This document shows, piece by piece, positions 1 through 64,000 of a stretch of DNA of 64,000 nt. The notes beneath the pieces are model-generated. The model saw only the letters and a list, made by a program, of their open reading frames with translations, was not told where the DNA came from and searched no databases. Every line of letters begins with the position of its first letter. Position 1 is the stretch's first letter. Position numbers and translations under genes: made by a program. Source of the DNA: Rhizobium sophoriradicis (GTDB lineage: Bacteria > Pseudomonadota > Alphaproteobacteria > Rhizobiales > Rhizobiaceae); contig NZ_RQIH01000024.1 in the NCBI RefSeq assembly GCF_003939025.1, forward strand, positions 1-64,000, written 5' to 3'.

Positions 1-3000
1 CACCGGCATTCGGATCGGTGTCGTTGGTCAGCACATTGCCGCTGGCAACCACGCCGCCCGAACCATTGGCCACCCCGCCCTTCTCGGTGGCATCACCCGC
101 ATCGGCAACTGCCGTCGGCGGCGTGTTCGAGGCCGACGTCGTAAACATCACATCGACCCAATAGTTTGTCGATTGGAAGGTGCTGGTTGGAAACAGGCTG
201 TTATTGCCATAGCGGTAGACGCCGTTACCGCTGGCCGGCGCCGTCAGCGGACCGCTGGTCACATTTGAGGTGAAGTAGTTGGTGGTCGTCGAATAACGGC
301 CGCTATTCGTGTGGTAGGATGCAGTGTAGGTTTGTCCGGCCGTCAATGACACCGGACTGGTGAAATAGGCAGTCTGCCAGCCGCTGGTCGTCTCATTCGT
401 GAAGGTGAGGGTCGCAAGCCGCGTACCGGTGCTCGACCATAATGAACCAGTATGCGTGCCGGTATCTTGATCGCCCTTGTAGAAGCGGATGCCGGTGACG
501 GTGCCTGCCACGGAGGTCTGGAATTTGACGCCGAGTTCGACGGCTGAGCTATCGTTGGTGTTAACGACCGCCGGCGTCGCCGAACCGAAGAGCGACGTGT
601 AATTCGGCGCGCTGACGGTGACCGTGCGTCCCGCCGAAGGCGTTTCGAGATTGATGCTGTCGTCGACGGCCCGCGACCGGATCGTATAGCTGCCTGCAAC
701 TTGTGGCGACCAACTATAAGTCCAGTTCTCATCGCCTGTCGCCGGATGCCAGCTCGCCCCGTTGTCGGTCGAAACCTCGACACCGGCGATGACACCGCCG
801 CCCGTGTCAGCCGCGGTACCCGAAATCGTGACGGTGGTTCCAACGGCCACCGTGGCGGGCACGGTAATGACGGAGGTCGGCGCAACATTATCCGTGGAAC
901 CGGTTGAGGCGACGAGCCCGGACTGCAGTGTTCCCGGCTGAATGCCCATATCGGCGAGCAGATTGACCATTGCCTGCTGCACGCGCGGGTCCGTCGGCGT
1001 CGCCTGGAGGTCGTGATTGTCGCTCAGGCCCCATGTCCAGTAGACGGTGCCGGCGCCGAACACCAGCGCGCCGCTCGGAGCGCGATAGAGCGTCAGATTA
1101 TGGGTCGAGATGCCATTGCCGGTCGTGTTTCCGTAATCGAGCAAATAGGTGCCGACCGGAACCGTCGTCGATGATAGCTTGACGAGGCCGGCTGGATCGA
1201 AGCCGTTATCGACCGCTTCGTCCCACTCGTAACCAAGATAGTTCTTGGTGAGCGTCGCCGTCTGGCCGGGCTGAAGGTTGGCGACGCTCGTATTGCGCCA
1301 GAAACGCAGATTAGCGTCGTCATAAGGAATATTGATCGCCTGAAGATTGTTGCCGACATCGTCGACCTTGAACAACTGCCCGGTCAGTGAGTTTTCCGGG
1401 TTTCCGCCGCCGATCGCTGGTGGGCTGAGACGTGGATCGCGGAAGGTGCCTGTCCATTCGTTGGAAGGGTCGATGCTGGCGCTGGGCGACCATGTCTCTT
1501 TGTAGGAGATCAGCGTGCGATAGGGCGTCGCGTCGGCGCTATAGGCATTGCCCCAGCGGGTGCGCCAATAGACCTCATTGCCGCTCCAGAACTGCAGGTT
1601 GACGCCCGCGTCGCGTGCGGCCTCGACATTGGTTCGTTGCTGGCCGGACCAATATTCGTCGTGCCCGGCATCGATATAGGTCTTGTGATTGAGCAAGAGG
1701 CTACCGTAGCGGTCGGCGTCGACCCCCGCCATGTAGGAAACGTCATAACCGTTCTGCTCCAGCCAGTAGATCCCCGCGTATTCGGCGCCGAACAGATAGT
1801 CCTGCGGACCGGCAAAAGTGCCGACCCCGCCGCGGGTCGCAATCGGTCTGTTGTAACTGACTGCATAGGCGCGACCAGCACCCTGCCCCGTCGCCGGCCC
1901 ATTGCCGCCATAGAAGTTTGCGCCGCCCCAACCGTTGTAGGCGTGCCAGGTTTGGTCGGCGGTCTGGAAGACGATGTCGCTTTGGCTGCTGTCGTCGCGC
2001 ACGATGAACGGGATATGATTTGAGCCGGAGGTGCCATCCTGACGCACGAGCTTGGCGATATAGACGCCCGAAACGGCGTCCTCAGGTACGGTCCACGATG
2101 CCGAAACAGCCCAGTTTCCCGCGTCCACGGTGCCCGTCGTGGCATTGCGCAACGGATTAGGCTGGGTCTGCAAACCGGTGTGCTGCATGGTCGCGACCTT
2201 GCGGGCCCCCATGCCGCCATAATAGCCGAGCCGGTAGATATCGATCCGGTAGTTGGTGGAATTCGTGTTGATCTTGAAGCTGATCGTCTTGCCGTTGTCG
2301 ACGCTGATATCGGTCGCAAACCCTTCGATGTTGGAGCTACCGGCACCGACGATGCCCCACTCGCTTTCCGGATTACCCGGCTTCTGATTTTCCAGGACGA
2401 TCGCGTTGCTGGCCGCAGCCGCCGCGGCTGCCTGGTTTTGGGTCGTCAGCGACCGCTGCGTCGTCGGTGGCGTCGTCACAGAGCCGGAAAGGATGCCGAC
2501 ACCCTTCGTGTTGGTGCCCGTTCCGGTCTCACCGCCTCCTGGCAAGGATCCGTTCAAGGCCGTTGTTTCCGTCCAACTTGCCGTTCCGCGCCAACCCGAG
2601 AGGGGCGACAGGTTTCGATCGAGAAGCGGGTCGCTGATCGAGGCGGCAATGGCCCGCTTGGCCGTCGACACAAAGTCCGGCCCTTCGGTTAGCCTGGTCC
2701 CCTGCAGTTGGCCGTCCTGTTGGAGCATCGCGCCGCCATGCGCCCAATCGAGAATCCGCGTCGGAGACGTAAAATAGCCGCATCCGCAGACGCCAAAGGG
2801 CATGCCGAACGCCAGTGAATTTGCTCCCCCGTGCTGAGCGCTCGCCTGCGCTGACGGGCTCGATTCTAGAATGACGACGTTGCCCGAGGGCGCACGCTCG
2901 CCGGCCAGCGAGGCAGAATCGTGCGCCGAGGCCGTCGCCGCAGGGCTCTGCGGCAGATAAGGCGCCAGAGGATCGTCGCCGATGAGGCTCATTCCAGGGT

Positions 3001-3430
3001 AGCTGCGATAATGCGGCGATCGAGATCCGTTCGCGTTCTCGTTGAACCCTGCAAAGCCCGGCCCATGGGCAAACAACCGAGACGCAACCGTGTCACCTTC
3101 CCGGTCTCCGGTCTCGCGATCTACCGCGAAAGGCTCGAGCAAAGGCGGCAGTGGCTGGGTGATACTGCCCTGACCGTCCGGCTCGGCGATCACGCCCGTC
3201 TGATGTTCCCCGTCGTGCTCGGCGAGCGCCGGCATTTCGTTGGGATCGTCGACAAGCACGCCATCATGCTTTTTTCCATCGGCAGTTTGCGCGGAGGTCG
3301 CAAGTTGAGCACGATCCGCGTACGTTTCGGCCGGCTTGCGCGGCCTTCCTTTTTCGCCGGCCGCCAACCACCGGGGAATCAGCGAATCCACCAAAGAGCG
3401 CGAAGTCCACCGACGAGCGTTGCGATACAT
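1..3430 (-). CDS. Giant secreted-type protein: N,N-dimethylformamidase-like domain, Ig-like, DUF4082, VCBS-like repeat (3' partial)
   Basis: The frame stays open from the ATG at 3430 (GAGAGG 8 bases upstream) to the left edge, giving 1,143 visible residues. Residues 1-340 are low-complexity, acidic and without a signal peptide. Residues about 345-840 resemble the C-terminal domain of the N,N-dimethylformamidase large subunit, with conserved stretches such as YRLGYYGG, NGWGG, GHDEYWS and WSGNEVYWR. Residues 843-935 are Ig-like, about 937-1090 resemble DUF4082 (IRFYKG), and the last 50 begin a VCBS/cadherin-like repeat (VLTNDTDPNAG). This order is usual for large surface or type I secreted proteins; export by a PrsDE-like system is inference. 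It is divergent from the exopolysaccharide export gene. Amidase activity is unproven. Confidence 0.85.
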   Translation of the reverse strand, partial: MYRNARRWTSRSLVDSLIPRWLAAGEKGRPRKPAETYADRAQLATSAQTADGKKHDGVLVDDPNEMPALAEHDGEHQTGVIAEPDGQGSITQPLPPLLEPFAVDRETGDREGDTVASRLFAHGPGFAGFNENANGSRSPHYRSYPGMSLIGDDPLAPYLPQSPAATASAHDSASLAGERAPSGNVVILESSPSAQASAQHGGANSLAFGMPFGVCGCGYFTSPTRILDWAHGGAMLQQDGQLQGTRLTEGPDFVSTAKRAIAASISDPLLDRNLSPLSGWRGTASWTETTALNGSLPGGGETGTGTNTKGVGILSGSVTTPPTTQRSLTTQNQAAAAAAASNAIVLENQKPGNPESEWGIVGAGSSNIEGFATDISVDNGKTISFKINTNSTNYRIDIYRLGYYGGMGARKVATMQHTGLQTQPNPLRNATTGTVDAGNWAVSASWTVPEDAVSGVYIAKLVRQDGTSGSNHIPFIVRDDSSQSDIVFQTADQTWHAYNGWGGANFYGGNGPATGQGAGRAYAVSYNRPIATRGGVGTFAGPQDYLFGAEYAGIYWLEQNGYDVSYMAGVDADRYGSLLLNHKTYIDAGHDEYWSGQQRTNVEAARDAGVNLQFWSGNEVYWRTRWGNAYSADATPYRTLISYKETWSPSASIDPSNEWTGTFRDPRLSPPAIGGGNPENSLTGQLFKVDDVGNNLQAINIPYDDANLRFWRNTSVANLQPGQTATLTKNYLGYEWDEAVDNGFDPAGLVKLSSTTVPVGTYLLDYGNTTGNGISTHNLTLYRAPSGALVFGAGTVYWTWGLSDNHDLQATPTDPRVQQAMVNLLADMGIQPGTLQSGLVASTGSTDNVAPTSVITVPATVAVGTTVTISGTAADTGGGVIAGVEVSTDNGASWHPATGDENWTYSWSPQVAGSYTIRSRAVDDSINLETPSAGRTVTVSAPNYTSLFGSATPAVVNTNDSSAVELGVKFQTSVAGTVTGIRFYKGDQDTGTHTGSLWSSTGTRLATLTFTNETTSGWQTAYFTSPVSLTAGQTYTASYHTNSGRYSTTTNYFTSNVTSGPLTAPASGNGVYRYGNNSLFPTSTFQSTNYWVDVMFTTSASNTPPTAVADAGDATEKGGVANGSGGVVASGNVLTNDTDPNAG

Positions 3431-3996
3431 GGCAGATACCTCTCGCGAGATTTGCAGGATCGAATCTATAGGATCGTTTCGTACGTCCCCTGAATTGTAG
3501 TCGAAAAACACCAGGGTATATCCTACGCCTTTCGCTCTACAGGCGGCATCCTTTGGGCAAACGGGCCGTGTTGCGTCGCGGACGCTCTAAATGCGATGCA
3601 CGAGGGCGACAATTCGCCCTCCCGCGCGAGTTTCGAAGCCGCAGCGGTGGCTAGGCCGTTTGTCATCCGGGAAAATCGACGATCCGACCAGAAAGCCTCT
3701 GCCGGCAGGATTGCGGTCCGTCCAAGCGAGCGCGCCTATTCCCGCGTGCAGAACCTGTTGATTTTCCCCGGTCAATACCTTCGCGTCGCGCCGAAGATAT
3801 ATGTTTCTACTCGATTTAGGCGGAAGTACCTCCCACCTCATCAATATTGATATGGCAAAACAAACGACCTCCACCTTCCTCAAGGCTTCGCCAGACTGCA
3901 CACTGGCGATGTAACCTCGGACTTGGCGTCCGGTGTTCAAGCAGCGTTCAAACGTATTGTATCAGCGTCCTTGTAAGAATGTTTTGCAGGCGAGAC
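3431..3996. promoter_or_regulatory. Divergent intergenic region
   Basis: These 566 bases separate the leftward giant protein from the rightward export gene. Short open frames on both strands lack convincing ribosome sites or protein-like composition, so I call no gene. There is a 12-base perfect palindrome at 3840-3851 (ATCAATATTGAT), about 145 bases before the export gene start, which could be an operator. No clear -35/-10 pair was identified. Confidence 0.45.
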
Positions 3997-5307
3997 ATGT
4001 ACATGAATCTACCACACCGCGCCCCTCGCGTGTTCCTCCGCGCGATGTCCGTCATCAGTGCACTCGTTTTTGTCGCCGGAGCTGTACCGCCAGCTCTCGC
4101 CGGTAGCTTGGCGCCACAAACGAAGATCCGCTTGACGGTCGTTCAATGGATAGCCTCCAAAGGCCAGTTTGAACGATGGGATGGGATCGGCGGCGAATAT
4201 ACGGTTTCCGATGCAGGTATCGTCTCCCTCCCCTTCTTAGGGTCGCTGGCGGTCGGCAATCTGGACAATGAGGGTCTTACCAAGGAGATCGGCAAGCGCC
4301 TTCAGGCAAAGATGGGCCTGGCCCAGGCACCTGCCGTGACCATCGAACTTCTCGAATACCCGCCGATCTACGTCGTGGGACACGTAACAACCCCGGGGCA
4401 GTATAGCTTCCGCCCCGGACTGACCGTCCTCCAATCACTGGCGATGAGCGGCGGGCCGCGTCGCGCCAAAGATCAGGAGAAAACGCATTCGACCCAACTC
4501 GTAGGAGAATTGCGCGAAATCAATCACTCGATCTTGCGCAGCACCGCGAGATTGGCGCGGCTCCAGGCGGAGATAGATGGAGCGCAGGAGATTACCTTCG
4601 ATCAGGCGACCGGCGCCGATCAGCAATTTGCCGCCGGGATATACAATGAGGAAAGGATTATCTTTAGGGCTCGCGCCAATGCGCTGGAGAGGCAGGCAAG
4701 AGCATTCACCGAATTGCGCGATCTTTTGACCACTGAGATATCGACGTTGGAAGAGAAACTGACGGGCGCAGACGACAATATCAAATCCGTCGAGGACCAG
4801 TTGCTCAGCGTCAAGTCGCTAGTTCAGAAGGGCCTGACGGTCTCGTCGAGGCAGTTGGATCTGGAACGGTTGCTGACGACTTACCGCTCCGACAAGCTCG
4901 ACCTTGTCACCGCCGTCATGCGGGGCCGCCAGGCAATCAGCGAGACGACACGGAACCTCGAGGGACTTTACGACGCACGCCGGAGCGAAGTGGCGATCGA
5001 AGCACAGTCCGAACGGGCAAGTCTCGATCAAATGAAGATGAAGCGCGACACAACGCAGAAGTTGCTCGTCGAAGACCTTGGAAGCAATGACGGCATTGAA
5101 AGCCTCGCCGAGGACCTTCCGCTTACCTTCAGCGTGACCCGTCGCAACGGAGGACAAATCGACCAGTTCCAAGCCTCGGAAACGACGACGCTGGCGCCGG
5201 GCGATGTCGTGAGGGTCGTTCAGCCTCGCATTTTGGACAGTTCGCTTCAGACCAATTCGAGCCGATCATCAGAAGCCCCCGCGCTCGCAGATCGAGCCGG
5301 CCAGTGA
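3997..5307 (+). CDS. Polysaccharide export outer-membrane protein, ExoF-like (OPX/Wza family)
   Basis: Predicted periplasmic/outer-membrane export component for the exopolysaccharide of this region. I chose ATG 3997 (AGGCGAG just upstream) because it gives an Arg-containing N-terminus, a hydrophobic stretch and an Ala-x-Ala-like signal cleavage site (ALAG near residue 35). A polysaccharide-export domain follows (residues about 40-110), then an SLBB-like strand (IYVVGHVTTPGQYSF), a long coiled-coil region rich in E, Q and L (about 165-350), and a second SLBB-like segment near the C-terminus. This order, with coiled coil between export domains, matches rhizobial ExoF rather than short Wza. At 436 residues it is near ExoF length. 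An upstream in-frame start at 3847 would place a non-signal extension in front and is less likely. Confidence 0.82.
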   Translation: MYMNLPHRAPRVFLRAMSVISALVFVAGAVPPALAGSLAPQTKIRLTVVQWIASKGQFERWDGIGGEYTVSDAGIVSLPFLGSLAVGNLDNEGLTKEIGKRLQAKMGLAQAPAVTIELLEYPPIYVVGHVTTPGQYSFRPGLTVLQSLAMSGGPRRAKDQEKTHSTQLVGELREINHSILRSTARLARLQAEIDGAQEITFDQATGADQQFAAGIYNEERIIFRARANALERQARAFTELRDLLTTEISTLEEKLTGADDNIKSVEDQLLSVKSLVQKGLTVSSRQLDLERLLTTYRSDKLDLVTAVMRGRQAISETTRNLEGLYDARRSEVAIEAQSERASLDQMKMKRDTTQKLLVEDLGSNDGIESLAEDLPLTFSVTRRNGGQIDQFQASETTTLAPGDVVRVVQPRILDSSLQTNSSRSSEAPALADRAGQ

Positions 5308-5434
5308 CCCTCGACGAGCACCTATTCTCATTCAGCTGTAGCGGACGTTTGAGCGCGGCCAAGGCGCCAAGGTCGCCTGTCTGGAAGGAATGGCGCTTGA
5401 TGGGGACCGGCCTGACCCGAGCGACAAGGGTTGA

Positions 5435-6946
5435 ATGATGACTTTGCGCATGATCCCACCCAGCGGTCAGACTTATACCCAAATCCTCAAGTCGACGATG
5501 CTGATGGGTGGTTCCTCGCTGGTAAATGTCGCCCTGAGCATCGTTCGCAACAAGGCGCTCGCCGTTCTGCTCGGCCCTGAAGGCGTGGGGCTTCTCGGCC
5601 TTTACACGGCAATCCTCGATATCGCCCAAGCGATAGCTGGTCTGGGCGTGAGCAGCAGCGGTGTGCGCCGAGTAGCCGAGGCGGCGGGCGTCGGCGACGA
5701 AGAGAAGATCGCGCGGTCGGCGACAGCGCTCAGGCGCATCTCGATGGTGCTCGGGTTGCTTGGCGGGCTTTTACTTGCTGCGCTGGCCTTTCCGGTGTCG
5801 AATTTCACCTTCGGCGACTACCAGCATGCCGGCGGCATCGTGCTGCTGTCCCTGGCGGTATTCTTTCGGATCGTGTCTGCCGGGCAGGCTGCGTTGATCC
5901 AGGGCTTGCGGGGCATTGCAAATCTTGCCCGCATCAACGTGCTTTCGGGGCTCTTCGGCACGATGATCAGCATCCCGCTGATCTATCTGTTCGGCGAGCA
6001 GGCGATCGTACCCTCTCTCGTGGCGATCGCGGCCGTGTCAGTCCTTCCCACCTGGTGGTACAGCAAACAAATATCCACGCGCCCACCGCCAATGTCGGCA
6101 CACCAGTTTGGCCCGGAAGCCAAAGCTCTGTTCAGGCTCGGCGTCGCTTTCATGGCAAGCGGACTCCTGACCTTCGGCGCGGCCTATGCCATCCGCCTTA
6201 TCGTGCTGAATGAAGGCGGCATCGTAGCGGCTGGATTGTATCAGGCAGCCTGGGCGCTCGGGGGGCTGTATGCCGGTTTCATCCTTCAGGCGATGGGAAC
6301 GGATTTCTATCCGCGCTTAACCGCAACCGCGAGCAACAATGCCGAGTGCAACCGGCTGGTCAATGAGCAGGCGGAAATCAGCATGCTGCTGGCAGGCCCC
6401 GGCCTGATCGCCACCCTGACCTTGGCGCCGCTCGTCATGAGCTTGTTCTATTCGGCCGAGTTTCATGGAGCCGTGGAGCTTCTGCGCTGGATCTGCCTTG
6501 GAATGATGCTCAGGATCGTCGCCTGGCCGATGGGCTTCATCGTGCTGGCGAAGGGTGCGCAGACGATCTTCTTCTGGACGGAGGTCGCAGCAACGCTGGT
6601 GCATGTGGGGCTGGCGTGGCTCTTCGTGTCAAAGTTCGGTACGACAGGAGCCGGCACGGCGTTCTTCGGCCTCTACGTCTGGCACAGCATCCTGATTTAC
6701 GTGATCGTGCGTCGGCTTACCGGTTTTCGCTGGTCGCGCGCCAATCGCAGGCACGCGCTTCTGTTCCTGCCTGCATCGGGATTGGTCGTATCGGCCTTTT
6801 TGCTCCTGCCGGCATGGTCGGCGACGGTGATCGGCTGCGTCGCCGTTGTCGTGACCGGGCTTTACTCGCTGCGCATGCTGGTGGAGCTGCTTCCACCGGA
6901 GTCGATGCCCGCAATCGTCAGAGGATGGATCACGAAATCCGCATGA
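5435..6946 (+). CDS. Polysaccharide flippase (Wzx, MATE/MVF-like superfamily)
   Basis: A 503-residue integral membrane protein with about 12-14 hydrophobic helices, starting with the family's SSLVNVALSIVRNKALAVLLGPEGVGLLGLY pattern shortened here to its N-terminal helix and loop. Wzx proteins move undecaprenyl-diphosphate-linked repeat units across the inner membrane. It starts at ATG 5435 (a second ATG is at 5438) after AAGGG, 127 bases downstream of the export gene, and probably shares its transcript. It is the only flippase in the window, so it is the natural partner of the polymerase at 22067 and the co-polymerase at 27171. A strong hairpin follows at once. Confidence 0.88.
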   Translation: MMTLRMIPPSGQTYTQILKSTMLMGGSSLVNVALSIVRNKALAVLLGPEGVGLLGLYTAILDIAQAIAGLGVSSSGVRRVAEAAGVGDEEKIARSATALRRISMVLGLLGGLLLAALAFPVSNFTFGDYQHAGGIVLLSLAVFFRIVSAGQAALIQGLRGIANLARINVLSGLFGTMISIPLIYLFGEQAIVPSLVAIAAVSVLPTWWYSKQISTRPPPMSAHQFGPEAKALFRLGVAFMASGLLTFGAAYAIRLIVLNEGGIVAAGLYQAAWALGGLYAGFILQAMGTDFYPRLTATASNNAECNRLVNEQAEISMLLAGPGLIATLTLAPLVMSLFYSAEFHGAVELLRWICLGMMLRIVAWPMGFIVLAKGAQTIFFWTEVAATLVHVGLAWLFVSKFGTTGAGTAFFGLYVWHSILIYVIVRRLTGFRWSRANRRHALLFLPASGLVVSAFLLLPAWSATVIGCVAVVVTGLYSLRMLVELLPPESMPAIVRGWITKSA

Positions 6947-6948
6947 GA

Positions 6949-6978
6949 AAAAGCGCGCATTGGACAATGCGCGCTTTT
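6949..6978. terminator. Bidirectional rho-independent terminator
   Basis: A perfect 13-base stem (AAAAGCGCGCATT pairing with AATGCGCGCTTTT) around a four-base loop. An A-run leads in and a T-run leads out, so it can end transcription on both strands. It sits between the convergent flippase gene and the amino-sugar operon. Confidence 0.9.
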
Positions 6979-7013
6979 CTGATGTGGTATTCCGCCGCGG
7001 GCAGGCACTCGCT

Positions 7014-8225
7014 TCAGGCCGGGATGACGGCCTGCTCGGGCTGACGGACGACGCGCCCGGCGTCGGCGACGGCCTGGCGTAATGCCTCGATGACTCTTTC
7101 GATATCGACCTCCGTCATCTGGGCGTAAAGCGGCAGGATGATGGTTTGCTGCTGCGCCGAAACGCTTCGCGTCAGGCTGGTGGCCGCGCGATGGGAGTTT
7201 TGGCCGGAATAGGCTCCCTCCAGATGAATGTTCATAACACCGCGTCGCGTCGATATCCCTTGATCGAGCAGCGCTTGCATGACGGCCCGCTGGTCGATTT
7301 CATCAGACAGTCTCACGCAGAAGCTTTGCCAGTTGCTTCGAGCCCAGTGCGGCTCGGTGGGCATCGACAGACCTTGGATCGTGGACAGCCCCTCGCAATA
7401 CTGCGAGGCAAGCTGTCTCCGCTGCGCAATCAGCTCCGGCAGCCGCCGCAACTGCACTCGTCCCACCGCGGCCTGGAGGTCGGTCATCCGGTAGTTATAG
7501 CCCAGCTCATCATAGTCCTCAAAGATCACCTGCTTAGAGCCGTGGCGGACTGCGTCGGTGACGCTCATACCATGCTGGCGCCACAGCCGGAATTTTCGGT
7601 CATATTGAGGGTTCGCCGTCGTCAGCATACCGCCATCACCCGTGGTGACAACCTTTCGGGGATGGAAGGAGAAGCAGGCGATATCGCCATGCGGTTTGCC
7701 AATCTTTTCCCAACCGCCTTGCCACAGGATTTCGCTTCCCGTAGCACAGGCCGCATCCTCGATAACCGGTATCGAATATTTCTTGGCGATGTCCACAATC
7801 GAACGGAGATCGCAAGGCATGCCGAGCTGATGCACGCACAGGATTGCCTTGGTGCGGGGCGTGATTGCCGTTTCGATCAAGCGGGGGTCGATATTGTAGC
7901 CATCCGCCTCGATGTCGACGAAGACCGGCACTGCACCGCAGTATCGAACAGCATTCGCGGTGGCGATAAACGAATGGCTGACCGTGATGACCTCATCGCC
8001 AGCTTTGACGCCGACTGCCATCAAGGCGAGATGAAGCGCCGTTGTGCAGTTGGAAACAGCACAGGCGTGTGCCGCGCCGACAAATGCCGCAAATTCACGC
8101 TCGAAAGCGGCGACTTCCGGCCCTTGGGTCACCCATCCCGATAGAATAACGCGGCGCGTGGCCTCAGCCTCTTCCTCTCCGAGGACGGGTTTGGCGACGG
8201 GGATTGTGGATAAAAACGGGCTCAT
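7014..8225 (-). CDS. DegT/DnrJ/EryC1/StrS-family PLP sugar aminotransferase
   Basis: Predicted to transaminate a nucleotide-linked keto sugar. Residues 15-200 carry the family pattern: SGWVTQGPEV, a glycine/threonine substrate segment (NCTTALHLAL), the aspartate region VIEDAACATGS and the PLP lysine in FSFHPRKVVTTGDGGM. Length is 403 residues from ATG 8225, chosen because it overlaps the stop of the upstream epimerase as ATGA; a longer frame upstream adds an unconserved 14 residues. Last gene of a six-gene operon. The HPRK-type lysine motif resembles 4-keto-6-deoxy-hexose aminotransferases such as perosamine synthases, but substrate cannot be assigned from sequence. Confidence 0.9.
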   Translation of the reverse strand: MSPFLSTIPVAKPVLGEEEAEATRRVILSGWVTQGPEVAAFEREFAAFVGAAHACAVSNCTTALHLALMAVGVKAGDEVITVSHSFIATANAVRYCGAVPVFVDIEADGYNIDPRLIETAITPRTKAILCVHQLGMPCDLRSIVDIAKKYSIPVIEDAACATGSEILWQGGWEKIGKPHGDIACFSFHPRKVVTTGDGGMLTTANPQYDRKFRLWRQHGMSVTDAVRHGSKQVIFEDYDELGYNYRMTDLQAAVGRVQLRRLPELIAQRRQLASQYCEGLSTIQGLSMPTEPHWARSNWQSFCVRLSDEIDQRAVMQALLDQGISTRRGVMNIHLEGAYSGQNSHRAATSLTRSVSAQQQTIILPLYAQMTEVDIERVIEALRQAVADAGRVVRQPEQAVIPA

Positions 8226-9196
8226 GCAGCTTGGCCTCCGGCCGCAGCAGTCTTCGACTGCCACCACGCGACAAGGTCACGAAGCCCCTGCTCCATCGAG
8301 ATTTCCGCCTTGAAACCCAGAAGCCTTTCGGCCTTGCTGATATCAGCAAGACGGCGGGTTACGCCGTTGACCGTGCGCGCTTCTTTGTGCTGCGGCTCAA
8401 GTGAGGACCCCATGATGTCGCTCAGCATCTGCGCGAGTTGCAGCAGGCTTATTTCCCTGCCGCTCGCGACGTTGAACACCTCGTCGGTAATGTCGCTCTT
8501 CGCCGCCAGCACGTTTGCCCGGGCGATGTCGCGTGCATCGACGAAGTCCATCGTCTGGCTGCCGTCTCCATAGATCAGCGGCGGCATTCCGGCTGCAAGG
8601 CGTTCCATCCAGCGGATCAGCACTTCGGTGTAGGCGCCGTAAACGTCCATTCGCGGTCCGTAGACGTTGAAATAACGCAGCGCGACATAGCGCAGGCCAT
8701 ACATGTCGGCGAAGCTGCGCAGCAATCCCTCGTTGAAGGTCTTTGCCGCGCCATAGATCGTCCGGTTGTTGTAGGGATGATGCTCTTCGGTCGTCGGAAA
8801 ACTTTCGGCAAGCCCCAGTACGGAGGCGGAAGAGGCGGCAACGACCTTCGAAACTCCCGCTTTGACGGCAGCTTCGAGAACGTTGAACGTGCCTTCGGCA
8901 AGGACTTCGAAAGCCAGTCGTGGCTCTTCGGCGCATTGGGTGATGCGGATGGCCGCCTGATGAAAGACGATATCGACGCCGTCAAAGGCTTTCGCCAGCA
9001 GTGCCCTGTCGCGGATATCTCCGTCGATGATGTTAAGGGGCGCGCTGCCGATTGCCGAGCTGAGATTGTCCCGGCGCCCGCGCACGAAATTGTCGAGGAT
9101 GATGATCTCGCGAGGTTTTTCCAATGCGACAAGATCGGCAATATGCGAACCGATCAGACCGGCACCGCCGGTAATGAGCACCCGTTTGTTTTTCAT
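8222..9196 (-). CDS. NAD-dependent nucleotide-sugar epimerase/dehydratase (extended SDR)
   Basis: A 324-residue extended short-chain dehydrogenase. The NAD-binding TGGAGLIGSH is at residues 9-18, the serine segment at AASSASVLG, and the catalytic tyrosine and lysine in YGAAKTF. The C-terminus has the sugar-binding FNVASGREISLLQLA pattern. It likely epimerises, dehydrates or reduces an NDP-hexose for the pathway encoded by this operon. It overlaps both neighbours by ATGA (9193-9196 and 8222-8225), indicating translational coupling. Closest general type is UDP-glucose 4-epimerase-like; a 4-reductase is an alternative. Confidence 0.88.
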   Translation of the reverse strand: MKNKRVLITGGAGLIGSHIADLVALEKPREIIILDNFVRGRRDNLSSAIGSAPLNIIDGDIRDRALLAKAFDGVDIVFHQAAIRITQCAEEPRLAFEVLAEGTFNVLEAAVKAGVSKVVAASSASVLGLAESFPTTEEHHPYNNRTIYGAAKTFNEGLLRSFADMYGLRYVALRYFNVYGPRMDVYGAYTEVLIRWMERLAAGMPPLIYGDGSQTMDFVDARDIARANVLAAKSDITDEVFNVASGREISLLQLAQMLSDIMGSSLEPQHKEARTVNGVTRRLADISKAERLLGFKAEISMEQGLRDLVAWWQSKTAAAGGQAA

Positions 9197-9912
9197 GATC
9201 TTTCCTCACGCGACATGTTCGTCATCGGATCATTCTCCGAACGCCAACGAATAAATTTCGCAGGAACCCCTGCGACAACCGAGAAGGGCTCGACATCCGA
9301 GACGACGACGGCTCCCGCTCCAACGATCGCCCCCTTCCCGATAGTCACGCCGGGAAGAATGGTCGCATTCGTTCCTATATCGGCCTCCGCGCAGATGCGG
9401 ACCGGCCTGATTTCAAGATCCGTCCGAATGATCGGGACATCCACCGGCAGTGCCGTGTGGCTCGAGCCAAGCACCTTGGCGCCAGGTCCCCACCCGACGG
9501 AATCCTCGATCACCAGATCGCGGGCGTCGAAATAGGCCGTCGGTCCGATCCAGACATTGTCGCCGATCGTGCATCGGCCGTCGAAGCGTCCCTGGATATA
9601 GGCCTGAGCCCCGATGAACACCCCGTTGCCGATCTCGAACGTCTCCGGGTGTTTGAAGCCGGCGCCGCCTGCAACCTGCAATCCCGTGCCGCAGCTGCGC
9701 GTTATCGCCTGCCAAATGGCTTTGCGCATCATGGTGTCGACGACACCATCCCCCGTCGCGAAGCGACCGTAGAGCTCGATCAGGCCGGCGCGTCCATAAG
9801 ATTGCCTGAGTTCTTCGACGAGCCCCGCCTGGTAAGCCGGATCCGCCGGTCTTTCTTGACGGCCGTGCACCGCATGCACGATCCGAATCTCGCCCGCACG
9901 ATCAGCTGACAT
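9193..9912 (-). CDS. Left-handed beta-helix acyltransferase (hexapeptide family)
   Basis: Residues about 90-230 are hexapeptide repeats (IGNGVFIGAQAYIQG, IGDNVWIGPTAYF, ATILPGVTIGKGAIVGAGAVV), ending in the family's VVAGVPAKFIRW. An N-terminal arm of about 85 residues is unlike the compact sugar acetyltransferases. Start at ATG 9912 is preferred: it overlaps the upstream aminotransferase by 11 bases and removes an unconserved, Arg-rich extension. 239 residues. Predicted to acetylate, or otherwise acylate, an amino sugar or a sugar hydroxyl. It is one of two hexapeptide acyltransferases in the operon, which suggests two acylation steps or two sugars. Confidence 0.85.
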   Translation of the reverse strand: MSADRAGEIRIVHAVHGRQERPADPAYQAGLVEELRQSYGRAGLIELYGRFATGDGVVDTMMRKAIWQAITRSCGTGLQVAGGAGFKHPETFEIGNGVFIGAQAYIQGRFDGRCTIGDNVWIGPTAYFDARDLVIEDSVGWGPGAKVLGSSHTALPVDVPIIRTDLEIRPVRICAEADIGTNATILPGVTIGKGAIVGAGAVVVSDVEPFSVVAGVPAKFIRWRSENDPMTNMSREERS

Positions 9913-11005
9913 AGGCGTCTTCCAACGCAGCTGCCACCTGATCGACGTGCCACGCGGGCATCTCAGGATAAATCGGCAGCGAGAGAACCTCTTTTGCAGC
10001 GGCCTCCGAGACCGGGAAATCGCCGGCTTGGTAACCGAGGTCGGCATGAGCCTGCTGCAGATGGACGGGGATCGGATAGTGCAGCCCGGACTGAATGCCC
10101 TCGGCGCTCAGCACGCGCTGAAGCTCGTCGCGATCGCGGCTTCTGATTGCATAGACGTGGTAGACGTGGCGCCGGCCGGCTTTCTCGACAGGCGTCGTCA
10201 AATGCGTCGATCGCCCAAGCAGCGACGAGTAGCGGCCTGCATGCGCGCGCCGCGCCTCGGTCCAGGCCTCGAGGTGCCTGAGCTTGATCCGCAGGATCGC
10301 GCCTTGAATGGCATCCATGCGGTAGTTGAAGCCCTTCAGCAGATGATGATAGCGCTGCTCCTGGCCCCAGTCGCGTAGCATGCGCATTGTTTTTGCCTGG
10401 TCGTCGCGGTTGGTCACGACGATGCCCCCCTCGCCGCAGGCTCCGAGGTTTTTACCCGGGTAGAAGCTGAAGCAGCCCGATGCGCCGAGGCTGCCGGCGC
10501 GCGCGCCTCTGTATTGCGCCCCATGCGCCTGGCAGGCGTCCTCGATAACAGGTATCCGGTAGTGGCCGGCAATCGCTTGGATCGCATCCATATCGGCCAT
10601 CTGCCCGTAAAGATGGACGGGAATGATGGCCTTGGTGCGGGGTGTGATCTTTGCCTCGAGCTGAGCCGGATCCATCGTCAGCGTGACCGGCTCGACATCG
10701 ACGAATACTGGCCGTGCGCCCGCATAGCAGATCGCCGATACGGTCGCGACGAAGGTAAATGGCACGGTGATGACTTCATCGCCGGGGCCGACGCCAGCCG
10801 CGAGAAGCGACAGATGCAGCGCGCTGGTCCCGGTGTTGACTGCGATCGCATGTTTGACGTTGCAATAGTCCGCGAATTCCTGCTCGAGGCGGGCGACCTC
10901 TTCGCCCAGTATGTATTGCCCCGAAGCCAGGACGCCGAGCACCGCGGCGTCGATTTCGCTCTTGATGGAATTATACTGTGCCTTGAGGTCCAGGAACGGA
11001 ATCAT
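9902..11005 (-). CDS. DegT/DnrJ/EryC1/StrS-family PLP sugar aminotransferase (second copy)
   Basis: 367 residues beginning MIPFLDLKAQYN, the usual start of WbpE/WlbC/FdtB-type enzymes. The PLP lysine lies in FSFYPGKNLGACGEGG and the aspartate region is VIEDACQAHGAQY. It differs clearly from the operon's other aminotransferase (FYPGKN against FHPRKV), so these are two subfamilies, not a recent duplication. Lying between a Gfo/Idh dehydrogenase and an acyltransferase, it fits the oxidation, transamination, N-acetylation series known for UDP-2,3-diacetamido uronic acids (WbpB-WbpE-WbpD). ATGA overlap with the upstream gene at 11002-11005. Confidence 0.92.
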   Translation of the reverse strand: MIPFLDLKAQYNSIKSEIDAAVLGVLASGQYILGEEVARLEQEFADYCNVKHAIAVNTGTSALHLSLLAAGVGPGDEVITVPFTFVATVSAICYAGARPVFVDVEPVTLTMDPAQLEAKITPRTKAIIPVHLYGQMADMDAIQAIAGHYRIPVIEDACQAHGAQYRGARAGSLGASGCFSFYPGKNLGACGEGGIVVTNRDDQAKTMRMLRDWGQEQRYHHLLKGFNYRMDAIQGAILRIKLRHLEAWTEARRAHAGRYSSLLGRSTHLTTPVEKAGRRHVYHVYAIRSRDRDELQRVLSAEGIQSGLHYPIPVHLQQAHADLGYQAGDFPVSEAAAKEVLSLPIYPEMPAWHVDQVAAALEDAYVS

Positions 11006-12039
11006 GCAATGCGCCTCGCCTCTTCGAGCTCGATGATACGACCGCGCTGAGCGAGCGACCGGCTTGCGGCTTCAAGGATGCGGACGACACGCAGCCCGGC
11101 TTGGCCGTCGGTAATCGGCCGCGTATTCTGCTCAATGCAATCGACGAAGTGATCCAGCTCGCGTTTCAACGCCTCGGTCATATCGAGCTTGGGCGCCCAC
11201 ATGTCGCCGCTGCGGTAGCCGACCAGCATCTGATGGACCTTCTCGCCATATGCATCAGAGTTGGGGCACATGGTGATGCCCTTGTCGTAAACCTTGATCT
11301 TTTCGCTGGGCTCCAGATCGTCATAGACGATCATCTTGTTGCTGCCGCCGATCAGCGTACGGCGCACCTTGACCGGCGCCAGCCAATTGACGTGGATGTG
11401 GGCGATGAGCTTGCTTTCGAAGAAGAGCGTCAGATAGGCGATGTTCTCAGGTTCGCCGAGGACATGGCTCATCCCCGTTGCGGAAACCGCCACCGGCCTT
11501 TCCTGCAGGACATGGTCGAGGATGGACAGGTCGTGCACCGCGAGATCCCAGATGACGCTGACATCATGCTGGAACAGCCCCAGATTAACCCGAACCGAGT
11601 CATAGTAATACATGTCGCCGAGGCCACTTTCGACCAGCTCGCGCATTTTGCGGACAGCGCCGGTGTGGACGAAGGTGTGATCGACGGCGAGCACGAGGCG
11701 TCGCCGCGCTGCTTCCTCGACCATCCGCGAGGCTTCTTCCGTCGTCGATGCCATCGGCTTTTCGACGAAGACATGCTTTCCGGCCATCATCGCCTGCATT
11801 GCGAGCTTGTAATGGGTAGAGACCGGTGTCGCGATAGCGATGGCATTCACTCTCGGATCACGCAGGACTTCCTCGAAATTATCGGTGATCGTTACTGCTG
11901 GATAGCGGCTCTTGACCGCCGCCAACCGTTCGACATTGAGATCACAGACGGAAATAAGCTGTGCCCCCCCCGCCTCGGAGATATTGCGGACCAGGTTCGG
12001 ACCCCAATATCCATATCCAACAACAGCAATGCCGATCAT
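11002..12039 (-). CDS. Gfo/Idh/MocA-family NAD(P)-dependent sugar oxidoreductase
   Basis: 345 residues. The N-terminal Rossmann motif is GYGYWGPNLVRN, followed by ATPVSTHYKLAMQAMMAGKHVFVEKPMA, which holds the family's EKP lysine, and the HDVSVIWDLAVHDLSILDH segment with candidate catalytic His residues. The C-terminal half is the family's open beta-sheet dimer domain. Its neighbours (hexapeptide N-acetyltransferase before, DegT aminotransferase after) match the wbpB/wlbA context, so 3-oxidation of a UDP-2-acetamido sugar is the leading idea. That substrate is inferred from context. Overlaps both neighbours by ATGA. Confidence 0.9.
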   Translation of the reverse strand: MIGIAVVGYGYWGPNLVRNISEAGGAQLISVCDLNVERLAAVKSRYPAVTITDNFEEVLRDPRVNAIAIATPVSTHYKLAMQAMMAGKHVFVEKPMASTTEEASRMVEEAARRRLVLAVDHTFVHTGAVRKMRELVESGLGDMYYYDSVRVNLGLFQHDVSVIWDLAVHDLSILDHVLQERPVAVSATGMSHVLGEPENIAYLTLFFESKLIAHIHVNWLAPVKVRRTLIGGSNKMIVYDDLEPSEKIKVYDKGITMCPNSDAYGEKVHQMLVGYRSGDMWAPKLDMTEALKRELDHFVDCIEQNTRPITDGQAGLRVVRILEAASRSLAQRGRIIELEEARRIA

Positions 12040-12542
12040 CGCATTCCTCCAAACGCTTGCATGTTTACTGACCGGTCATGAACGTGACCGGTGATCCTGG
12101 CCGGAACACCGGCAACAATGGCGCCGTCAGGCACATCCTTCGTTACGACAGCGCCGGCGCCGACCTGGGCGGCCTCTCCGATGGTCACGCCGGGCAGAAT
12201 GGTGGCGTTACTGCCGATCGAAGCATGGCGCTTAACCAGTGTGGGAATGACAACCCAGTCGGCCTCGGTCTGCAGACTGCCGTCCGAATTGACGGCCCTG
12301 GGGTAAGTGTCATTGGTGAACATCACCCCGTGGCCGATAAAGACGCCGTCTTCCAGCGTCACGCCTTCGCAGAGGAAGGAATGGCTGGAGATCTTGCAGT
12401 CTTTTCCGACGATGACGTTTTTCTGGATTTCAACGAAGGTGCCGATCCGCGTTCCCGCGCCGATCGTGCAGCCGTAAAGATTAACCAGATCTCGATGGTG
12501 AATAACGCAGCCGTCATCCAGCTTGACGTTCGATGCAATCAT
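12036..12542 (-). CDS. Left-handed beta-helix N-acetyltransferase (WbpD/WlbB-like)
   Basis: 168 residues, nearly all hexapeptide repeats (IGAGTRIGTFVEIQKNVIVG, ISSHSFLCEGVTLEDGVFIG, ATILPGVTIGEAAQVGAGAVV), ending VVAGVPARI. The segment GHGVMFTNDTYPRA is typical of WbpD/WlbB 3-N-acetyltransferases. First gene of the six-gene operon, so the promoter should lie in the AT-rich region just upstream. It overlaps the next gene by ATGA. Predicted to N-acetylate the amino group installed by one of the downstream aminotransferases, using acetyl-CoA. Confidence 0.9.
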   Translation of the reverse strand: MIASNVKLDDGCVIHHRDLVNLYGCTIGAGTRIGTFVEIQKNVIVGKDCKISSHSFLCEGVTLEDGVFIGHGVMFTNDTYPRAVNSDGSLQTEADWVVIPTLVKRHASIGSNATILPGVTIGEAAQVGAGAVVTKDVPDGAIVAGVPARITGHVHDRSVNMQAFGGMR

Positions 12543-12966
12543 CCGGTTCGTCCCCTACTCCAACAGGCCCTGATTTGGCTGAAACCGGTCACAATCTTGG
12601 GAATGCACAAGATTTCATTTCGACAGGGCAAATACTTCTCTGCCTCCAAGGAGAATTGTTTTCACCCTAATAGTAAAGGAAACAATACGTGGAACCTTAT
12701 TCACCAAAAGGCGTATATGCTTACGGGGATCGGATGACGAGGCTCGCATGCATCTATCGCAATCGCTCGGCAGGAACGGTTGTCAGCCGATGGTCGATCC
12801 TGCCACTGGATCCATGCCGGGTAATTGATTTCACATGTTTGGTAAGTTTCATCGAATATATATAGTAATGTCACAAATCTTTATACAAAATGTTTATAAA
12901 TATATTGATCGGCCCCACAAGTTGTTCTATTGATATCCAATGATGGAACAAAGGTGCAGGCCTAAC

Positions 12967-12981
12967 CACTATTAATTAGTG
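12967..12981. promoter_or_regulatory. Inverted repeat, candidate operator 1
   Basis: Five-base arms CACTA and TAGTG flank TTAAT, 121 bases before the regulator start. The TTAAT core recurs at 13021-13025. Confidence 0.4.
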
Positions 12982-12997
12982 TGACGACCCCGGAAGT

Positions 12998-13015
12998 GTG
13001 GTAATAAATTAGCAC
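12998..13015. promoter_or_regulatory. Inverted repeat, candidate operator 2
   Basis: An 18-base dyad with the pattern GTG-n-TAAT-nn-ATTA-n-CAC, 87 bases before the regulator start. Spacing from operator candidate 1 is about three helical turns centre to centre (12974 to 13006.5). Confidence 0.45.
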
Positions 13016-13101
13016 TTTTGTTAATCAAACTCTCCTTTTTGCGAGGGGAGTTCATGTTCGACTTGGCGTACAGCGTGGAAAAAGACTAGGAGGACGAGGC
13101 A

Positions 13102-13881
13102 TTGGATACAATAAACATAAACCATAGGCAGGAAAATATATCACTTCCCCTAGAGATAGAAAACGGCCCGGCGGCGCTTGCCCGACCGGCAAGTCCAAAG
13201 CACTCACTTGTTATACTCGACAGGAGAGAACTTGATCGGCATTGCCTAGCGCAATGCATGGCCGCCCATACGGCAGATTTCGAGATTCTGGCGTTTGGAT
13301 CGATTGAGGAGTGGAAGCAGAAGCACGAAGAATATCCCCCACTTTCGGCAATTCTCTTGAATGTCGGCGGCAAGATGGTCGATGACCCTGCCGTTTCGGA
13401 GCAGATCAAGAGCCTTTCGTCCGAATTCGTCTCGACGCCGGTGATCATCCTGTCCGATAGTGATGATTTCGCCCAGATCGTCAGGGCGATCGACTGCGGA
13501 GCCAAAGGGTACATACCAGCCTCCGTCAGCATTAGCGTTTGCATGGAGCTGATCGCACTGTCGGTCGCAGGTGGACTTTTTGTGCCTGCAAGCGCTCTGT
13601 TTGCCATGCGTCACTTGCTGCAGTCGAGCAGCTCGACGGCCCAGCCGCTGGCGGGGATATTCACTGATCGTCAGGCCGAAGTGGTAGCGGCGCTGCGGCG
13701 CGGCAAGGCGAACAAGATCATTGCCTATGAGCTCAATCTTCGAGAAAGCACCGTCAAGGTGCATGTCCGCAACATCATGAAAAAGGTTAAAGCCACCAAC
13801 AGGACGGAAGTCGTGTTCAAGCTGAACGACCTCTTTCAGAATAATCTTTCGGGCGGCTCAACGGCAAGCAGCCTGTGCTGA
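13102..13881 (+). CDS. LuxR/NarL-type regulator with degenerate receiver domain
   Basis: 259 residues. Residues 34-150 fold like a response-regulator receiver (LVILDRREL, then GAKGYIPAS with the conserved lysine at 135), but the position expected to hold the phospho-accepting aspartate reads ILLNVGG, with Asn87. Residues 185-245 are a LuxR-type helix-turn-helix (FTDRQAEVVAALRRGKANK, STVKVHVRNIMKK). It probably acts without phosphorylation. The start is TTG at 13102 behind a perfect AGGAGG eight bases upstream; there is no good ATG nearby. Its place between exopolysaccharide operons, behind an operator-rich region, suggests it regulates them and perhaps itself; this is inference. Confidence 0.85.
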   Translation: MDTININHRQENISLPLEIENGPAALARPASPKHSLVILDRRELDRHCLAQCMAAHTADFEILAFGSIEEWKQKHEEYPPLSAILLNVGGKMVDDPAVSEQIKSLSSEFVSTPVIILSDSDDFAQIVRAIDCGAKGYIPASVSISVCMELIALSVAGGLFVPASALFAMRHLLQSSSSTAQPLAGIFTDRQAEVVAALRRGKANKIIAYELNLRESTVKVHVRNIMKKVKATNRTEVVFKLNDLFQNNLSGGSTASSLC

Positions 13882-13937
13882 TGCGGCAGGCAGGCCCTAT
13901 CGTGCCTCGCGCTGCGAGCACATTTTCTTCTAAACAT

Positions 13938-13969
13938 CTCGGTGGCGGCACGGAAAATGCGCCACCGAG
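13938..13969. terminator. Hairpin between convergent genes, possible terminator
   Basis: A perfect ten-base stem (CTCGGTGGCG/CGCCACCGAG) with a 12-base loop, 57 bases past the regulator stop and before the end of the convergent glycosyltransferase gene. No clean T-run follows on either strand, so termination strength is uncertain. Confidence 0.45.
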
Positions 13970-14076
13970 TCGATAATCTGACATCATGGATTGTCATCGG
14001 GTGGCGCCTAGGCTCAGTTGAGTTCTTTCCCACGCGCCTTCCAGGTGTCGCAACCCACACCTACATTTTTCGCAAG

Positions 14077-15918
14077 TCAATTACGGATGTTCCTTGGAGG
14101 CCGTGAAAGCGCCATTTGAATCCTGCGCAAAGAGCCTCTCTGCGAGTGAGGAACCAGACCCCGCGCCAGGTGCCAGAAATATCGGAACTCCGGCAGAGGC
14201 GGCACATTCGGGCGCAAGCCGTTCAGGCGCAGTTTCACCATCAGACCATCGATGCCTGAATAGAGTCGCAGGCGCAAACCGCCATCAGCTTCGAAGTGTG
14301 GAGCTTTCGTCTTCTCGCCGGCTGCGCTGCCCCCAAGGGTGGCAAGCCGCAGACTATTTGCAAGATCAAGCCGCTGACACCGCTCAAGAATATCGGTGAA
14401 CCATACGAGCCACTCGGAATCCGTCCGATCGGGAAGCTGATGAACGCTTTTCCGATCGCTGCCATCCGATCTCGGGACAACCGCATCAACCGAACCACCG
14501 AGTTGCGCGATGACAAGGTGCGCGCGCCTGATTTCGTCGTGAAATAGAGATGGATAAAAGTCTTGCAGCTTGGACGCCTGCTTAAGCTGGCCTCTGCAGA
14601 TCAAAGCGAGAAGGAAATAAGCCCATTCGACCGGATCCGGGTCGAGCGCCCCATAGTCTGTCATCGTTACCTTTACGAGGTCTACCAGAAGGCCCGAGGC
14701 GCGATCGGCGTCGCCCTCTTCCAATGCACATAAGGCAAGGCGGAATTTCGCTTCGGGCAGGTAGGAGACAAAGTCCAGGCAGCGTTCGTAGCAGTGCTTG
14801 GCGTCCTCCACTCTGCCCTGCTCGAGGAGCAAGTCCCCCTGCTTCAGCAAAGCGCGGTCGCTCGCTTCTCCCACGATGTGGACGCTTTGTTGCATTGAGG
14901 TACGCCCTACCTTCGCAAGTTTGCCGAAGGGGCCGGATTGGATGATCTTTTCGCCGACCTGCAGGCCTTGGCTGAGCATGAACCACTGATATATTTGCGG
15001 CCTGTGGGTCAATGTATGACACGAATGGACCAAGTCGTAACCAGCTGCGGTGATCCGCCGTATTTCGTCGGGATGAGCAAAAAGGTAATCCAGTTTCTCG
15101 ACCACGTTGCTGCTGTCGACAAAAACACAGTTCTCCATGTCGACAAAGCCAGCCGCCTCCACCGCTGCCGTTCGTTCCGCCACGAGACAGGACTTTGCCC
15201 CGGGGATCTCAAAATGCTTGCGCACGACCTCGCCGCCCATGGTGCCGCATGTGGGGGCGACGAGGCTTGCGTTGAGCGCGCGCGCATAGGCCTCTCCGGA
15301 TAAGAGCCGGGACGCCAGCTTGCTCTCATAGGCGTGTTGCGGTGAGACCAGGCAGGGATAACGGTCGCGGATGATCGGAAAAATCGCCTGTCGCCAGGGA
15401 TAGAGGCCGTAGGCCTGACCTGTGAGGGTGACCGGGATGACCTTTTGCTGCCCATAGTCGCGGTAGACTTCGGGATCGATGAAATTTGGCCAGACGAACA
15501 GATTTTCCTTTACCGCCGGCATGTATTCCGGAGTCATCGTTGCGATTGCGAAATAGGTCTCGATGCCCCACTGCTCCATATCGGAAAGGAAGCCGGCGCG
15601 CCGATCGCACCATGGGTCGGCATTGTGAAGGCCAAGCTTCGGGACCGCGAGATTGGTAGTGGTGTTGGTAATTTTTATCCGACGTGAGCCGTGCGACCGA
15701 TAGCCGCTTTCAAACAGCGTCAGATCCGGTTCGTACCTGTCGCATATCTCTGCATAATCGCAGTCGCGGTTAACGACGACGACATCGAAATGTGTTGCCA
15801 GGCATTTGACCTGCTGCTGCATGTGCAGCAGCAGGTAACCGGCCGCGTTCGCATTGGGTTGGTGGTCCCATTGGAAAAAAACGAGGCGCGGTTTTCGATG
15901 ATCAACCTTGCTGTTCAT
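14077..15918 (-). CDS. Glycosyltransferase (CgeB/Glyco_trans_1_2-like) with TPR-like C-terminal part
   Basis: 613 residues from ATG 15918, which follows AGGG and lies four bases past the stop of the decarboxylase gene; a longer frame would add 29 residues inside that gene. Residues 10-315 look like a GT-B glycosyltransferase of the CgeB type: LVFFQWDHQPNANAAGY, KLGLHNADPWCDRR, and late GGEVVRKHFEIPGAKSCLVAERT plus the DPDEIRR-like helix (HPDEIRRITAAGYDLV). Residues about 353-417 form TPR-like helix pairs (LLKQGDLLLEQGRVEDAKHCYERCL). The rest is not recognised. Likely a cytoplasmic transferase for the exopolysaccharide repeat unit; donor and linkage unknown. Last gene of the leftward run. Confidence 0.72.
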   Translation of the reverse strand: MNSKVDHRKPRLVFFQWDHQPNANAAGYLLLHMQQQVKCLATHFDVVVVNRDCDYAEICDRYEPDLTLFESGYRSHGSRRIKITNTTTNLAVPKLGLHNADPWCDRRAGFLSDMEQWGIETYFAIATMTPEYMPAVKENLFVWPNFIDPEVYRDYGQQKVIPVTLTGQAYGLYPWRQAIFPIIRDRYPCLVSPQHAYESKLASRLLSGEAYARALNASLVAPTCGTMGGEVVRKHFEIPGAKSCLVAERTAAVEAAGFVDMENCVFVDSSNVVEKLDYLFAHPDEIRRITAAGYDLVHSCHTLTHRPQIYQWFMLSQGLQVGEKIIQSGPFGKLAKVGRTSMQQSVHIVGEASDRALLKQGDLLLEQGRVEDAKHCYERCLDFVSYLPEAKFRLALCALEEGDADRASGLLVDLVKVTMTDYGALDPDPVEWAYFLLALICRGQLKQASKLQDFYPSLFHDEIRRAHLVIAQLGGSVDAVVPRSDGSDRKSVHQLPDRTDSEWLVWFTDILERCQRLDLANSLRLATLGGSAAGEKTKAPHFEADGGLRLRLYSGIDGLMVKLRLNGLRPNVPPLPEFRYFWHLARGLVPHSQRGSLRRIQMALSRPPRNIRN

Positions 15919-15922
15919 GTCC

Positions 15923-16966
15923 CTATCGGATGGCTCCAGGAGCAGTGACTTCGACGCTCGGAGCTGCCAGATGTGGATAGGGCTCTTGCCAGGAGTTGAC
16001 ACCAATCCTGTTCTTTAATCCACCAGAAAGCTTCCACTCGAAATAAGCGATCGTTCTCTCAAGCCCCTCACGAAGGTTCACATTCGGTTGCCAGCCGAGG
16101 TCCTGCTGTGCGCGGGAAATGTCGGGCTTGCGCTGCGTCGGATCGTCCATCGGCAAGGGATTGTAAACGATGCGTGATTTCGAGCCCGTCATCGCGATTA
16201 CCATTTCGGCCAGTTCCCGGACCTGGAATTCTCCTGGGTTACCGAGATTGATCGGACCGGTAACACCGGCCGGCGTCCCCATCAGGCGGATGAAGCCCTC
16301 GATCAGATCGTCTACATAGCAAAATGAGCGCGTCTGCGTGCCGTTGCCGAAGATGGTGATCGGTTCGTTTTGAAGCGCCTGAACGATGAAGTTGGAGACG
16401 ACCCGTCCGTCATTGGTCTGCATGCGCGGCCCGTAGGTATTGAAGATCCGCGCTACCCGAATTTCCACGCCATATTGGCGATGATAGTCGAAGAACAGCG
16501 TCTCGGCGCACCGCTTGCCTTCGTCGTAGCATGCGCGCGGGCCTATGGGATTAACGCTGCCTCGATACTCCTCAGGTTGAGGGTGGACCGCGGGATCGCC
16601 ATAAACTTCGCTCGTCGATGCCTGAAAGATTTTCGCCTTGGTACGCTTGGCCAAGCCAAGCATGTTGATGGCCCCATGTACATTGGTCTTCACGGTCTGC
16701 ACGGGGTCGTGCTGATAGTGAACCGGAGATGCTGGACAGGCGAGATTGTAGATCTCGTCGACTTCCACATAAAGCGGGAAGGTAATGTCGTGCCGGAGCA
16801 CCTCGAAGCGAGGATCGTCAAGAAGATGCAGCACATTGTCGCGCGAACCGGTGTAGTAGTTGTCCACGCAGAGGACATCATTGCCCTCTCGCAAAAGCCT
16901 TTCGCACAGGAATGAGCCCAGAAATCCGGTGCCGCCGGTAACCAAAATTCGCTTGTGTCCGTGCAT
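15923..16966 (-). CDS. UDP-glucuronate decarboxylase (UDP-xylose synthase, UXS-type SDR)
   Basis: 347 residues, soluble, without the membrane anchor of animal UXS. NAD motif [15 protein letters not shown], then [38 protein letters not shown] with the catalytic Tyr and Lys, and [10 protein letters not shown]. These segments are characteristic of UDP-GlcA decarboxylases, which make UDP-xylose with UDP-4-keto-pentose as bound intermediate. It sits between the initiating sugar transferase and a glycosyltransferase, so xylose (or a sugar derived from it) may be part of the repeat unit. A paralogue lies at 31421. Confidence 0.93.
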
Positions 16967-17011
16967 TGATGTGCTCCGTTGTTTGATAGTTGCCCGCAGA
17001 CGAGAAAAAGG

Positions 17012-18505
17012 TCAGCAAGCTCCCTTGCCCTTTAAGACCGCAGGAATTGTGCTGAGAAGGATGTGCCAGTCGAACCACAATGACCGGTTGTCGATATAGA
17101 ACCCGTCGAGTTGCTGCTGGAGTTCGAGATCCGCATTGCTCCGTTCGGATATCTGCCAGAGGCCCGTCAGCCCCGGTGTGACCGAACGCCGCTTGTCGCG
17201 AAATTCGCCATCCATCGCCGAGAGGTGATACTCCGGAAACGGACGGGGTCCCACCAATGCCATTTCCCCTGCAATGATATTCACGAGCTGCGGGAGTTCA
17301 TCGATGCTCGATGCGCGAAGGAGATGCCCGATCACCGGCAAGACGCGCGGGTCCTCCCGAAGCTTGAAGTGAGTGGACCATTCGGCTTGTGCGACTGGAT
17401 TGTCTCGGAACAACGCTTCGAGGCGTTGTTCCGCATCTCTGTACATCGTCCTGAGCTTCAGCACGTGCACCGGCTTGCCAAACAAGCCTTCCCTGGCGTG
17501 CCTGAAGAAGACCGGCCCCGGATCGATGGCGTAGATCGCGGCAGCAGCAATGAGAATGATGGGCATAAGCACCAGCACCGCGGGGATTGCGATCGCGAGA
17601 TCAAGGGCGCGACGCACCAGATTCGAGTTTGCCGCCCCCCTGCTGCTCGCCAGGCGAACACCGATCTCTCCGCCGATGTCAGCCGGCCGCAATCCGGTTA
17701 CCTTGAGGTTGGGCGTGTCGGAGAGCAGGATGACCTCGGCGAAGGTCTTGCGTAATGTCGCCAACTCAGCGGTAAGCGAGCCCATATCATCGGCGATCAA
17801 GGCAATCGATGGGCGGTCATCAGGTGACAGTTCCGAAAAATTGGGCTCGCAGGGTTCCGGCCGAATGCCATACTGCCAATGGTCTGTGAAATGCGCCATG
17901 AGGGCGGGGATACGATTGCGGCCACCGATGATCACCGCCCGCTCTCCCCAGAATCCAAGTCTCCGCGACAGACCACGGGCAACCCCATGCATGGCAGGCT
18001 GAAAAATCAACCCGAGGCCGAGAAACCCGAAGATGGGAAGCAGCGCTCCGGTCCCTTCCGGTAGAAGGATCGCCGCCAGCGCTGCGATGACCGCGACCTT
18101 GCCCGACGCTGTCGTGCGGCGGCGCAGATGCTCGTGGTCATGAAGCCGATAGCCGGGATAGAGCGCGCTCGATGCATAGAGGATGATCGCTGCCAGGGCC
18201 GCGAGGGCGAAAGCACGCTCCAGCACCATGTTCTCCGACCCGTCGGGAAGAAACGGCAGAAGAACAGAATAGGCTATCAGATAACCCGCAATGTCGGCGC
18301 CAACCAACAATGATGACGTAGCGAGCCGAGGTATCCTGCGTCTGAGTGGAGCTGGCATATTCAGCCTTAGCCCCCTGCTGAACGCAGCGCCCGGCGTGGC
18401 GTTTGCCATTGGCGGGACAGAATTTGCCGGACCCGTTCGCGTGGCGGTCGCATCATTTGAGGTGATTGCCTTCGGCAGGTCGGATATCGACGCTAGTAGG
18501 GACAT
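17012..18505 (-). CDS. Undecaprenyl-phosphate sugar phosphotransferase (ExoY/WbaP-like initiating enzyme)
   Basis: 497 residues. An N-terminal cytoplasmic arm is followed by four membrane helices (residues about 60-175), a Rossmann-like middle part (AVIIGGRNRIPALMAHF), a fifth hydrophobic hairpin (IAIPAVLVLMPIILIAAAAIYAI) and the catalytic bacterial sugar transferase domain. In that domain FRHAREGLFGKPVHVLKLRTM, RASSIDELPQLVNI, MALVGPRPF and VTPGLTGLWQISER are all present. This enzyme class starts the repeat unit by moving a sugar-1-phosphate onto undecaprenyl phosphate. It lies six bases after the WecG-like gene. It is the only initiating transferase in the window. Confidence 0.93.
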   Translation of the reverse strand: MSLLASISDLPKAITSNDATATRTGPANSVPPMANATPGAAFSRGLRLNMPAPLRRRIPRLATSSLLVGADIAGYLIAYSVLLPFLPDGSENMVLERAFALAALAAIILYASSALYPGYRLHDHEHLRRRTTASGKVAVIAALAAILLPEGTGALLPIFGFLGLGLIFQPAMHGVARGLSRRLGFWGERAVIIGGRNRIPALMAHFTDHWQYGIRPEPCEPNFSELSPDDRPSIALIADDMGSLTAELATLRKTFAEVILLSDTPNLKVTGLRPADIGGEIGVRLASSRGAANSNLVRRALDLAIAIPAVLVLMPIILIAAAAIYAIDPGPVFFRHAREGLFGKPVHVLKLRTMYRDAEQRLEALFRDNPVAQAEWSTHFKLREDPRVLPVIGHLLRASSIDELPQLVNIIAGEMALVGPRPFPEYHLSAMDGEFRDKRRSVTPGLTGLWQISERSNADLELQQQLDGFYIDNRSLWFDWHILLSTIPAVLKGKGAC

Positions 18506-18511
18506 GTGGCT

Positions 18512-19405
18512 TTACACCTTTACGGCTACTGCTTTAGGCGCGCTCGACCCAAAAACCTCGTCTTCGATTGGAAACTTCCGAAGTCCCAGTCTCTGGAATG
18601 CTGTCAATGAGATGAAGGTCGGCACGACAAGCGCATAGCGCCGCCACAGCCGTCGCGGCTCGCATAGAAGACGAAACGCCCATTCGAAGCCGCTTCTTTG
18701 AATGATCCTGGGCGCCTGTCGCTTCAGACCGGCGTGGAAGTCGAAAGCAGCTCCGACGCCGATGAGCATCGAAGCATCCAGACGATCGCGCATGCGAGCC
18801 ATCCAGAGTTCCTGCTTGGGGCTGCTGAGACCGACCCAGATAATATCCGCGCCTGACTGATTGAGCCGATCTGCAATATCCGCCTCTTCTTGCAGCGACA
18901 ATTGATGAAAAGGCGGTGCGTAGGAGCCGACTATCTGCGCGTCCGGGAATCTTGCGAGAAGGCGCGCCTGCAACTGCTCCAGCGTCCGGGTTGTTGCGCC
19001 ATAAAGGAAGTGGCGCGAGCCCTTGGATCTGCCCGCATCGAAAACAGAAAGCATCAGGTCAGGACCGTAAACCCGGTCGCTCTCCAAATGGCCAGCACGT
19101 TTCAATGCCCATACCAACGGCATGCCATCAGGGGTCACGAGGAACGCCCGGTTATGTATCGACCGAAGCTCGGCATCATCCTGACATCGGACGACGCCGT
19201 GTGCGTCCCGAACGCACACATATCCCTTCCTGCCGTCTTCGATCGCGTTTTGAATAAGTCCGGTCGCGCTTTTAAGATTGACCGCCGAAATGCGAACACC
19301 AAGGACATTCGTCCATTTGAGCGCGCCCTCTGAATGAAGAACTGAAGCCTGGCTGCCTGCTGGTTGCTTTCTCATGACCTGCGCTTTCGCGACCGAAACT
19401 GTCAT
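18512..19405 (-). CDS. WecG/TagA/CpsF-family glycosyltransferase (GT26)
   Basis: 297 residues with the family's diagnostic segments: VVRCQDDAELRSIHNRAFLVTPDGMPLVWALK, VYGPDLML, FLYGAT and the late IIWVGLSSPKQELWMAR plus GVGAAFDFHAG. GT26 enzymes add the second sugar, often a ManNAc, ManNAcA or glucose residue, onto a lipid-linked first sugar, which fits its position next to the initiating transferase. The start at ATG 19405 is not certain; ATG 19372 is in frame and would remove 11 residues. Confidence 0.9.
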   Translation of the reverse strand: MTVSVAKAQVMRKQPAGSQASVLHSEGALKWTNVLGVRISAVNLKSATGLIQNAIEDGRKGYVCVRDAHGVVRCQDDAELRSIHNRAFLVTPDGMPLVWALKRAGHLESDRVYGPDLMLSVFDAGRSKGSRHFLYGATTRTLEQLQARLLARFPDAQIVGSYAPPFHQLSLQEEADIADRLNQSGADIIWVGLSSPKQELWMARMRDRLDASMLIGVGAAFDFHAGLKRQAPRIIQRSGFEWAFRLLCEPRRLWRRYALVVPTFISLTAFQRLGLRKFPIEDEVFGSSAPKAVAVKV

Positions 19406-19926
19406 CAGAATATCCTGGTAGGCCGATTGCCTCCATACTTGCTGCTCCAGCTATTGGACGTAGAATAGACTTCCCGTTTACGTCTTACGCCGAGATGACT
19501 TACAATATTGGAAGTAAGTCTGCGTACCCCATGGTGTGCCACGATGCTCCTTATGATAACCGTCGCCCCGAATTGGAGGCTTAGTTGAAGGCGAAGATGC
19601 CGAAGAAGTTTTGCGCCCCGAGCAAGATTGGCCAGGCTAGGGCATTAACAAAGCGGGAAGACAGACATGGTGAGCCGATAGGCAGATGACGGCTCCGGCT
19701 AACAAGCCTTTGGTCGATGCCGACAGAGGCAGGCGGCCGCAGAAAGATCAATGAGATCGCTAAACCGCCTAACGTCGTTCTCACCGGCTAAGGCCGGGAC
19801 GGTCAAACGACATCGCCGGCGCTGCCTACATTCGTCGACCGGGCCCGTGCAGCATCTTGATCGGCGCTCTCCGCTGCATAACTCCGGACCTGACCGCAGA
19901 AGGCGCTCGTCATGGGCGCCCGTTTG
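19406..19926. promoter_or_regulatory. Intergenic region with inverted repeat
   Basis: A 521-base gap breaks an otherwise tight leftward gene run, so it may hold a promoter for the WecG-like gene and those after it. A perfect dyad at 19497-19520 is the only clear structure. Short frames here show no convincing start or composition and I call no gene. Confidence 0.5.
19497..19520. promoter_or_regulatory. Inverted repeat, candidate operator
   Basis: Perfect seven-base arms GACTTAC and GTAAGTC separated by ten bases, one helical turn, starting 92 bases before the WecG-like start codon. This is the geometry of a dimeric regulator site. Confidence 0.45.
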
Positions 19927-22050
19927 TTACTCTGGCGCGATGACGCTTCCCGTATCCGCCCCGGCCCTCTGGAGATCACTCAGACTGCCAAATTCTCCGA
20001 AGCGCATGATCCTAGGTTCTATTCGGAAGCTTCTATCGTTCAAATTGCCGATGTAGCGGTTACCGGAGAACTGCACATATCCAGGCCCGTGGTCTGGAGC
20101 GTAGACGTATGCTGCCAGCCGGCTGCTACTGTCAATCGACACAACGTTGTTCTCGATACGGTTTGGCTCAGCCCATGGCGGGTGCCAGCCTCTGCCGGTA
20201 CTGTCGTCAACTCGAAAGGCCGCACCCGATCCGCGTGCAATCACGTTTCCGGTCACCAGGTTGCTCCAGCCGCCGTTGATGCCGATCGCCGCGACGTTAT
20301 CCGAGAGCGAATTTCCTTCGATGCGCAGCCCGCTCGCCTTGCCATCCGTATAGATTGCCCAGCTGATTGGAGTGGGCCATTCGCTGGTGTTTTCATATCC
20401 GGGAGGCCAGAACGTTCCGTCAGCTCTGTTCATGAGATGGCCGGTCCCGGTCACGAGATTGGAGCGGATGGTGCTTTTCAAGGAGTCGGCCTGCTCGCCC
20501 ATCATCTTGATGGCACCGCCATCTGCGGTCCGCTGGTTGGCGTTACGGATCACGTTGTGCTCTATGACGGCGTTATAGACGGCGTCGTTAGAACCCCACA
20601 GCGAACCGCCGGTGATGCCGAACTGCGCCGTGTTTTCGATGAGGTTGTCGGCAATTCTGACATTGTCGGCCGCCTGGAACCATACTCCGGCGGTCTCCAG
20701 ATACACAGTTCCAATGTCATGGATGTGGTTTGAAAGGATTCTGGCTCCGTCCGACTTGCCGAAGGTGCCATAATTCGTGCCGACGTAAATGCCGTTGCCA
20801 GCCGCATCCGCGATCACGTTGCCGGCAATCAACGCGTTCTTGCTTTCCGTCACATGGATCCCGACGCCGACATTCTCGATATTGTTGCCGAGGATTTGGA
20901 CACCGTCGGCGTGTTCGATCCGGATGGCGCCAAACCCTCTTGTATCCGTATAGAATTTCCCGCTGCCTTCAGGCGCTCCGTCTCTAATCTCGAGCCCGGA
21001 TACAACCATCCCATTGGCGCCATCCAATTTCAAGAATGTCGGCAGGACACCCGCAACGACGACGGAACTCGGAAACGACTGACCGATAGGGATATAATGA
21101 AGCCGGCCCACGACACGGTCGTGCCACCACTCTCCAGGCGCGTCGAGCAAGGCCTTGGCTCCGCTCAAAAAGTAGCGACTGCCTTCTGCGGTAAAGAAAT
21201 AGCTCGTGCCTTTGGTACGGACGGTCCGGCCGGTGCCATCGATTGATACGACCGGAAGCGTATCATTGCCCCACTGGCTTCCGGGTTGAAAACCTCCAAC
21301 GATGTCGACGACCAGCCCGCTCGCATCCCCCAGTTCCGGAAGATCGCCGGCATGGAAACAAAAGCGCGTGTTTCCTTCCCACATATCGATTGCTGGCTCG
21401 CACTTTGCCGCGAATAACCAACCCTTGCGTGGGTCGCCATCAGCGGGAGCGTTGGGGAATCGAGCCCGGTTTTGCCGTATCCCATCGACGAAAAGGTCGC
21501 CGACGCCTGCATCCGGCGGCAGCGTCAGCGGCGCCGTCCAGCGGCCATCAGACTGCTGCGCCCAGTTGGGCAGTCTTGGCCCCCCATGCAGAACCGGCGT
21601 TTCATTGCATCTTGCCGTCAGGATCAAGCCCGCGTCGCGAGCGTCGAAGACAATCGGCTGAGTAAGATAGTAATCGCCCGTACCGAGCGCGATCGTGGCA
21701 GGCCCGCCCTTGTCACGGGCTGCATCACGGGCCCTTTCAATGCTGGCGAAGGGGCCGTCGCCGCCCGGCTGACTTGCAGTCGGGAGCAGGCCGCTCCAAC
21801 TGTCTTCTCCATCGGGAGAGACGTAAAATATCGTCCGCGCCGCGGTGCTGCTTCTCAACACGTCGTTTAGATCCGTCCCCTGCAATTTGACTGACGAGGT
21901 CGCGAAAGCTTCCGCGCAGATCGTTTCCCGGATGAGCATTTGCAGGCGCTCAGGCGCGACCATATCCTTTTCGGCTGAAGCCGAACTGCCGGAATTGGGA
22001 AAGAGCATGACAGGCAAGATGCTCAGGATCAGTCCAAAACGCCGCCTCAT
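19927..22050 (-). CDS. Secreted right-handed parallel beta-helix protein (possible polysaccharide lyase/hydrolase)
   Basis: 708 residues from ATG 22050, which gives a classical signal peptide (MRRRFGLILSILPVMLF, cleavage after SASA). A mature start FYVSPDGEDSWSG is followed by a beta-helix: repeated turns with Asn/Gly ladders such as VSGLEIRDG, VQILGNNIENVGVGIHV, ALIAGNVIADAAGNGIYV and ILSNHIHDIG. Proteins of this fold often cleave acidic or acetylated polysaccharides in the periplasm or outside the cell. It follows the polymerase gene by 16 bases, so it may trim the product or control chain length. I cannot name the catalytic residues. Confidence 0.8.
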   Translation of the reverse strand: MRRRFGLILSILPVMLFPNSGSSASAEKDMVAPERLQMLIRETICAEAFATSSVKLQGTDLNDVLRSSTAARTIFYVSPDGEDSWSGLLPTASQPGGDGPFASIERARDAARDKGGPATIALGTGDYYLTQPIVFDARDAGLILTARCNETPVLHGGPRLPNWAQQSDGRWTAPLTLPPDAGVGDLFVDGIRQNRARFPNAPADGDPRKGWLFAAKCEPAIDMWEGNTRFCFHAGDLPELGDASGLVVDIVGGFQPGSQWGNDTLPVVSIDGTGRTVRTKGTSYFFTAEGSRYFLSGAKALLDAPGEWWHDRVVGRLHYIPIGQSFPSSVVVAGVLPTFLKLDGANGMVVSGLEIRDGAPEGSGKFYTDTRGFGAIRIEHADGVQILGNNIENVGVGIHVTESKNALIAGNVIADAAGNGIYVGTNYGTFGKSDGARILSNHIHDIGTVYLETAGVWFQAADNVRIADNLIENTAQFGITGGSLWGSNDAVYNAVIEHNVIRNANQRTADGGAIKMMGEQADSLKSTIRSNLVTGTGHLMNRADGTFWPPGYENTSEWPTPISWAIYTDGKASGLRIEGNSLSDNVAAIGINGGWSNLVTGNVIARGSGAAFRVDDSTGRGWHPPWAEPNRIENNVVSIDSSSRLAAYVYAPDHGPGYVQFSGNRYIGNLNDRSFRIEPRIMRFGEFGSLSDLQRAGADTGSVIAPE

Positions 22051-22066
22051 GATTTCTGCAACCCTC

Positions 22067-23365
22067 TCATACGGCCACGCGAGACGCCTGCCAAGATGGC
22101 GAAGGGCTGCTCGAAACGACGGGCGCATACAGCGAAAACATGATGATGGCTGTGGTGAACAGGATGAAGATCGCGTCATTCTGAACCAAAAAAATACTCT
22201 CGGTCAGATTCATCACCAGGATCATGATCGTAAGGACATTGAGCCAGAGCCATCCATACTGCGCATCATAACAATGAAGGAAAGCGCCCTGGCGGATTGC
22301 ATGGGGAAGCATCAGGGCAAACGGGATCATTCCCATTACTCCAAAGCTTAACAAGATATCGCGATATCCATTATGTGAGTGGGGCGCGGCCCATCCTATC
22401 TTTGTCCAGATGTGCGCCGCTTCGGGGTTCGCGTCCGTCCAGAATGCCTGGTAACCATAACCGAGCAGCCAACGATCGGATATCTCGCGATCAACCAGCT
22501 CCCATAATGGCACCCGACCCGTCAAGGTCGCGTCCTTGCCGAGCGCTTCAAGGGCCGGAACCAGGAATTCGTGAAGCGAAATCAGAATGCCGACAGACAG
22601 CTGGATGAAAAACAGCACGATGACGATGCGGCCAATGCTACTGCTTCTTTGCAGGAGGGAATAAAAGCCGATCAGGCAAAACGCGACTATCGTCGCAATG
22701 ATTGCGGTCATCGATCCGGAGCTCGCCAGGCAGATGATACCCGCGGCCAACAGGATGAACGCGGTTCGCCGGAGGTCGAGCTTGCCGTCGATCAGCACGG
22801 CGGTCGCCACCAAGATCATCAGCGCCGCGTACCAGCCAAGCACGTTCTTGTGAACGAAGACTCCCCGCATCGCACCATCCGGCATAGTGGCGAGGGCTGG
22901 TGACACCACAGAGATAACCACACTGAGGAGGATACAGGCTCCCAGGGTCACAAATAACAGGAACAGCAACTGCCTTGGCGTGAAACGGATCGCCAGGACG
23001 TAGGAAAGAAGCACGCAAAATAAAAGGCCGATTGCGCGCCTCAAGGTCGATGAAGGTCCTATTGACCACAAGGTCGACAAAAACGGCAGGGCGAGGATCA
23101 GGGGAACAATCAGATTTCGCCTGACCGCCGTTAGAAATTGCGGAAAATTGCGTATCAGGACCAAGATTGTAAATGCATATATTGGAAGGCAAGGAAGACG
23201 CAGTATAGATTTGGCAGATTCGCTGAGCGTGCCGTCCGCGTCTGACAGCATAAGTGGCAGAAGGGCGCCTGTCTGAAAAAAAAGGGATATGCCGGCGCCC
23301 CAGCATTCTATGGCCCGCCAACTGATGGTTGGTCCGCTGGCAGTTCTGAGGCTAGCTACTCCCAT
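22067..23365 (-). CDS. Exopolysaccharide polymerase, ExoQ/O-antigen ligase-polymerase (Wzy/WaaL) family
   Basis: About 432 residues with 10-12 hydrophobic helices. The large periplasmic loop contains GVFVHKNVLGWY and, later, RVPLWELVDREISDRWLLGYGYQAFW and HSHNGYRDILLSFG. These are the segments that define the O-antigen ligase-like superfamily, and the GRVPLW/GYGY/HNGY combination is typical of ExoQ. It joins lipid-linked repeat units in the periplasm. I chose ATG 23365 (MGVASLRT) over a longer frame that would add 37 Cys-rich residues. A 17-base palindrome is 37 bases upstream. Confidence 0.88.
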   Translation of the reverse strand: MGVASLRTASGPTISWRAIECWGAGISLFFQTGALLPLMLSDADGTLSESAKSILRLPCLPIYAFTILVLIRNFPQFLTAVRRNLIVPLILALPFLSTLWSIGPSSTLRRAIGLLFCVLLSYVLAIRFTPRQLLFLLFVTLGACILLSVVISVVSPALATMPDGAMRGVFVHKNVLGWYAALMILVATAVLIDGKLDLRRTAFILLAAGIICLASSGSMTAIIATIVAFCLIGFYSLLQRSSSIGRIVIVLFFIQLSVGILISLHEFLVPALEALGKDATLTGRVPLWELVDREISDRWLLGYGYQAFWTDANPEAAHIWTKIGWAAPHSHNGYRDILLSFGVMGMIPFALMLPHAIRQGAFLHCYDAQYGWLWLNVLTIMILVMNLTESIFLVQNDAIFILFTTAIIMFSLYAPVVSSSPSPSWQASRVAV

Positions 23366-23753
23366 GATCCGTTCCGACTGAGTTGAACAGACAAGCGACT
23401 CTTGATCCGACGGATCAAAACAACAGGTCTCGGCCTTTTGCGGCACTGCTTTCAAGCAATCATCCGGCCACATCAACAGTCAACCTGTCCTAGGGAAGGG
23501 CCGGCTACGCCTAATGCACCCTCTCTCCACCCAAAGGCGATGTTGTGGTTAAGCTCCGAGCTTGCATTACCCCAAAGGCGGGTCGTCATGCCCGCATGAT
23601 TGCCCTTAAGAGCAGATGTTGCGCATGTCCGTTCACCGGTACCGTGGCGACGATGTCTTGTGAATCGTGGTGAAGCCGCGCTCCACTGGACTGAGGCAAC
23701 AATTCTGGCAGAGGCTGTTTCTGCAGTCGAAGCCTGCAAGGTTTAGGATTGCT
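23366..23753. promoter_or_regulatory. Divergent promoter region between polymerase and glycosyltransferase operons
   Basis: The region separates the leftward polymerase operon from the rightward glycosyltransferase operon. It contains the 23402-23418 palindrome near the polymerase side. Nothing else with clear structure was found apart from a possible small gene at 23754. Confidence 0.5.
23402..23418. promoter_or_regulatory. Perfect 17-base palindrome, candidate operator
   Basis: Eight-base arms TTGATCCG and CGGATCAA around a single A, 37-53 bases before the polymerase start codon. The ends look like an FNR/FixK half-site pair (TTGAT...ATCAA), but the spacer is seven bases rather than four, so it is probably another regulator's site. 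Confidence 0.5.
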
Positions 23754-23981
23754 ATGTTCCTGCGTCATGATCCTAGTTCTCCATCCAACGCCACCGGCGC
23801 AACACTCGCCGCGGTGTCGTCAGCGGCGATCTCATTGGCTCCGCGCCAGGCGCTGTTCGGTCGACGCGGTACTTTGAATATCGCCATCAGCGGGGCACTA
23901 AACTTCGTCGGCTGCGTGACGGTCGGCCTCCTGCGCAACTTTGCGCCGCTGCAGAGCGGCGCATGGCGACAACCTACCTGA
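23754..23981 (+). CDS. Possible small membrane protein
   Basis: A 75-residue frame starting at ATG 23754 after TAGGA and ending ten bases before the glycosyltransferase start. It has a hydrophobic stretch (LNIAISGALNFVGCVTVGLL) that could cross the membrane once. No family is recognised. It could equally be non-coding leader sequence. Confidence 0.25.
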   Translation: MFLRHDPSSPSNATGATLAAVSSAAISLAPRQALFGRRGTLNIAISGALNFVGCVTVGLLRNFAPLQSGAWRQPT

Positions 23982-23990
23982 GGGGGCGTC

Positions 23991-24941
23991 ATGGAACGGC
24001 CGACCCTCAGTGTCCTCATCAACAATTACAACTACGCACGCTTTGTCGGGCGGGCGATAGACAGCGTGTTGAGCCAAGCCAAGGGCAACGTCGAGATAAT
24101 CGTCGTCGATGACGGATCCACCGACCACTCGCGCTCCGTTCTGGAAGCATACGGCAACCGGGTGAAGGTGATCTTTCAGGAGAACGCCGGACAGGCCGCT
24201 GCGATCAATGCCGCGGTAGGATCGAGCACCGGCGAGATCCTCTGTTTTCTGGATGCCGACGACTGGTGGGCACCGAGCAAGCTATCAGCGACCGCCGCAG
24301 CGTTTCGCGCGAACCCCCAAGCATCGCTCGTCTATCATCGACTGCAGCCGACGCTTGTCGATGGCACGCCGACGTCCAAGCCAATCCCTCGAACCCTCTG
24401 TTCGGGCGCGTTGTCGTCGCTGCTCACACGCTCTGCAGGTTGGTGGCCATTCCCGATGACCTCGGCGGTCGCGGTACGACGCAGCGCTTGGGATGATGCG
24501 GGCAACATTCCAGAACAGTTCCGCATATCGGCCGACGCCTGGCTCGTGGGAATCTATCCGTTTCTGGGGGATGTGATCGCCATGCCGGATCCGCTTGGAT
24601 TCTACCGCATCCACAATAACAATTGGTATCGCCCCACCGAAGATGCCGCGACGCTCAGGAGACGTATGACGCACTGGCAGCATACTGTTGAAGCAACGAA
24701 CCTGTTTCTCTCAACTCATGAACTGCCGGCAAGACTACATCTGAGGGATCACTATCCCTATCGCGTTGCGTCGGCAAAGCTGCAGGGCGCCGATGCGCTC
24801 ACGCGGTTAAAGCTTGCTATCGAGGGCCTCTTCTTTGCCGGCGAGCCGAACCTGCTCAGGCGGACGCGCGACAGCTTGCGCTCGGCGCGCGGCCTGTCGC
24901 GGCTCGGTCTGGATGTGGGCTTGTCGGGGGTAGCGAAATGA
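23991..24941 (+). CDS. Family 2 glycosyltransferase
   Basis: 316 residues, GT-A fold. LSVLINNYNYARFVGRAIDSVL is the nucleotide-binding start; IIVVDDGSTDHS and ILCFLDADDWW carry the DDGS and DxD metal/donor motifs. A C-terminal acceptor domain lacks membrane helices. First confident gene of a rightward operon with two GT4 enzymes and the ExoP-like protein, joined by overlaps. Start ATG 23991 follows GAGGGGG. It likely adds a sugar to the lipid-linked repeat unit on the cytoplasmic face; the sugar is not predictable. Confidence 0.92.
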   Translation: MERPTLSVLINNYNYARFVGRAIDSVLSQAKGNVEIIVVDDGSTDHSRSVLEAYGNRVKVIFQENAGQAAAINAAVGSSTGEILCFLDADDWWAPSKLSATAAAFRANPQASLVYHRLQPTLVDGTPTSKPIPRTLCSGALSSLLTRSAGWWPFPMTSAVAVRRSAWDDAGNIPEQFRISADAWLVGIYPFLGDVIAMPDPLGFYRIHNNNWYRPTEDAATLRRRMTHWQHTVEATNLFLSTHELPARLHLRDHYPYRVASAKLQGADALTRLKLAIEGLFFAGEPNLLRRTRDSLRSARGLSRLGLDVGLSGVAK

Positions 24942-26038
24942 AGGCGCTGCTATTGGTTTCCGAACTGGAAGACTATACCATTTCCTTTGCCAGCGGCGTT
25001 GCTCAGCACCTCGATGTTGTGCTTGCCGTGCCGCGCCGGCGCTATGCACATCTCGCCTCTTCCTTCGACCCGGCTGTCGATTTGCACCTTCTGGACTGGC
25101 CGAGACACCGTTCTCTCTCCAATCCGTGGTTCCTGTACCAGCTCACGCGCCTGATCCGGCGCGAACAGCCGAACCTCATTCATCTCCTCAGCAATTCGAC
25201 GCTTTGGCTGAACCTCGCCGTTCCGTTCTGGCGCCCTATCCCGCTTGTGACGACGATCCATGACGTCGAAATCCATCCGGGCGACGCGGATACGCGTACC
25301 TTGCCCGGCTGGGCTCCCGAACTGATGGTGAAGCAATCCGGACACCTTGTCGTGCATGGCGAGGGGCTGAAGCGGATGGTCCTCGACCGATATGCAAAAT
25401 CGCCCGACCGCGTCCATGTTCTTTCGCACCCCTCCATCCTTCGCTATGCGGAGCTCGCCCGGCGACAGAAGATGACGGCGCGCGAAGCGGATGGAACGAT
25501 ACGCGTCCTGCTGTTCGGACGGATATTCGCCTATAAGGGTCTGGAACATCTGGTCCGGGCCGAAGCGATGCTCAAGGACGCGCTTCCTAACCTGCGCGTC
25601 ACGGTCGCGGGCCGTGGCGACAATCCGGCGATATTCCTGCCGCTTATGGGGGATGCCGACCGCTACGATATTCGCAATCGTTTTATCGAGGATGCAGAGG
25701 TCGCCCAGCTTTTCCTGGACACCGACATCGTCGTGCTTCCCTATGCGGAAGCCTCCCAAAGCGGCGTGCTCAACCTTGCCGCCGCATTCGGCAAACCGGT
25801 CATCGTTACTGATGTCGGCGAGTTGCGGGATACCGTTGAGCCCAACGGGTTGGGGATGGTGGTCCCCCCCGGCGATGCCAAAGAACTCGCGGCAGCGATC
25901 AGAACATTGGCAGACAACGGCGAGCTCAGAACCAGGTTGGGCGCCAATGCGCTCGAATGGGCCAAGGGGCCGAATTCGCCTGAACGGGTCGGCGGCCGGG
26001 CCGCGGCAGTTTATCGGGAGGTGGTCGGGTCATGCTGA
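24938..26038 (+). CDS. Family 4 glycosyltransferase (GT-B)
   Basis: 366 residues. The C-terminal GT-B half shows FGRIFAYKGLEHLVRA (nucleotide-sugar binding) and LFLDTDIVVLPYAEASQSGVLNLAAAFGKPVI, where the usual E-x7-E second Glu region is modified to ASQSGVLNLA. It overlaps the upstream family 2 enzyme by ATGA, so the two are probably made together. Retaining transferase for the exopolysaccharide repeat unit; donor not predictable. Confidence 0.9.
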   Translation: MKALLLVSELEDYTISFASGVAQHLDVVLAVPRRRYAHLASSFDPAVDLHLLDWPRHRSLSNPWFLYQLTRLIRREQPNLIHLLSNSTLWLNLAVPFWRPIPLVTTIHDVEIHPGDADTRTLPGWAPELMVKQSGHLVVHGEGLKRMVLDRYAKSPDRVHVLSHPSILRYAELARRQKMTAREADGTIRVLLFGRIFAYKGLEHLVRAEAMLKDALPNLRVTVAGRGDNPAIFLPLMGDADRYDIRNRFIEDAEVAQLFLDTDIVVLPYAEASQSGVLNLAAAFGKPVIVTDVGELRDTVEPNGLGMVVPPGDAKELAAAIRTLADNGELRTRLGANALEWAKGPNSPERVGGRAAAVYREVVGSC

Positions 26039-27174
26039 TGGAAGCCCTCACAGACAGAAGCCGGCCGGCGGCCCGCAGCGCGGCTAGCGTCCGCCATTAT
26101 CTTCCGGGCGGCTGCGAGAACGGCGGCGGCATCGGCAGGCTTGTCGGCTATATAATAGAGACGGCGAAAGAGACCGGCGCGAAGCATTTCGTCACCGATA
26201 CAAGAGGGGCTCGATGGTCCAAACTGACTTCGCCGGCGCGACTGGTCGGGGCCGTCCTGACAATGGCAAAGGACCGGATCGTTGCGCCTGACCGCATTCA
26301 CCATATCCACATCGCTGGCCGCGGCAGCACTTCTCGCAAACTGATCCTGACCGAGGCTGCCCGGCTATTAGGGTGCTGCCACATATTGCACCTTCACGAC
26401 TACGATTACGCCGGCGATTTCGCGCAACGCTCGCCGCGTCAACAACGGCTCATACGTCGGATGTTTCAGAATGCCGACCGTGTCGTGGCGCTGGGCCAGC
26501 GCGATCGCGCGACGCTGACGACCCTTCTGGGTGTTGACGAGCGCCGCGCGGTCGTCGCCCATAATTGCGTCCCCGATCCCGGGACGCATAATATTTGCGA
26601 CGGCGGGACACCGCTGATCGTATTCCTCGGCCGGTTGAGCGAACGCAAGGGGGTCACGGAGCTTCTATCGGCCCTGAACCACCCGCTTATGAAAGAACTT
26701 GGGTGGCGGGCCGTACTGGCCGGCGATGGTCCTGTCGAGCATTATCGCCGTCTGGCTGACGCCATGGCGCTTTCCGATCGGGTCGAGATGCCCGGCTGGC
26801 TTGACGCCGGTGAGGCGCGAGCCTTGTGCGCGCGTGCAGATATTCTGGTCCTGCCGTCGCACGCCGAAGGGCTCGCAATGGCCGTGCTCGAAGGACTGTC
26901 CCATGGGCTTGCCGTCGTAACGACGCGTGTTGGGGCGCATGAGGAAGTCATTACCGATGGTGAGACCGGGATTTTCGTGCCGGTGGGAGACCAGAATGCC
27001 CTGGCCGCAGCTTTGGCAAAGCTGGTGTCTGACCGAGAATTGTGCATCCGCCTCTCCGTCCAGGGGCGCGCGCATTATGTCAACTATTTCAGCATGATGG
27101 TCTATATGCGCTCGCTTGAAAAACTTTACGAAACCGTATCCGCGAAACACCAAGGATGGGCTGCCGCACGATGA
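26032..27174 (+). CDS. Family 4 glycosyltransferase (GT-B)
   Basis: 380 residues. FLGRLSERKGVTELLSAL and ILVLPSHAEGLAMAVLEGLSHGLAVV give the classical GT4 donor site with the EGLAMAVLE two-Glu motif. The N-terminal half contains a HIHIAGRGST segment and an Arg-rich loop that probably contacts the acceptor. It begins within the last codons of the preceding gene (seven-base overlap) and overlaps the next gene by ATGA. Third glycosyltransferase of this operon. Confidence 0.92.
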   Translation: MLMEALTDRSRPAARSAASVRHYLPGGCENGGGIGRLVGYIIETAKETGAKHFVTDTRGARWSKLTSPARLVGAVLTMAKDRIVAPDRIHHIHIAGRGSTSRKLILTEAARLLGCCHILHLHDYDYAGDFAQRSPRQQRLIRRMFQNADRVVALGQRDRATLTTLLGVDERRAVVAHNCVPDPGTHNICDGGTPLIVFLGRLSERKGVTELLSALNHPLMKELGWRAVLAGDGPVEHYRRLADAMALSDRVEMPGWLDAGEARALCARADILVLPSHAEGLAMAVLEGLSHGLAVVTTRVGAHEEVITDGETGIFVPVGDQNALAAALAKLVSDRELCIRLSVQGRAHYVNYFSMMVYMRSLEKLYETVSAKHQGWAAAR

Positions 27175-29438
27175 CGATTTCCACTGTTCCGCCGGACCGC
27201 AACCTTCCGATCTCGCCAATGCGGTATGATCCTCGCGCTCAGGTCGACATCAAGGCGGATAACCTAGACCTCGCATCCGCCTTTCGTATGCTGCGGCGAA
27301 GAATGGTCTTGATCATTGCGATAACCTTGCTGCTGGTGGCGCCCGCGGCGATTATGATCTCTGGGTTGAAGCCCACCTATCAGGCCTCGGCCCGATTGAT
27401 CGTCCACCAGCCTCTCGCGACATCACTTGGTGCGGAGGATACCAGCCGCGGCAATCCGCTTGACGTGAAATCGGAGACTGAGCGGCTTTTATCCAGAAGT
27501 ATTGCAGAGCGAGTCGTGCGCGAAATGCGGCTTGACATGCGGGACGAGTTCAATCCAGCGCTGCGGAAGGTCTCGTTCTTTGAGAGTATCCGGGCAAACC
27601 TGCGAGGCCTGTTTGACGCGGAAAAGCCCGCTTCGGCGGCACGAGACAGCATCGAGGCCACTATCCGGGAATATTATCAAGCACTCGGAGTGTGGCACGA
27701 AGAGAGGAGCGAAGTTATCCAGATCAGCTTCACGGCAAATGATGCTGAACTCGCAGCCGCTGTTCCTAACCGTGTCGTCAGCATTTATCTCGACGAGCGG
27801 AAGGGCAGCGTCAGTGCCCGCCTGGATGCAGCGGAAACATGGATCCGACAGCGCATTGCCGAACAGAAGGGTCGCGCGGTTATTGCTCGCGACGCTGCCC
27901 GCAACTATCAAGAATCGATGGACATCCTCTCGAAAGAGGACGCTCAGGATGAACGTATCAAAACCCTCCTGGAACTCACCGGGCGCGAAGGTAAAATCGA
28001 GGAAAGCCGGCTTGAGGTAAAAGCGACGATATCGGCGCTGGAAGCCGCGGATAACCCTTCGGCGGCGGTGCAGAACATCGCCGTCCCCGATAGCATCACC
28101 ACGAAGCAACGCGATCTTCGCGCACAGGAGGAAGATCTTTCCCGTCTGCTCGAGCTATATGACAGCAATGCCGAGGCCGTGGTGGATTTACGCAGGAAGA
28201 TCGAACAATCCCGTATCGATCTCGACCTCGCAACCAAGCAATATCTCCAATCAATGCGCGCCAAGCTTGCCGCCCTTGATCATGAAGCCAACGCAGTGCA
28301 ATCCATCTTGGCTGTCGCTAAGGAAAAACGCACACGCGATGCCCTGGCGCAGACCGAATTGACACGACTGCAGCGTATTGCCGAAAACGAGCAAGCCGCA
28401 CTCGACAAGCTTGAGGACCAGCGTCGGGACCTCGCCGCCAAGGCCACACTGCCGGGCGCGGAATTGGAGGTTTTCTCACCGGCTTCGGTGCCGCTCGTGT
28501 CACAGGGACGCGGAAGGCTCTTCTATCTGGTGGGCGCCCTCCTGGCTGCAATCTCGGCAGCCGTGACCGCTGCTTTCGTACTTGAGATGTGGGACCAGTC
28601 CGTCCGGAGTTTCGATCAAATAGCAGGAATGGCCCGCACGATACCGGCGGGACTTATTCCACGGCTGGCGCGGAGGGAAAATCCAAAGACGATTTTCAGG
28701 CTTGTGCAGGTCCCGATGTTTGACGAAGCACTCCGTACCGTGATCCTGACACTCAAGCAGTCCAACGGCGGCAAGGTGCCGAACAGTATCGTCGTTACGT
28801 CGGCTCACAGCGGAGAAGGCAAGTCGCTTGTCGCAAGATCGCTGGCTATCGAACTCTCCGCCGCCGGAATTCCAGTACTGCTGGTCGATGGCGACCTTCG
28901 ACGCGGGGAACTCGAGTCGTTCTTCAGGTCGGGGCTACAGCAGGGTTTGAACGAATACCTGAACGGCCAGGCAGATATCCGCGACATCGTCTACCACCAT
29001 CCAAGCGGTATCGACTTCATTCCATCTGGCAAATTCAGTCTTCAGCGACGCGTTCGTCCGAACGGCCTGGCAGATATCATCGAGGTGGCGGGCGCGGCCG
29101 GCCGGATTGTCATCTTCGATAGCGCGCCCGTGCTCGCCTCGACAGACACCGTGCTTCTGACTGCGCTCGCGGAAAGAACACTGGCCGTTGTCAGATGGGG
29201 GAAGACGAGCCGTCGCGCGGTCGAGTTCAGCCTGCAGCAAATGAAAAGCCCGCGAAATTCGGAAATCCTAGTCGCGATCAACAATGTAAGCCCCGACAAA
29301 CACGCGCTGTATAATTTCAGTGATTCAGAGCTTTTTTCCAAATCTCTGATGAAATATTACCAGCCTCACACCGACGATACTCAGAAAACAATAATTAATA
29401 ATATATTTTCTTTGAAATCGAAGATAATACATAAATGA
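27171..29438 (+). CDS. Wzc/ExoP-like polysaccharide co-polymerase with tyrosine-kinase (BY-kinase) domain
   Basis: 755 residues from ATG 27171, which overlaps the upstream stop as ATGA. A Wzz-type N-terminus has a first membrane helix at about 45-65, a long periplasmic coiled coil follows, and a second helix lies at about 449-472. The C-terminal cytoplasmic ATPase carries Walker A ([10 protein letters not shown], about 544-553), Walker A' (LLVDGDLRR, about 571) and Walker B (IVIFDSAP, about 646). Only a few tyrosines remain near the C-terminus (about 712 and 727), fewer than the usual Tyr cluster. Controls chain length and export with the ExoF-like protein. Confidence 0.92.
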
Positions 29439-29472
29439 ACTGCCGCACTATTGTTCGAGTTGGAGGGCAATC

Positions 29473-30576
29473 ATGGATATGGGTATGACAAAGAACCAAA
29501 AAGTTGCACTGATTACGGGCATAACAGGTCAGGACGGTGCGTATTTGGCTGAAATGCTCCTGGACAAGGGCTATATCGTTCACGGCCTCAAACGACGCTC
29601 ATCGTCCTTCAACACCAGTCGTATCGAGCATCTGTACGAGGATCCCCATGTCGAGAATCCTCGCTTCATTTTGCACTTCGGGGATATGACGGATTCGACC
29701 AATCTCATCCGCGTCATCCAGGAAACGCAGCCGGACGAGATTTATAATCTCGCCGCACAGAGCCACGTTCAAGTTTCGTTCGAGACACCGGAATATACCG
29801 CAAACGCCGATGGAACCGGCACCCTGCGGCTGCTCGAAGCAATTCGCCTGCTGGGGCTGACCAAGAAGACGCGCTTCTACCAAGCGTCCACCTCGGAGCT
29901 CTATGGCAAAGTCCAAGAAGTGCCGCAGAGCGAAACGACGCCTTTCTACCCTCGATCACCCTACGCGGCAGCCAAGCTCTATGCCTATTGGATCGTGGTC
30001 AATTATCGCGAAGCGTACGGCATGCATGCTTCGAACGGCATCCTGTTCAATCATGAAAGCCCGATCCGCGGAGAAACTTTCGTTACCCGCAAGATCACGC
30101 GGGCGGCGGCGGCGATCCACCTTGGATTGCAGGACAGGCTCTATCTCGGCAATTTGGATGCCAAGCGCGACTGGGGACATGCTCGCGAATATGTCCGCGG
30201 CATGTGGCTGATGCTGCAACAGGACGAACCGGGGGACTATGTCCTTGCGACCGGCGAGACGCATTCGGTGCGTTCCTTCGTCGAAAAGGCTTTTGCCAAG
30301 GTGGGCATGCCGATTGATTGGCGTGGGAACGGGGTCGAGGAAAAGGGATTCGACAAGACTTCAGGTCAGTGTGTTGTAGAGATCGATCCAGCCTACTTCC
30401 GCCCGACCGAAGTTGATCTTCTGATTGGCGATCCGACGAAGGCGCACACGACGCTTGGCTGGAAACACGAGACCAGTCTCGATCAGCTGATCGCGGAAAT
30501 GGTTCGCGAGGATCTGAAAGTCATGGCGCGAAATGTTCCTTCGGTCGGTGTGACCAAAGGTTTTGCTTACGCCTAA
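29473..30576 (+). CDS. gmd: GDP-mannose 4,6-dehydratase
   Basis: 367 residues, the usual length. It converts GDP-D-mannose to GDP-4-keto-6-deoxy-D-mannose. The NADP-binding [40 protein letters not shown], the catalytic [14 protein letters not shown] and [10 protein letters not shown], and [16 protein letters not shown] are all present. Start ATG 29473 follows GGAGGG; it lies 34 bases after the co-polymerase and probably shares its transcript. Normally a GDP-fucose synthase gene follows; here only a trace seems to remain, so the product may feed another enzyme, for example an aminotransferase or a 4-reductase. Confidence 0.96.
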
Positions 30577-30577
30577 G

Positions 30578-30838
30578 GTGATTTACAGCCTTGCCGGAAA
30601 AAGCGTCGATATTTGCGGGGTCACGGCGGCAAAGGTCGCTTCTGAGCTGCCGTGCTTGCCGCAATCTCAGCCTTTGCGCCAACCTTCTGCCCCCCGCAAT
30701 AGGCCGATGATCCGGTCCTGTTCCGGCGAGCCGTCGTTCTCGCCTCTCATCCGTAATCGCTTCTTTCTGACGCCTGCGTCCTTAACGGGCCGACCCCATT
30801 CTCAAAATGACGGGCGGCGACTGGGACATCAGCCCTAA
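30578..30838 (+). pseudogene. Probable remnant of fcl (GDP-L-fucose synthase)
   Basis: A GTG one base after the gmd stop opens with VIYSLAGKSV, the way rhizobial GDP-fucose synthases begin (YSLAGK-x-V, followed by VAGHRGMVGSA). After about ten codons the similarity leaves this frame: reading past one extra T near 30617 gives AGHGGKGRF and then a stop. The rest of the 86-codon frame is Pro/Ser/Arg-rich and unlike any reductase. I read this as a truncated, frameshifted start of fcl. A short chance similarity cannot be ruled out. Confidence 0.45.
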
Positions 30839-30979
30839 CGCACGCCTCTGAGGCGGCGACGCAACAACGCTCCTGGCGCCAATGAGACTGCTCGAGCCAG
30901 GATCGAAGGGAACGAAATCGAGATGGTCTGGTTAGGCCGGAGAAGGGCCCCGGCGATGAGGCGAGCCTAGGAGCGCGTC

Positions 30980-31237
30980 GTGAATGTTTTAAGCTTCCCC
31001 GGCAGGAAAGAGCGCCGCGACAATCCGGATCGCGCTTTCGTAAGCACCGACGCGGATGAGCGACGGCTCTACAGATTCGCCCTTCAGTACGAGATGGATG
31101 GAAAGAGCTGGGCGACCGAAGTCTGGGCCTATTCGCTGAAAGACGCCGAAGATCGCGTCGCTGCCATGCGACGATCGCTGACGATGTGCGGCCAGCTCTA
31201 TGCCGAGGTGGAGGCCGATGCTCCAACACAAATCTAA
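30980..31237 (+). CDS. Small soluble hypothetical protein
   Basis: 85 residues, start GTG 30980 behind AGGAG at a six-base spacing. The protein is charged and balanced (YRFALQYEMDGKSWATEVWAYSLKDAEDRVAAMRRSL), with no signal or membrane segment, and looks like a genuine small alpha/beta protein. I do not recognise the family. It stands alone between the gmd region and the convergent second glycan cluster. Confidence 0.65.
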   Translation: MNVLSFPGRKERRDNPDRAFVSTDADERRLYRFALQYEMDGKSWATEVWAYSLKDAEDRVAAMRRSLTMCGQLYAEVEADAPTQI

Positions 31238-31420
31238 GCGCATGTAACGCGGCTGGGCCGGCTTCCACTCATCTTTCCGGGATCGGGGACTGGCGGGACC
31301 GCGTGACGCTTCCCTGGTTGGCAGGGGAATAGCTTGTTTCTCGGGGAGCTCGGCGAGCGAAGTAACGGGCGGTGCGGCGTTTCCAAGCAAGGTTGGTCAT
31401 CCTTCGCACCTCAGTTTCCA

Positions 31421-32464
31421 TCAGCTTTGCGCGGGGGCCGCCTGCGAAACAGCGACGTTCCGTGGCCGGCGGGGCGCCGCTGCGCGCCGCACACGGCCAC
31501 CGAGACTATTGGCAAACCACTCCACCGTGTATCCAAGACCTTCGGCAAGCGGCACCGTCGGCCGCCAGTCGAGAAGGTCCGTCGCCCGGGAAATATCAGG
31601 ACGGCGGCGCTGCGGGTCGTCCTTCGGCAGCGGCCTGTAGACGATGACGGTCTTTCTCGGCACCATTGAACGGATCATCTGGGCGAGTTCGTTGATGGTG
31701 AATTCGCCGGGATTGCCGAGATTGACCGGCATTCCGGGATTAGGCGTGACATCCATCAGCGCCATAAGACCGCCGACCAGATCGCTGACATAGCAGAATG
31801 ATCGCGTCTGCATGCCGCTCCCATAGATGGTAAGGGGTTTTCCCGAAAGCGCCTGGACGATCAGGTTGGAAACGATACGGCCATCATTCGCCTGCATGCG
31901 CGGCCCATAGGTGTTGAAAATACGCGCAACCCGAGCATCGACGCGACGGGCACGCAACATGTCGAAGCAAAGCGCTTCCGCCGCGCGTTTTCCCTCGTCA
32001 TAGCAGGCCCGCGGTCCGGTGCAGCTGACATTGCCCCGGTAATCCTCACGTTGCGGATGTTCGGCCGGATCGCCGTAGACCTCACTGGTCGAGGCCTGGA
32101 GGAAAGACGCGGCATGCCGTTCGGCCAGCGCCAGCAGGTTGCCTGTACCGGCGACACAAGTCATCATCGTGTGGACGGGGTCTGCCTGATACTGCGGCGG
32201 CGACGCGGCGCAGGCCAGATTGTAGATCTGGTCAAGCGGCTCGCCGATGTCCAGGAACTGGCAAACATCCTGTTCCACGAGCCGGAAGCGCGGATGGTTC
32301 GTCAATGGCCGGACATTGTCGCGCGAGCCGGTGATATAGCTGTCGACGCAAATGACGGAATCGCCACGGGCGAGGAGCGCGTCGCAGATATGCGAACCGA
32401 CGAAACCGGCACCTCCTGCCACCAGAACAGTCTTGCCTTTACCGCGACGATTTCCCTGCAGCAT
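31421..32464 (-). CDS. UDP-glucuronate decarboxylase-like extended SDR (second paralogue)
   Basis: 347 residues with the same landmarks as the enzyme at 15923: [53 protein letters not shown] and [11 protein letters not shown]. The sequences differ throughout (for example the region after the NAD motif), so they are old paralogues, not a recent copy. Predicted to make UDP-xylose or a related UDP-4-keto-pentose for this second cluster. Last gene of the leftward run, 12 bases after the first CgeB-like gene. Its presence suggests the two clusters can be supplied independently. Confidence 0.9.
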   Translation of the reverse strand: MLQGNRRGKGKTVLVAGGAGFVGSHICDALLARGDSVICVDSYITGSRDNVRPLTNHPRFRLVEQDVCQFLDIGEPLDQIYNLACAASPPQYQADPVHTMMTCVAGTGNLLALAERHAASFLQASTSEVYGDPAEHPQREDYRGNVSCTGPRACYDEGKRAAEALCFDMLRARRVDARVARIFNTYGPRMQANDGRIVSNLIVQALSGKPLTIYGSGMQTRSFCYVSDLVGGLMALMDVTPNPGMPVNLGNPGEFTINELAQMIRSMVPRKTVIVYRPLPKDDPQRRRPDISRATDLLDWRPTVPLAEGLGYTVEWFANSLGGRVRRAAAPRRPRNVAVSQAAPAQS

Positions 32465-32476
32465 CGATACTCTCCT

Positions 32477-33577
32477 TCAGGCTGAGATACGCTCGTAAGC
32501 TCGATTTACCGGTAGCTCCGACAGCGTCCGGGCAAATTCGCCGGCACGGGCCAGACCGGTATGGCCGTCCATCACGCGTCTCCTGGCCGCAGCGGCGATC
32601 GCCGCACGGTCGCTGTCGGCAAGCTCCGTTAGCACTGCGACGACATCTTCCGGCCCACGGGCGATGATCAAAGCTTCGCCATCCGGCAGCAACTGGTCCA
32701 GCCCCTGCCAGAAATCGCTGATAACAGGCGTTCCGCAGGCGGCGGCTTCGAACAGGCGCACGCTCGGAGACCAGCCGGCAGCGATCATGTCCGAGCGGGT
32801 CACGTTCAAGGTGAACCGTTGTCGCGTGTAAAAGCTTGCGTGCGCGGCAGGCGCCAGGTGTTCGATACGCTGCACATTGGCCGGCCAATCGATATCAGCC
32901 GGATATCGCGGTCCGGCAACGACAAAGCGCATGGACGGCAGTCGGCGCGCCGGCTCCAGAAGAAGGCGCTCAAGTGTCGGCTGCCTGTCCTGGCTGTATG
33001 TTCCGAGGTAGCCGAGATCCCAGCATTTGGGCTCGCCGGTGTCGGCATAGCGGCTCTCATCCACGGAGCAGTAGAGCGCGATTGCCCGCCGCGCACCGTA
33101 ACTGCGCTCCAACAAGGTCAACACCGTCCCTCCGGAAAAGGAAAAATAGGCATCGAACAGTAGGATCTGCCTCAGCGCTAGATATTCTTCATCGCCGCGA
33201 TCGAGCTTTGCGAGGGTGACCGGCGTGTCGATGTCGTAAAAGCAGAACCGTTTCGGCCCGAGCCTTTCGAGTTTGTCAATGAGGGCGACGCCGTCCGGAA
33301 CATAGGATCCGACGACGACGGCATCGGCCCCGCGCAGCCTGTCTCCATGAAGTCCGATCATGACGTCGACATCGGTATAATAGGCGAGATCGCAGAATTC
33401 AGGCGAGACGAGGTCGCGGTGGCTGGCGTACCAGGGCACGTCGCGTTCAAGGAACAGAATCCGGTGGCCTTCCTGCCGCAAACCCTTGATGAGGGCGCGA
33501 TAGGTCGTGGCATGACCGTTTCCCCAGGAAGAGGAAAGTGAAAGTCCGAGGAAGACGATATCGAGTGGTTTCGTCAT
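32477..33577 (-). CDS. CgeB-like glycosyltransferase, tandem paralogue A
   Basis: 366 residues, GT-B fold of the CgeB/Glyco_trans_1_2 type. It starts IVFLGLSLSSSWGNGHATTYRALIKGL and ends with the donor half: LGYLGTYSQDRQPTLERLL, FTLNVTRSDMIAAGWSPSVRLFEAAACGTPVISD and WQGLDQLLPDGEAL. The segment SVRLFEAAACGTPVISD is diagnostic of these proteins. It has no membrane or signal segment. It overlaps paralogue B by ATGA (33574-33577). Donor and acceptor unknown. The B. subtilis namesake is a spore-crust glycosylation protein, but this host makes no spores. Confidence 0.8.
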   Translation of the reverse strand: MTKPLDIVFLGLSLSSSWGNGHATTYRALIKGLRQEGHRILFLERDVPWYASHRDLVSPEFCDLAYYTDVDVMIGLHGDRLRGADAVVVGSYVPDGVALIDKLERLGPKRFCFYDIDTPVTLAKLDRGDEEYLALRQILLFDAYFSFSGGTVLTLLERSYGARRAIALYCSVDESRYADTGEPKCWDLGYLGTYSQDRQPTLERLLLEPARRLPSMRFVVAGPRYPADIDWPANVQRIEHLAPAAHASFYTRQRFTLNVTRSDMIAAGWSPSVRLFEAAACGTPVISDFWQGLDQLLPDGEALIIARGPEDVVAVLTELADSDRAAIAAAARRRVMDGHTGLARAGEFARTLSELPVNRAYERISA

Positions 33578-34665
33578 TCGGCGGCCTCCATCCGCGCGCC
33601 GAGACGCGCGCGGAAGATTTTGTCCACCACCTCGGCACGATTGACATAGGTGTGCTCTGCCAGCACGCGCATGCGCGCCCTCTGCCCGATCTCCTGCGCG
33701 GACCGGCGGGATAACGCCGCAACCAAGGCAGCGACATCCTGCCCGTCACGCGCGACCAGCACTTCTTCGTCGGGCTTGAGGAAAAGCTCGATACCCTCCC
33801 AATGGTCGGTGATGAGGCAGGCGCCGGCGCCGGCCGCTTCGAAGACCCGGGTCGCAGGCGAGAAACCGTTTTCCGCCATGCTGGCGCGCGAGATGTTGAG
33901 AACCGCCATAGGGGTTACGTTGAAAGCGTTATGATCCCCTGTCGGCACATGGCCGATATAGCGGACATTTGCGGACATCGGCTTGTCCTGCCAGCCCGAG
34001 CCGCCGAGCAGAAAGTTGCGGTCCGGCAGGCGAAACGCCGGCTCCAGGAAGAAGTGCTCGACTCGCGCCTCCCGGTCCGGCAGACGATTGCCGAGAAAAG
34101 CGAGATCGGCAGTAAAACGACCCTCCTCCGGCACCGGGTGATGCGTTTGCGGATCGAGCGCATTATAGATCGGCACGCAGTCTGCCGCCCCGACCGAGCG
34201 GTACGCGGTCACGACAGGGTCGCCTCCGCCGTAGGTCAGCACCAGATCGATTTCAGCGAGTGCACGCCGCAGCGGGTGATCCGAACATCCCTTCAGTTCG
34301 GCGAGCGTTGCGGGCGCATCGACGTCCCAGAAGATCTTCAGCGCCTGCGTCTGCGCATTACGAAGGACCTCTTCCAGCAGCAGATCGTCTTCGAAACCGA
34401 CGCCGCTTGCCTTGACGACGATATCGGCCTCAGCCGCTTCGCTCGCAGCGGCCTTCAAGGCGTCGATCGTCCCGTCATAAACGACGACCTTGCACCAGTC
34501 CGGCGGATCAATGTCGCGGTGCTTCTGCCGATCGTAGACATCGGGCTCGTAGAAAGTGATGTCGTATCCTTTCGCCGCCAGGGCTCGCAACAGACCGCGA
34601 TAATAGGTGGCAGCCCCATTCCAGTAGGCGGAGACGAGACTCGAACCGTAAAAGGCGATTTTCAT
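33574..34665 (-). CDS. CgeB-like glycosyltransferase, tandem paralogue B
   Basis: 363 residues from ATG 34665, set by the ATGA overlap with the upstream gene; a longer frame adds 53 unconserved residues. N-terminus IAFYGSSLVSAYWNGAATYYRGLL aligns with both tandem neighbours. The donor half reads LAFLGNRLPDREARVEHFF, SRASMAENGFSPATRVFEAAGAGACLITDHWEG and IELFLKPDEEVLVARDG. IFWDVDAPATLAELKG matches FYDIDTPVTLAKLDRG in paralogue A. Middle member of three consecutive homologous genes in a coupled operon. Confidence 0.82.
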   Translation of the reverse strand: MKIAFYGSSLVSAYWNGAATYYRGLLRALAAKGYDITFYEPDVYDRQKHRDIDPPDWCKVVVYDGTIDALKAAASEAAEADIVVKASGVGFEDDLLLEEVLRNAQTQALKIFWDVDAPATLAELKGCSDHPLRRALAEIDLVLTYGGGDPVVTAYRSVGAADCVPIYNALDPQTHHPVPEEGRFTADLAFLGNRLPDREARVEHFFLEPAFRLPDRNFLLGGSGWQDKPMSANVRYIGHVPTGDHNAFNVTPMAVLNISRASMAENGFSPATRVFEAAGAGACLITDHWEGIELFLKPDEEVLVARDGQDVAALVAALSRRSAQEIGQRARMRVLAEHTYVNRAEVVDKIFRARLGARMEAAE

Positions 34666-35792
34666 TCGGCTGCCTCCCGAGAGTGCAGATCCTGCGCAAC
34701 CCTCTTGCTGCCGCAGTGCGCCAGGATCGTGAAAAGTTCGTCGACGCGGTGCCGGCAGGTGTGGCGAGCCTTGATGGTCTCCAGGCCGGCGGCCGTCAGG
34801 CTCGCCGCCCGGTCGGCATCGCACAGAAGCTCACGCAGGCTTTTCTTCATCTCCGCGCCGTCGTGAACGACAAGGTAGTCGGTGCCCGGCGCAAAGAGGT
34901 GCTCGGCGTCGTCCCAGGGCGCCGAGATCAGCGGGATGCCACAAGCAAGAGCCTCGAAGATGCGGATCGTCGGGATCCCCGGCAGGTGCTCGACATATGG
35001 CCGGCGCGGAATGTGCACCGTGACCTTGTGGCGGGCAAAGGCGACGGGGACATCGGCATTGGCGATCCATCCACCGTAAGCGATGCCGGCAGCGCGCAGG
35101 GCATCGAGTGCATGATCGGGATAACGGACCCCGCGAACCGTCGTCTTCAGGCCGAGCTCCATTGCCGGGCGGATCAGGAATTCGGCAATCTCGGCGGAGC
35201 GCTCATCATCGCCCCAGTTGCCGATCCAGATGAGATCTCCGATCCTTTCGATCTCGGGCATCGGCCGAAACAGGACCTCGTCCGCCGCCTCGTGCCAGAC
35301 AAATACAGACTTGCCCCAGCCGGCGCGAAGATAACGTTCGCGCAACGTCTGCCCGAAGGCCAGCACGCCGTCATAGTCCTCGAGGATAAGCGCCGCGATA
35401 TCGCCTTCAGCGGAAACCGCCCGATGATGCGTGTCATGGAAGAGCAGGGTAAAGGCCGCGCCATTGCGCCGGATGCAGCCGAGACGTTCGACCAGTTGCG
35501 GGTCCGTCCATTCGTGGACGATCACCACATCAGCATCGGCCAGTGCTGCTTCATGATCGAAGTCCCTGGCGTAGATCTGCGAGCGGTGCTGCGGAAAGGC
35601 CGCATGGAACTTCTCGACCGCAGCCGGGCCCTGATCCCTCACAAGGTTGGTGCGGCTCCAGGCATCCTCCGGCTCCAATGCCAGCGTCTCATGACCGCGC
35701 CGCTGGAGATCGCGCATGACGCCACGAAGGAAATGCGCGTTGCCATGGTTCCAGTCGGAAACCAGCGAGTGGGTATAAAAAACGAATTTCAT
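34662..35792 (-). CDS. CgeB-like glycosyltransferase, tandem paralogue C
   Basis: 376 residues from ATG 35792, two bases after the preceding stop. It begins FVFYTHSLVSDWNHGNAHFLRGVM. The donor half is DLIWIGNWGDDERSAEIAEFLI, VTVHIPRRPYVEHLPGIPTIRIFEALACGIPLIS and DAEHLFAPGTDYLVVHDG. It is more diverged from A and B than they are from each other: HDTHHRAVS replaces the DIDTP-type loop. So it probably uses a different donor or acceptor. Confidence 0.82.
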   Translation of the reverse strand: MKFVFYTHSLVSDWNHGNAHFLRGVMRDLQRRGHETLALEPEDAWSRTNLVRDQGPAAVEKFHAAFPQHRSQIYARDFDHEAALADADVVIVHEWTDPQLVERLGCIRRNGAAFTLLFHDTHHRAVSAEGDIAALILEDYDGVLAFGQTLRERYLRAGWGKSVFVWHEAADEVLFRPMPEIERIGDLIWIGNWGDDERSAEIAEFLIRPAMELGLKTTVRGVRYPDHALDALRAAGIAYGGWIANADVPVAFARHKVTVHIPRRPYVEHLPGIPTIRIFEALACGIPLISAPWDDAEHLFAPGTDYLVVHDGAEMKKSLRELLCDADRAASLTAAGLETIKARHTCRHRVDELFTILAHCGSKRVAQDLHSREAAE

Positions 35793-35794
35793 GA

Positions 35795-36898
35795 TCACTC
35801 CGCTGCTGTCGAGAAGGTGCGGCCGGATATGCCGGAATAGATCCCGCACATGGCCTGCGCCTGCGCCGCGAGGTTGAAGCGGGCAGATTGCCGGCGCGCC
35901 GCCAGGCCGAGCGCGACACGCTGTTGCGGATCCTCGGCAAGATTGTTGAAGGCGTCGGCGAAAGCGTTCGGATGCCGCGGATCCGCAAACAGGGCAGCAC
36001 CTTTCCATATCTCGCGATAGGTGGGGATATCGGAGAGCACCAAAGCCGCGCCCGCCCTTGCCGCTTCCAGGGCCGCGAGCCCGAAGGGCTCGTAGAGGGA
36101 GGGTGACGCCACGACGGCCGCCTGCCGCATCAGGATCTTCGTCCGCTCATGGGAAAGCTCGCCTTGATGGTCGGCGTGGCGGAACGGCTGGTATTGATCA
36201 TTGGGACCACCGTTGGCACCCACCGCCAGCACCCGCCAGCGTGTCAAGGCTGCGGCCGCATCCAGCGCGGCGCCGTTTTTTCCCTCATCCCACCAGCGGC
36301 CGGCAGCGACAACGAAGTTCCGTTTGGGCTCATCGGAAGCAACGAGCGCGCTCGAATTATAAACAACGTGAAGGTTCTGGATCGGTCCATAGGCCGCTTC
36401 CATCGCCTCCGCCTGGCTGCGACTCGGCGCAATTACAGCGTCTGCGCGGGCGAAGCCTGCCTGGTTCAGCCGATATTGCCATTGCCAGTTCCGCGGCACC
36501 TCGGTGCCGCGTACGGCGGCGAACCAGGTCACCACACAGGAATGGCACACCACAATTACCGGCAGCTCCGTTTGCAGGTCCGCGGCCTGCGACGGCAGAT
36601 TGAGATGCAGAAGATCGGCCTTTTCGCGACGGGCGAGATCGGCGATGAGGCGCGGCACTTCGGCAACAGACTTTTCGTCCTGCACCATCCAATCGAGCGG
36701 AGCGTCCAGCCAGACGAGTTTCCCAAGCCGCCTAGCCTCGGCAATCTTGTCCTCCGCGGGCATGGGACCAAAACCGGCGAAGACGATTTCAATGTGCTTC
36801 GCCTTCAGGGCTGCCGCCAAATCCATGGCGTAACGCCACACGCCACCGATGGCATCAAGCGTCATCATCACACGGCTGTGCCCGTTCTGTCCGGTCAT
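35795..36898 (-). CDS. Family 4 glycosyltransferase (GT-B)
   Basis: 367 residues. The start MTLDAIGGVWRYAMDLAAAL has the glycine-rich acceptor loop of GT4 enzymes; the donor half is FVVAAGRWWDEGKNGAALDAAAAL and AAVVASPSLYEPFGLAALEAARAGAALVLSD, with the EPFGLAALE two-Glu motif. It overlaps the upstream fusion gene by ATGA. It is the fourth consecutive glycosyltransferase of this cluster, and the only one of family 4. Expected cytoplasmic. Confidence 0.92.
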   Translation of the reverse strand: MTGQNGHSRVMMTLDAIGGVWRYAMDLAAALKAKHIEIVFAGFGPMPAEDKIAEARRLGKLVWLDAPLDWMVQDEKSVAEVPRLIADLARREKADLLHLNLPSQAADLQTELPVIVVCHSCVVTWFAAVRGTEVPRNWQWQYRLNQAGFARADAVIAPSRSQAEAMEAAYGPIQNLHVVYNSSALVASDEPKRNFVVAAGRWWDEGKNGAALDAAAALTRWRVLAVGANGGPNDQYQPFRHADHQGELSHERTKILMRQAAVVASPSLYEPFGLAALEAARAGAALVLSDIPTYREIWKGAALFADPRHPNAFADAFNNLAEDPQQRVALGLAARRQSARFNLAAQAQAMCGIYSGISGRTFSTAAE

Positions 36899-38937
36899 GC
36901 CGACGCCTTCCGCTTTTCACTGCGGATGCGCCGACCGCCGAAACGATTGGCGATCAGCCATTCAGCAAGGTGTCGCAGACCGTCTCGCCATCCGACGCCC
37001 GCTTTCCAGCCGATCTCGGTTTCAAGTTTTCCGGTATTGGCAACGAAATAGAACTGATCGCCGGCCCGCCACGGGCCGAAATTCGTTTCAACAGAATATC
37101 CCGTAAGCTCTTCGATCTCGCGTAGCACCGCGAGGACGCTGACCGCATTGGACGGGCCTCCTCCGAGGTTGAAGGCATTGCCGGCGAGCCGATCGATATT
37201 GGCGAGCAGCAGGCGGTAGGCGGCCACCGCATCATCCACATGCAGGATGTCCCGCACCTGCTTGCCGCTGCCGTAGACCGAAATGGCTTCGCCGCCAAGC
37301 GCACGGATGAGGAAATGCGCCACCCAGCCTTGGTCCTCGGTGCCGAATTGACGCGGCCCATAGATGCAGCTCATGCGCAGGACGGCAGCCGGTATGCCGT
37401 AGGACTTCGCATAGTCGAGGATATATTGGTCGGCGACACCCTTAGAGCACCCGTAGGGTGTGCAGAAATCAAGCGGCCGATTCTCGGCAATGCCTTGCGC
37501 CCGCACGATCTCATCTTCGGGGACATAGCGATCATCAAGCTCGACCATCCGCAGATCGTCCAGAGCACCATAAACCTTGTTGGTGCTTGCGAAGATGACC
37601 GGCGCCCGCCGGCCTGCCTTGCGGACGGATTCCAGCACGTTGAGCGTACCGCGGGCATTGGTTTCGAAATCTTGCAGCGGATCGGCGAGGCTGGTGGTCA
37701 CGGCTGTCTGCGCGGCATAGTGGAAGACGGCTTTGGCATCCTTGAAGGCTGCTTCGATCCCCACCAGGTCGCGAACATCGGCAAGAACCGGATGCACCCG
37801 TGCTCCATGCCGTTCGATCAGCCATGAGAGGTTCTGATCGACGCCCGAACGTCCCAGATTGTCGAGAATAATGACGTCTTCACCGTCGTTCAACAGACTG
37901 TCGGCGAGATTGGACCCGACGAATCCGCTGCCGCCGGTCACGACAACAGGCGCGGCATCGGAGGCGAGATGGGGCGCAGCGAGCGCCGCAACCTCCTCCA
38001 GCCTGTTGATGCCTCCCTCCATCAGAAGGCGGGCAAGCAGCTTCGGCCTATTGTCGTGGGTGACTGCGCCGAGATGATAGTGCCGCGGATCGAACCACAG
38101 ACCTTCCTGAACCGGCACATCCGGCGGCACATCGCCCCATGAATACCAATAGATGCGGTCGGCCCGGACGTTGAGCGCCTTGATGAAGCGCCGTGCCTGT
38201 TCGATCTCGTCATTGCGCCAGGTCGAATAGCCGGTTTCGGTAATCCATATTTCGGCTTCGGCATTATAGCGATCGATGATCCCGCGCATCTCGCCGAGAT
38301 GCATGTCCCAACCGCCCCACGTTGCTTCCTCACTGTCCCAGGTCCCGGGGAAACCGTGGAAGCCGACGGCATCGACGACACCGAGCACGCCGCGCGTGCC
38401 CATCAGGTTGAGCCAATAGGGATCGAAGGGGCACGGGCCGCCGAGCACCGGTTTGTAGCCTCGCTGCTTGGCCCAATAGGCGGCACCGCCGACCATCTCG
38501 CAGAAGAGCAGAAAATCGCTGTCCTGGCGCCAATCCCAATCGAGCAGATTGTTCGGTTCGTTCCAGAGCTCGATGTGGCGGAAATAGCCGCCGTAGCGCG
38601 TCAGGATATGATCGACGAAGTCGGCGTAGGATTTGAGATCGAGCGGCGCGCCTGAAGACTTCCCCGTCCTGGAAAGGCATGGCGGCGTGTAGTGGATGCA
38701 GGGCAGAAGATCGATTTCGCTGCCGACGCGTGGAATGAACCAGTCGAACCATTCCTGCCCGCCCGGCGCCAGATATTCGGCCCAGGATAGATGTGTCCTG
38801 AGATAACTCGCGCCGCTCGCCAGTATATCCGGCAGTAGGGTCTCGGTCCGCTCATGTTCTCCCGGTCGGAACCATTCGACGAATCCGAAGCGCCGAGTCT
38901 CCCGCTGGCTGGATGCTCGAGAGCCGGCCTTGTTCAT
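36895..38937 (-). CDS. Fusion: clan-A glycoside-hydrolase-like domain plus NAD-dependent nucleotide-sugar epimerase/dehydratase
   Basis: 680 residues in one uninterrupted frame. Residues about 15-310 resemble a (beta/alpha)8 clan GH-A hydrolase: IELWNEPN holds the acid/base Glu127 after Asn126, and IWITETGYS holds the nucleophile candidate Glu234. Residues 330-665 are an extended SDR: TGGSGFVGSNLADSL (334-348), a FASTNKVYGAL serine-type segment, Tyr495-x3-Lys499 in PYGCSKG, and YGPRQFGTEDQGWVAHFLIRAL. No signal peptide, so both halves should act in the cytoplasm, odd for a hydrolase. Flanked by ATGA overlaps. Possible roles are making and trimming a glycoside, or channelling a nucleotide sugar. 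Confidence 0.85.
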   Translation of the reverse strand: MNKAGSRASSQRETRRFGFVEWFRPGEHERTETLLPDILASGASYLRTHLSWAEYLAPGGQEWFDWFIPRVGSEIDLLPCIHYTPPCLSRTGKSSGAPLDLKSYADFVDHILTRYGGYFRHIELWNEPNNLLDWDWRQDSDFLLFCEMVGGAAYWAKQRGYKPVLGGPCPFDPYWLNLMGTRGVLGVVDAVGFHGFPGTWDSEEATWGGWDMHLGEMRGIIDRYNAEAEIWITETGYSTWRNDEIEQARRFIKALNVRADRIYWYSWGDVPPDVPVQEGLWFDPRHYHLGAVTHDNRPKLLARLLMEGGINRLEEVAALAAPHLASDAAPVVVTGGSGFVGSNLADSLLNDGEDVIILDNLGRSGVDQNLSWLIERHGARVHPVLADVRDLVGIEAAFKDAKAVFHYAAQTAVTTSLADPLQDFETNARGTLNVLESVRKAGRRAPVIFASTNKVYGALDDLRMVELDDRYVPEDEIVRAQGIAENRPLDFCTPYGCSKGVADQYILDYAKSYGIPAAVLRMSCIYGPRQFGTEDQGWVAHFLIRALGGEAISVYGSGKQVRDILHVDDAVAAYRLLLANIDRLAGNAFNLGGGPSNAVSVLAVLREIEELTGYSVETNFGPWRAGDQFYFVANTGKLETEIGWKAGVGWRDGLRHLAEWLIANRFGGRRIRSEKRKASA

Positions 38938-40037
38938 GAAACCAGCCCCCGTTCTTCAAGTTGCCGCTTCATCTCGGCGCCACGGTCGATCGCTCCTGTC
39001 TGCCGGACCCAGTCGACGAAAGGAGCGAGCGAATTTTCGAGATGGTATTTGGGCTCGAAGCCGAGCAGTTCACGTGCCTTGGAGATATCGGCAAAGCAAT
39101 TGCGTATGTCGCCGGAACGCGCCTTGTTCATGATATCGGGGGCGATCTCCGGCACGCCCATCGCGTCGGCAAGAAGCATTGCGACGTCGGCGATCGAATA
39201 GGCCAGGCCGCTGCCGATATTGATCACGTGGCCCGACGCCGCGGGCTTCTCCAGAGCCAGCCGGAAGGCCCTCGCCACGTCGCGCACATGGACGAAATCG
39301 CGCCGCTGCTTGCCATCCTCGAAGATCATCGGCGGCTGCCGGTTGGCGAGGCGCGAGCCGAAATTTGCGAGCACGCCGGTATAGGGGTTGGAAAGGGCTT
39401 GGCCGGCGCCGAAAACGTTGAAAAGTCGCAGCGCGACGGCATCCAGGCCATAGGCTTCGCCGAAGATCAAGACCTGCTTTTCCTGGGCATATTTTGTCAA
39501 GGCGTAGATCGAAGCCAGGTCGACCGGCTTCTCCTCGTCGGTGGCGACGGGCGTCAACGGCTCGTCATCCGGGCCGAGCGGATCCCATTGGCCACGCTTG
39601 ATATGGTGGCTTCGCCGCCTGACATAGCCGAGCCGTCTGCCGTCCCCGGTCAGATAAAGCCCTTCTCCATAAACGCTCATGGAGGAAGCGACGACGATCT
39701 TTCGGACAGGCATGCCGATCATGGCTTCGAGCAGCACCGCCGTTCCGAGGTCGTTGCAGCTGACGTAGCGGGCAATTTCATACATTGATTGTCCGACGCC
39801 GACTTCGGCGGCAAGATGAATGACGCCATCGACATTCGCGAGCGCCGCGCGCACCGCGTCCTTGTCCCTGACGTCGCCGCGAATGACCTCGGCACCCTCC
39901 GGCACGACAAGCTCGGCGTCGGCATGCACTTGGTCGATCAAGGCATCGAGGACGCGCACCTCATAGCCGCTTTGCAGAAGTTCTTCAGCAACATGGCGGC
40001 CGATGAAGCCGCACCCTCCTGTTATCAAGATCGTCAT
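38934..40037 (-). CDS. NAD-dependent nucleotide-sugar epimerase/dehydratase
   Basis: 367 residues, extended SDR. TGGCGFIGRHVAEELL is the NAD motif, HLAAEVGVGQSMYEI the substrate loop, ASSMSVYGEG the serine segment, and Tyr-x3-Lys is in IYALTKYAQEKQ. RLFNVFGAGQALSNPYTGVLANF and DFVHVRDVARAF are C-terminal landmarks. The GVGQSMYEI loop recalls dTDP-L-rhamnose 4-epimerase-like enzymes; the substrate is not certain. First large gene of the leftward operon; ATGA overlap with the fusion gene. Confidence 0.88.
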   Translation of the reverse strand: MTILITGGCGFIGRHVAEELLQSGYEVRVLDALIDQVHADAELVVPEGAEVIRGDVRDKDAVRAALANVDGVIHLAAEVGVGQSMYEIARYVSCNDLGTAVLLEAMIGMPVRKIVVASSMSVYGEGLYLTGDGRRLGYVRRRSHHIKRGQWDPLGPDDEPLTPVATDEEKPVDLASIYALTKYAQEKQVLIFGEAYGLDAVALRLFNVFGAGQALSNPYTGVLANFGSRLANRQPPMIFEDGKQRRDFVHVRDVARAFRLALEKPAASGHVINIGSGLAYSIADVAMLLADAMGVPEIAPDIMNKARSGDIRNCFADISKARELLGFEPKYHLENSLAPFVDWVRQTGAIDRGAEMKRQLEERGLVS

Positions 40038-40162
40038 TATTGGATCCGTCCGGTTGAAGAAATTGCTTCGGAGATAGCGGCCGAACCGAGCGTGGATAGA
40101 AAAGTTCCTGCATCAATGACATCTTTATTGACTTCATCATCTTTGACTTCTTTGACCTCCAC
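40037..40162 (-). CDS. Possible 41-residue leader or small protein coupled to the epimerase
   Basis: A GTG at 40162 opens a frame rich in E, V, K and D (VEVKEVKDDEVNKDV) that continues as DAGTFLSTLGSAAISEAISSTGRIQ. It ends in a TAA that shares its last A with the ATG of the epimerase (TAATG). Every junction but one in this operon is a similar overlap, which favours translation here. The ribosome site is weak (GAAGAG), and the same bases read as three TTGAC-TC direct repeats on the other strand, so a regulatory role is the alternative. Confidence 0.3.
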   Translation of the reverse strand: MEVKEVKDDEVNKDVIDAGTFLSTLGSAAISEAISSTGRIQ

Positions 40163-40218
40163 CGGGAACTCTTCGCGGGCCTCACGGGTTCGATGGACGC
40201 CAGCTTGGAGGACATCCC

Positions 40219-41205
40219 ATGAACATTGCGGCGAGGCCCGCGGGCGAGCTGATGCGGGCGGCGATCGTGACCGGTCCCGGTCATGTTTCGGTCGAGACTC
40301 GTGCCCTGCCGGAACCGGGGCCGGGCCAGGTCAGGGTGAGACTGGAAGGCTGCGGCGTCTGCGCTTCGAACCTCACGCCCTGGGCCGGGCCGGAGTGGAT
40401 GACTTTTCCGACGGAGGCGGGCGGTCTCGGGCACGAGGGCTGGGGTGTCGTGGACGCCATAGGCGACGGCGTCACTGACCTGCAAAAGGGAGACCGGGTC
40501 GCGGCGCTATCCTACCATGCCTACGCCACGCACGACCTCGCGGATGCCTCGATGGTTGCCGTGCTGCCAAGGGAATTGGATGGTCAGCCGTTTCCGGGGG
40601 AGCCGCTCGGATGCGCCATGAACATCTTCGGCCGCAGCGGTATCAAAAGCGGCCAGACCGTCGCCATCATCGGCGTTGGTTTTATTGGCGCCCTCCTGAC
40701 ACGGCTCGCCGCGGCAGCGGGAGCAAGGGTGATCGCCATCTCTCGGCGGTCCTACTCGCTCGAGGTCGCAAAGCGGATGGGCGCTGCCGAGGTCATCCCG
40801 ATGGACGATCACTGGCGCATCATCGAGGACGTCAGGACGCTGACGGACGGATGTTTCTGCGACTGCGTCATCGAAGCAGTAGGCAAACAATGGCCGCTCG
40901 ACCTGGCGGCCGAGCTTGCCAAGGAGCGGGGCCGGCTTGTGATCGCCGGCTATCACCAGGACGGCCCTCGCCAGGTGAACATGCAGCTCTGGAACTGGCG
41001 CGGGCTCGATGTCATCAATGCTCACGAGCGTGATCCCGCCGTCTATATGAGGGGCATTCGCGAGGCGATAGAAGCGGTGCGCCAGGGCCGGATCGACCCC
41101 CAGCCGCTTTATACGCACATCTATCCCCTGGAGCGGCTGGACGAAGCACTGAATACCACACGCGACCGGCCTGACGGTTTCCTGAAAGCCTTGGTGCAAT
41201 ATTGA
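40219..41205 (+). CDS. Zinc-type medium-chain dehydrogenase/reductase
   Basis: 328 residues. The catalytic-zinc ligand regions GCGVCASN and GLGHEGWG, the NAD-binding IIGVGFIGALLTRLAAAAGA and late substrate loop are those of the MDR superfamily; the structural zinc four-Cys loop is absent, as in sorbitol/threonine-like or bacterial sugar dehydrogenases that have lost it. Start ATG 40219 follows GGAGGA. Divergent from the leftward glycan operon and coupled to a Gfo/Idh enzyme. It likely oxidises or reduces a sugar or polyol hydroxyl for the same pathway. Confidence 0.88.
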   Translation: MNIAARPAGELMRAAIVTGPGHVSVETRALPEPGPGQVRVRLEGCGVCASNLTPWAGPEWMTFPTEAGGLGHEGWGVVDAIGDGVTDLQKGDRVAALSYHAYATHDLADASMVAVLPRELDGQPFPGEPLGCAMNIFGRSGIKSGQTVAIIGVGFIGALLTRLAAAAGARVIAISRRSYSLEVAKRMGAAEVIPMDDHWRIIEDVRTLTDGCFCDCVIEAVGKQWPLDLAAELAKERGRLVIAGYHQDGPRQVNMQLWNWRGLDVINAHERDPAVYMRGIREAIEAVRQGRIDPQPLYTHIYPLERLDEALNTTRDRPDGFLKALVQY

Positions 41206-42239
41206 TGGATAAGCTGGTTTCGGCACAGACGGCGACCGCCCTCAAACAGGTGAAGCTCGGTTTTCTCGGCGTCGGTTGGATCGGCCGGCAGCGCATGAAA
41301 GCGGTGCTCGACAGTGGCTTTGCAGAGGCCGTCGCCATTGCCGACCCGTCGACCGAGATGATGCGCGAGGCCTGTGCCCTTGCACCCGATGCCGTGATCG
41401 CCGCCGATCTGGAGGAGCTGCTCGATCAGCAGCTCGACGGCATAGTCATTGCCACGCCGAGCGCCAGCCATGCCGCGCAGTCCATCCGCGCGCTCGAGGC
41501 CGGGGTTGCCGTCTTTTGCCAGAAGCCGCTCGGGCGAACGGCATCGGAAGTCAGGGCTGTCGTCGATGCCTCCAGGGCGGCGAACAGATTGCTTGGGGTC
41601 GACCTTTCCTATCGCCATACGGAAGGCATGCGGCAGATCCGTGAGCTCATCCGCTCCGGTGCACTTGGAAAGGTATTCGCGGCGGACCTGACTTTCCATA
41701 ACGCCTATGGTCCCGACAAGGCCTGGTTCTACGACAAGACACTGTCCGGCGGCGGCTGCCTTATCGATCTCGGGGTTCATCTGATCGACCTCGTCTTATG
41801 GTGTCTCGATTTCCCATCCGTCGCGACCGTCACGAGCGAGTTGAGAGCCGGCGGAAACCGCCTCGGGGAAAGCCGCACCGTCGAGGACTTTGCCGCGGCG
41901 ACTCTCACACTCTCCGGCGGTCAAGTGGTGCGCGTGACTTCGTCGTGGCGACTTCAGGCCGGCTGCGACGCCGTGATCGGCGCCGATTTCTTCGGAACGG
42001 AAGGAGGCGCCTCATTCAGAAATGTCGACGGATCGTTCTATGACTTCACCGCTGCAAAGCTATCCGGCACGTCCCGCCAAAGCCTGGCCGAGCCGCCAGA
42101 GGAATGGGGCGGACGAGCCGCCGTCGATTGGATGAGGAGACTAGCCCGAGGTCAACGCCACGATCCTGCCGCTCAAGAGTTCGTCGCGGTCGCGGAGGTC
42201 ATCGACCGCATCTACCAGCAGGCGGATACGATCTCATGA
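41205..42239 (+). CDS. Gfo/Idh/MocA-family oxidoreductase
   Basis: 344 residues from ATG 41205, which shares one base with the stop of the dehydrogenase (TGATG). N-terminal GFLGVGWIGRQRMKAVLDSGF is the NAD(P) motif; FCQKPLGRTASEVRAVVDA holds the family lysine (QKP instead of the usual EKP). GGGCLIDLGVHLIDLVLWCLDF carries the His of the active site. Together with the MDR enzyme it forms a two-step redox module for a sugar. Its 3' end overlaps a convergent small gene by six bases. Confidence 0.9.
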   Translation: MDKLVSAQTATALKQVKLGFLGVGWIGRQRMKAVLDSGFAEAVAIADPSTEMMREACALAPDAVIAADLEELLDQQLDGIVIATPSASHAAQSIRALEAGVAVFCQKPLGRTASEVRAVVDASRAANRLLGVDLSYRHTEGMRQIRELIRSGALGKVFAADLTFHNAYGPDKAWFYDKTLSGGGCLIDLGVHLIDLVLWCLDFPSVATVTSELRAGGNRLGESRTVEDFAAATLTLSGGQVVRVTSSWRLQAGCDAVIGADFFGTEGGASFRNVDGSFYDFTAAKLSGTSRQSLAEPPEEWGGRAAVDWMRRLARGQRHDPAAQEFVAVAEVIDRIYQQADTIS

Positions 42240-42404
42240 ACCAGTAATAAGGCCGTAGAAGACGATCGTCGCATAGAGGATGAATGCGACCACGCCGACC
42301 GTGCCGACCAGGATGAGTGCAATTCTGCCAGCATTGAGCCTGGTGCGTTTGCCTGCCGAAGAAGATGATGGTCGCTGAACAGGATCTTTATCCCCGTCGC
42401 TCAT
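42234..42404 (-). CDS. Small single-pass membrane protein, 56 residues
   Basis: Starts MSDGDKDPVQ, with a Ser- and Arg-rich arm (RPSSSSAGKRTRLN), then one membrane helix (IALILVGTVGVVAFILYATIVFYGLI), ending two residues later. It starts with an ATGA overlap on the upstream small gene and its tail overlaps the convergent Gfo/Idh gene by six bases. Positive charges before the helix predict the N-terminus inside. No family recognised. Confidence 0.7.
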   Translation of the reverse strand: MSDGDKDPVQRPSSSSAGKRTRLNAGRIALILVGTVGVVAFILYATIVFYGLITGS

Positions 42405-42598
42405 CGTGCCTGCTCCGTAGCCGGCGTGGGTGATTTCTCATCGGGTTCACCCGGATGTGTCGTCAGCACGAAAGCCAGAGCAACCAGACAAGCGATGAGA
42501 AAGATAGTGATGACGAATATCATCATTCGCCATGGCGGCCTTTCATCGTCGAAGCCTGAGCCCGAGGCGGAAGGACCGACTTTCCTCACCTCGGTCAC
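42401..42598 (-). CDS. Small single-pass membrane protein, 65 residues
   Basis: A polar N-terminal arm (VRKVGPSASGSGFDDERPPW) is followed by one membrane helix (MMIFVITIFLIACLVALAFVL) and a polar Pro/Glu-rich tail. It overlaps both neighbours by ATGA, so three small genes are translated as a set. Similar plan to the next gene. Possibly a small membrane partner of a stress or envelope complex; unknown. Confidence 0.7.
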   Translation of the reverse strand: MTEVRKVGPSASGSGFDDERPPWRMMIFVITIFLIACLVALAFVLTTHPGEPDEKSPTPATEQAR

Positions 42599-42816
42599 GG
42601 CGCGCCCCTTTGCGGAAGATCGATCTGTTCATCGAGCTCGTCCTTGAGATTGTCGAGCCGATCGCGCAACAGCGAAGCTTTCGTGCGTTTGATTTCCTCG
42701 TCCGTCAGCTCGACCATGCGGCCGCTGTCGTCGGGAATACCCGGGCCGCTTCCGGCAATGGTTTCGTTTCTCGGTCTGTCGTTCGCGCCGGTCGATATCT
42801 TCGCTCGTTTGTCCAT
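42595..42816 (-). CDS. Small soluble charged protein, 73 residues
   Basis: Start ATG 42816 has GGAGG at the ideal distance; an ATG four codons earlier sits inside that ribosome site and is rejected. Residues 35-70 form a predicted amphipathic coiled-coil helix (LTDEEIKRTKASLLRDRLDNLKDELDEQI). First gene of the three-gene small operon. Family not recognised. Confidence 0.72.
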   Translation of the reverse strand: MDKRAKISTGANDRPRNETIAGSGPGIPDDSGRMVELTDEEIKRTKASLLRDRLDNLKDELDEQIDLPQRGAP

Positions 42817-43018
42817 GACATCCTCCAATCAGCATCCGGGGCCTTCTGGAGACGCGGCACGCGTCTCATGGTCCAAACGACACGGAGATAGCGAAGTTCC
42901 GGGCTAATCGGGCGGGCATGACAAACACCTCTCACGTCAAGGCCGCCGCCTTCAGCGACAGGCCGGAACATTGAACCGCTCCAGGTGTTGCTTTGCGTAT
43001 CAAACACAGGAATCGACG

Positions 43019-43825
43019 ATGACCGTGCGAACAGCCGGAAAGGGCAGAGACAATGATGTGCTGATCAAGGCAAAGGCGGTCCCGCAGCTCATCGATCCCG
43101 CCGCCGAGCCGTTCGTCACCGAAGTCGTTGAGGAGCTCGTCAAATCCCGCATTCCTTTTCTCGTCGCCGGCACCTACGCCGTCTGCGCCTACACCGGCAT
43201 CTCCCGCCAGACGAAGGATTTCGACATATTTTGCAAGGCCGGCGACTATGCGCGCATCTTGGGCCACTTCAAATCGAAGGGCTATACGGTCGAAGTCGAA
43301 GACGAACGCTGGCTCGGGAAAGTGCTGAAGGGCCACCACTTCTTCGACGTCATCTTTGCTTCATCCAACGGAACCATGCCGGTCGGCGACGACTGGTTCG
43401 AGGATGCGCGAAAGGTCGAAATGTGCGGTCACACGGTTAGGATCGTCAGCCCGACCGAGCTGGTCTGGTCGAAATGCTTTGTCCAGCTGCGACATCGCTA
43501 TGATGGTGCCGATGTCGCGCATGTCATCTTGAAGGCACATGATGCCATCGATTGGCGCAAGCTGCTCGCCTATCTCGAAGTCCATTGGGAGGTGCTTCTC
43601 ATCCACATTCTGAACTTCCGATGGATTTACCCGACCGAGCGGGACAAGATTCCCCGGTGGCTGCTGGAGGAGCTTCTGGACCGGCTGAAGGCACAGCAGG
43701 AATTGCCACTGCCGCAAATGAAAATATGCCGCGGACGGATGTATTCCCGCGTCGATTTCGAGATCGACGTGAAGGAATGGGGTTTTGCCGATGTCGGTGG
43801 CGAAGGTGAACTCAGAGGCGATTAG
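43019..43825 (+). CDS. Nucleotidyltransferase-like protein
   Basis: 268 residues from ATG 43019. PFLVAGTYAVCAYTGISRQTKDFDIFCK matches the minimal nucleotidyltransferase (Pol-beta) pattern: a Gly-Thr/Ser turn, then Asp-x-Asp in KDFDIF as metal ligands. VIFASSNG and VEMCGHTVRIVSPTELVWSKCFVQ follow as in the MenAT/AbiEii-like or DUF6036-type relatives. It is followed after ten bases by a metallophosphoesterase gene. Role unknown; the two may add and remove a nucleotide or phosphate on the same target. Confidence 0.7.
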   Translation: MTVRTAGKGRDNDVLIKAKAVPQLIDPAAEPFVTEVVEELVKSRIPFLVAGTYAVCAYTGISRQTKDFDIFCKAGDYARILGHFKSKGYTVEVEDERWLGKVLKGHHFFDVIFASSNGTMPVGDDWFEDARKVEMCGHTVRIVSPTELVWSKCFVQLRHRYDGADVAHVILKAHDAIDWRKLLAYLEVHWEVLLIHILNFRWIYPTERDKIPRWLLEELLDRLKAQQELPLPQMKICRGRMYSRVDFEIDVKEWGFADVGGEGELRGD

Positions 43826-43835
43826 GAGAAATGCG

Positions 43836-44558
43836 ATGGATGATCAGCGAAAGAGCGTGAAGGTTGCGGCAGTGGCCGACCTGCATATGACTGAGGACGG
43901 CGCAAAATCCTACAAGGATCTGTTTGCCGAAATCTCACTGGTCGCCGATGTCCTGGTCATTGCCGGCGACCTGACCGATCTCGGCCGGCCGAAGGAGGCC
44001 GAATTGCTCGCCATCGATCTCAGACATTGCACGGTGCCGACGGTCGCCGTCCTCGGCAATCACGATCATGAAAGCGGTCAAGTCGAGGACGTCTGCAAAA
44101 TTCTGACCGATGCCGGCGTGAAATTGCTGAACGGCCATGCAGCCGAGATCGCCGGTGTCGGTTTCGTTGGCGTCAAGGGTTTTGCCGGCGGCTTCGGGCG
44201 CCATATGCTCGGTTCCTTCGGCGAAACCGCCATCAAGGCGATGGTCGCCGAGAGCGTCGAGGAATCGATGCGGCTGGAAAACGCGATGCGGCAGGTGCGT
44301 TCCGATCGCTCCCTCGTCGTGCTGCACTATGCCCCGATCGCCGAAACCGTTGCAGGTGAGCCGTTGGAAATCTATCCCTTTCTGGGCTCCTCGCGGCTTG
44401 CGGAAACCATCGACCGGTTTCGCGTGAACGCCGTCGTGCACGGCCATGCCCATCGCGGATCCTATGAGGGCCGCACACCGGGCGGCGCCCCGGTCTACAA
44501 TGTCGCGGCCCATGTCGAGAAACCGACCGGCAAAGCTTACGCCTTACTCGAGCTTTGA
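43836..44558 (+). CDS. Metallophosphoesterase (calcineurin-like)
   Basis: 240 residues from ATG 43836, behind AGGAG. All metal-binding blocks are present in order: ADLHM (D-x-H), AGDLTD, LGNHDHE, LHYAP and VHGHAHRG. That is a two-metal phosphoesterase active site, so it should be active. Substrate unknown. It runs on from the nucleotidyltransferase-like gene with which it probably forms an operon. Confidence 0.88.
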   Translation: MDDQRKSVKVAAVADLHMTEDGAKSYKDLFAEISLVADVLVIAGDLTDLGRPKEAELLAIDLRHCTVPTVAVLGNHDHESGQVEDVCKILTDAGVKLLNGHAAEIAGVGFVGVKGFAGGFGRHMLGSFGETAIKAMVAESVEESMRLENAMRQVRSDRSLVVLHYAPIAETVAGEPLEIYPFLGSSRLAETIDRFRVNAVVHGHAHRGSYEGRTPGGAPVYNVAAHVEKPTGKAYALLEL

Positions 44559-44581
44559 CGGCGGTCAGCCGAGGGCGGCGG

Positions 44582-44788
44582 CTATTTGTTGGTCCTTCCG
44601 CGGCGGCGCGGGTCGACACCGCCCTGGGTCGTCGTATCGTTGGCGGCATCGCCGTCGACAGTATTTTCGGCCTGCATCGCCTCGTCCTCAGGTGGAGATA
44701 CGATGCCGCGGGAGCGGCCGATACCTGGGTCGTTCGACAGGTCGAGGTCGCTTGGTTTGGTGGTCTTTGCGTGTTTGGGCGAAGTCAT
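44582..44788 (-). CDS. Small polar hypothetical protein, 68 residues
   Basis: Start ATG 44788 follows AAGGAG at good spacing. The protein is rich in Asp, Thr and Arg (KPSDLDLSNDPGIGRSRGIVSPPEDEAMQ) and ends in an Arg-rich tail. It is probably disordered. Small proteins like this are common in rhizobia; function unknown. Convergent with the phosphoesterase gene. Confidence 0.65.
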   Translation of the reverse strand: MTSPKHAKTTKPSDLDLSNDPGIGRSRGIVSPPEDEAMQAENTVDGDAANDTTTQGGVDPRRRGRTNK

Positions 44789-44991
44789 GATTTGCTCCTT
44801 CGTGATGGGAAGCTTTGTGGTTCGAGCCGGACGTTGCGGCGGATTTGCCGTGCTTGCATCCTCAGGACGAACTCGTACCGCGAGTCTCTGTTCCGAACTC
44901 CTCGGCGCTCCGATCGGGAGCCGCGAACAACGGGAACATTTCACAGAAGCTGAGGTTGGAGCGCCATCGACGAGCGCCGAGGAGAAAAAAC

Positions 44992-46161
44992 GTGAGAGCT
45001 CTGACCTGGCACGGCAAGCATGATATCCGCTGCGAGAGCGTGCCCGATCCTAGGATTGAAGACGGCCGGGATGCCATCATCAAGGTCACTACCTGCGCGA
45101 TCTGCGGGTCCGATCTGCATCTTTATGACGGTGTCATGCCGGAAATGCACAGCGGCGACGTCATGGGCCACGAGACCATGGGCGAGGTCGTGGAGGTCGG
45201 CAGAGACAACACCAAACTCAAGGTCGGCGATCGTGTCGTTGTCCCCTTCACAATTTCCTGCGGCGAATGTTTTTTCTGCAAACGCGGTTTTTATTCGGGC
45301 TGCGAGCGCTCCAATCCGGATCGTTCGAAAGTCACGAAGATGTGGGGCAATTCGCCGGCCGGGCTGTTCGGCTATTCGCATCTGCTCGGCGGTTATGCCG
45401 GCGGGCAGGCGGAATATCTGCGCGTGCCCTACGCCGATGTCGGTCCGATCAAGGTGCCGGACGGGCTCTCCGATGATCAGGTGCTTTTCCTGTCGGACAT
45501 TTTCCCCACCGGCTACATGGCGGCGGACTTCTGCAATATCCAGCCCGGCGATACGATCGCGATCTGGGGCTGCGGCCCGGTCGGCCAGATGGCGATCCGC
45601 TCCGCCTTCCTGCTCGGCGCCGAAAGGGTAATCGCTATCGATGCGGTGCCCGAGCGGCTTGCGCTTGCACAAGCTGCCGGAGCGATCACACTCGATTTCA
45701 TGGACAAGGATGTCTACGACCAGATCATGGATTTGACCGACGGGCGCGGCGCAGATGCCTGCATCGACGCGGTGGGAACCGAGGCCGAGGCAGCCGCCAG
45801 TTGGGATTCGCGCCTCGACCGCATCAAGGTCGCAATGTTCATGGGCACCGACCGGCCGCATGTGCTGCGTCAGGCGATCCATTGCTGCCGCAATTTCGGC
45901 ACGGTCTCGATCGTCGGGGTCTATGGCGGCTTTCTCGACAAGATCCCGATGGGCTCGGCCATCAATCGCGGCCTGACCTTCAGGATGGCCCAGACACCGG
46001 TCCAGCATTACTTGCCGATACTGATGGAACGTATCGAGAAAGGAGACATCGATCCGTCCTTCGTCATTACCCATCGCGGCTCGCTGGAAGACGGGCCTTC
46101 CCTCTACAAAACGTTCCGCGACAAGCAGGACGGATGCATCAAGGTCGTCCTCAAACCCTGA
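44992..46161 (+). CDS. Zinc-dependent alcohol dehydrogenase, glutathione-independent formaldehyde dehydrogenase-like
   Basis: 389 residues. The start is GTG 44992 with AGGAG seven bases upstream; a longer frame starting 177 bases earlier has no ribosome site and unconserved sequence. Catalytic zinc: [13 protein letters not shown] and [13 protein letters not shown]. Structural zinc: [18 protein letters not shown] site: [20 protein letters not shown]. The closest type is the FdhA-like branch of the MDR family that oxidises aldehydes or polyols. The neighbouring SDR gene follows nine bases later, so they form a redox pair. Confidence 0.92.
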
Positions 46162-46170
46162 AGGAGCATG

Positions 46171-46971
46171 ATGGCTGATAATGAAGGAGGCAAGGGCCTC
46201 GCCGTCGTCACCGGCGCCTCCACTGGCATCGGCTACGAACTGGCGAAATGCGCGGCCCAGGATGGTTATGATCTCATCATCGCCGCCAACGAGGAGCGCA
46301 TCAATCAGGCCGCAGCCCACCTCAAGGAGTTCGGCACCGCGGTGGAGGCCGTTGAGGCCGACCTGTCGACAACTCAAGGCGTAGATCGGCTTGTGGAACG
46401 GATCACCGCCAGCGGCCGGTCGGTGGACCTGTTGATGGCCAATGCGGGACGCGGGCTCGGCAAGGCCTTCCTCGACCAGGATTTCGCTGAGGCGCGCAAG
46501 GTCGTCGAAACCAACATTACCGGAACGATCCACTTGATCCATGCCGTCGGCAACCAGATGCGCAGCCGCGGCGAGGGACGTATCCTGCTGACAGGTTCGA
46601 TCGCCGGCTTCATGCCGGGCTCTTACCAGGCCGTCTATAACGCTACCAAGGCTTTCATCAACAGCTTCTCTTTCGCCTTACGCGAGGAATTGAAGGATTG
46701 CGGCGTAACCGTCAGTTGCCTCATGCCCGGAGCAACGGAAACCGAGTTCTTCAAGCGGGCAGGTCTTTTGGATACGGCGATCGGCCAGTCGAAAAAGGAT
46801 GACGCAGGCGAAGTCGCACGCATCGGCTATGACGCGATGATGGACGGCGAAGGCGATGTCGTCAGCGGCTGGAAGAACAAGCTCCAGGCCGCCGTTGCCA
46901 ACGTCACGCCGGCGAGCGTGCTCGCCCACCAGCATTCGAAGATGGCGGAGCCGGGCTCTGGTCGCAAATAA
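46171..46971 (+). CDS. Short-chain dehydrogenase/reductase
   Basis: 266 residues from ATG 46171; ATG 46168 is one codon earlier but lies too close to the AAGGAG site. VVTGASTGIGYELAKCAA is the NAD(P) motif, MANAGRG the Asn-Ala-Gly loop, LTGSIAGFMPGS the serine and YNATKAF the Tyr-x3-Lys. It is a classical SDR. Probably co-transcribed with the formaldehyde-dehydrogenase-like gene. Substrate unknown. Confidence 0.92.
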   Translation: MADNEGGKGLAVVTGASTGIGYELAKCAAQDGYDLIIAANEERINQAAAHLKEFGTAVEAVEADLSTTQGVDRLVERITASGRSVDLLMANAGRGLGKAFLDQDFAEARKVVETNITGTIHLIHAVGNQMRSRGEGRILLTGSIAGFMPGSYQAVYNATKAFINSFSFALREELKDCGVTVSCLMPGATETEFFKRAGLLDTAIGQSKKDDAGEVARIGYDAMMDGEGDVVSGWKNKLQAAVANVTPASVLAHQHSKMAEPGSGRK

Positions 46972-46989
46972 CAACGGCCCTCGGCAGGA

Positions 46990-47011
46990 ACGCGGCGATC
47001 GATCGCCGCGT
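46990..47011. terminator. Perfect 22-base palindrome between convergent genes
   Basis: ACGCGGCGATC is followed directly by its reverse complement. It forms a strong hairpin just past the SDR stop and before the stop of the leftward gene at 47020. No T-run follows, so it may be a terminator, an mRNA 3' end protector or a protein site. Confidence 0.4.
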
Positions 47012-47019
47012 GAGGGCGT

Positions 47020-47283
47020 TCAGTCACGCTCGACGAATTTGTTGAAGCGGCTTGTCTTCCCGTCCTTGGTCTTATCCTGGTAGAGAAAGGCGAGCTTGTT
47101 TTCGTCGAAGATCTTGAAGAATTCGTCCCAGCCGATCTCGTCGAATTCCTCTTCCTTCTCTCCGAAATCGATGCGCAGGACGCCGCCTTTGCCGCCGGTT
47201 CGGATAGCAGCCGGCCTGCCTTCCCTGTCCTCCGCCCATTTGCGGATCTTCTTGTGGTCCGTCGTTGTCTCAGAGCTGCTCAT
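47020..47283 (-). CDS. Small soluble hypothetical protein, 87 residues
   Basis: Starts [25 protein letters not shown], then [39 protein letters not shown] and a basic tail. The pattern (a charged, single alpha/beta unit) recalls small proteins found widely in rhizobia and annotated as hypothetical. No membrane segment. Function unknown. Confidence 0.7.
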
Positions 47284-47327
47284 CTATACCTCCGTCTATT
47301 CTTTTGCATTGCGCAAACCCGTCACAG

Positions 47328-47573
47328 TCACAGGAGCGGCTGTCTTTGCTTCCAGTCGCGATACGGTGCCAGCAGTCGGCCGGGATAGCGCCGTTCGATT
47401 TCGCTTTCGGTCAGAGCGATGCGGGACAGAACCTCCTCCATTGCGTCTTGGTCGGCTCTGTCGCTCGCTTTTTCCAGCTCATTCATGGTTTCGAACAACT
47501 CGTCATCCGTCATCGCTTCCAGGCGGTTGGCGAGATCTTCGACCGGTTCGCTCATCAGGGGATTGGTGGACAT
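47328..47573 (-). CDS. Small acidic helical hypothetical protein, 81 residues
   Basis: From ATG 47573, which follows AAGAGG. Sequence is almost all helix-forming and acidic (VEDLANRLEAMTDDELFETMNELEKASDRADQDAMEEVLSRIALTES, quoted here in part by its repeating Glu/Leu pattern), ending in a basic tail. Could bind a basic partner. No family recognised. Confidence 0.65.
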   Translation of the reverse strand: MSTNPLMSEPVEDLANRLEAMTDDELFETMNELEKASDRADQDAMEEVLSRIALTESEIERRYPGRLLAPYRDWKQRQPLL

Positions 47574-47647
47574 TGGCGCCTCTTGCTGATGGCTGTCCAA
47601 CTTCGCTCTTCACACTAAGTTCCCCGGACGACACGAACGAAAGGTCC

Positions 47648-49543
47648 TCATGCTGGCGGCGGCTCTTCCCGATATAACCGCCAGGGAACCGTGGCCACAG
47701 TCAGCCGCGGCCCCCCAAGCTTGACGAGTTTTGTCCGTAGCCGCCCTGCCCTGTTCATGTGCAGAAGCTTCTGCCACCATCTATCTTTGACGGTTTCGGG
47801 AATGAGAACCGCGACACGCCTTTCCGGGCTGTCCGCATCCAGCTTTTCGACCAGCCGCAGAAGCGGTTGGTGCAATTGCCGATAGGGAGCAGGGATGAGC
47901 ATGAGCCGCGGCGGTCTCAAACCCAATGCGGCGATCGGCTCTTCGACGTCGATGCGCCATTTCTCGCGGAGCGCCTTTTCGCCCTCCTCCCGATCAGGTC
48001 CGCCAAGACGGATGAAATGAACCGCAACGACATCAGGCGAGATGGTCAGGGCAAATTTAATGGCGCGTTCGCTCAGTCTGTTCCATGCTTCGGTTATAAC
48101 TAGAACCGTCGGCGGCTCGATATCTTCGAGGGTGATCGGACCCGGCTTCCGCAGTTCGCGTTGAAGCGAGATATAGTAGCTCTTGATCATCTTCAAAACG
48201 GCTATGGCTACCGGAACAGCAACCAGGGTGATCCATGCACCCTCGGCAAATTTTGCGATCAGAATGATGACTAGCGCTGCCGCAGTCGAAACCGCGCCGA
48301 CCGCATTTATCGCGAGCTTTGCTCCATACCGCCTGGACCGGCGGCGCCAATGCTGGGTCATACCGGCTTGAGAGATCGTGAACGTCAAAAAGGCCCCGAT
48401 CGCGAAGAGGGGGATCAGATTGTCGGTAATCCCTCCGAAGGCGATAAGAAGTAGCGCGGCGAAGCCGGAGAGAAAGAGGATGCCGGCGGTAAACACCAGC
48501 CGGCGCCCCGGCTGAGCAAAGGCCTTAGGAAGATAACCATCGGCGGCGACCATCTGGCAGAGCCGGGGAAAGCCGACAAAACTAGTATTGGCCGAAAGGC
48601 AAAGGATGCTCAGAAGGCTTGCCATGGCGATATAATAGAAGGCGCCGTGGCCGGCAATGGCGGCAAGCAGCTGCGACAGCACGCTCTGGTAGCCTTCTCT
48701 CGTCTGATCCATTGCACCGATCTCAAAGGCGGTGGCGATCGTCGCGACACCGCCAAGCAGCAAACCGAGAACAACGACAATAATCGTAAGAGTGAAGTAG
48801 GCGTTGCGCATGACGGGTTGCCTGAACGAACCCATTCCGTTGGAAACAGCCTCAACGCCGGTCATAGCCGTGCAACCGCTGGCAAATGCATGCATGAGGA
48901 GCCAGAGTGTTGCGCCTTGTGCCGCCGGGCCGAGCGGCGGCGGCGCGACGACCGGTGCCTTCTCCCCCAGGCCTAGTCCGACCAGCCCATAGGCGATCGC
49001 ACCCAAAAAGCAGATGATGAAGAGATAGGTCGGCAGTGCGAACAACCAGCCGGCCTCCCCCGTCCCGCGCAAGTTGGCCAGCATGACGACGAAGACGATC
49101 GCGAGGCAGAGCGGCACGATGTAGGGGTGAAGGCTCGGTATTGCCGAGACAAGCGCCCCGACCCCCGCAGAAACGCCAACCGCGACATTCAGCACGTAAT
49201 CGATCATCAACGCCGCGGCGGCAAGCAAGCTCGGATATTCCCCGAGATTTTCCTTCGCCACCACATAGGCGCCGCCGTTCGTCGGATAGGCCGCAAGCGT
49301 CTGCCTGTAGGAGAAATAGAGGATCGCCAGCAGAGCGACGATGCAGCCCATCACCGGGCCGATATAGACCAGGCCGAGCGCACCGAGTGGAATGAGAACG
49401 GTGAGCGCTGCTTCTGGGCCGTAGGAGGACGATCCCAGGCCATCGAGTCCAATCGCGGGCACGGCTTCGACCCAACCGATTTTCTTGTCTTCGTGCTCGC
49501 GGTTGGCAAGACGCCGACCGAACATGAGGGTGCTGAGGTTCAA
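47648..49543 (-). CDS. APC-superfamily permease with cytoplasmic C-terminal domain (KimA-like)
   Basis: 631 residues: about 12 membrane helices (residues 20-450) and a soluble C-terminal domain (about 460-631). The first helix reads GLDGLGSSSYGPEAALTVLIP, with the unwound-helix Ser/Gly motif of APC transporters. Downstream are TNGGAYVVAKENLGEY, SGCTAMTGVEAVSNG and SANTSFVGFPRLCQMVA. This length and layout resemble KimA-type high-affinity potassium importers rather than 450-residue amino-acid permeases; that assignment is inference. Single leftward gene between small hypotheticals and the divergent fusion gene. Confidence 0.8.
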   Translation of the reverse strand: MNLSTLMFGRRLANREHEDKKIGWVEAVPAIGLDGLGSSSYGPEAALTVLIPLGALGLVYIGPVMGCIVALLAILYFSYRQTLAAYPTNGGAYVVAKENLGEYPSLLAAAALMIDYVLNVAVGVSAGVGALVSAIPSLHPYIVPLCLAIVFVVMLANLRGTGEAGWLFALPTYLFIICFLGAIAYGLVGLGLGEKAPVVAPPPLGPAAQGATLWLLMHAFASGCTAMTGVEAVSNGMGSFRQPVMRNAYFTLTIIVVVLGLLLGGVATIATAFEIGAMDQTREGYQSVLSQLLAAIAGHGAFYYIAMASLLSILCLSANTSFVGFPRLCQMVAADGYLPKAFAQPGRRLVFTAGILFLSGFAALLLIAFGGITDNLIPLFAIGAFLTFTISQAGMTQHWRRRSRRYGAKLAINAVGAVSTAAALVIILIAKFAEGAWITLVAVPVAIAVLKMIKSYYISLQRELRKPGPITLEDIEPPTVLVITEAWNRLSERAIKFALTISPDVVAVHFIRLGGPDREEGEKALREKWRIDVEEPIAALGLRPPRLMLIPAPYRQLHQPLLRLVEKLDADSPERRVAVLIPETVKDRWWQKLLHMNRAGRLRTKLVKLGGPRLTVATVPWRLYREEPPPA

Positions 49544-49818
49544 TTTCTATTCCTTATCCAGGCTGAGCGATAACCAACAACGGGAGACCGCCACGGTTCC
49601 CGAGGCAAAGTCATTGAAAGATGCGACCGAGAGGCAGGACGGCCGGGCGCGATCCTCCGACGCGCGCAAATCAATGCCGCTCTGACGGCCGCGGCGATCC
49701 GGTTGCCGGCGGAGACCATGGCTGAAACGAGCCTAAGCCATAGCCAGACCAGCGGGCCCGGCTGCTTCGGAACAACCACCTGCTTTCGGCTGTTGTCTTC
49801 GAGAGTGGAGGTAATCCC

Positions 49819-51801
49819 ATGGATATGACCCGCATCCGAGACCACATGGTAGAACATCACGTCGTGGGCCGCGGCATCCATGATCAAAACGTCACCAGGG
49901 CGATGCGCATGGTGCCGCGCGAAAAATTCGTCGATCCGGGCTTCGAGGAGTTCGCCTATGAGGATGCGCCCTTGGCGATCGGCGAGGGTCAGACAATCTC
50001 GCAGCCTTTCATCGTTGCCCTGATGATCGAAAAGGCCGATCTGGATGCGGGTGACAAGGTTCTCGAGGTCGGAACCGGTTCCGGATACGCCTCTGCCCTC
50101 ATCAGCCGGATCGCGCGACACGTCTATTCCGTCGAGCGCCATGAACGGCTGGCGCTTCAGGCCAGAGAACGGTTTGAAAAGCTGGGCTATCGCAATATCG
50201 ACGTCCGGGTGGGCGACGGCAGCAAAGGCTGGGCTAAAGCTGCTCCCTTCGATGCGATTATCGTTTCCGCTGGCGCACCCGAGGTGCCGGCCGCTCTGAA
50301 GGAGCAGCTGGATCTCGGCGGGCGGCTCATCATCCCGGTCGGCGGCGGCGAGGAACAGCGCCTGAAACGCATCACACGCACGGGGCCGGCCACCTTCGAG
50401 GAGGAAGATTTGGGCGGCGTGCTCTTCGTCCCGCTGATCGGCGAGGATGCCTGGACCGCGGCCCATCCAATGTACACGGCAACAGCCCTGTCGTCGCTCA
50501 CGGAAGAAGTATCCAGCAAACTGATCTCGGCAGCGGCGGAAGAATTTTCATCGATCGAGGACAAGAGCTTTGCCACCCTTTTCGATCGATTTGCTGACAG
50601 CCGCATTGTTCTGCTTGGGGAATCCACCCACGGGACAGCCGAATTTTATCAGACGCGGGCTGCCATTAGCCGGCATCTGATCGCACATCATGGGTTCAAT
50701 CTTATTGCAGTCGAAGCGGATTGGCCGGACGCTTCCGCAATAGACCACTGGATCAATGGCCAGAGACCGACAGACGGCGAGCCATTCAGCCGTTTTCCCC
50801 GGTGGATGTGGCGGAATCTGGAGTTTTCGCGGTTCATCGGCTGGATGAAGGAGGAAAACGAACGGGGCAAGGCATCGCACAAGGATCCGATGCGGTTCTA
50901 TGGCCTCGATCTCTACAACATGTCAGGGTCGATCCGCTCCGTCCTTCACTATCTCGAAAATGTCAGTCCGGAGACAGCCAAGATCGCCAGGGAGCGCTAC
51001 GGCTGCCTCAGCCCCTGGCAGAGCAATCCCGCCACCTATGGTCGGGCCGTGCTGACCGAAGCCTACAGATCATGCGAGGACGCAGTGCTAAAGCAATGCA
51101 CCGAACTTCTGGCCCGATCGCTGAATGACGCGGCCTCGGACAATGATGACTTTCTGAACGCCGTCCAGTCCGCAAGATTGCTCGCCGCCGCCGAACGATA
51201 TTATCGCGTCATGTATTACGGCGGTGCCGAAGCCTGGAACCTGCGCGACTCTTATATGGCAGACACGGTCGAGCACCTTCTCGACTTTCACGGACCAGCG
51301 GCAAAGATCATCATCTGGGCTCACAACTCACATATCGGCGACGCCCGCTACACAGACATGGCAACGGCTCGCGACGAACTCAGCCTCGGTCAGCTGTGCC
51401 GGCAGCGTTTCGCCGGGATGACAAGCCTGATCGGGCTGGGAACACATTGCGGCGAAGTGATCGCCGCCGACGATTGGGACGGGCGGGCGGAGAGGAAGCA
51501 ACTCAACCCGTCGCTCCCGCAGAGCTACGAGCGCTTATGTCACGACGCCGCAAAGCCGCAATTTCTCCTCGACCTCAAGGCCGATGAGGAACTGCACGCA
51601 AGCCTGGTCGAACAGCGGCTTCAGCGCTTCATCGGGGTGATCTACAGGCCGGAATCCGAACGGCTGAGCCACTACATGTCGACATCCCTGTCGCGGCAAT
51701 ACGACGCCTTCATCTGGTTCGACGAAACGCACGCGCTGTCACCGCTTGTCGCTCAGCAGTCCGGGAAGGGCGATCAGGAAACCTTCCCTTACTGTTTCTA
51801 G
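49819..51801 (+). CDS. Fusion: protein-L-isoaspartate O-methyltransferase plus erythromycin-esterase-like domain
   Basis: 660 residues in one frame; start ATG 49819 follows GGAGG. Residues 1-215 are a complete PIMT (Pcm): VPREKFVD, AIGEGQTISQPFIVALM, VLEVGTGSGYASALI (81-95, SAM motif I) and DAIIVSAG. It uses SAM to repair isoaspartyl residues. Residues about 245-650 are an erythromycin-esterase-like (EreA/B) domain: IVLLGESTHGTAEF with the Glu and His needed for catalysis, VEADWPDA, and WAHNSHIGDARY. It is not likely to be a macrolide resistance gene by itself; the Ere-like fold is widespread in bacteria with unknown substrates. Confidence 0.9.
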   Translation: MDMTRIRDHMVEHHVVGRGIHDQNVTRAMRMVPREKFVDPGFEEFAYEDAPLAIGEGQTISQPFIVALMIEKADLDAGDKVLEVGTGSGYASALISRIARHVYSVERHERLALQARERFEKLGYRNIDVRVGDGSKGWAKAAPFDAIIVSAGAPEVPAALKEQLDLGGRLIIPVGGGEEQRLKRITRTGPATFEEEDLGGVLFVPLIGEDAWTAAHPMYTATALSSLTEEVSSKLISAAAEEFSSIEDKSFATLFDRFADSRIVLLGESTHGTAEFYQTRAAISRHLIAHHGFNLIAVEADWPDASAIDHWINGQRPTDGEPFSRFPRWMWRNLEFSRFIGWMKEENERGKASHKDPMRFYGLDLYNMSGSIRSVLHYLENVSPETAKIARERYGCLSPWQSNPATYGRAVLTEAYRSCEDAVLKQCTELLARSLNDAASDNDDFLNAVQSARLLAAAERYYRVMYYGGAEAWNLRDSYMADTVEHLLDFHGPAAKIIIWAHNSHIGDARYTDMATARDELSLGQLCRQRFAGMTSLIGLGTHCGEVIAADDWDGRAERKQLNPSLPQSYERLCHDAAKPQFLLDLKADEELHASLVEQRLQRFIGVIYRPESERLSHYMSTSLSRQYDAFIWFDETHALSPLVAQQSGKGDQETFPYCF

Positions 51802-51904
51802 GCCCGGCACCTCCATCGAAGCAGCCGAGATCAGTCTCACGTGCGAAGCCGGGAACTCTCGGCGCATCCGCAAGTTTAGCGGATCACCAACCCAGGAGAT
51901 CAGT

Positions 51905-52432
51905 ATGAAACGCTTTGCTATCGCTTCGCTCGCCCTTTCGCTTGCCGTTCCCGCTTTCGCGCAGTCGGCGGCTGAAAAGTCCGGCGTCAATTCCCTGATG
52001 GGCGTGCCGCCGAAAACGGAGGATTTCGTCAAGGAGGCGGCGGCAAGCGACATGTTCGAAATCGCCTCAAGCAAGCTCGCGGTCGAACGCGGCGATGAAG
52101 CGACAAAAGCCTTTGCGCAGCAAATGCTAACCGAGCACCAGAAAACCAGCGAGGAACTAAAGGCGCTGGTATCGGGCGGCAAGGTCAAAGCGACCCTTCC
52201 GGACGCAATGACCTCGGATCAGCAAAGCATGCTCGACAAGCTGAACGGCCTCAAGGGCGACGATTTCAACAAGCAATATCACGCGGATCAGGAAGCTGCC
52301 CACGAAGACGCGGTCGATCTCTTCAAGCGCTATGGCGACGAAGGCGATAATCCGGAACTGAAGGCGTGGGCGGCAAGCACGCGGCCTGCGCTGGAACACC
52401 ATCTCCAGATGGCCGAAGAACTTAATAAATAG
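51905..52432 (+). CDS. DUF4142 periplasmic protein
   Basis: 175 residues from ATG 51905, behind AGGAG. A signal peptide (MKRFAIASLALSLAVPAFAQ) precedes a helical, ferritin-like DUF4142 domain: FVKEAAASDMFEIASSKLAVER, AFAQQMLTEHQKTSEELKAL, and HADQEAAHEDAVDLFKRYG. Rhizobia often carry several DUF4142 copies tied to envelope and oxidative stress. The exact role is not known. Confidence 0.9.
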   Translation: MKRFAIASLALSLAVPAFAQSAAEKSGVNSLMGVPPKTEDFVKEAAASDMFEIASSKLAVERGDEATKAFAQQMLTEHQKTSEELKALVSGGKVKATLPDAMTSDQQSMLDKLNGLKGDDFNKQYHADQEAAHEDAVDLFKRYGDEGDNPELKAWAASTRPALEHHLQMAEELNK

Positions 52433-52504
52433 CGGGAAGACAAAAGGATCCAAGGCAACAGGAGCTGCCGGAGGCGCAGAAAACCCCAGCAACAGGCGGA
52501 AGAT

Positions 52505-52768
52505 ATGCACGAATATGTCAGGTATTCCGCAGGCGCCGTCCCGGCCGGCTCGCTGATCGTCAAGCTCTATCGATCGGGGAACCAGATCAGAGGATATGTC
52601 CGCAAGGTCGCAGATACGGATCAGGACGATACGATCTTTCCCGGCGAGGAAATGGAACCTGAGGCAGCGTTCAAGCTGGCGGAAAACCATCGCGGCAACG
52701 CCCCCATCTTCGTCGATCTTGTCGAAGACGTTGCGTGGGATCCGTCCTGGGGCCGCCTCAGGCAATAG
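52505..52768 (+). CDS. Small soluble hypothetical protein, 87 residues
   Basis: MHEYVRYSAGAVPAGSLIVKLYRSGNQIRGYVRKVAD, then an acidic helix (MEPEAAFKLAENHRGNAP) and a Trp-containing end. Looks like a genuine beta-rich fold. It follows the DUF4142 gene by 72 bases and is probably its operon partner. Family not recognised. Confidence 0.65.
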   Translation: MHEYVRYSAGAVPAGSLIVKLYRSGNQIRGYVRKVADTDQDDTIFPGEEMEPEAAFKLAENHRGNAPIFVDLVEDVAWDPSWGRLRQ

Positions 52769-52902
52769 CGTACCGAGCGATCATCATGCCGCCGGCTTGC
52801 CAGAAGCTCTGGACCACCTACGGCGACGATAACCCTGCGTCCGCGCGCAGGCTATTACCTACGCCACGCATTGTTCGGGGCAGATCCGCTCCCCCCCGCC
52901 GC

Positions 52903-53667
52903 TCAGAAGGACAAATCGAGCACCCTGCCCTCGAACAGACGGTCCCTTGAGCCTTCAAGATGCGTCTTCATCAGCCGCTGCGCGTCATCGGCCCGGCCGT
53001 CGGCGATCGCTTTGTAGATGGCGTTATGCTCTTCATAGACCTGTTCGAGCCCCTGACGAGGGCCGAGCAAAGAGAGGCCGTGCAGATGCATGCCGACGGC
53101 GATATGGGCTTTCAGCGCATCGATCGAGGCGGTGTAATAATGGTTGTTGGCAGCCTCCGTCACCGCGCGATGGAAGATGAAATCGGCGTCGGTGCGGTGA
53201 AGTTGATGGCTGGTCGCCTCGCGCAAATCTGCAAGCGCATTGGCGATCTTCTGGATCGCCTGCTCATTGCGGCGCTTGGCGGCGAAATAGGCGGCGGCCG
53301 GCTCGATGGTCAGGCGGAATTCGTAGCAGCGCTGAATATCGGCAATGGTCTTAACAGGCGAATAGGCAAGCTGGGCCGTCGGCGATCCATGCGCACTGAC
53401 GAAGGTGCCTGCCCCCTGGCGGGCATAGACAATGCCCTGGTCGCGCAGGCGCGCCAGCGCATCGCGGACGATCGGTCGGGAAACACCGAGCATCGAGGCA
53501 AGTTCGTGTTCGCCGGGAAGGCGGGAATCCGGCGGATAGTTTCCGCCGCGGATCCGCTCGAGCAGCTGGTCGAAGACGCGATCGACCAGCTTGACGGCCT
53601 TGCCGCGTTCGGGCTTGCCCGGCGGGCCGGCTTCCGCGTTCAAAGATTCGCCATTTGCTTCAGTCAC
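52903..53667 (-). CDS. GntR/FadR-family transcriptional regulator
   Basis: 254 residues. Residues 25-95 are the winged helix-turn-helix (LPGEHELASMLGVSRPIVRDALARLRDQGIVYARQGAGTFVS). Residues 105-240 are an all-helical FCD effector domain, with FRLTIEPAAAYFAA, and late metal-type His positions (HRAVTEAANNH and HNAIYKAI). FadR/FCD regulators repress sugar-acid or amino-acid catabolic operons and let go when bound to a pathway compound. It ends the transporter operon, so it probably autoregulates. The 60620-60640 inverted repeat is a likely site. Confidence 0.92.
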   Translation of the reverse strand: MTEANGESLNAEAGPPGKPERGKAVKLVDRVFDQLLERIRGGNYPPDSRLPGEHELASMLGVSRPIVRDALARLRDQGIVYARQGAGTFVSAHGSPTAQLAYSPVKTIADIQRCYEFRLTIEPAAAYFAAKRRNEQAIQKIANALADLREATSHQLHRTDADFIFHRAVTEAANNHYYTASIDALKAHIAVGMHLHGLSLLGPRQGLEQVYEEHNAIYKAIADGRADDAQRLMKTHLEGSRDRLFEGRVLDLSF

Positions 53668-53688
53668 GTCATTCTCCCCGACGGTATC

Positions 53689-54753
53689 TTATGCCGCCTG
53701 ATTCCGAAGAACCAGCTTTAACAAACTATCCGGCTTACCGAAGCCCCCCGACTTGACGGCACACCGAAAAGGCCGCCCGCCGGCGGCCGTCACATCGAAC
53801 CACGGAATACCCGCCTCGATTTCGCCCTTCGGCTTGAGCACCTTCACCTCAAGCGCATGGAGGATTGCCAGCGCCGTATCGCCGCCGCCGACCATCAGCA
53901 TATCGGGCCGCGTATCGTCGATCACCCTTTTGACACCTGCCGCAAAGTCACCGGCAACGAGCGCCGCATCGGCCGCCATGTCGCCGGTACAGCGCAGCAG
54001 CACCGGCAGCGCCAGGCCCTCGCCGTATTCGATCAGCCCCATCGGCGCGTCCACCACCATACGTAAGGCGCCGGAGGCTTCGAGCCGGTTCATCTGGGCT
54101 AACGTGATCGGATCGCGCGAACCGAAGGCAAACAGCGTGCGCGGGGTCGGCGTAAATTCCGTCACCGGCCGCCGCCCGGCTTCACCGAGCCGCCGGGCGA
54201 AGGCCGCACCGAGGCCGCGCGCACCGACGCCGAGCGTCGTCAGCCAGACATGACCCGCGACGATCTGATCGAGATCGGCATCGTCCGCGGCGTCGGCAAC
54301 GATGACATTGTCCGAGCGGCTCTCGAACAGATCGGCGATCGGCAGCGGCTTGTTGACGCCGCGGCCGACGACACAGCCACGGTAGGTCAGGCGCTCCTGG
54401 TCGGGAATGGCGGGCGCTACGAGGATATCCTTCAGGCCGAGCGCATCCGCAAGCACCAGGCTTTCCGCCGCGACATTTCCCTTCAGCCGGGAGTCGATTT
54501 TCTTCATGACGATGGCAGGCTTCACGTCGCGAAACACCTTCGCCGCCGATCGGACCTTTTCGGCGGCATCGCGCTCGCCAAGTGCGCGCGAGGCGGTATT
54601 GACGACGACGACATCGCAGCCGGTGGCGATCGCCTCCTGCGCCGCTCCGACATCGACGGCGACTGCGACCGAGAGGCCGGCCGCAACGAAGGGGGTGCCG
54701 GTATCGAGCGCCCCCGTCAGATCGTCGGCGATGATCGCGGCCTTCAGCGTCAT
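53689..54753 (-). CDS. Four-carbon acid sugar kinase (DUF1537/OtnK family)
   Basis: 354 residues with the N-terminal IADDLTGALDTGTPF signature and VNTASRALG. A central substrate domain holds KKIDSRLKGNVAAE (the family's KxDSTLRGN). A C-terminal ATP-binding domain reads LMVGGGDTALAIL and GIPWFD. DUF1537 kinases phosphorylate 3- or 4-carbon acid sugars such as 3-oxo-tetronates and D-threonate. This one is shorter than the usual 400-430 residues. Overlaps the ABC ATPase gene by ATGA. It points to an acid-sugar substrate for the locus. Confidence 0.88.
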   Translation of the reverse strand: MTLKAAIIADDLTGALDTGTPFVAAGLSVAVAVDVGAAQEAIATGCDVVVVNTASRALGERDAAEKVRSAAKVFRDVKPAIVMKKIDSRLKGNVAAESLVLADALGLKDILVAPAIPDQERLTYRGCVVGRGVNKPLPIADLFESRSDNVIVADAADDADLDQIVAGHVWLTTLGVGARGLGAAFARRLGEAGRRPVTEFTPTPRTLFAFGSRDPITLAQMNRLEASGALRMVVDAPMGLIEYGEGLALPVLLRCTGDMAADAALVAGDFAAGVKRVIDDTRPDMLMVGGGDTALAILHALEVKVLKPKGEIEAGIPWFDVTAAGGRPFRCAVKSGGFGKPDSLLKLVLRNQAA

Positions 54754-55742
54754 GTGATCTCACCCGTATTGACGGCGTGGCAGGCGACGAGATGGCCGGG
54801 CTTGGCTTCCTTCCAGACAGGAATGACCTTGCTGCAGACATCCATCGCGATCGGGCAGCGCGTGTGGAAACGGCAGCCGGAAGGCGGGTTCAGCGGGCTC
54901 GGCACGTCGCCCTGCAGGATCTGGCGCTGACGGGTGCGCTCATGCTCCGGATCGGTCTCCGGAACGGCCGACAACAGCGCCTTCGTATAGGGATGCAGCG
55001 GGTTGTCGAAAAGTTCCTCGCGCATCGCGAGTTCGGCGAGCCGCCCGAGATACATGACGCCGACGCGGGTGCTGATATGGCGCACCACCGCGAGGTCATG
55101 GGCGATGAAGAGATAGGTCAGACCGTATTTCTCCTGCAGATCGAGCAGCAGGTTGATGATCTGTGCCTGGATCGACACGTCGAGAGCCGAGATCGCCTCG
55201 TCGCAGACGATGAATTTCGGCTGGCAGGCGAGCGCCCGGGCGATGACGACGCGCTGGCGCTGGCCGCCGGATAGCTCGTGCGGGTAACGCTGGGTAAATC
55301 GCGTGGGCAGGCCGACATCGGTCAGCAGCATCGCCACCTTTTCCTTGAGCTCGGCCTTGGTGCACAGCTTGTGAAAGAGGATCGGCTCGCCGATCGCCTC
55401 GCCCACCGTCATGCGCGGATTGAGCGTCGAATAGGGGTCCTGGAAGACGATCTGCAGGTCGCGGCGGAACGGCCGCATCTGCTTTTCATCAAGCTTGGCG
55501 AGATCCTGGCCCTTGTAGACCACCTTGCCGCTGGTCGCCTTGTAGAGGTTGAGGATGGTGAAGCCGGTCGTCGATTTGCCGCAGCCGGATTCGCCGACGA
55601 GGCTCAGCGTTTCGCCTTCCATGATGTCGAGATCGACATTGTCGAGCGCATAGACGGTTGCCGAGCGTTCGCCGAAGGCGCCGAGCTTGACGTGGAAATG
55701 TTTGACCAGATTTTCAACCTTGAGCAGCGGTTGCGCAGCCAT
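54750..55742 (-). CDS. Oligopeptide-type ABC transporter ATP-binding protein (DppF/OppF-like)
   Basis: 330 residues from ATG 55742, which shares a base with the previous stop (TGATG). Walker A ([13 protein letters not shown]), ABC signature ([10 protein letters not shown]), Walker B ([12 protein letters not shown]), and the Opp/Dpp C-terminal zinc-like Cys segment ([15 protein letters not shown]). The Walker B has ISALD in place of the usual PTSALD/VSALD. Second ATPase of the importer. Confidence 0.95.
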
Positions 55743-56749
55743 CACGCGGCCTCCTGCATTCTCTGGACGACGAAACAGGCGGCGCGATGATTGCTGCTGC
55801 CGCTCAAGGGTTCGAGTCGCGGCACCTTCTCGTGACAGACCGCCTCTACGAGCGGGCAGCGCGGCGCAAAGGGGCATCCCTTCGGCCGGCGGCCGGGCTC
55901 CGGCGGCGTGCCGCCGATCGAGCTCAGCCGGCTTGCCGGCGGATCTGACAGTTTCGGGATCGAGGAGAGCAGGCCGCGCGTATAGGGATGGCTCGGCCGC
56001 GCATAGAGCTCGTCGACCGGGGCGTCCTCGACGACCGTGCCGGCGTAAAGCACCGCGACGCGATCGACGAGGCCGGCGATCAATGCCAGATCGTGGGTGA
56101 TCCAGACGACGGACATGCCGAGCTTGGCGCGCAGATCCTTCACCAGATCGACGATCTGGGCCTGGATGGTGACGTCGAGCGCCGTCGTCGGCTCATCGGC
56201 GATCAGAAGCTTGGGATTGCAGGCAAGGCCGATCGCGATCATCACGCGCTGACGCATGCCGCCGGAAAGCTCGTGCGGAAAGGCCTGCAGCCGCTCTTCC
56301 GGGCCGGGAATACCGACGAGGCGCAGAAGCTCGACGGCACGGACGCGGGCCTCCGACTTTTTCATTCTGCGGTGATAGATCAGCGGCTCGCAGATCTGGT
56401 CGCCGACCCGCATGACCGGATTGAGCGAGGTCATCGGATCCTGGAAGACGAAGCCGATATCGCCGCCGCGCACCTTGCGCAGCTCGGCATTCGACATCGT
56501 CTGCAGGTCGCGGCCGGCGAAGGTGGCTGTGCCCTTGGCGACCTTGATCTTGTTCGGCAGAAGCCGCATCAGGCTCAGCATGGTGAGGCTCTTGCCGCAG
56601 CCGGATTCACCGACGACGCCCAAGGTTTCGCCTTTGTCGACATGGAGATCGATGCCGTCGACGACGATGGCCGGGCCGTTGCGGCCATCGATCTCGACGG
56701 TAAGCGCCCTGACATCGAGCAGGCGTTCTCTGTTTTGAGTGTCCATCAT
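55742..56749 (-). CDS. Oligopeptide-type ABC transporter ATP-binding protein (DppD/OppD-like)
   Basis: 335 residues from ATG 56749, which overlaps the permease stop; ATG 56746 is the next codon and also possible. Walker A ([13 protein letters not shown]), signature ([10 protein letters not shown]), Walker B ([12 protein letters not shown]), C-terminal Cys segment ([15 protein letters not shown]). A longer upstream frame lies inside the permease gene and is a shadow. Confidence 0.95.
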
Positions 56750-57705
56750 TTGCTGCCCCGCGGGTTGAGCGCGTCGTTGAGGCCATCGCCGAGGAAGCTG
56801 AAGGCAACTGAGGCAAGGCCGAGCACGGCCGCCGGAGCGGCGAGAAGATGCGGATAATGCTGCCAGACGCGAAGGCCGTCCGAGATCATGTTGCCCCAGC
56901 TCGGCGTCGGCGGATTGACCCCGACGCCGAGGAAGCTGAAGGCGCTTTCCAGCACCATCGCCGTGCCGAGGCCGGCGCTGACCGAGACGATCAGCGGCCC
57001 GAGCGCATTCGGCACCACATAACGCTTGATGATGACCCAGTTCGAAAGCCCGAGCGCCTGGGCAGCGGTGATATAGGGCCGGCTGCGGATCGACAGCACC
57101 TGGGCGCGCACCAGGCGCGCGTAAGGCGGCCAGGAGATCAGCGCCATCGACCCGAAGACGAGAATGAAATCCACCCAGATCGTCTGGCGGTAGAAGGGAT
57201 TGAGGGTCTCGAGGTAGCGCGCCTCCATCCAGCGGGTGATCGGCGACTTTAGCGAGGCGTTGATGACGACGACGAGCAGCAGGTTGGGCACCGACATCGT
57301 CACGTCGGTCAGCCACATGATGGCACGGTCGAAGGGATTGCCGAAGAAGCCGGCGACGGCGCCGAGCGTCAGGCCGATCAGCACCGCGAAGAAGGTGACG
57401 ATGACGGCAACGAGGAAAGCGGTCCGCGTGCCGAAGACCACGCGGCTGAAGACGTCGCGGCCGAGGTCGTCGGTTCCGAAGAGGTGGCTAATCGACGGCA
57501 GCGCATTGCGGGCGTTGAGATCCTGGCTGAGATAATCATAGGGCGTGAGATACGGCCCGAAGATCGCGGTGAATGCGAGGAGCAGCACGACAACGAGGCC
57601 GAATACCGCAAGCTTGTTGCGCTTCAGCCGATGCCAGGCGTCGCGCCAGAGGCTGACCGGCGGTTCCTCGATCGTTTCAGGGGTGGAAAGAGGGATTGCG
57701 GACAC
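56746..57705 (-). CDS. Oligopeptide-type ABC transporter permease (DppC/OppC-like)
   Basis: 319 residues, six helices. N-terminal LKRNKLAVFGLVVVLLLAF, HLFGTDDLGRDVFSRVVFGTR and the EAA loop (AAQALGLSNWVIIKRYVVPNALGPLIV) identify the DppC type. Starts two bases after the other permease gene's stop. Confidence 0.95.
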   Translation of the reverse strand: MSAIPLSTPETIEEPPVSLWRDAWHRLKRNKLAVFGLVVVLLLAFTAIFGPYLTPYDYLSQDLNARNALPSISHLFGTDDLGRDVFSRVVFGTRTAFLVAVIVTFFAVLIGLTLGAVAGFFGNPFDRAIMWLTDVTMSVPNLLLVVVINASLKSPITRWMEARYLETLNPFYRQTIWVDFILVFGSMALISWPPYARLVRAQVLSIRSRPYITAAQALGLSNWVIIKRYVVPNALGPLIVSVSAGLGTAMVLESAFSFLGVGVNPPTPSWGNMISDGLRVWQHYPHLLAAPAAVLGLASVAFSFLGDGLNDALNPRGSK

Positions 57706-57707
57706 GG

Positions 57708-58670
57708 TCAGCGGCTCCTTCTTGAATCATTGGCGCGGGGGTCGAGCAGCGGATAGAGCACATCCACCAGCAGGTTCGAGACCATCACCAGGAACGATCC
57801 GATCAGAGTGATCGCCAGGATGACCGGGTAGTCGGAATTGATCAGCGCCTGCACCGTCAACCGGCCGAGGCCCGGCAGACCGAAGACGAGTTCGACGAAG
57901 ATCGCGCCGTTGACGATGGTAATCATGATCAGACCGAGTTGCGTCACGACAGGTGTCAGCACCGGCCGCAGGATATGGCGCAGCGCCACGATGATCTCGG
58001 GCACGCCCTTGGCGCGGGCGGTGCGGACGAAATCCTCCGACAGCACCTCGATGACGGCGGCACGGGTCTGGCGCACGATCAAAGCGATCGGCTGGAACGA
58101 CAGCACCAGCAGCGGCAGCAGGATGCGGATATCGAAGATGCCGCCCCAGCCATAGGGCACGCTGGCGCCCGGCAGCAGCACGATGAGGCCGACCATCAGC
58201 AATGGACCTGCGACATAGGCGGGGATCGCCCAGAGGAAGAGCGCCGAACCCAGAATGGCATAATCCAGGCGCGAATTCTGATTCAGCGCGGCGACCATGC
58301 CGAGCGGGATTGCGACGAGGGCCGTCAGAATGATGGAACAGAGGGCAAGCTGGAAGGACACGGGTGCCGCGGCCGAGACCATCGCCCAGACGGCGCGGCC
58401 CGAGGTCAGCGAATTGCCGAACTGGCCGTGCAGCAGGTTCCAGATGTAAAGGCCGAACTGCTCGATGAAGGGCCTGTTGAGGCCGGCACTTTCACGGATG
58501 GCTTCGATGCGCTGCGGATTATAGGCGACGTCACCAGGCGCGCGCAGGAAGATCAGCTTGATCGGATCGCCGGCGCCGTAGAAGGCCAGCGCGTAAACGG
58601 CGAGCATCACCACCAGAACGGACGGAATCCAGATGGCAAACCGGGTTAGCACGTAGCGCAGCAAGGCCAC
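57708..58670 (-). CDS. Oligopeptide-type ABC transporter permease (DppB/OppB-like)
   Basis: 320 residues, six helices. MALLRYVLTRFAIWIPSVLVVML is the N-terminal helix, GLNRPFIEQFGLYIWNLLHGQFGNSL the typical first loop, and FVRTARAKGVPEIIVALRHILRP the EAA loop. First permease after the binding-protein gene. Confidence 0.95.
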   Translation of the reverse strand: MALLRYVLTRFAIWIPSVLVVMLAVYALAFYGAGDPIKLIFLRAPGDVAYNPQRIEAIRESAGLNRPFIEQFGLYIWNLLHGQFGNSLTSGRAVWAMVSAAAPVSFQLALCSIILTALVAIPLGMVAALNQNSRLDYAILGSALFLWAIPAYVAGPLLMVGLIVLLPGASVPYGWGGIFDIRILLPLLVLSFQPIALIVRQTRAAVIEVLSEDFVRTARAKGVPEIIVALRHILRPVLTPVVTQLGLIMITIVNGAIFVELVFGLPGLGRLTVQALINSDYPVILAITLIGSFLVMVSNLLVDVLYPLLDPRANDSRRSR

Positions 58671-58738
58671 CTCCCACCTGTTGTTCGATGCGGTCCGTCC
58701 TAAAGCCAGGCAGATCGCATCTCTTCGTCTTGAAACTT

Positions 58739-58764
58739 GCGCGAAGGCCTTGCAGCCTTCGCGC
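58739..58764. terminator. Intercistronic stem-loop after the binding-protein gene
   Basis: Perfect ten-base stem (GCGCGAAGGC/GCCTTCGCGC) with a six-base loop, in the 122 bases between the binding-protein stop and the permease start on the leftward strand. Such hairpins commonly raise the amount of binding protein over permease by partial termination or mRNA protection. Confidence 0.7.
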
Positions 58765-58792
58765 GCTTATTGCCAGGAACGATCATTCCCAA

Positions 58793-60430
58793 TCAGCCGA
58801 TGGAGATGTTCCAAGGTTCGGCGATCTGCCAGTCGAGGTTCTTCTCGAGTCCCTTGACCTCCTTGGTGGCCCAGCGCGACATCGCCTGAGAATACCATGG
58901 AATGAAGGCCCAATCCTCGCGGAATGCCTTCTGGGCTTCCTGGGCGAGAGCAACGCGCTGCGGATCATCCGCAGCCTTGGTCGCCGCTTCGGCAAGGGCG
59001 CCGTCGACCTTGTCGTTCTTGTATCCGCCGAGCTTGTTCTGCGCGTTCGACGAGGTCGAGGCGATGCTGCCCGTGAGATAGGAAACGGCATCGGGAACAC
59101 GGGTGCCGACGTCGTCGCGGAAGATCTGGACCGAGTTCTGATCCGGACCGGCATAGGAGTCCTGCTGCGGCTTCATGTCGACGGCAGTGATGCCTAGGTT
59201 CTGACGCCACTGCTCGGCAATGAACTGGGCGGCGGCCTGAATGGCCGGCGCCGAAATGCCGACGAACAGGATCTTCGGCAGGCGCTCGGGCCCGCCATAG
59301 CTCGATTCGGCAAGCAGCTTCTTTGCGGCTGCCGGATCATAGGGAAAGGCCTCGAAGCCGGAATTGTCGGCGCCGGGAACCGAGTTGAGGATCTGGTCGG
59401 CCTTCTTGTGCGGCCCATCCGGATAGGACGCCTTGAACAGGCCGTCGCGGTCGACCGCCATGATCAGTGCCTGGCGGACCTTCGGATCGTCCATCGGCGC
59501 GCGGGAAATGTTGAACCAGAAGTGCTGGCTGGTCGGGATCAGCGGGCCGGCCGAGAATTCCGCGCCGAGATCCTGGATGATCGTCGAGGTGACGAGCTCG
59601 GTATGGGCGTTGAACTCGCCCGACTTGATCAGCGACGTGGCGGTGACATTGTCCTCGATCGAGGTGATGTCGATGCGGGCAAGCTTCGGCTTCTGCCCAA
59701 AGAAGTTCTCATTCGGCTCGAAGGTGATCTTGCCGGCATCGATATCGATGGCCGTCAGCTTGAAGGGGCCGGAGAAGACCGGCTTGTTCTCCGGCTTGTA
59801 CCAGTCGATGATCTCCTCGCCGTCGCTGCCGCGCGACTGCGACGCCTTGGTGATCGGGGCGATGTGGTTGGCGAGCCGCATGAAGAAGATCGGATCGGCA
59901 GCAGCCAGCGTCACCACGACCGTGCCCTCGTCGGGTGTCGCGACACCGGTCAGCTCGTTGCCGGAGCCGGCGGCGATTTCCGCATAACCCTTGACCTTGC
60001 TCAGCACCTGGTCGGCGCGCTGGCTCTTGGTGTTCGGCATTGAGGCGACTTCCCACGATCCCTTGACGTCGGCCGAGGTGATCTTGCTGCCGTCGGAGAA
60101 TACGGCCTTGGGGTCGATCTTGAAGGTCCAGACTGTGTTGTCGGCCGATTCCCAGCTGGTGAAGACGTAGGGCTTGATATTGCCCTGACTGTCGAAATAC
60201 ATCGGCGAAGCCCACCAGATCGAGTTCCAGCGGAACGTTCTGCCACCGCCGCGCAGCGGCGACCAATCCTGGTCGAATGCCGGATGGGCGACTTTTAGTA
60301 CCTGGCCTTCATCGGCCAGCACGATGCGGGCATTCATCCCGAACACCGTCAGCCCGACGCCGGCGGCAAGGCCGAGCTTCAGCGCGTTGCGGCGCGATAA
60401 ATTGGTTTTATCCGATTGATCAAAAGACAT
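58793..60430 (-). CDS. ABC transporter substrate-binding protein (SBP family 5), Tat-exported
   Basis: 545 residues. A twin-arginine signal (LSRRNALKLGLAAGVGLTVFG) implies folding before export. The mature protein has the family 5 signature (SWESADNTVWTFKIDPKAVFSDGSKITSADV) and late ILNSVPGADNSGFEAFPYDPAAAKKLL. Family 5 proteins bind peptides, but many rhizobial ones bind sugars or glycosides. Given the kinase, lyase and BNR protein nearby, a sugar-acid-containing ligand is more likely than a peptide. Confidence 0.93.
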   Translation of the reverse strand: MSFDQSDKTNLSRRNALKLGLAAGVGLTVFGMNARIVLADEGQVLKVAHPAFDQDWSPLRGGGRTFRWNSIWWASPMYFDSQGNIKPYVFTSWESADNTVWTFKIDPKAVFSDGSKITSADVKGSWEVASMPNTKSQRADQVLSKVKGYAEIAAGSGNELTGVATPDEGTVVVTLAAADPIFFMRLANHIAPITKASQSRGSDGEEIIDWYKPENKPVFSGPFKLTAIDIDAGKITFEPNENFFGQKPKLARIDITSIEDNVTATSLIKSGEFNAHTELVTSTIIQDLGAEFSAGPLIPTSQHFWFNISRAPMDDPKVRQALIMAVDRDGLFKASYPDGPHKKADQILNSVPGADNSGFEAFPYDPAAAKKLLAESSYGGPERLPKILFVGISAPAIQAAAQFIAEQWRQNLGITAVDMKPQQDSYAGPDQNSVQIFRDDVGTRVPDAVSYLTGSIASTSSNAQNKLGGYKNDKVDGALAEAATKAADDPQRVALAQEAQKAFREDWAFIPWYSQAMSRWATKEVKGLEKNLDWQIAEPWNISIG

Positions 60431-60753
60431 GTCATTCCTCCCAGGTGAAATCGGCAGCGCTCTCCCGGCGCTGCCAGGCGCAGCACAATCCGTCGTCTAT
60501 CGTTCTCTCGTTATTGTAAATATGTCAACAAAAATCCGCGATTTTCATTCGAACAAAATTTATCTTTCAAAAAATATGAAGAATTACAATCAGATAAATT
60601 TTCGCTTTCAGATTAATCCCTTTTGTCTTCTTGACAAAAGCGCCACAATGGAAAAGTTCTTAGCACTCCATCGCAGGCAGATGCATGACAATCGGGCGCA
60701 GTCGCGCGGTTCGGACACGGATCGGCAAGCCAGGGCGCACCGAAGGAGGAGAA
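60431..60753. promoter_or_regulatory. Divergent promoter region of the catabolic locus
   Basis: This 323-base stretch is AT-rich from about 60515 to 60620 and separates the two divergent arms. It contains the 60620-60640 inverted repeat and a second weaker dyad near 60515-60533 (TTGT and ACAA 10 bases apart). No gene is seen. Confidence 0.6.
60620..60640. promoter_or_regulatory. Perfect inverted repeat, likely GntR-family operator
   Basis: Eight-base arms CTTTTGTC and GACAAAAG with a five-base spacer (TTCTT). FadR/FCD regulators often bind TTGT...ACAA-type dyads; the arms here contain TTGTC/GACAA. A TTGACA lies across its right half (60631-60636) and could be a -35 that bound regulator would block. 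Confidence 0.6.
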
Positions 60754-61659
60754 ATGAGCCATCACAGGATCACCGGCGTCTTCAGCGCGGCCGCAACGCC
60801 GCTGACGGCTGACAACACGCCGGATTTCGCGCTTTTCACCGACCATTGCCGGCAGCTGCTGGCCGAGGGATGTCATGGCGTGGCCCTGCTCGGCACGACC
60901 GGTGAGGCCAATTCCTTCTCCGGCAATGAGCGGCGCGCCATTCTGGAAGCGGCTGTGAAGGCCGGCATTCCGGCCGATAGGCTTTTGCCGGGCACCGGCG
61001 TCGTCGCCATTCCGGAGACCGTGGAACTGACACGGCACGCGCTGTCGCTCGGCGTCACCAAAGTGGTGATGCTGCCACCCTTTTATTATAAGGGCGTCTC
61101 CGACGACGGCCTCTTCGCTGCCTATTCGCAAGTGCTGGAAAAGGTCGCGGATACGCGTCTGCGGGTCATTCTCTATCACATCCCGCAGGTTTCGGGCATT
61201 CCGCTGTCCATTCCACTGATCGGCCGGCTGATTGCGGCATTCCCGGAAACCGTCGTCGGCATTAAGGAATCGGCGGGCGATTTCAACAACATGCAGGCAA
61301 TTATCGCCGCTTATCCCGGATTTTCTGTCCTGGCCGGCGCCGATCCGCTGCTGCTACCGCTGATGAAGGCCGGCGGCGCCGGCTGCATCACGGCCACTTC
61401 CAATCTGGTGGCGGATTCGCTCCGCACCGTTTACGACCATGTCCATGACGAGGCGCGCGCCGCCGATGTCGAGGCGGCGCAGGCGCGCATCAACGCCTAT
61501 CGCACGCTTTCCAACTCCTACGTCCAGATCCCGACCATCAAGGCAATGGTCGGGCTGAAGACGGGCAATCCCGCCTGGAAGCGCACGCGCGCGCCGCTGA
61601 TGCCGCTGAGCGAGGCGGATTATGCCGCACTCGCCAATAGCTACGCCAAATTGTCCTGA
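60754..61659 (+). CDS. DapA-family (DHDPS/NAL) aldolase or lyase
   Basis: 301 residues from ATG 60754 behind AGGAGGA. GTTGEANSFSGNERRAI is the pyruvate carboxylate-binding motif. Tyr141 in LYHIPQVSG and the Schiff-base lysine Lys171 in VGIKES complete the class I aldolase site. Members include dihydrodipicolinate synthase, N-acetylneuraminate lyase and KDG/L-KDO aldolases. HIPQVSG instead of NIPxxTG speaks against a housekeeping DapA. With kinase, importer and dehydrogenase nearby it is a catabolic pyruvate-type aldolase or dehydratase. Confidence 0.93.
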   Translation: MSHHRITGVFSAAATPLTADNTPDFALFTDHCRQLLAEGCHGVALLGTTGEANSFSGNERRAILEAAVKAGIPADRLLPGTGVVAIPETVELTRHALSLGVTKVVMLPPFYYKGVSDDGLFAAYSQVLEKVADTRLRVILYHIPQVSGIPLSIPLIGRLIAAFPETVVGIKESAGDFNNMQAIIAAYPGFSVLAGADPLLLPLMKAGGAGCITATSNLVADSLRTVYDHVHDEARAADVEAAQARINAYRTLSNSYVQIPTIKAMVGLKTGNPAWKRTRAPLMPLSEADYAALANSYAKLS

Positions 61660-61670
61660 GGAGATCCGCC

Positions 61671-62858
61671 ATGCGTTTTACCGGCCTGCCTTCGGAAGCC
61701 GTCCCTGCTCTGATGACCGGGGCCGTCACCCCTCACCCCTCTGTCGCAGGCCGCGCCGACGCCTACCTGCCCTCCCCCTGCATCCAGAACCATGCGGCTA
61801 ATCTTGCCTTTCTCCCCGACGGCACGCTAACCTGCGTCTGGTTCGGCGGCACGATGGAGGGCATGGGAGACATTTCGATTTACATGTCGCGGCTGGCGCC
61901 GGGCTCCGATCGCTGGTCGGATCCGGAAAAGATGAGCGACGATCCGGAGAAATCCGAGCAGAACCCCTTGATATTCAACGCCCCTGACGGAAAGATTTGG
62001 CTGCTCTACACATCGCAGACGTCAGGCAACCAGGATGGCTCGATTGTCAAATTCCGGACATCGAATGACGGCGGCAAAACATTCGGCCCGGTTCAAATCC
62101 TCTGCGACAGCCCCGGTACCTTCGTCCGCCAGCCGATTGTCGTCAACGACCGCGGCGACTGGCTGCTGCCGATCTTCCGCTGCGTCGGCCTTGAGGGTCG
62201 ACGCTGGAGTGGCGATGCCGATACGGCAGCGGTGCTGATCTCGCGTGATCGCGGCGCGAACTGGCAAATGGTCGATATTTGGGACAGTCTCGGCGCCGTG
62301 CACATGAACATCCTGCCGCTTGGCGGCAGCGAGATGGTCGCCTTCTACCGCAATCGTTTCGCCGAAACCATACTTTCCAGCCGATCGGCGGACGGCGGCG
62401 AAAGCTGGAGCCCGCCCGAGCCGACCGAACTGCCGAACAACAACTCCTCAATCCAGGCCACCGTTCTGGATGATGGAGGGATTGCAATGGTTTACAACCA
62501 TTCGAATGCGACGATGTCGGATGCGCGGCGCCAGTCTCTCTACGACGAAATCGAGGGTGACGTGGCTGGAGAGAGCGCTGCTATCGTTGCCGATGCCGGC
62601 CGCAAGGCGGTCTGGGGTGTTCCGCGCGCGCCCCTTAGCTTGGCTATCTCGAGGGATGGCGGCAGGACCTTTCCGCAGCGCATGGATCTCGATACCGGCG
62701 ACGGCTTCTGCCTCAGCAACAATTCGAAGGATTCGCTGAACCGCGAATTCTCCTACCCCTCGGTCATCCAGGGCAGCGATGGCACGCTCCATGTCGCCTA
62801 CACCTATTACCGGCGCGCCATCAAATATGTGCGGCTCGCCCCGCAAGCGCTGCCGTAA
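61671..62858 (+). CDS. BNR/sialidase-like six-bladed beta-propeller protein
   Basis: 395 residues, no signal peptide. Four Asp-box turns are visible (SNDGGKTFGP, SRDRGANWQM, SADGGESWSP, SRDGGRTFPQ), typical of BNR_2 propellers such as exo-sialidase-like proteins. QNHAANLAFLPDGTL near the N-terminus and a C-terminal VAYTYYRRAIKYVRL are typical of this family. Eleven bases after the DapA-like gene. Annotated relatives are called sialidases, but cytoplasmic members like this probably cleave or isomerise another glycoside or sugar acid. Confidence 0.85.
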   Translation: MRFTGLPSEAVPALMTGAVTPHPSVAGRADAYLPSPCIQNHAANLAFLPDGTLTCVWFGGTMEGMGDISIYMSRLAPGSDRWSDPEKMSDDPEKSEQNPLIFNAPDGKIWLLYTSQTSGNQDGSIVKFRTSNDGGKTFGPVQILCDSPGTFVRQPIVVNDRGDWLLPIFRCVGLEGRRWSGDADTAAVLISRDRGANWQMVDIWDSLGAVHMNILPLGGSEMVAFYRNRFAETILSSRSADGGESWSPPEPTELPNNNSSIQATVLDDGGIAMVYNHSNATMSDARRQSLYDEIEGDVAGESAAIVADAGRKAVWGVPRAPLSLAISRDGGRTFPQRMDLDTGDGFCLSNNSKDSLNREFSYPSVIQGSDGTLHVAYTYYRRAIKYVRLAPQALP

Positions 62859-63191
62859 GCAAGCTGCCGGCCTAGAATTGTAAAATCGGCTTTGCGATCC
62901 TTGCGTGAGAGTATGCGGGACATCAGGAAATTGGCCGGCTCGCGCCGGGATTTGACAACAGTTTTGGCTCTCCGCCACCGGCGTGATAGCGGCTAACCTT
63001 TCAATTGACGCTTCATTCATGCTTTCAATAAGTATCTGTTTTCACGTAAATATTTTCAAGGTTCGATCGGTTGGACCGGCCATGCCGGTGATAAAATCTC
63101 CCCGAGCCAGGAATGCCTGCTTGACATTGATCTTACAACTTTACAATAAATGGGGTGACATTACCGCCGCAAGATCCTGCAGGAGGACTTC
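62859..63191. promoter_or_regulatory. Intergenic region before the iron-type dehydrogenase
   Basis: 333 bases, no gene. A 15-base dyad (ACCGGC-CAT-GCCGGT) lies at 63075-63089. TTGACA at 63121-63126 with CAATAA 17 bases on (63144-63149) is a weak promoter candidate, so the downstream gene may have its own start of transcription. Confidence 0.4.
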
Positions 63192-64000
63192 ATGGCCAGC
63201 TTGGATTCGCCAATCACCATCGTTCGGCCGCATCTGATCGAATTCGGCATCGGCACGGCGGCAAAGCTCGGCAAATGGGCTGCCGAAAAGGGTTTCAGGC
63301 GCACGCTCGTCATCTCCGACGCTTTCAATGCCGCGCGCATCGACCTGCTGGAATTGAAGGGCGAGGTGACGGTCTTTGCCGACGTGACGCCGGAGCCGGA
63401 TACGGCCAACCTCGAAAAAGTCCTGGCGGCGGCCAACGGCGCTGACGCCGAGCTGATCGTCGGCTTCGGCGGCGGCAGCGCCATGGATCTGGCTAAACTC
63501 GCCGCCGTTCTTGCCGGCTCGGCGCAGACGCTGCATGAGGTCGTCGGCCCGAACAAGGTGCATGGACCGCGCAAGGCAGCGCTCGCCCAGGTGCCGACGA
63601 CATCGGGCACCGGCAGCGAGGCTGGCATCCGCGCGCTCGTCACCGACCCCAGGACGATGGCCAAGCTCGCAGTCGAAAGCCTGCATATGCTGGCCGACAT
63701 CGCCGTCATCGATCCGGCGCTCACCTTCACCGTGCCGGCCCGAACCACAGCCGCCACCGGTGTCGACGCGATGGCCCACTGCGTCGAGGCCTTCACCAAC
63801 CGCAAGGCTCATCCGATGGTCGATATCTATGCAATCGAGGGAACGCGGCTGGTCGGCAAATATCTCGCCCGCGCCGTCAGAGACGGAAAAGACGCCGAAG
63901 CGCGCGCCGGCCTGTCGCTCGCCTCGCTTTACGGCGGTTTCTGCCTCGGCCCGGTCAACACCGCCGGCGGTCATGCGCTTGCCTATCCCCTCGGCACCCG
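63192..64000 (+). CDS. Iron-type alcohol dehydrogenase / maleylacetate reductase family (3' partial)
   Basis: 269 visible residues, open to the right edge; start ATG 63192 follows AGGAGG. LIVGFGGGSAMDLAKLAAVLA is the NAD(P) site and PTTSGTGSEAGIRALV the family motif. Metal-site residues begin at GVDAMAHCVEAF and continue at TAGGHALAYPLG, where the window ends. Family members reduce maleylacetate or oxidise 1,2-diols, hydroxy acids or sugar acids. It probably supplies the redox step of the acid-sugar pathway here. Confidence 0.92.
   Translation, partial: MASLDSPITIVRPHLIEFGIGTAAKLGKWAAEKGFRRTLVISDAFNAARIDLLELKGEVTVFADVTPEPDTANLEKVLAAANGADAELIVGFGGGSAMDLAKLAAVLAGSAQTLHEVVGPNKVHGPRKAALAQVPTTSGTGSEAGIRALVTDPRTMAKLAVESLHMLADIAVIDPALTFTVPARTTAATGVDAMAHCVEAFTNRKAHPMVDIYAIEGTRLVGKYLARAVRDGKDAEARAGLSLASLYGGFCLGPVNTAGGHALAYPLGT

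Follow-up and report, generated by a model that had tools for sequence, protein, structure and literature searches.

A plasmid-type gene of root-nodule bacteria, on the minus strand of the window (the whole stretch of 64,000 nucleotides of Rhizobium sophoriradicis DNA that was analysed), encodes a glycoside hydrolase-type barrel and an SDR that are genuinely fused in a single frame. The modelled barrel is of the clan GH-A type with both glutamates at the canonical places, and the SDR (GxxGxxG, YxxxK and a TNK segment) is by its motifs of the CDP-tyvelose 2-epimerase type, with a predicted C2-epimerase function. In most of the other sampled genomes, where the epimerase is a stand-alone protein, it is accompanied by a separate barrel protein of ~310 residues whose halves are swapped, and which is, as judged by alignment, a natural circular permutation of the fused barrel. 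Our analysis suggests that the fused and permuted layouts are part of the same, so far uncharacterised, sugar-building pathway.

The fused gene

The gene and its main parts are as follows:

36895..38937, minus strand: focal gene, a 680-aa fusion of a GH-A-type barrel and a TyvE-like SDR
37978..38937, minus strand: barrel domain, residues 1-320, a predicted (beta/alpha)8 fold (AlphaFold model; best fold match PslG)
38557..38559, minus strand: codon of Glu127, in WNEPN just after beta-4, the predicted acid/base (E in 80/80 loci)
38236..38238, minus strand: codon of Glu234, in ITETG in beta-7, the predicted nucleophile (E in 80/80 loci)
36955..37947, minus strand: SDR domain, residues 331-661 (CDP-tyvelose 2-epimerase structures nearest)

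A preliminary description of this DNA had read one frame here, with catalytic glutamates at residues 127 (WNEPN) and 234 (ITETGY) of a clan GH-A-like barrel, then an extended SDR, and no signal peptide; all of these readings hold. The frame is uninterrupted and starts with ATG, at a four-base overlap (ATGA) with the end of the SDR gene upstream. By hydropathy alone, the protein has neither a signal peptide nor a membrane segment (the Kyte-Doolittle maximum is 1.35 for the whole protein in 19-residue windows and -0.49 for the first 40 residues in 15-residue windows). Pfam places Epimerase PF01370 at residues 331-592 (E 2e-50), and no Pfam family matches residues 1-320. The strand, the closest relatives of the SDR, the conserved cluster and the permuted barrel in trans go beyond that description.

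The two-domain protein is widely shared: the best 80 of 521 relatives are all fused and keep both glutamates (identity 64–89% for the 52 aligned). L071, which has the motif without the last N of WNEPN, is fused as well. Since the gene is also present on complete plasmid records, an assembly error or chance fusion is ruled out. These 80 loci are those ranked best by the fused query, so they are biased to fused copies and silent on how frequent the fused layout is; its frequency rests on separate, less biased samples, in which an intact fused barrel occurs in 27 of the 47 genomes that carry the epimerase. A phage origin is likewise rejected: no phage record spans 80% of the fusion, and the five listed places, of 247, where phage records match it are all within the SDR half.

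The barrel and SDR domains

The AlphaFold model of residues 1-320 (mean pLDDT 85.1, pTM 0.86) has eight strands, with beta-4 at residues 121-125 followed directly by N126-E127 and beta-7 at 229-235 holding E234; WNEPN begins at residue 125 and TETG at residue 233, which gives the glutamate numbers above. Foldseek finds 276 PDB chains at E ≤ 0.001, with PslG, a GH2 and GH5 enzymes in the top rows and PslG 5bx9 first (E 7e-14). PslG, which we take to be a GH39 enzyme and the endoglycosidase of the Psl operon, holds ranks 1–3 in both Foldseek and VIA (VIA Z 24.6–24.9; for 9g17, Z 24.9 over 295 residues with rmsd 3.6), the GH39 entry 5jvk is fourth in VIA, and further beta-glycosidases, presumably of GH1 type, follow less than 2 Z units behind. 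Assignment to GH39 by sequence is unsupported, as the Pfam GH39 model PF01229 has no match to the window's barrel and matches only 3 of 53 members, weakly (best E 0.049). Most probably the barrel acts in the cytoplasm as a retaining (trans)glycosidase, with an intermediate of a xylose-containing glycoconjugate as its predicted substrate.

For the SDR domain the best structure matches, 9rl0 (E 2e-81) and 1orr (E 1e-77), are both CDP-tyvelose 2-epimerases, and the GxxGxxG and YxxxK motifs are GGSGFVG (G335-xx-G338-xx-G341) and Y495-xxx-K499. The available text of PMC13098431 gives Thr124, Tyr164, Lys168, Asn125, Lys126 and Gln205 as catalytic and substrate residues of TaTyvE, along with a VAM segment at 83-85. 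The counterparts of the six residues are T452-N453-K454, Y495, K499 and Q536, invariant in 53/53 proteins, and the place of VAM is taken by TAV (T411-A412-V413), also invariant in 53/53, so we call this SDR TyvE-like and not a TyvE.

The gene cluster around the fusion

The fusion lies in a cluster whose other members are:

38934..40037, minus strand: second SDR (SDR2, GalE-like), adjacent to the fusion on its upstream side in 79/80 loci
35795..36898, minus strand: GT4 glycosyltransferase, with a 4-base overlap with the fusion and directly downstream of it in 79/80 loci
34662..35795, minus strand: CgeB-like glycosyltransferase (PF13524), 80/80 loci
33574..34668, minus strand: CgeB-like glycosyltransferase (PF13524), 79/80 loci
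32477..33577, minus strand: CgeB-like glycosyltransferase (PF13524), 78/80 loci
31421..32464, minus strand: UDP-glucuronate decarboxylase-like protein (UDP-xylose synthase, UXS; 2b69, E 5e-105), 76/80 loci
40219..41205, plus strand: divergent zinc-type dehydrogenase (ADH; NCBIfam matches all far below cut-off), 78/80 loci
41202..42239, plus strand: Gfo/Idh/MocA-type oxidoreductase (inositol 2-dehydrogenase ranks first in NCBIfam, but far below cut-off), 74/80 loci

The UXS end of the cluster adjoins surface-polysaccharide genes in the window and in R. etli IE4803 (in the latter noeL-2, an LPS biosynthesis protein and glycosyltransferases), so a link to an exported polysaccharide is possible; in CFN 42 this end adjoins cytochrome genes instead. 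No literature on this cluster came up, either by locus tag (approximate for S. meliloti) or under TIGR04290 combined with inositol-phosphate synthase, and none was found on CgeB with an epimerase in rhizobia. PMC12542648, in the text available, deals with another gene.

The preliminary description had regarded the pairing of a hydrolase with an epimerase as odd and had suggested cytoplasmic glycoside processing. The latter is still the best reading, and the pairing is less paradoxical than was thought, because other polysaccharide-synthesis operons are already known to contain glycoside hydrolases (PssZ, PgaB and BcsZ besides PslG, in the available text of PMC6813494). One alternative is that the barrel is a housekeeping hydrolase that clears misprimed or surplus oligosaccharide, with the fusion merely equalising expression. 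The best fold match, PslG, has proposed roles in release and clearance, but it was found both in the periplasm and at the inner membrane (available text of PMC9075953 and PMC6813494 for both points), whereas the fusion has no export signal by hydropathy; moreover, the strict retention of the fusion in its operon argues for a barrel step on the main path. We therefore consider this alternative unlikely.

A circularly permuted stand-alone barrel

In the separate barrel protein beta-4 comes first, and beta-1 to beta-3 come last. Unrotated, fused and permuted barrels align in two pieces (scores 196 and 84), and after rotation to the canonical order they align in one piece of 279 columns with a score of 270. 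Their identity is only about 26–35%. A first set of 23 permuted proteins was gathered by a start-motif pattern, for which a shared start is no test; the 25 distinct proteins regathered by BLAST without that motif (which adds one from G708) all start at beta-4 and all keep both glutamates. Among the printed stretches upstream of the BLAST-found genes no shared sequence was seen. The matches in G371 and G325 have one TGA, near the alignment end, at which the query extends beyond these proteins.

On Sinorhizobium pSymB-type plasmids the permuted protein is annotated as "beta-xylosidase", and S. meliloti pSymB and S. medicae, which are of the permuted type, have the same cluster genes (SDR, SDR2, UXS, GT4, three CgeB-like glycosyltransferases, ADH and Gfo/Idh). 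The sole candidate outside the class for an ancestral canonical stand-alone barrel (L158 of G676, with a hydrophobic N-terminus as judged by eye) is distant, at 25% identity, and not an orthologue; two others, L130 (G537) and L139 (G430), are only distant glycosidase-like proteins. We found no natural circular permutation in clan GH-A in a literature search that covered mainly freely accessible papers; one paper from that search, PMC13366581, concerns a CE4 domain in its available text.

Two fused copies (L111 and L134) have lost both glutamates and retain the barrel domain in frame, so the domain can persist without its site. This is what one would expect if the barrel were a catalytically idle scaffold, or bound carbohydrate, and served to place the epimerase or the glycosyltransferases. 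Against such a role, six tested site residues (R47, N126, E127, H194, E234 and W264) are identical in 80/80 fused loci, the 25 distinct permuted proteins all keep both glutamates, and the two genomes in which the fused barrel is degenerate (G042 and G493) carry a permuted one elsewhere. We consider an idle barrel quite improbable.

Distribution of the two forms

The 47 sampled SDR-bearing genomes comprise 26 with an intact fused barrel only, 18 with a permuted barrel only, one with both (the window's own, at two loci), one with neither and one whose fused copy is cut by a contig end (G371, dropped from the Fisher and tree counts). The alternation gives a Fisher p of 2.5e-9 in the 42 genomes with usable loci, a value inflated by near kin in the sample. 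On the best tree of these 42, from which G073, G102, G174 and G153 are absent for want of a usable SDR locus (in G153 the SDR is split by a stop), the fused state needs at least 6 changes; the sign test gives a median p of 0.25, because well-supported branches yield just 3 independent pairs (all branches together yield 6). A phylum sample of 397 genomes, surveyed for the barrel, has further permuted barrels, which are not counted among the 47.

In a family sample of 199 genomes inositol-phosphate synthase is present in 13/13 permuted-barrel genomes vs. 0/20 fused-only ones. The fused and permuted barrels may therefore act in making two different products, with and without inositol synthesis, and not in one step, which would also fit the presence of both forms in the window's genome; however, the rest of the cluster is common to both types. 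We regard two products as possible but somewhat doubtful, and they would be compatible with our main reading of the fused protein.

Proposed pathway and significance

That main reading, to which we give an even chance, is that the fusion works in the cytoplasm as an enzyme with two activities in a conserved glycoconjugate pathway, the putative activities being as follows. The SDR would invert C2 of a nucleotide sugar, and the epimerised sugar would supply the neighbouring glycosyltransferases. The barrel, as a retaining glycosidase or transglycosidase, would cut, trim or move a glycosyl unit of an oligosaccharide intermediate from the same cluster, possibly a xyloside. The fusion would couple the epimerase step to the barrel step, which other lineages would carry out in trans with the permuted protein. 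Points against this reading are the small number of independent pairs, the association of the permuted form with inositol-phosphate synthase, the low identity between the two barrels, the presence of both forms in the window's genome and the surface-polysaccharide genes next to the UXS end of the cluster. More tentatively, and at rather less than an even chance, one GH-A-type enzyme may exist in two circularly permuted forms that are interchangeable within a single biosynthetic pathway of the cytoplasm: the canonical form would act in cis, fused before a C2-epimerase-like SDR, and the form permuted at beta-4 would act in trans. The barrel would then be a biosynthetic (trans)glycosidase and not a degradative hydrolase.

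Gene fusion and operon conservation tie a glycosidase fold to nucleotide-sugar metabolism across Alphaproteobacteria, including the model symbionts R. etli CFN 42 (fused, RHE_RS22270 on p42b) and S. meliloti 1021 (permuted layout, on pSymB), and so make an intracellular glycosidase role in glycan synthesis testable by point changes. The switch between the two layouts amounts to a natural experiment in barrel permutation and connects genes that had been annotated apart as "epimerase" and "beta-xylosidase".

Comparison with known systems

The focal barrel resembles P. aeruginosa PslG in its fold, in its pair of glutamates (catalytic in PslG as E165 and E276, from the available text of PMC9075953) and in being encoded inside a polysaccharide-synthesis cluster. 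It differs in that it is only 15–17% identical, is fused to an epimerase and has no Pfam GH39 match, and in that the focal protein, unlike an exported glycosidase of the PslG type, has no signal or membrane anchor by hydropathy; PslG, PssZ, PgaB and BcsZ are not cytoplasmic fusions. TaTyvE (9rl0) and 1orr are the nearest solved relatives of residues 331-661, and the six catalytic and substrate residues are kept, but TaTyvE is a single-domain chain with VAM, while the focal SDR is fused and has TAV. The Sinorhizobium "beta-xylosidase" is a homologue of the focal barrel and is surrounded by the same cluster genes, but it is stand-alone and permuted, and its partners are a stand-alone SDR and inositol-phosphate synthase. 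Among glycoside hydrolase barrels, GH70 is known to be a natural circular permutation relative to GH13; these families belong to another clan than GH-A.

The fusion gene and its neighborhood

The preliminary description was right overall in claiming that one frame joins a glycosidase-like barrel to an epimerase: the frame starts with ATG and runs uninterrupted for 680 codons to its stop with zero internal stops, and the fusion is both real and conserved. Its start shares ATGA with the stop of the upstream GalE-like (second) SDR gene and its end overlaps the next gene, and these overlaps on both sides indicate an operon-like arrangement.

35795-36898, GT4 glycosyltransferase gene, its start overlapped by the fused gene
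36895-38937, minus strand, fused gene encoding barrel (residues 1-320) and SDR (331-661)
49819-51801, plus strand, a second two-domain frame, whose counterpart by position in R. etli IE4803 is annotated as a protein-L-isoaspartate O-methyltransferase/erythromycin esterase domain protein

Pfam places an epimerase family at residues 331-592 of the fused protein and no family in residues 1-320. A contig scan of genomes gave 521 relatives, of which the best 80 were retained; all of these 80 are fused, which is partly a matter of selection because the fused protein served as query, and R47, N126, E127, H194, E234 and W264 are identical in all of them. Separately, an in-frame TAA breaks the SDR half in Gellertiella hungarica (L031) and leaves the barrel half intact; a second locus, L177 (G153), is broken in the same way and apparently comes from the same genome.

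Table. Cluster genes at the best 80 of 521 loci (each gene by its best BLAST match; loci truncated at a contig end are counted in)
Second SDR: 80/80
GT4 glycosyltransferase: 80/80
Three CgeB-like glycosyltransferases: 80/80, 79/80, 78/80
Zinc dehydrogenase: 78/80
UDP-xylose synthase (UXS): 76/80
Gfo/Idh protein: 74/80
TIGR04290 methyltransferase: 65/80
UDP-glucose dehydrogenase: 12/80
Inositol-phosphate synthase: 0/80
Permuted barrel (below): 0/80

The UXS assignment comes from a UDP-glucuronate decarboxylase match at E 5e-105. The NCBIfam model closest to the Gfo/Idh protein is inositol 2-dehydrogenase, with a score far below cut-off, and the zinc dehydrogenase, whose NCBIfam scores all fall far short of cut-off as well, has no assignment. 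The fused gene lies on complete plasmids and is 100% identical in those of R. etli IE4803, IE4771 and Rhizobium sp. Kim5; in R. etli CFN 42 its plasmid is p42b. Apart from the window's own, five genomes of the genus were listed, and just one of these has a match to the barrel; the cluster is therefore accessory in this genus. At two loci (L111 4734-6029, minus strand, and L115) a B12-binding radical SAM protein is encoded between the fused and GT4 genes. In genome G000 two contigs (C29 2928-4694 and C67 9697-11463) bear a pair of SDR genes, probably a duplicated sugar-nucleotide segment, since their scores are identical.

The barrel and SDR domains

The structure prediction and glycosidase comparison that the preliminary description had proposed for residues 1-320 agree with a clan-A-type barrel. 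AlphaFold, given 53 aligned proteins, returned a (beta/alpha)8 barrel (pLDDT 85.1, pTM 0.86; strands 18-20, 45-51, 76-82, 121-125, 162-165, 190-195, 229-235 and 261-265), and the full-length model (pLDDT 84.0, pTM 0.79) has the same strands plus the SDR. In the model Glu127 lies just past strand 4 and Glu234 within strand 7. PslG entries are closest in fold among solved structures (Foldseek E 7e-14; VIA, Z 24.9, 295 residues, rmsd 3.6), and further clan GH-A-type enzymes follow with so little drop in Z that the modeled fold clearly indicates the clan, GH-A type, but not the family. Sequence profiles do not support placement in GH39 (PF01229 weakly matches 3 of the 53 members, best E 0.049), and a PDB profile search with the barrel gave a best E of only 0.73.

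Residues 331-661 match CDP-tyvelose 2-epimerase at E 2e-81 and 1e-77, the next solved SDR being at 5e-40. T452, N453, K454, Y495, K499 and Q536, invariant in 53/53 aligned proteins, correspond to Thr124, Asn125, Lys126, Tyr164, Lys168 and Gln205 described for TaTyvE in excerpts of its report (PMC13098431), whereas its VAM segment is TAV here. With this closest relative and these kept residues, our best guess for the SDR is a C2 epimerase.

A circularly permuted stand-alone barrel

The barrel query also matched stand-alone proteins of ~310 residues in two pieces of reversed order, including one in the window's own genome on a different contig (L109 6951-7925). BLAST without a start motif gathered 25 distinct such proteins; in all 25 the match starts at residue 1, with M or V and then a strand running into WNEPNN (beta-4), both glutamates are present, and the C-terminal end is beta-1 to beta-3. 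Their printed upstream stretches hold no common sequence. Left unrotated, the fused and permuted profiles (the latter from 23 proteins in the rotated comparison) align as two segments, one of 176 columns (score 196) and one of 106 (score 84); once the halves are swapped, they align as a single segment of 279 columns (score 270). At the sequence level, the stand-alone barrel is thus established as a natural circular permutation of the fused one. The S. medicae gene is annotated "beta-xylosidase" and adjoins a histidine phosphatase gene. A 582-aa protein (L109 3328-5076, minus strand), with matches in L110, L113, L114 and L171, is encoded alongside the permuted barrel and inositol-phosphate synthase; PDB gives nothing for it at E <= 1, and Pfam just a chance-level hit (E 0.03).

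Alternation of the two forms

An SDR orthologue (E <= 1e-100) is present in 34 of 199 family-sample genomes: 20 have only the intact fused barrel, 12 only the permuted, one (the window's genome) both, and one (G043, 76% complete) neither. Thirteen of 387 class-sample genomes, the window's aside, have the SDR at E <= 1e-80: six fused only, six permuted only, and G371, with a permuted barrel and a fused copy cut by a contig end. G042 and G493, tallied as permuted only, keep the fused domain but have lost both glutamates. No permuted barrel without the SDR was seen in either sample. S. meliloti 1021 pSymB (242.4-258.0 kb) has the whole alternative layout: stand-alone SDR, second SDR, UXS, four glycosyltransferases, zinc dehydrogenase, Gfo/Idh protein, inositol-phosphate synthase and permuted barrel.

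When the count is confined to genomes whose state is known and whose SDR locus is usable, 42 in all, 25 are fused only, 15 permuted only, one carries both forms and one has neither (Fisher p 2.5e-9). At least six changes of fused state are needed on the best SDR tree; its well-supported branches give only three independent pairs (on average 2.9 opposite, 0.1 not differing), so a sign test cannot reach significance. Alternatively, each form may mark a product of its own, one of them with inositol that the cell makes itself, as inositol-phosphate synthase (E <= 1e-60) tracks the permuted form, in 13/13 permuted-barrel family genomes versus 0/20 fused-only; it also occurs in G043 and five family-sample genomes without the SDR. 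Given this split, that one barrel form replaces the other is something we can only infer.

Proposed function and precedent

The cluster supplies four glycosyltransferases and UDP-xylose, and no flippase, polymerase or transporter is among the cluster genes proper in annotated copies, which suggests that a glycoconjugate is assembled intracellularly. Against this, surface-polysaccharide genes start beside the UXS end of the cluster in R. etli IE4803, and likewise in the window, judged by gene order; in R. etli CFN 42 they are not at that end. The SDR would produce a C2-inverted nucleotide sugar, and the barrel, with its predicted retaining-type site (Glu127 acid/base, Glu234 nucleophile) and no evident export signal, would act on the intermediate by cutting or transferring a glycosyl unit.

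The component parts are of known kinds; a limited literature search found no description of the barrel-SDR combination or its cis/trans permuted alternation. The closest functional precedent is PslG, which excerpts of published accounts describe as a glycosidase encoded in a polysaccharide operon, its catalytic glutamates being required for normal product levels (PMC6813494, PMC9075953).
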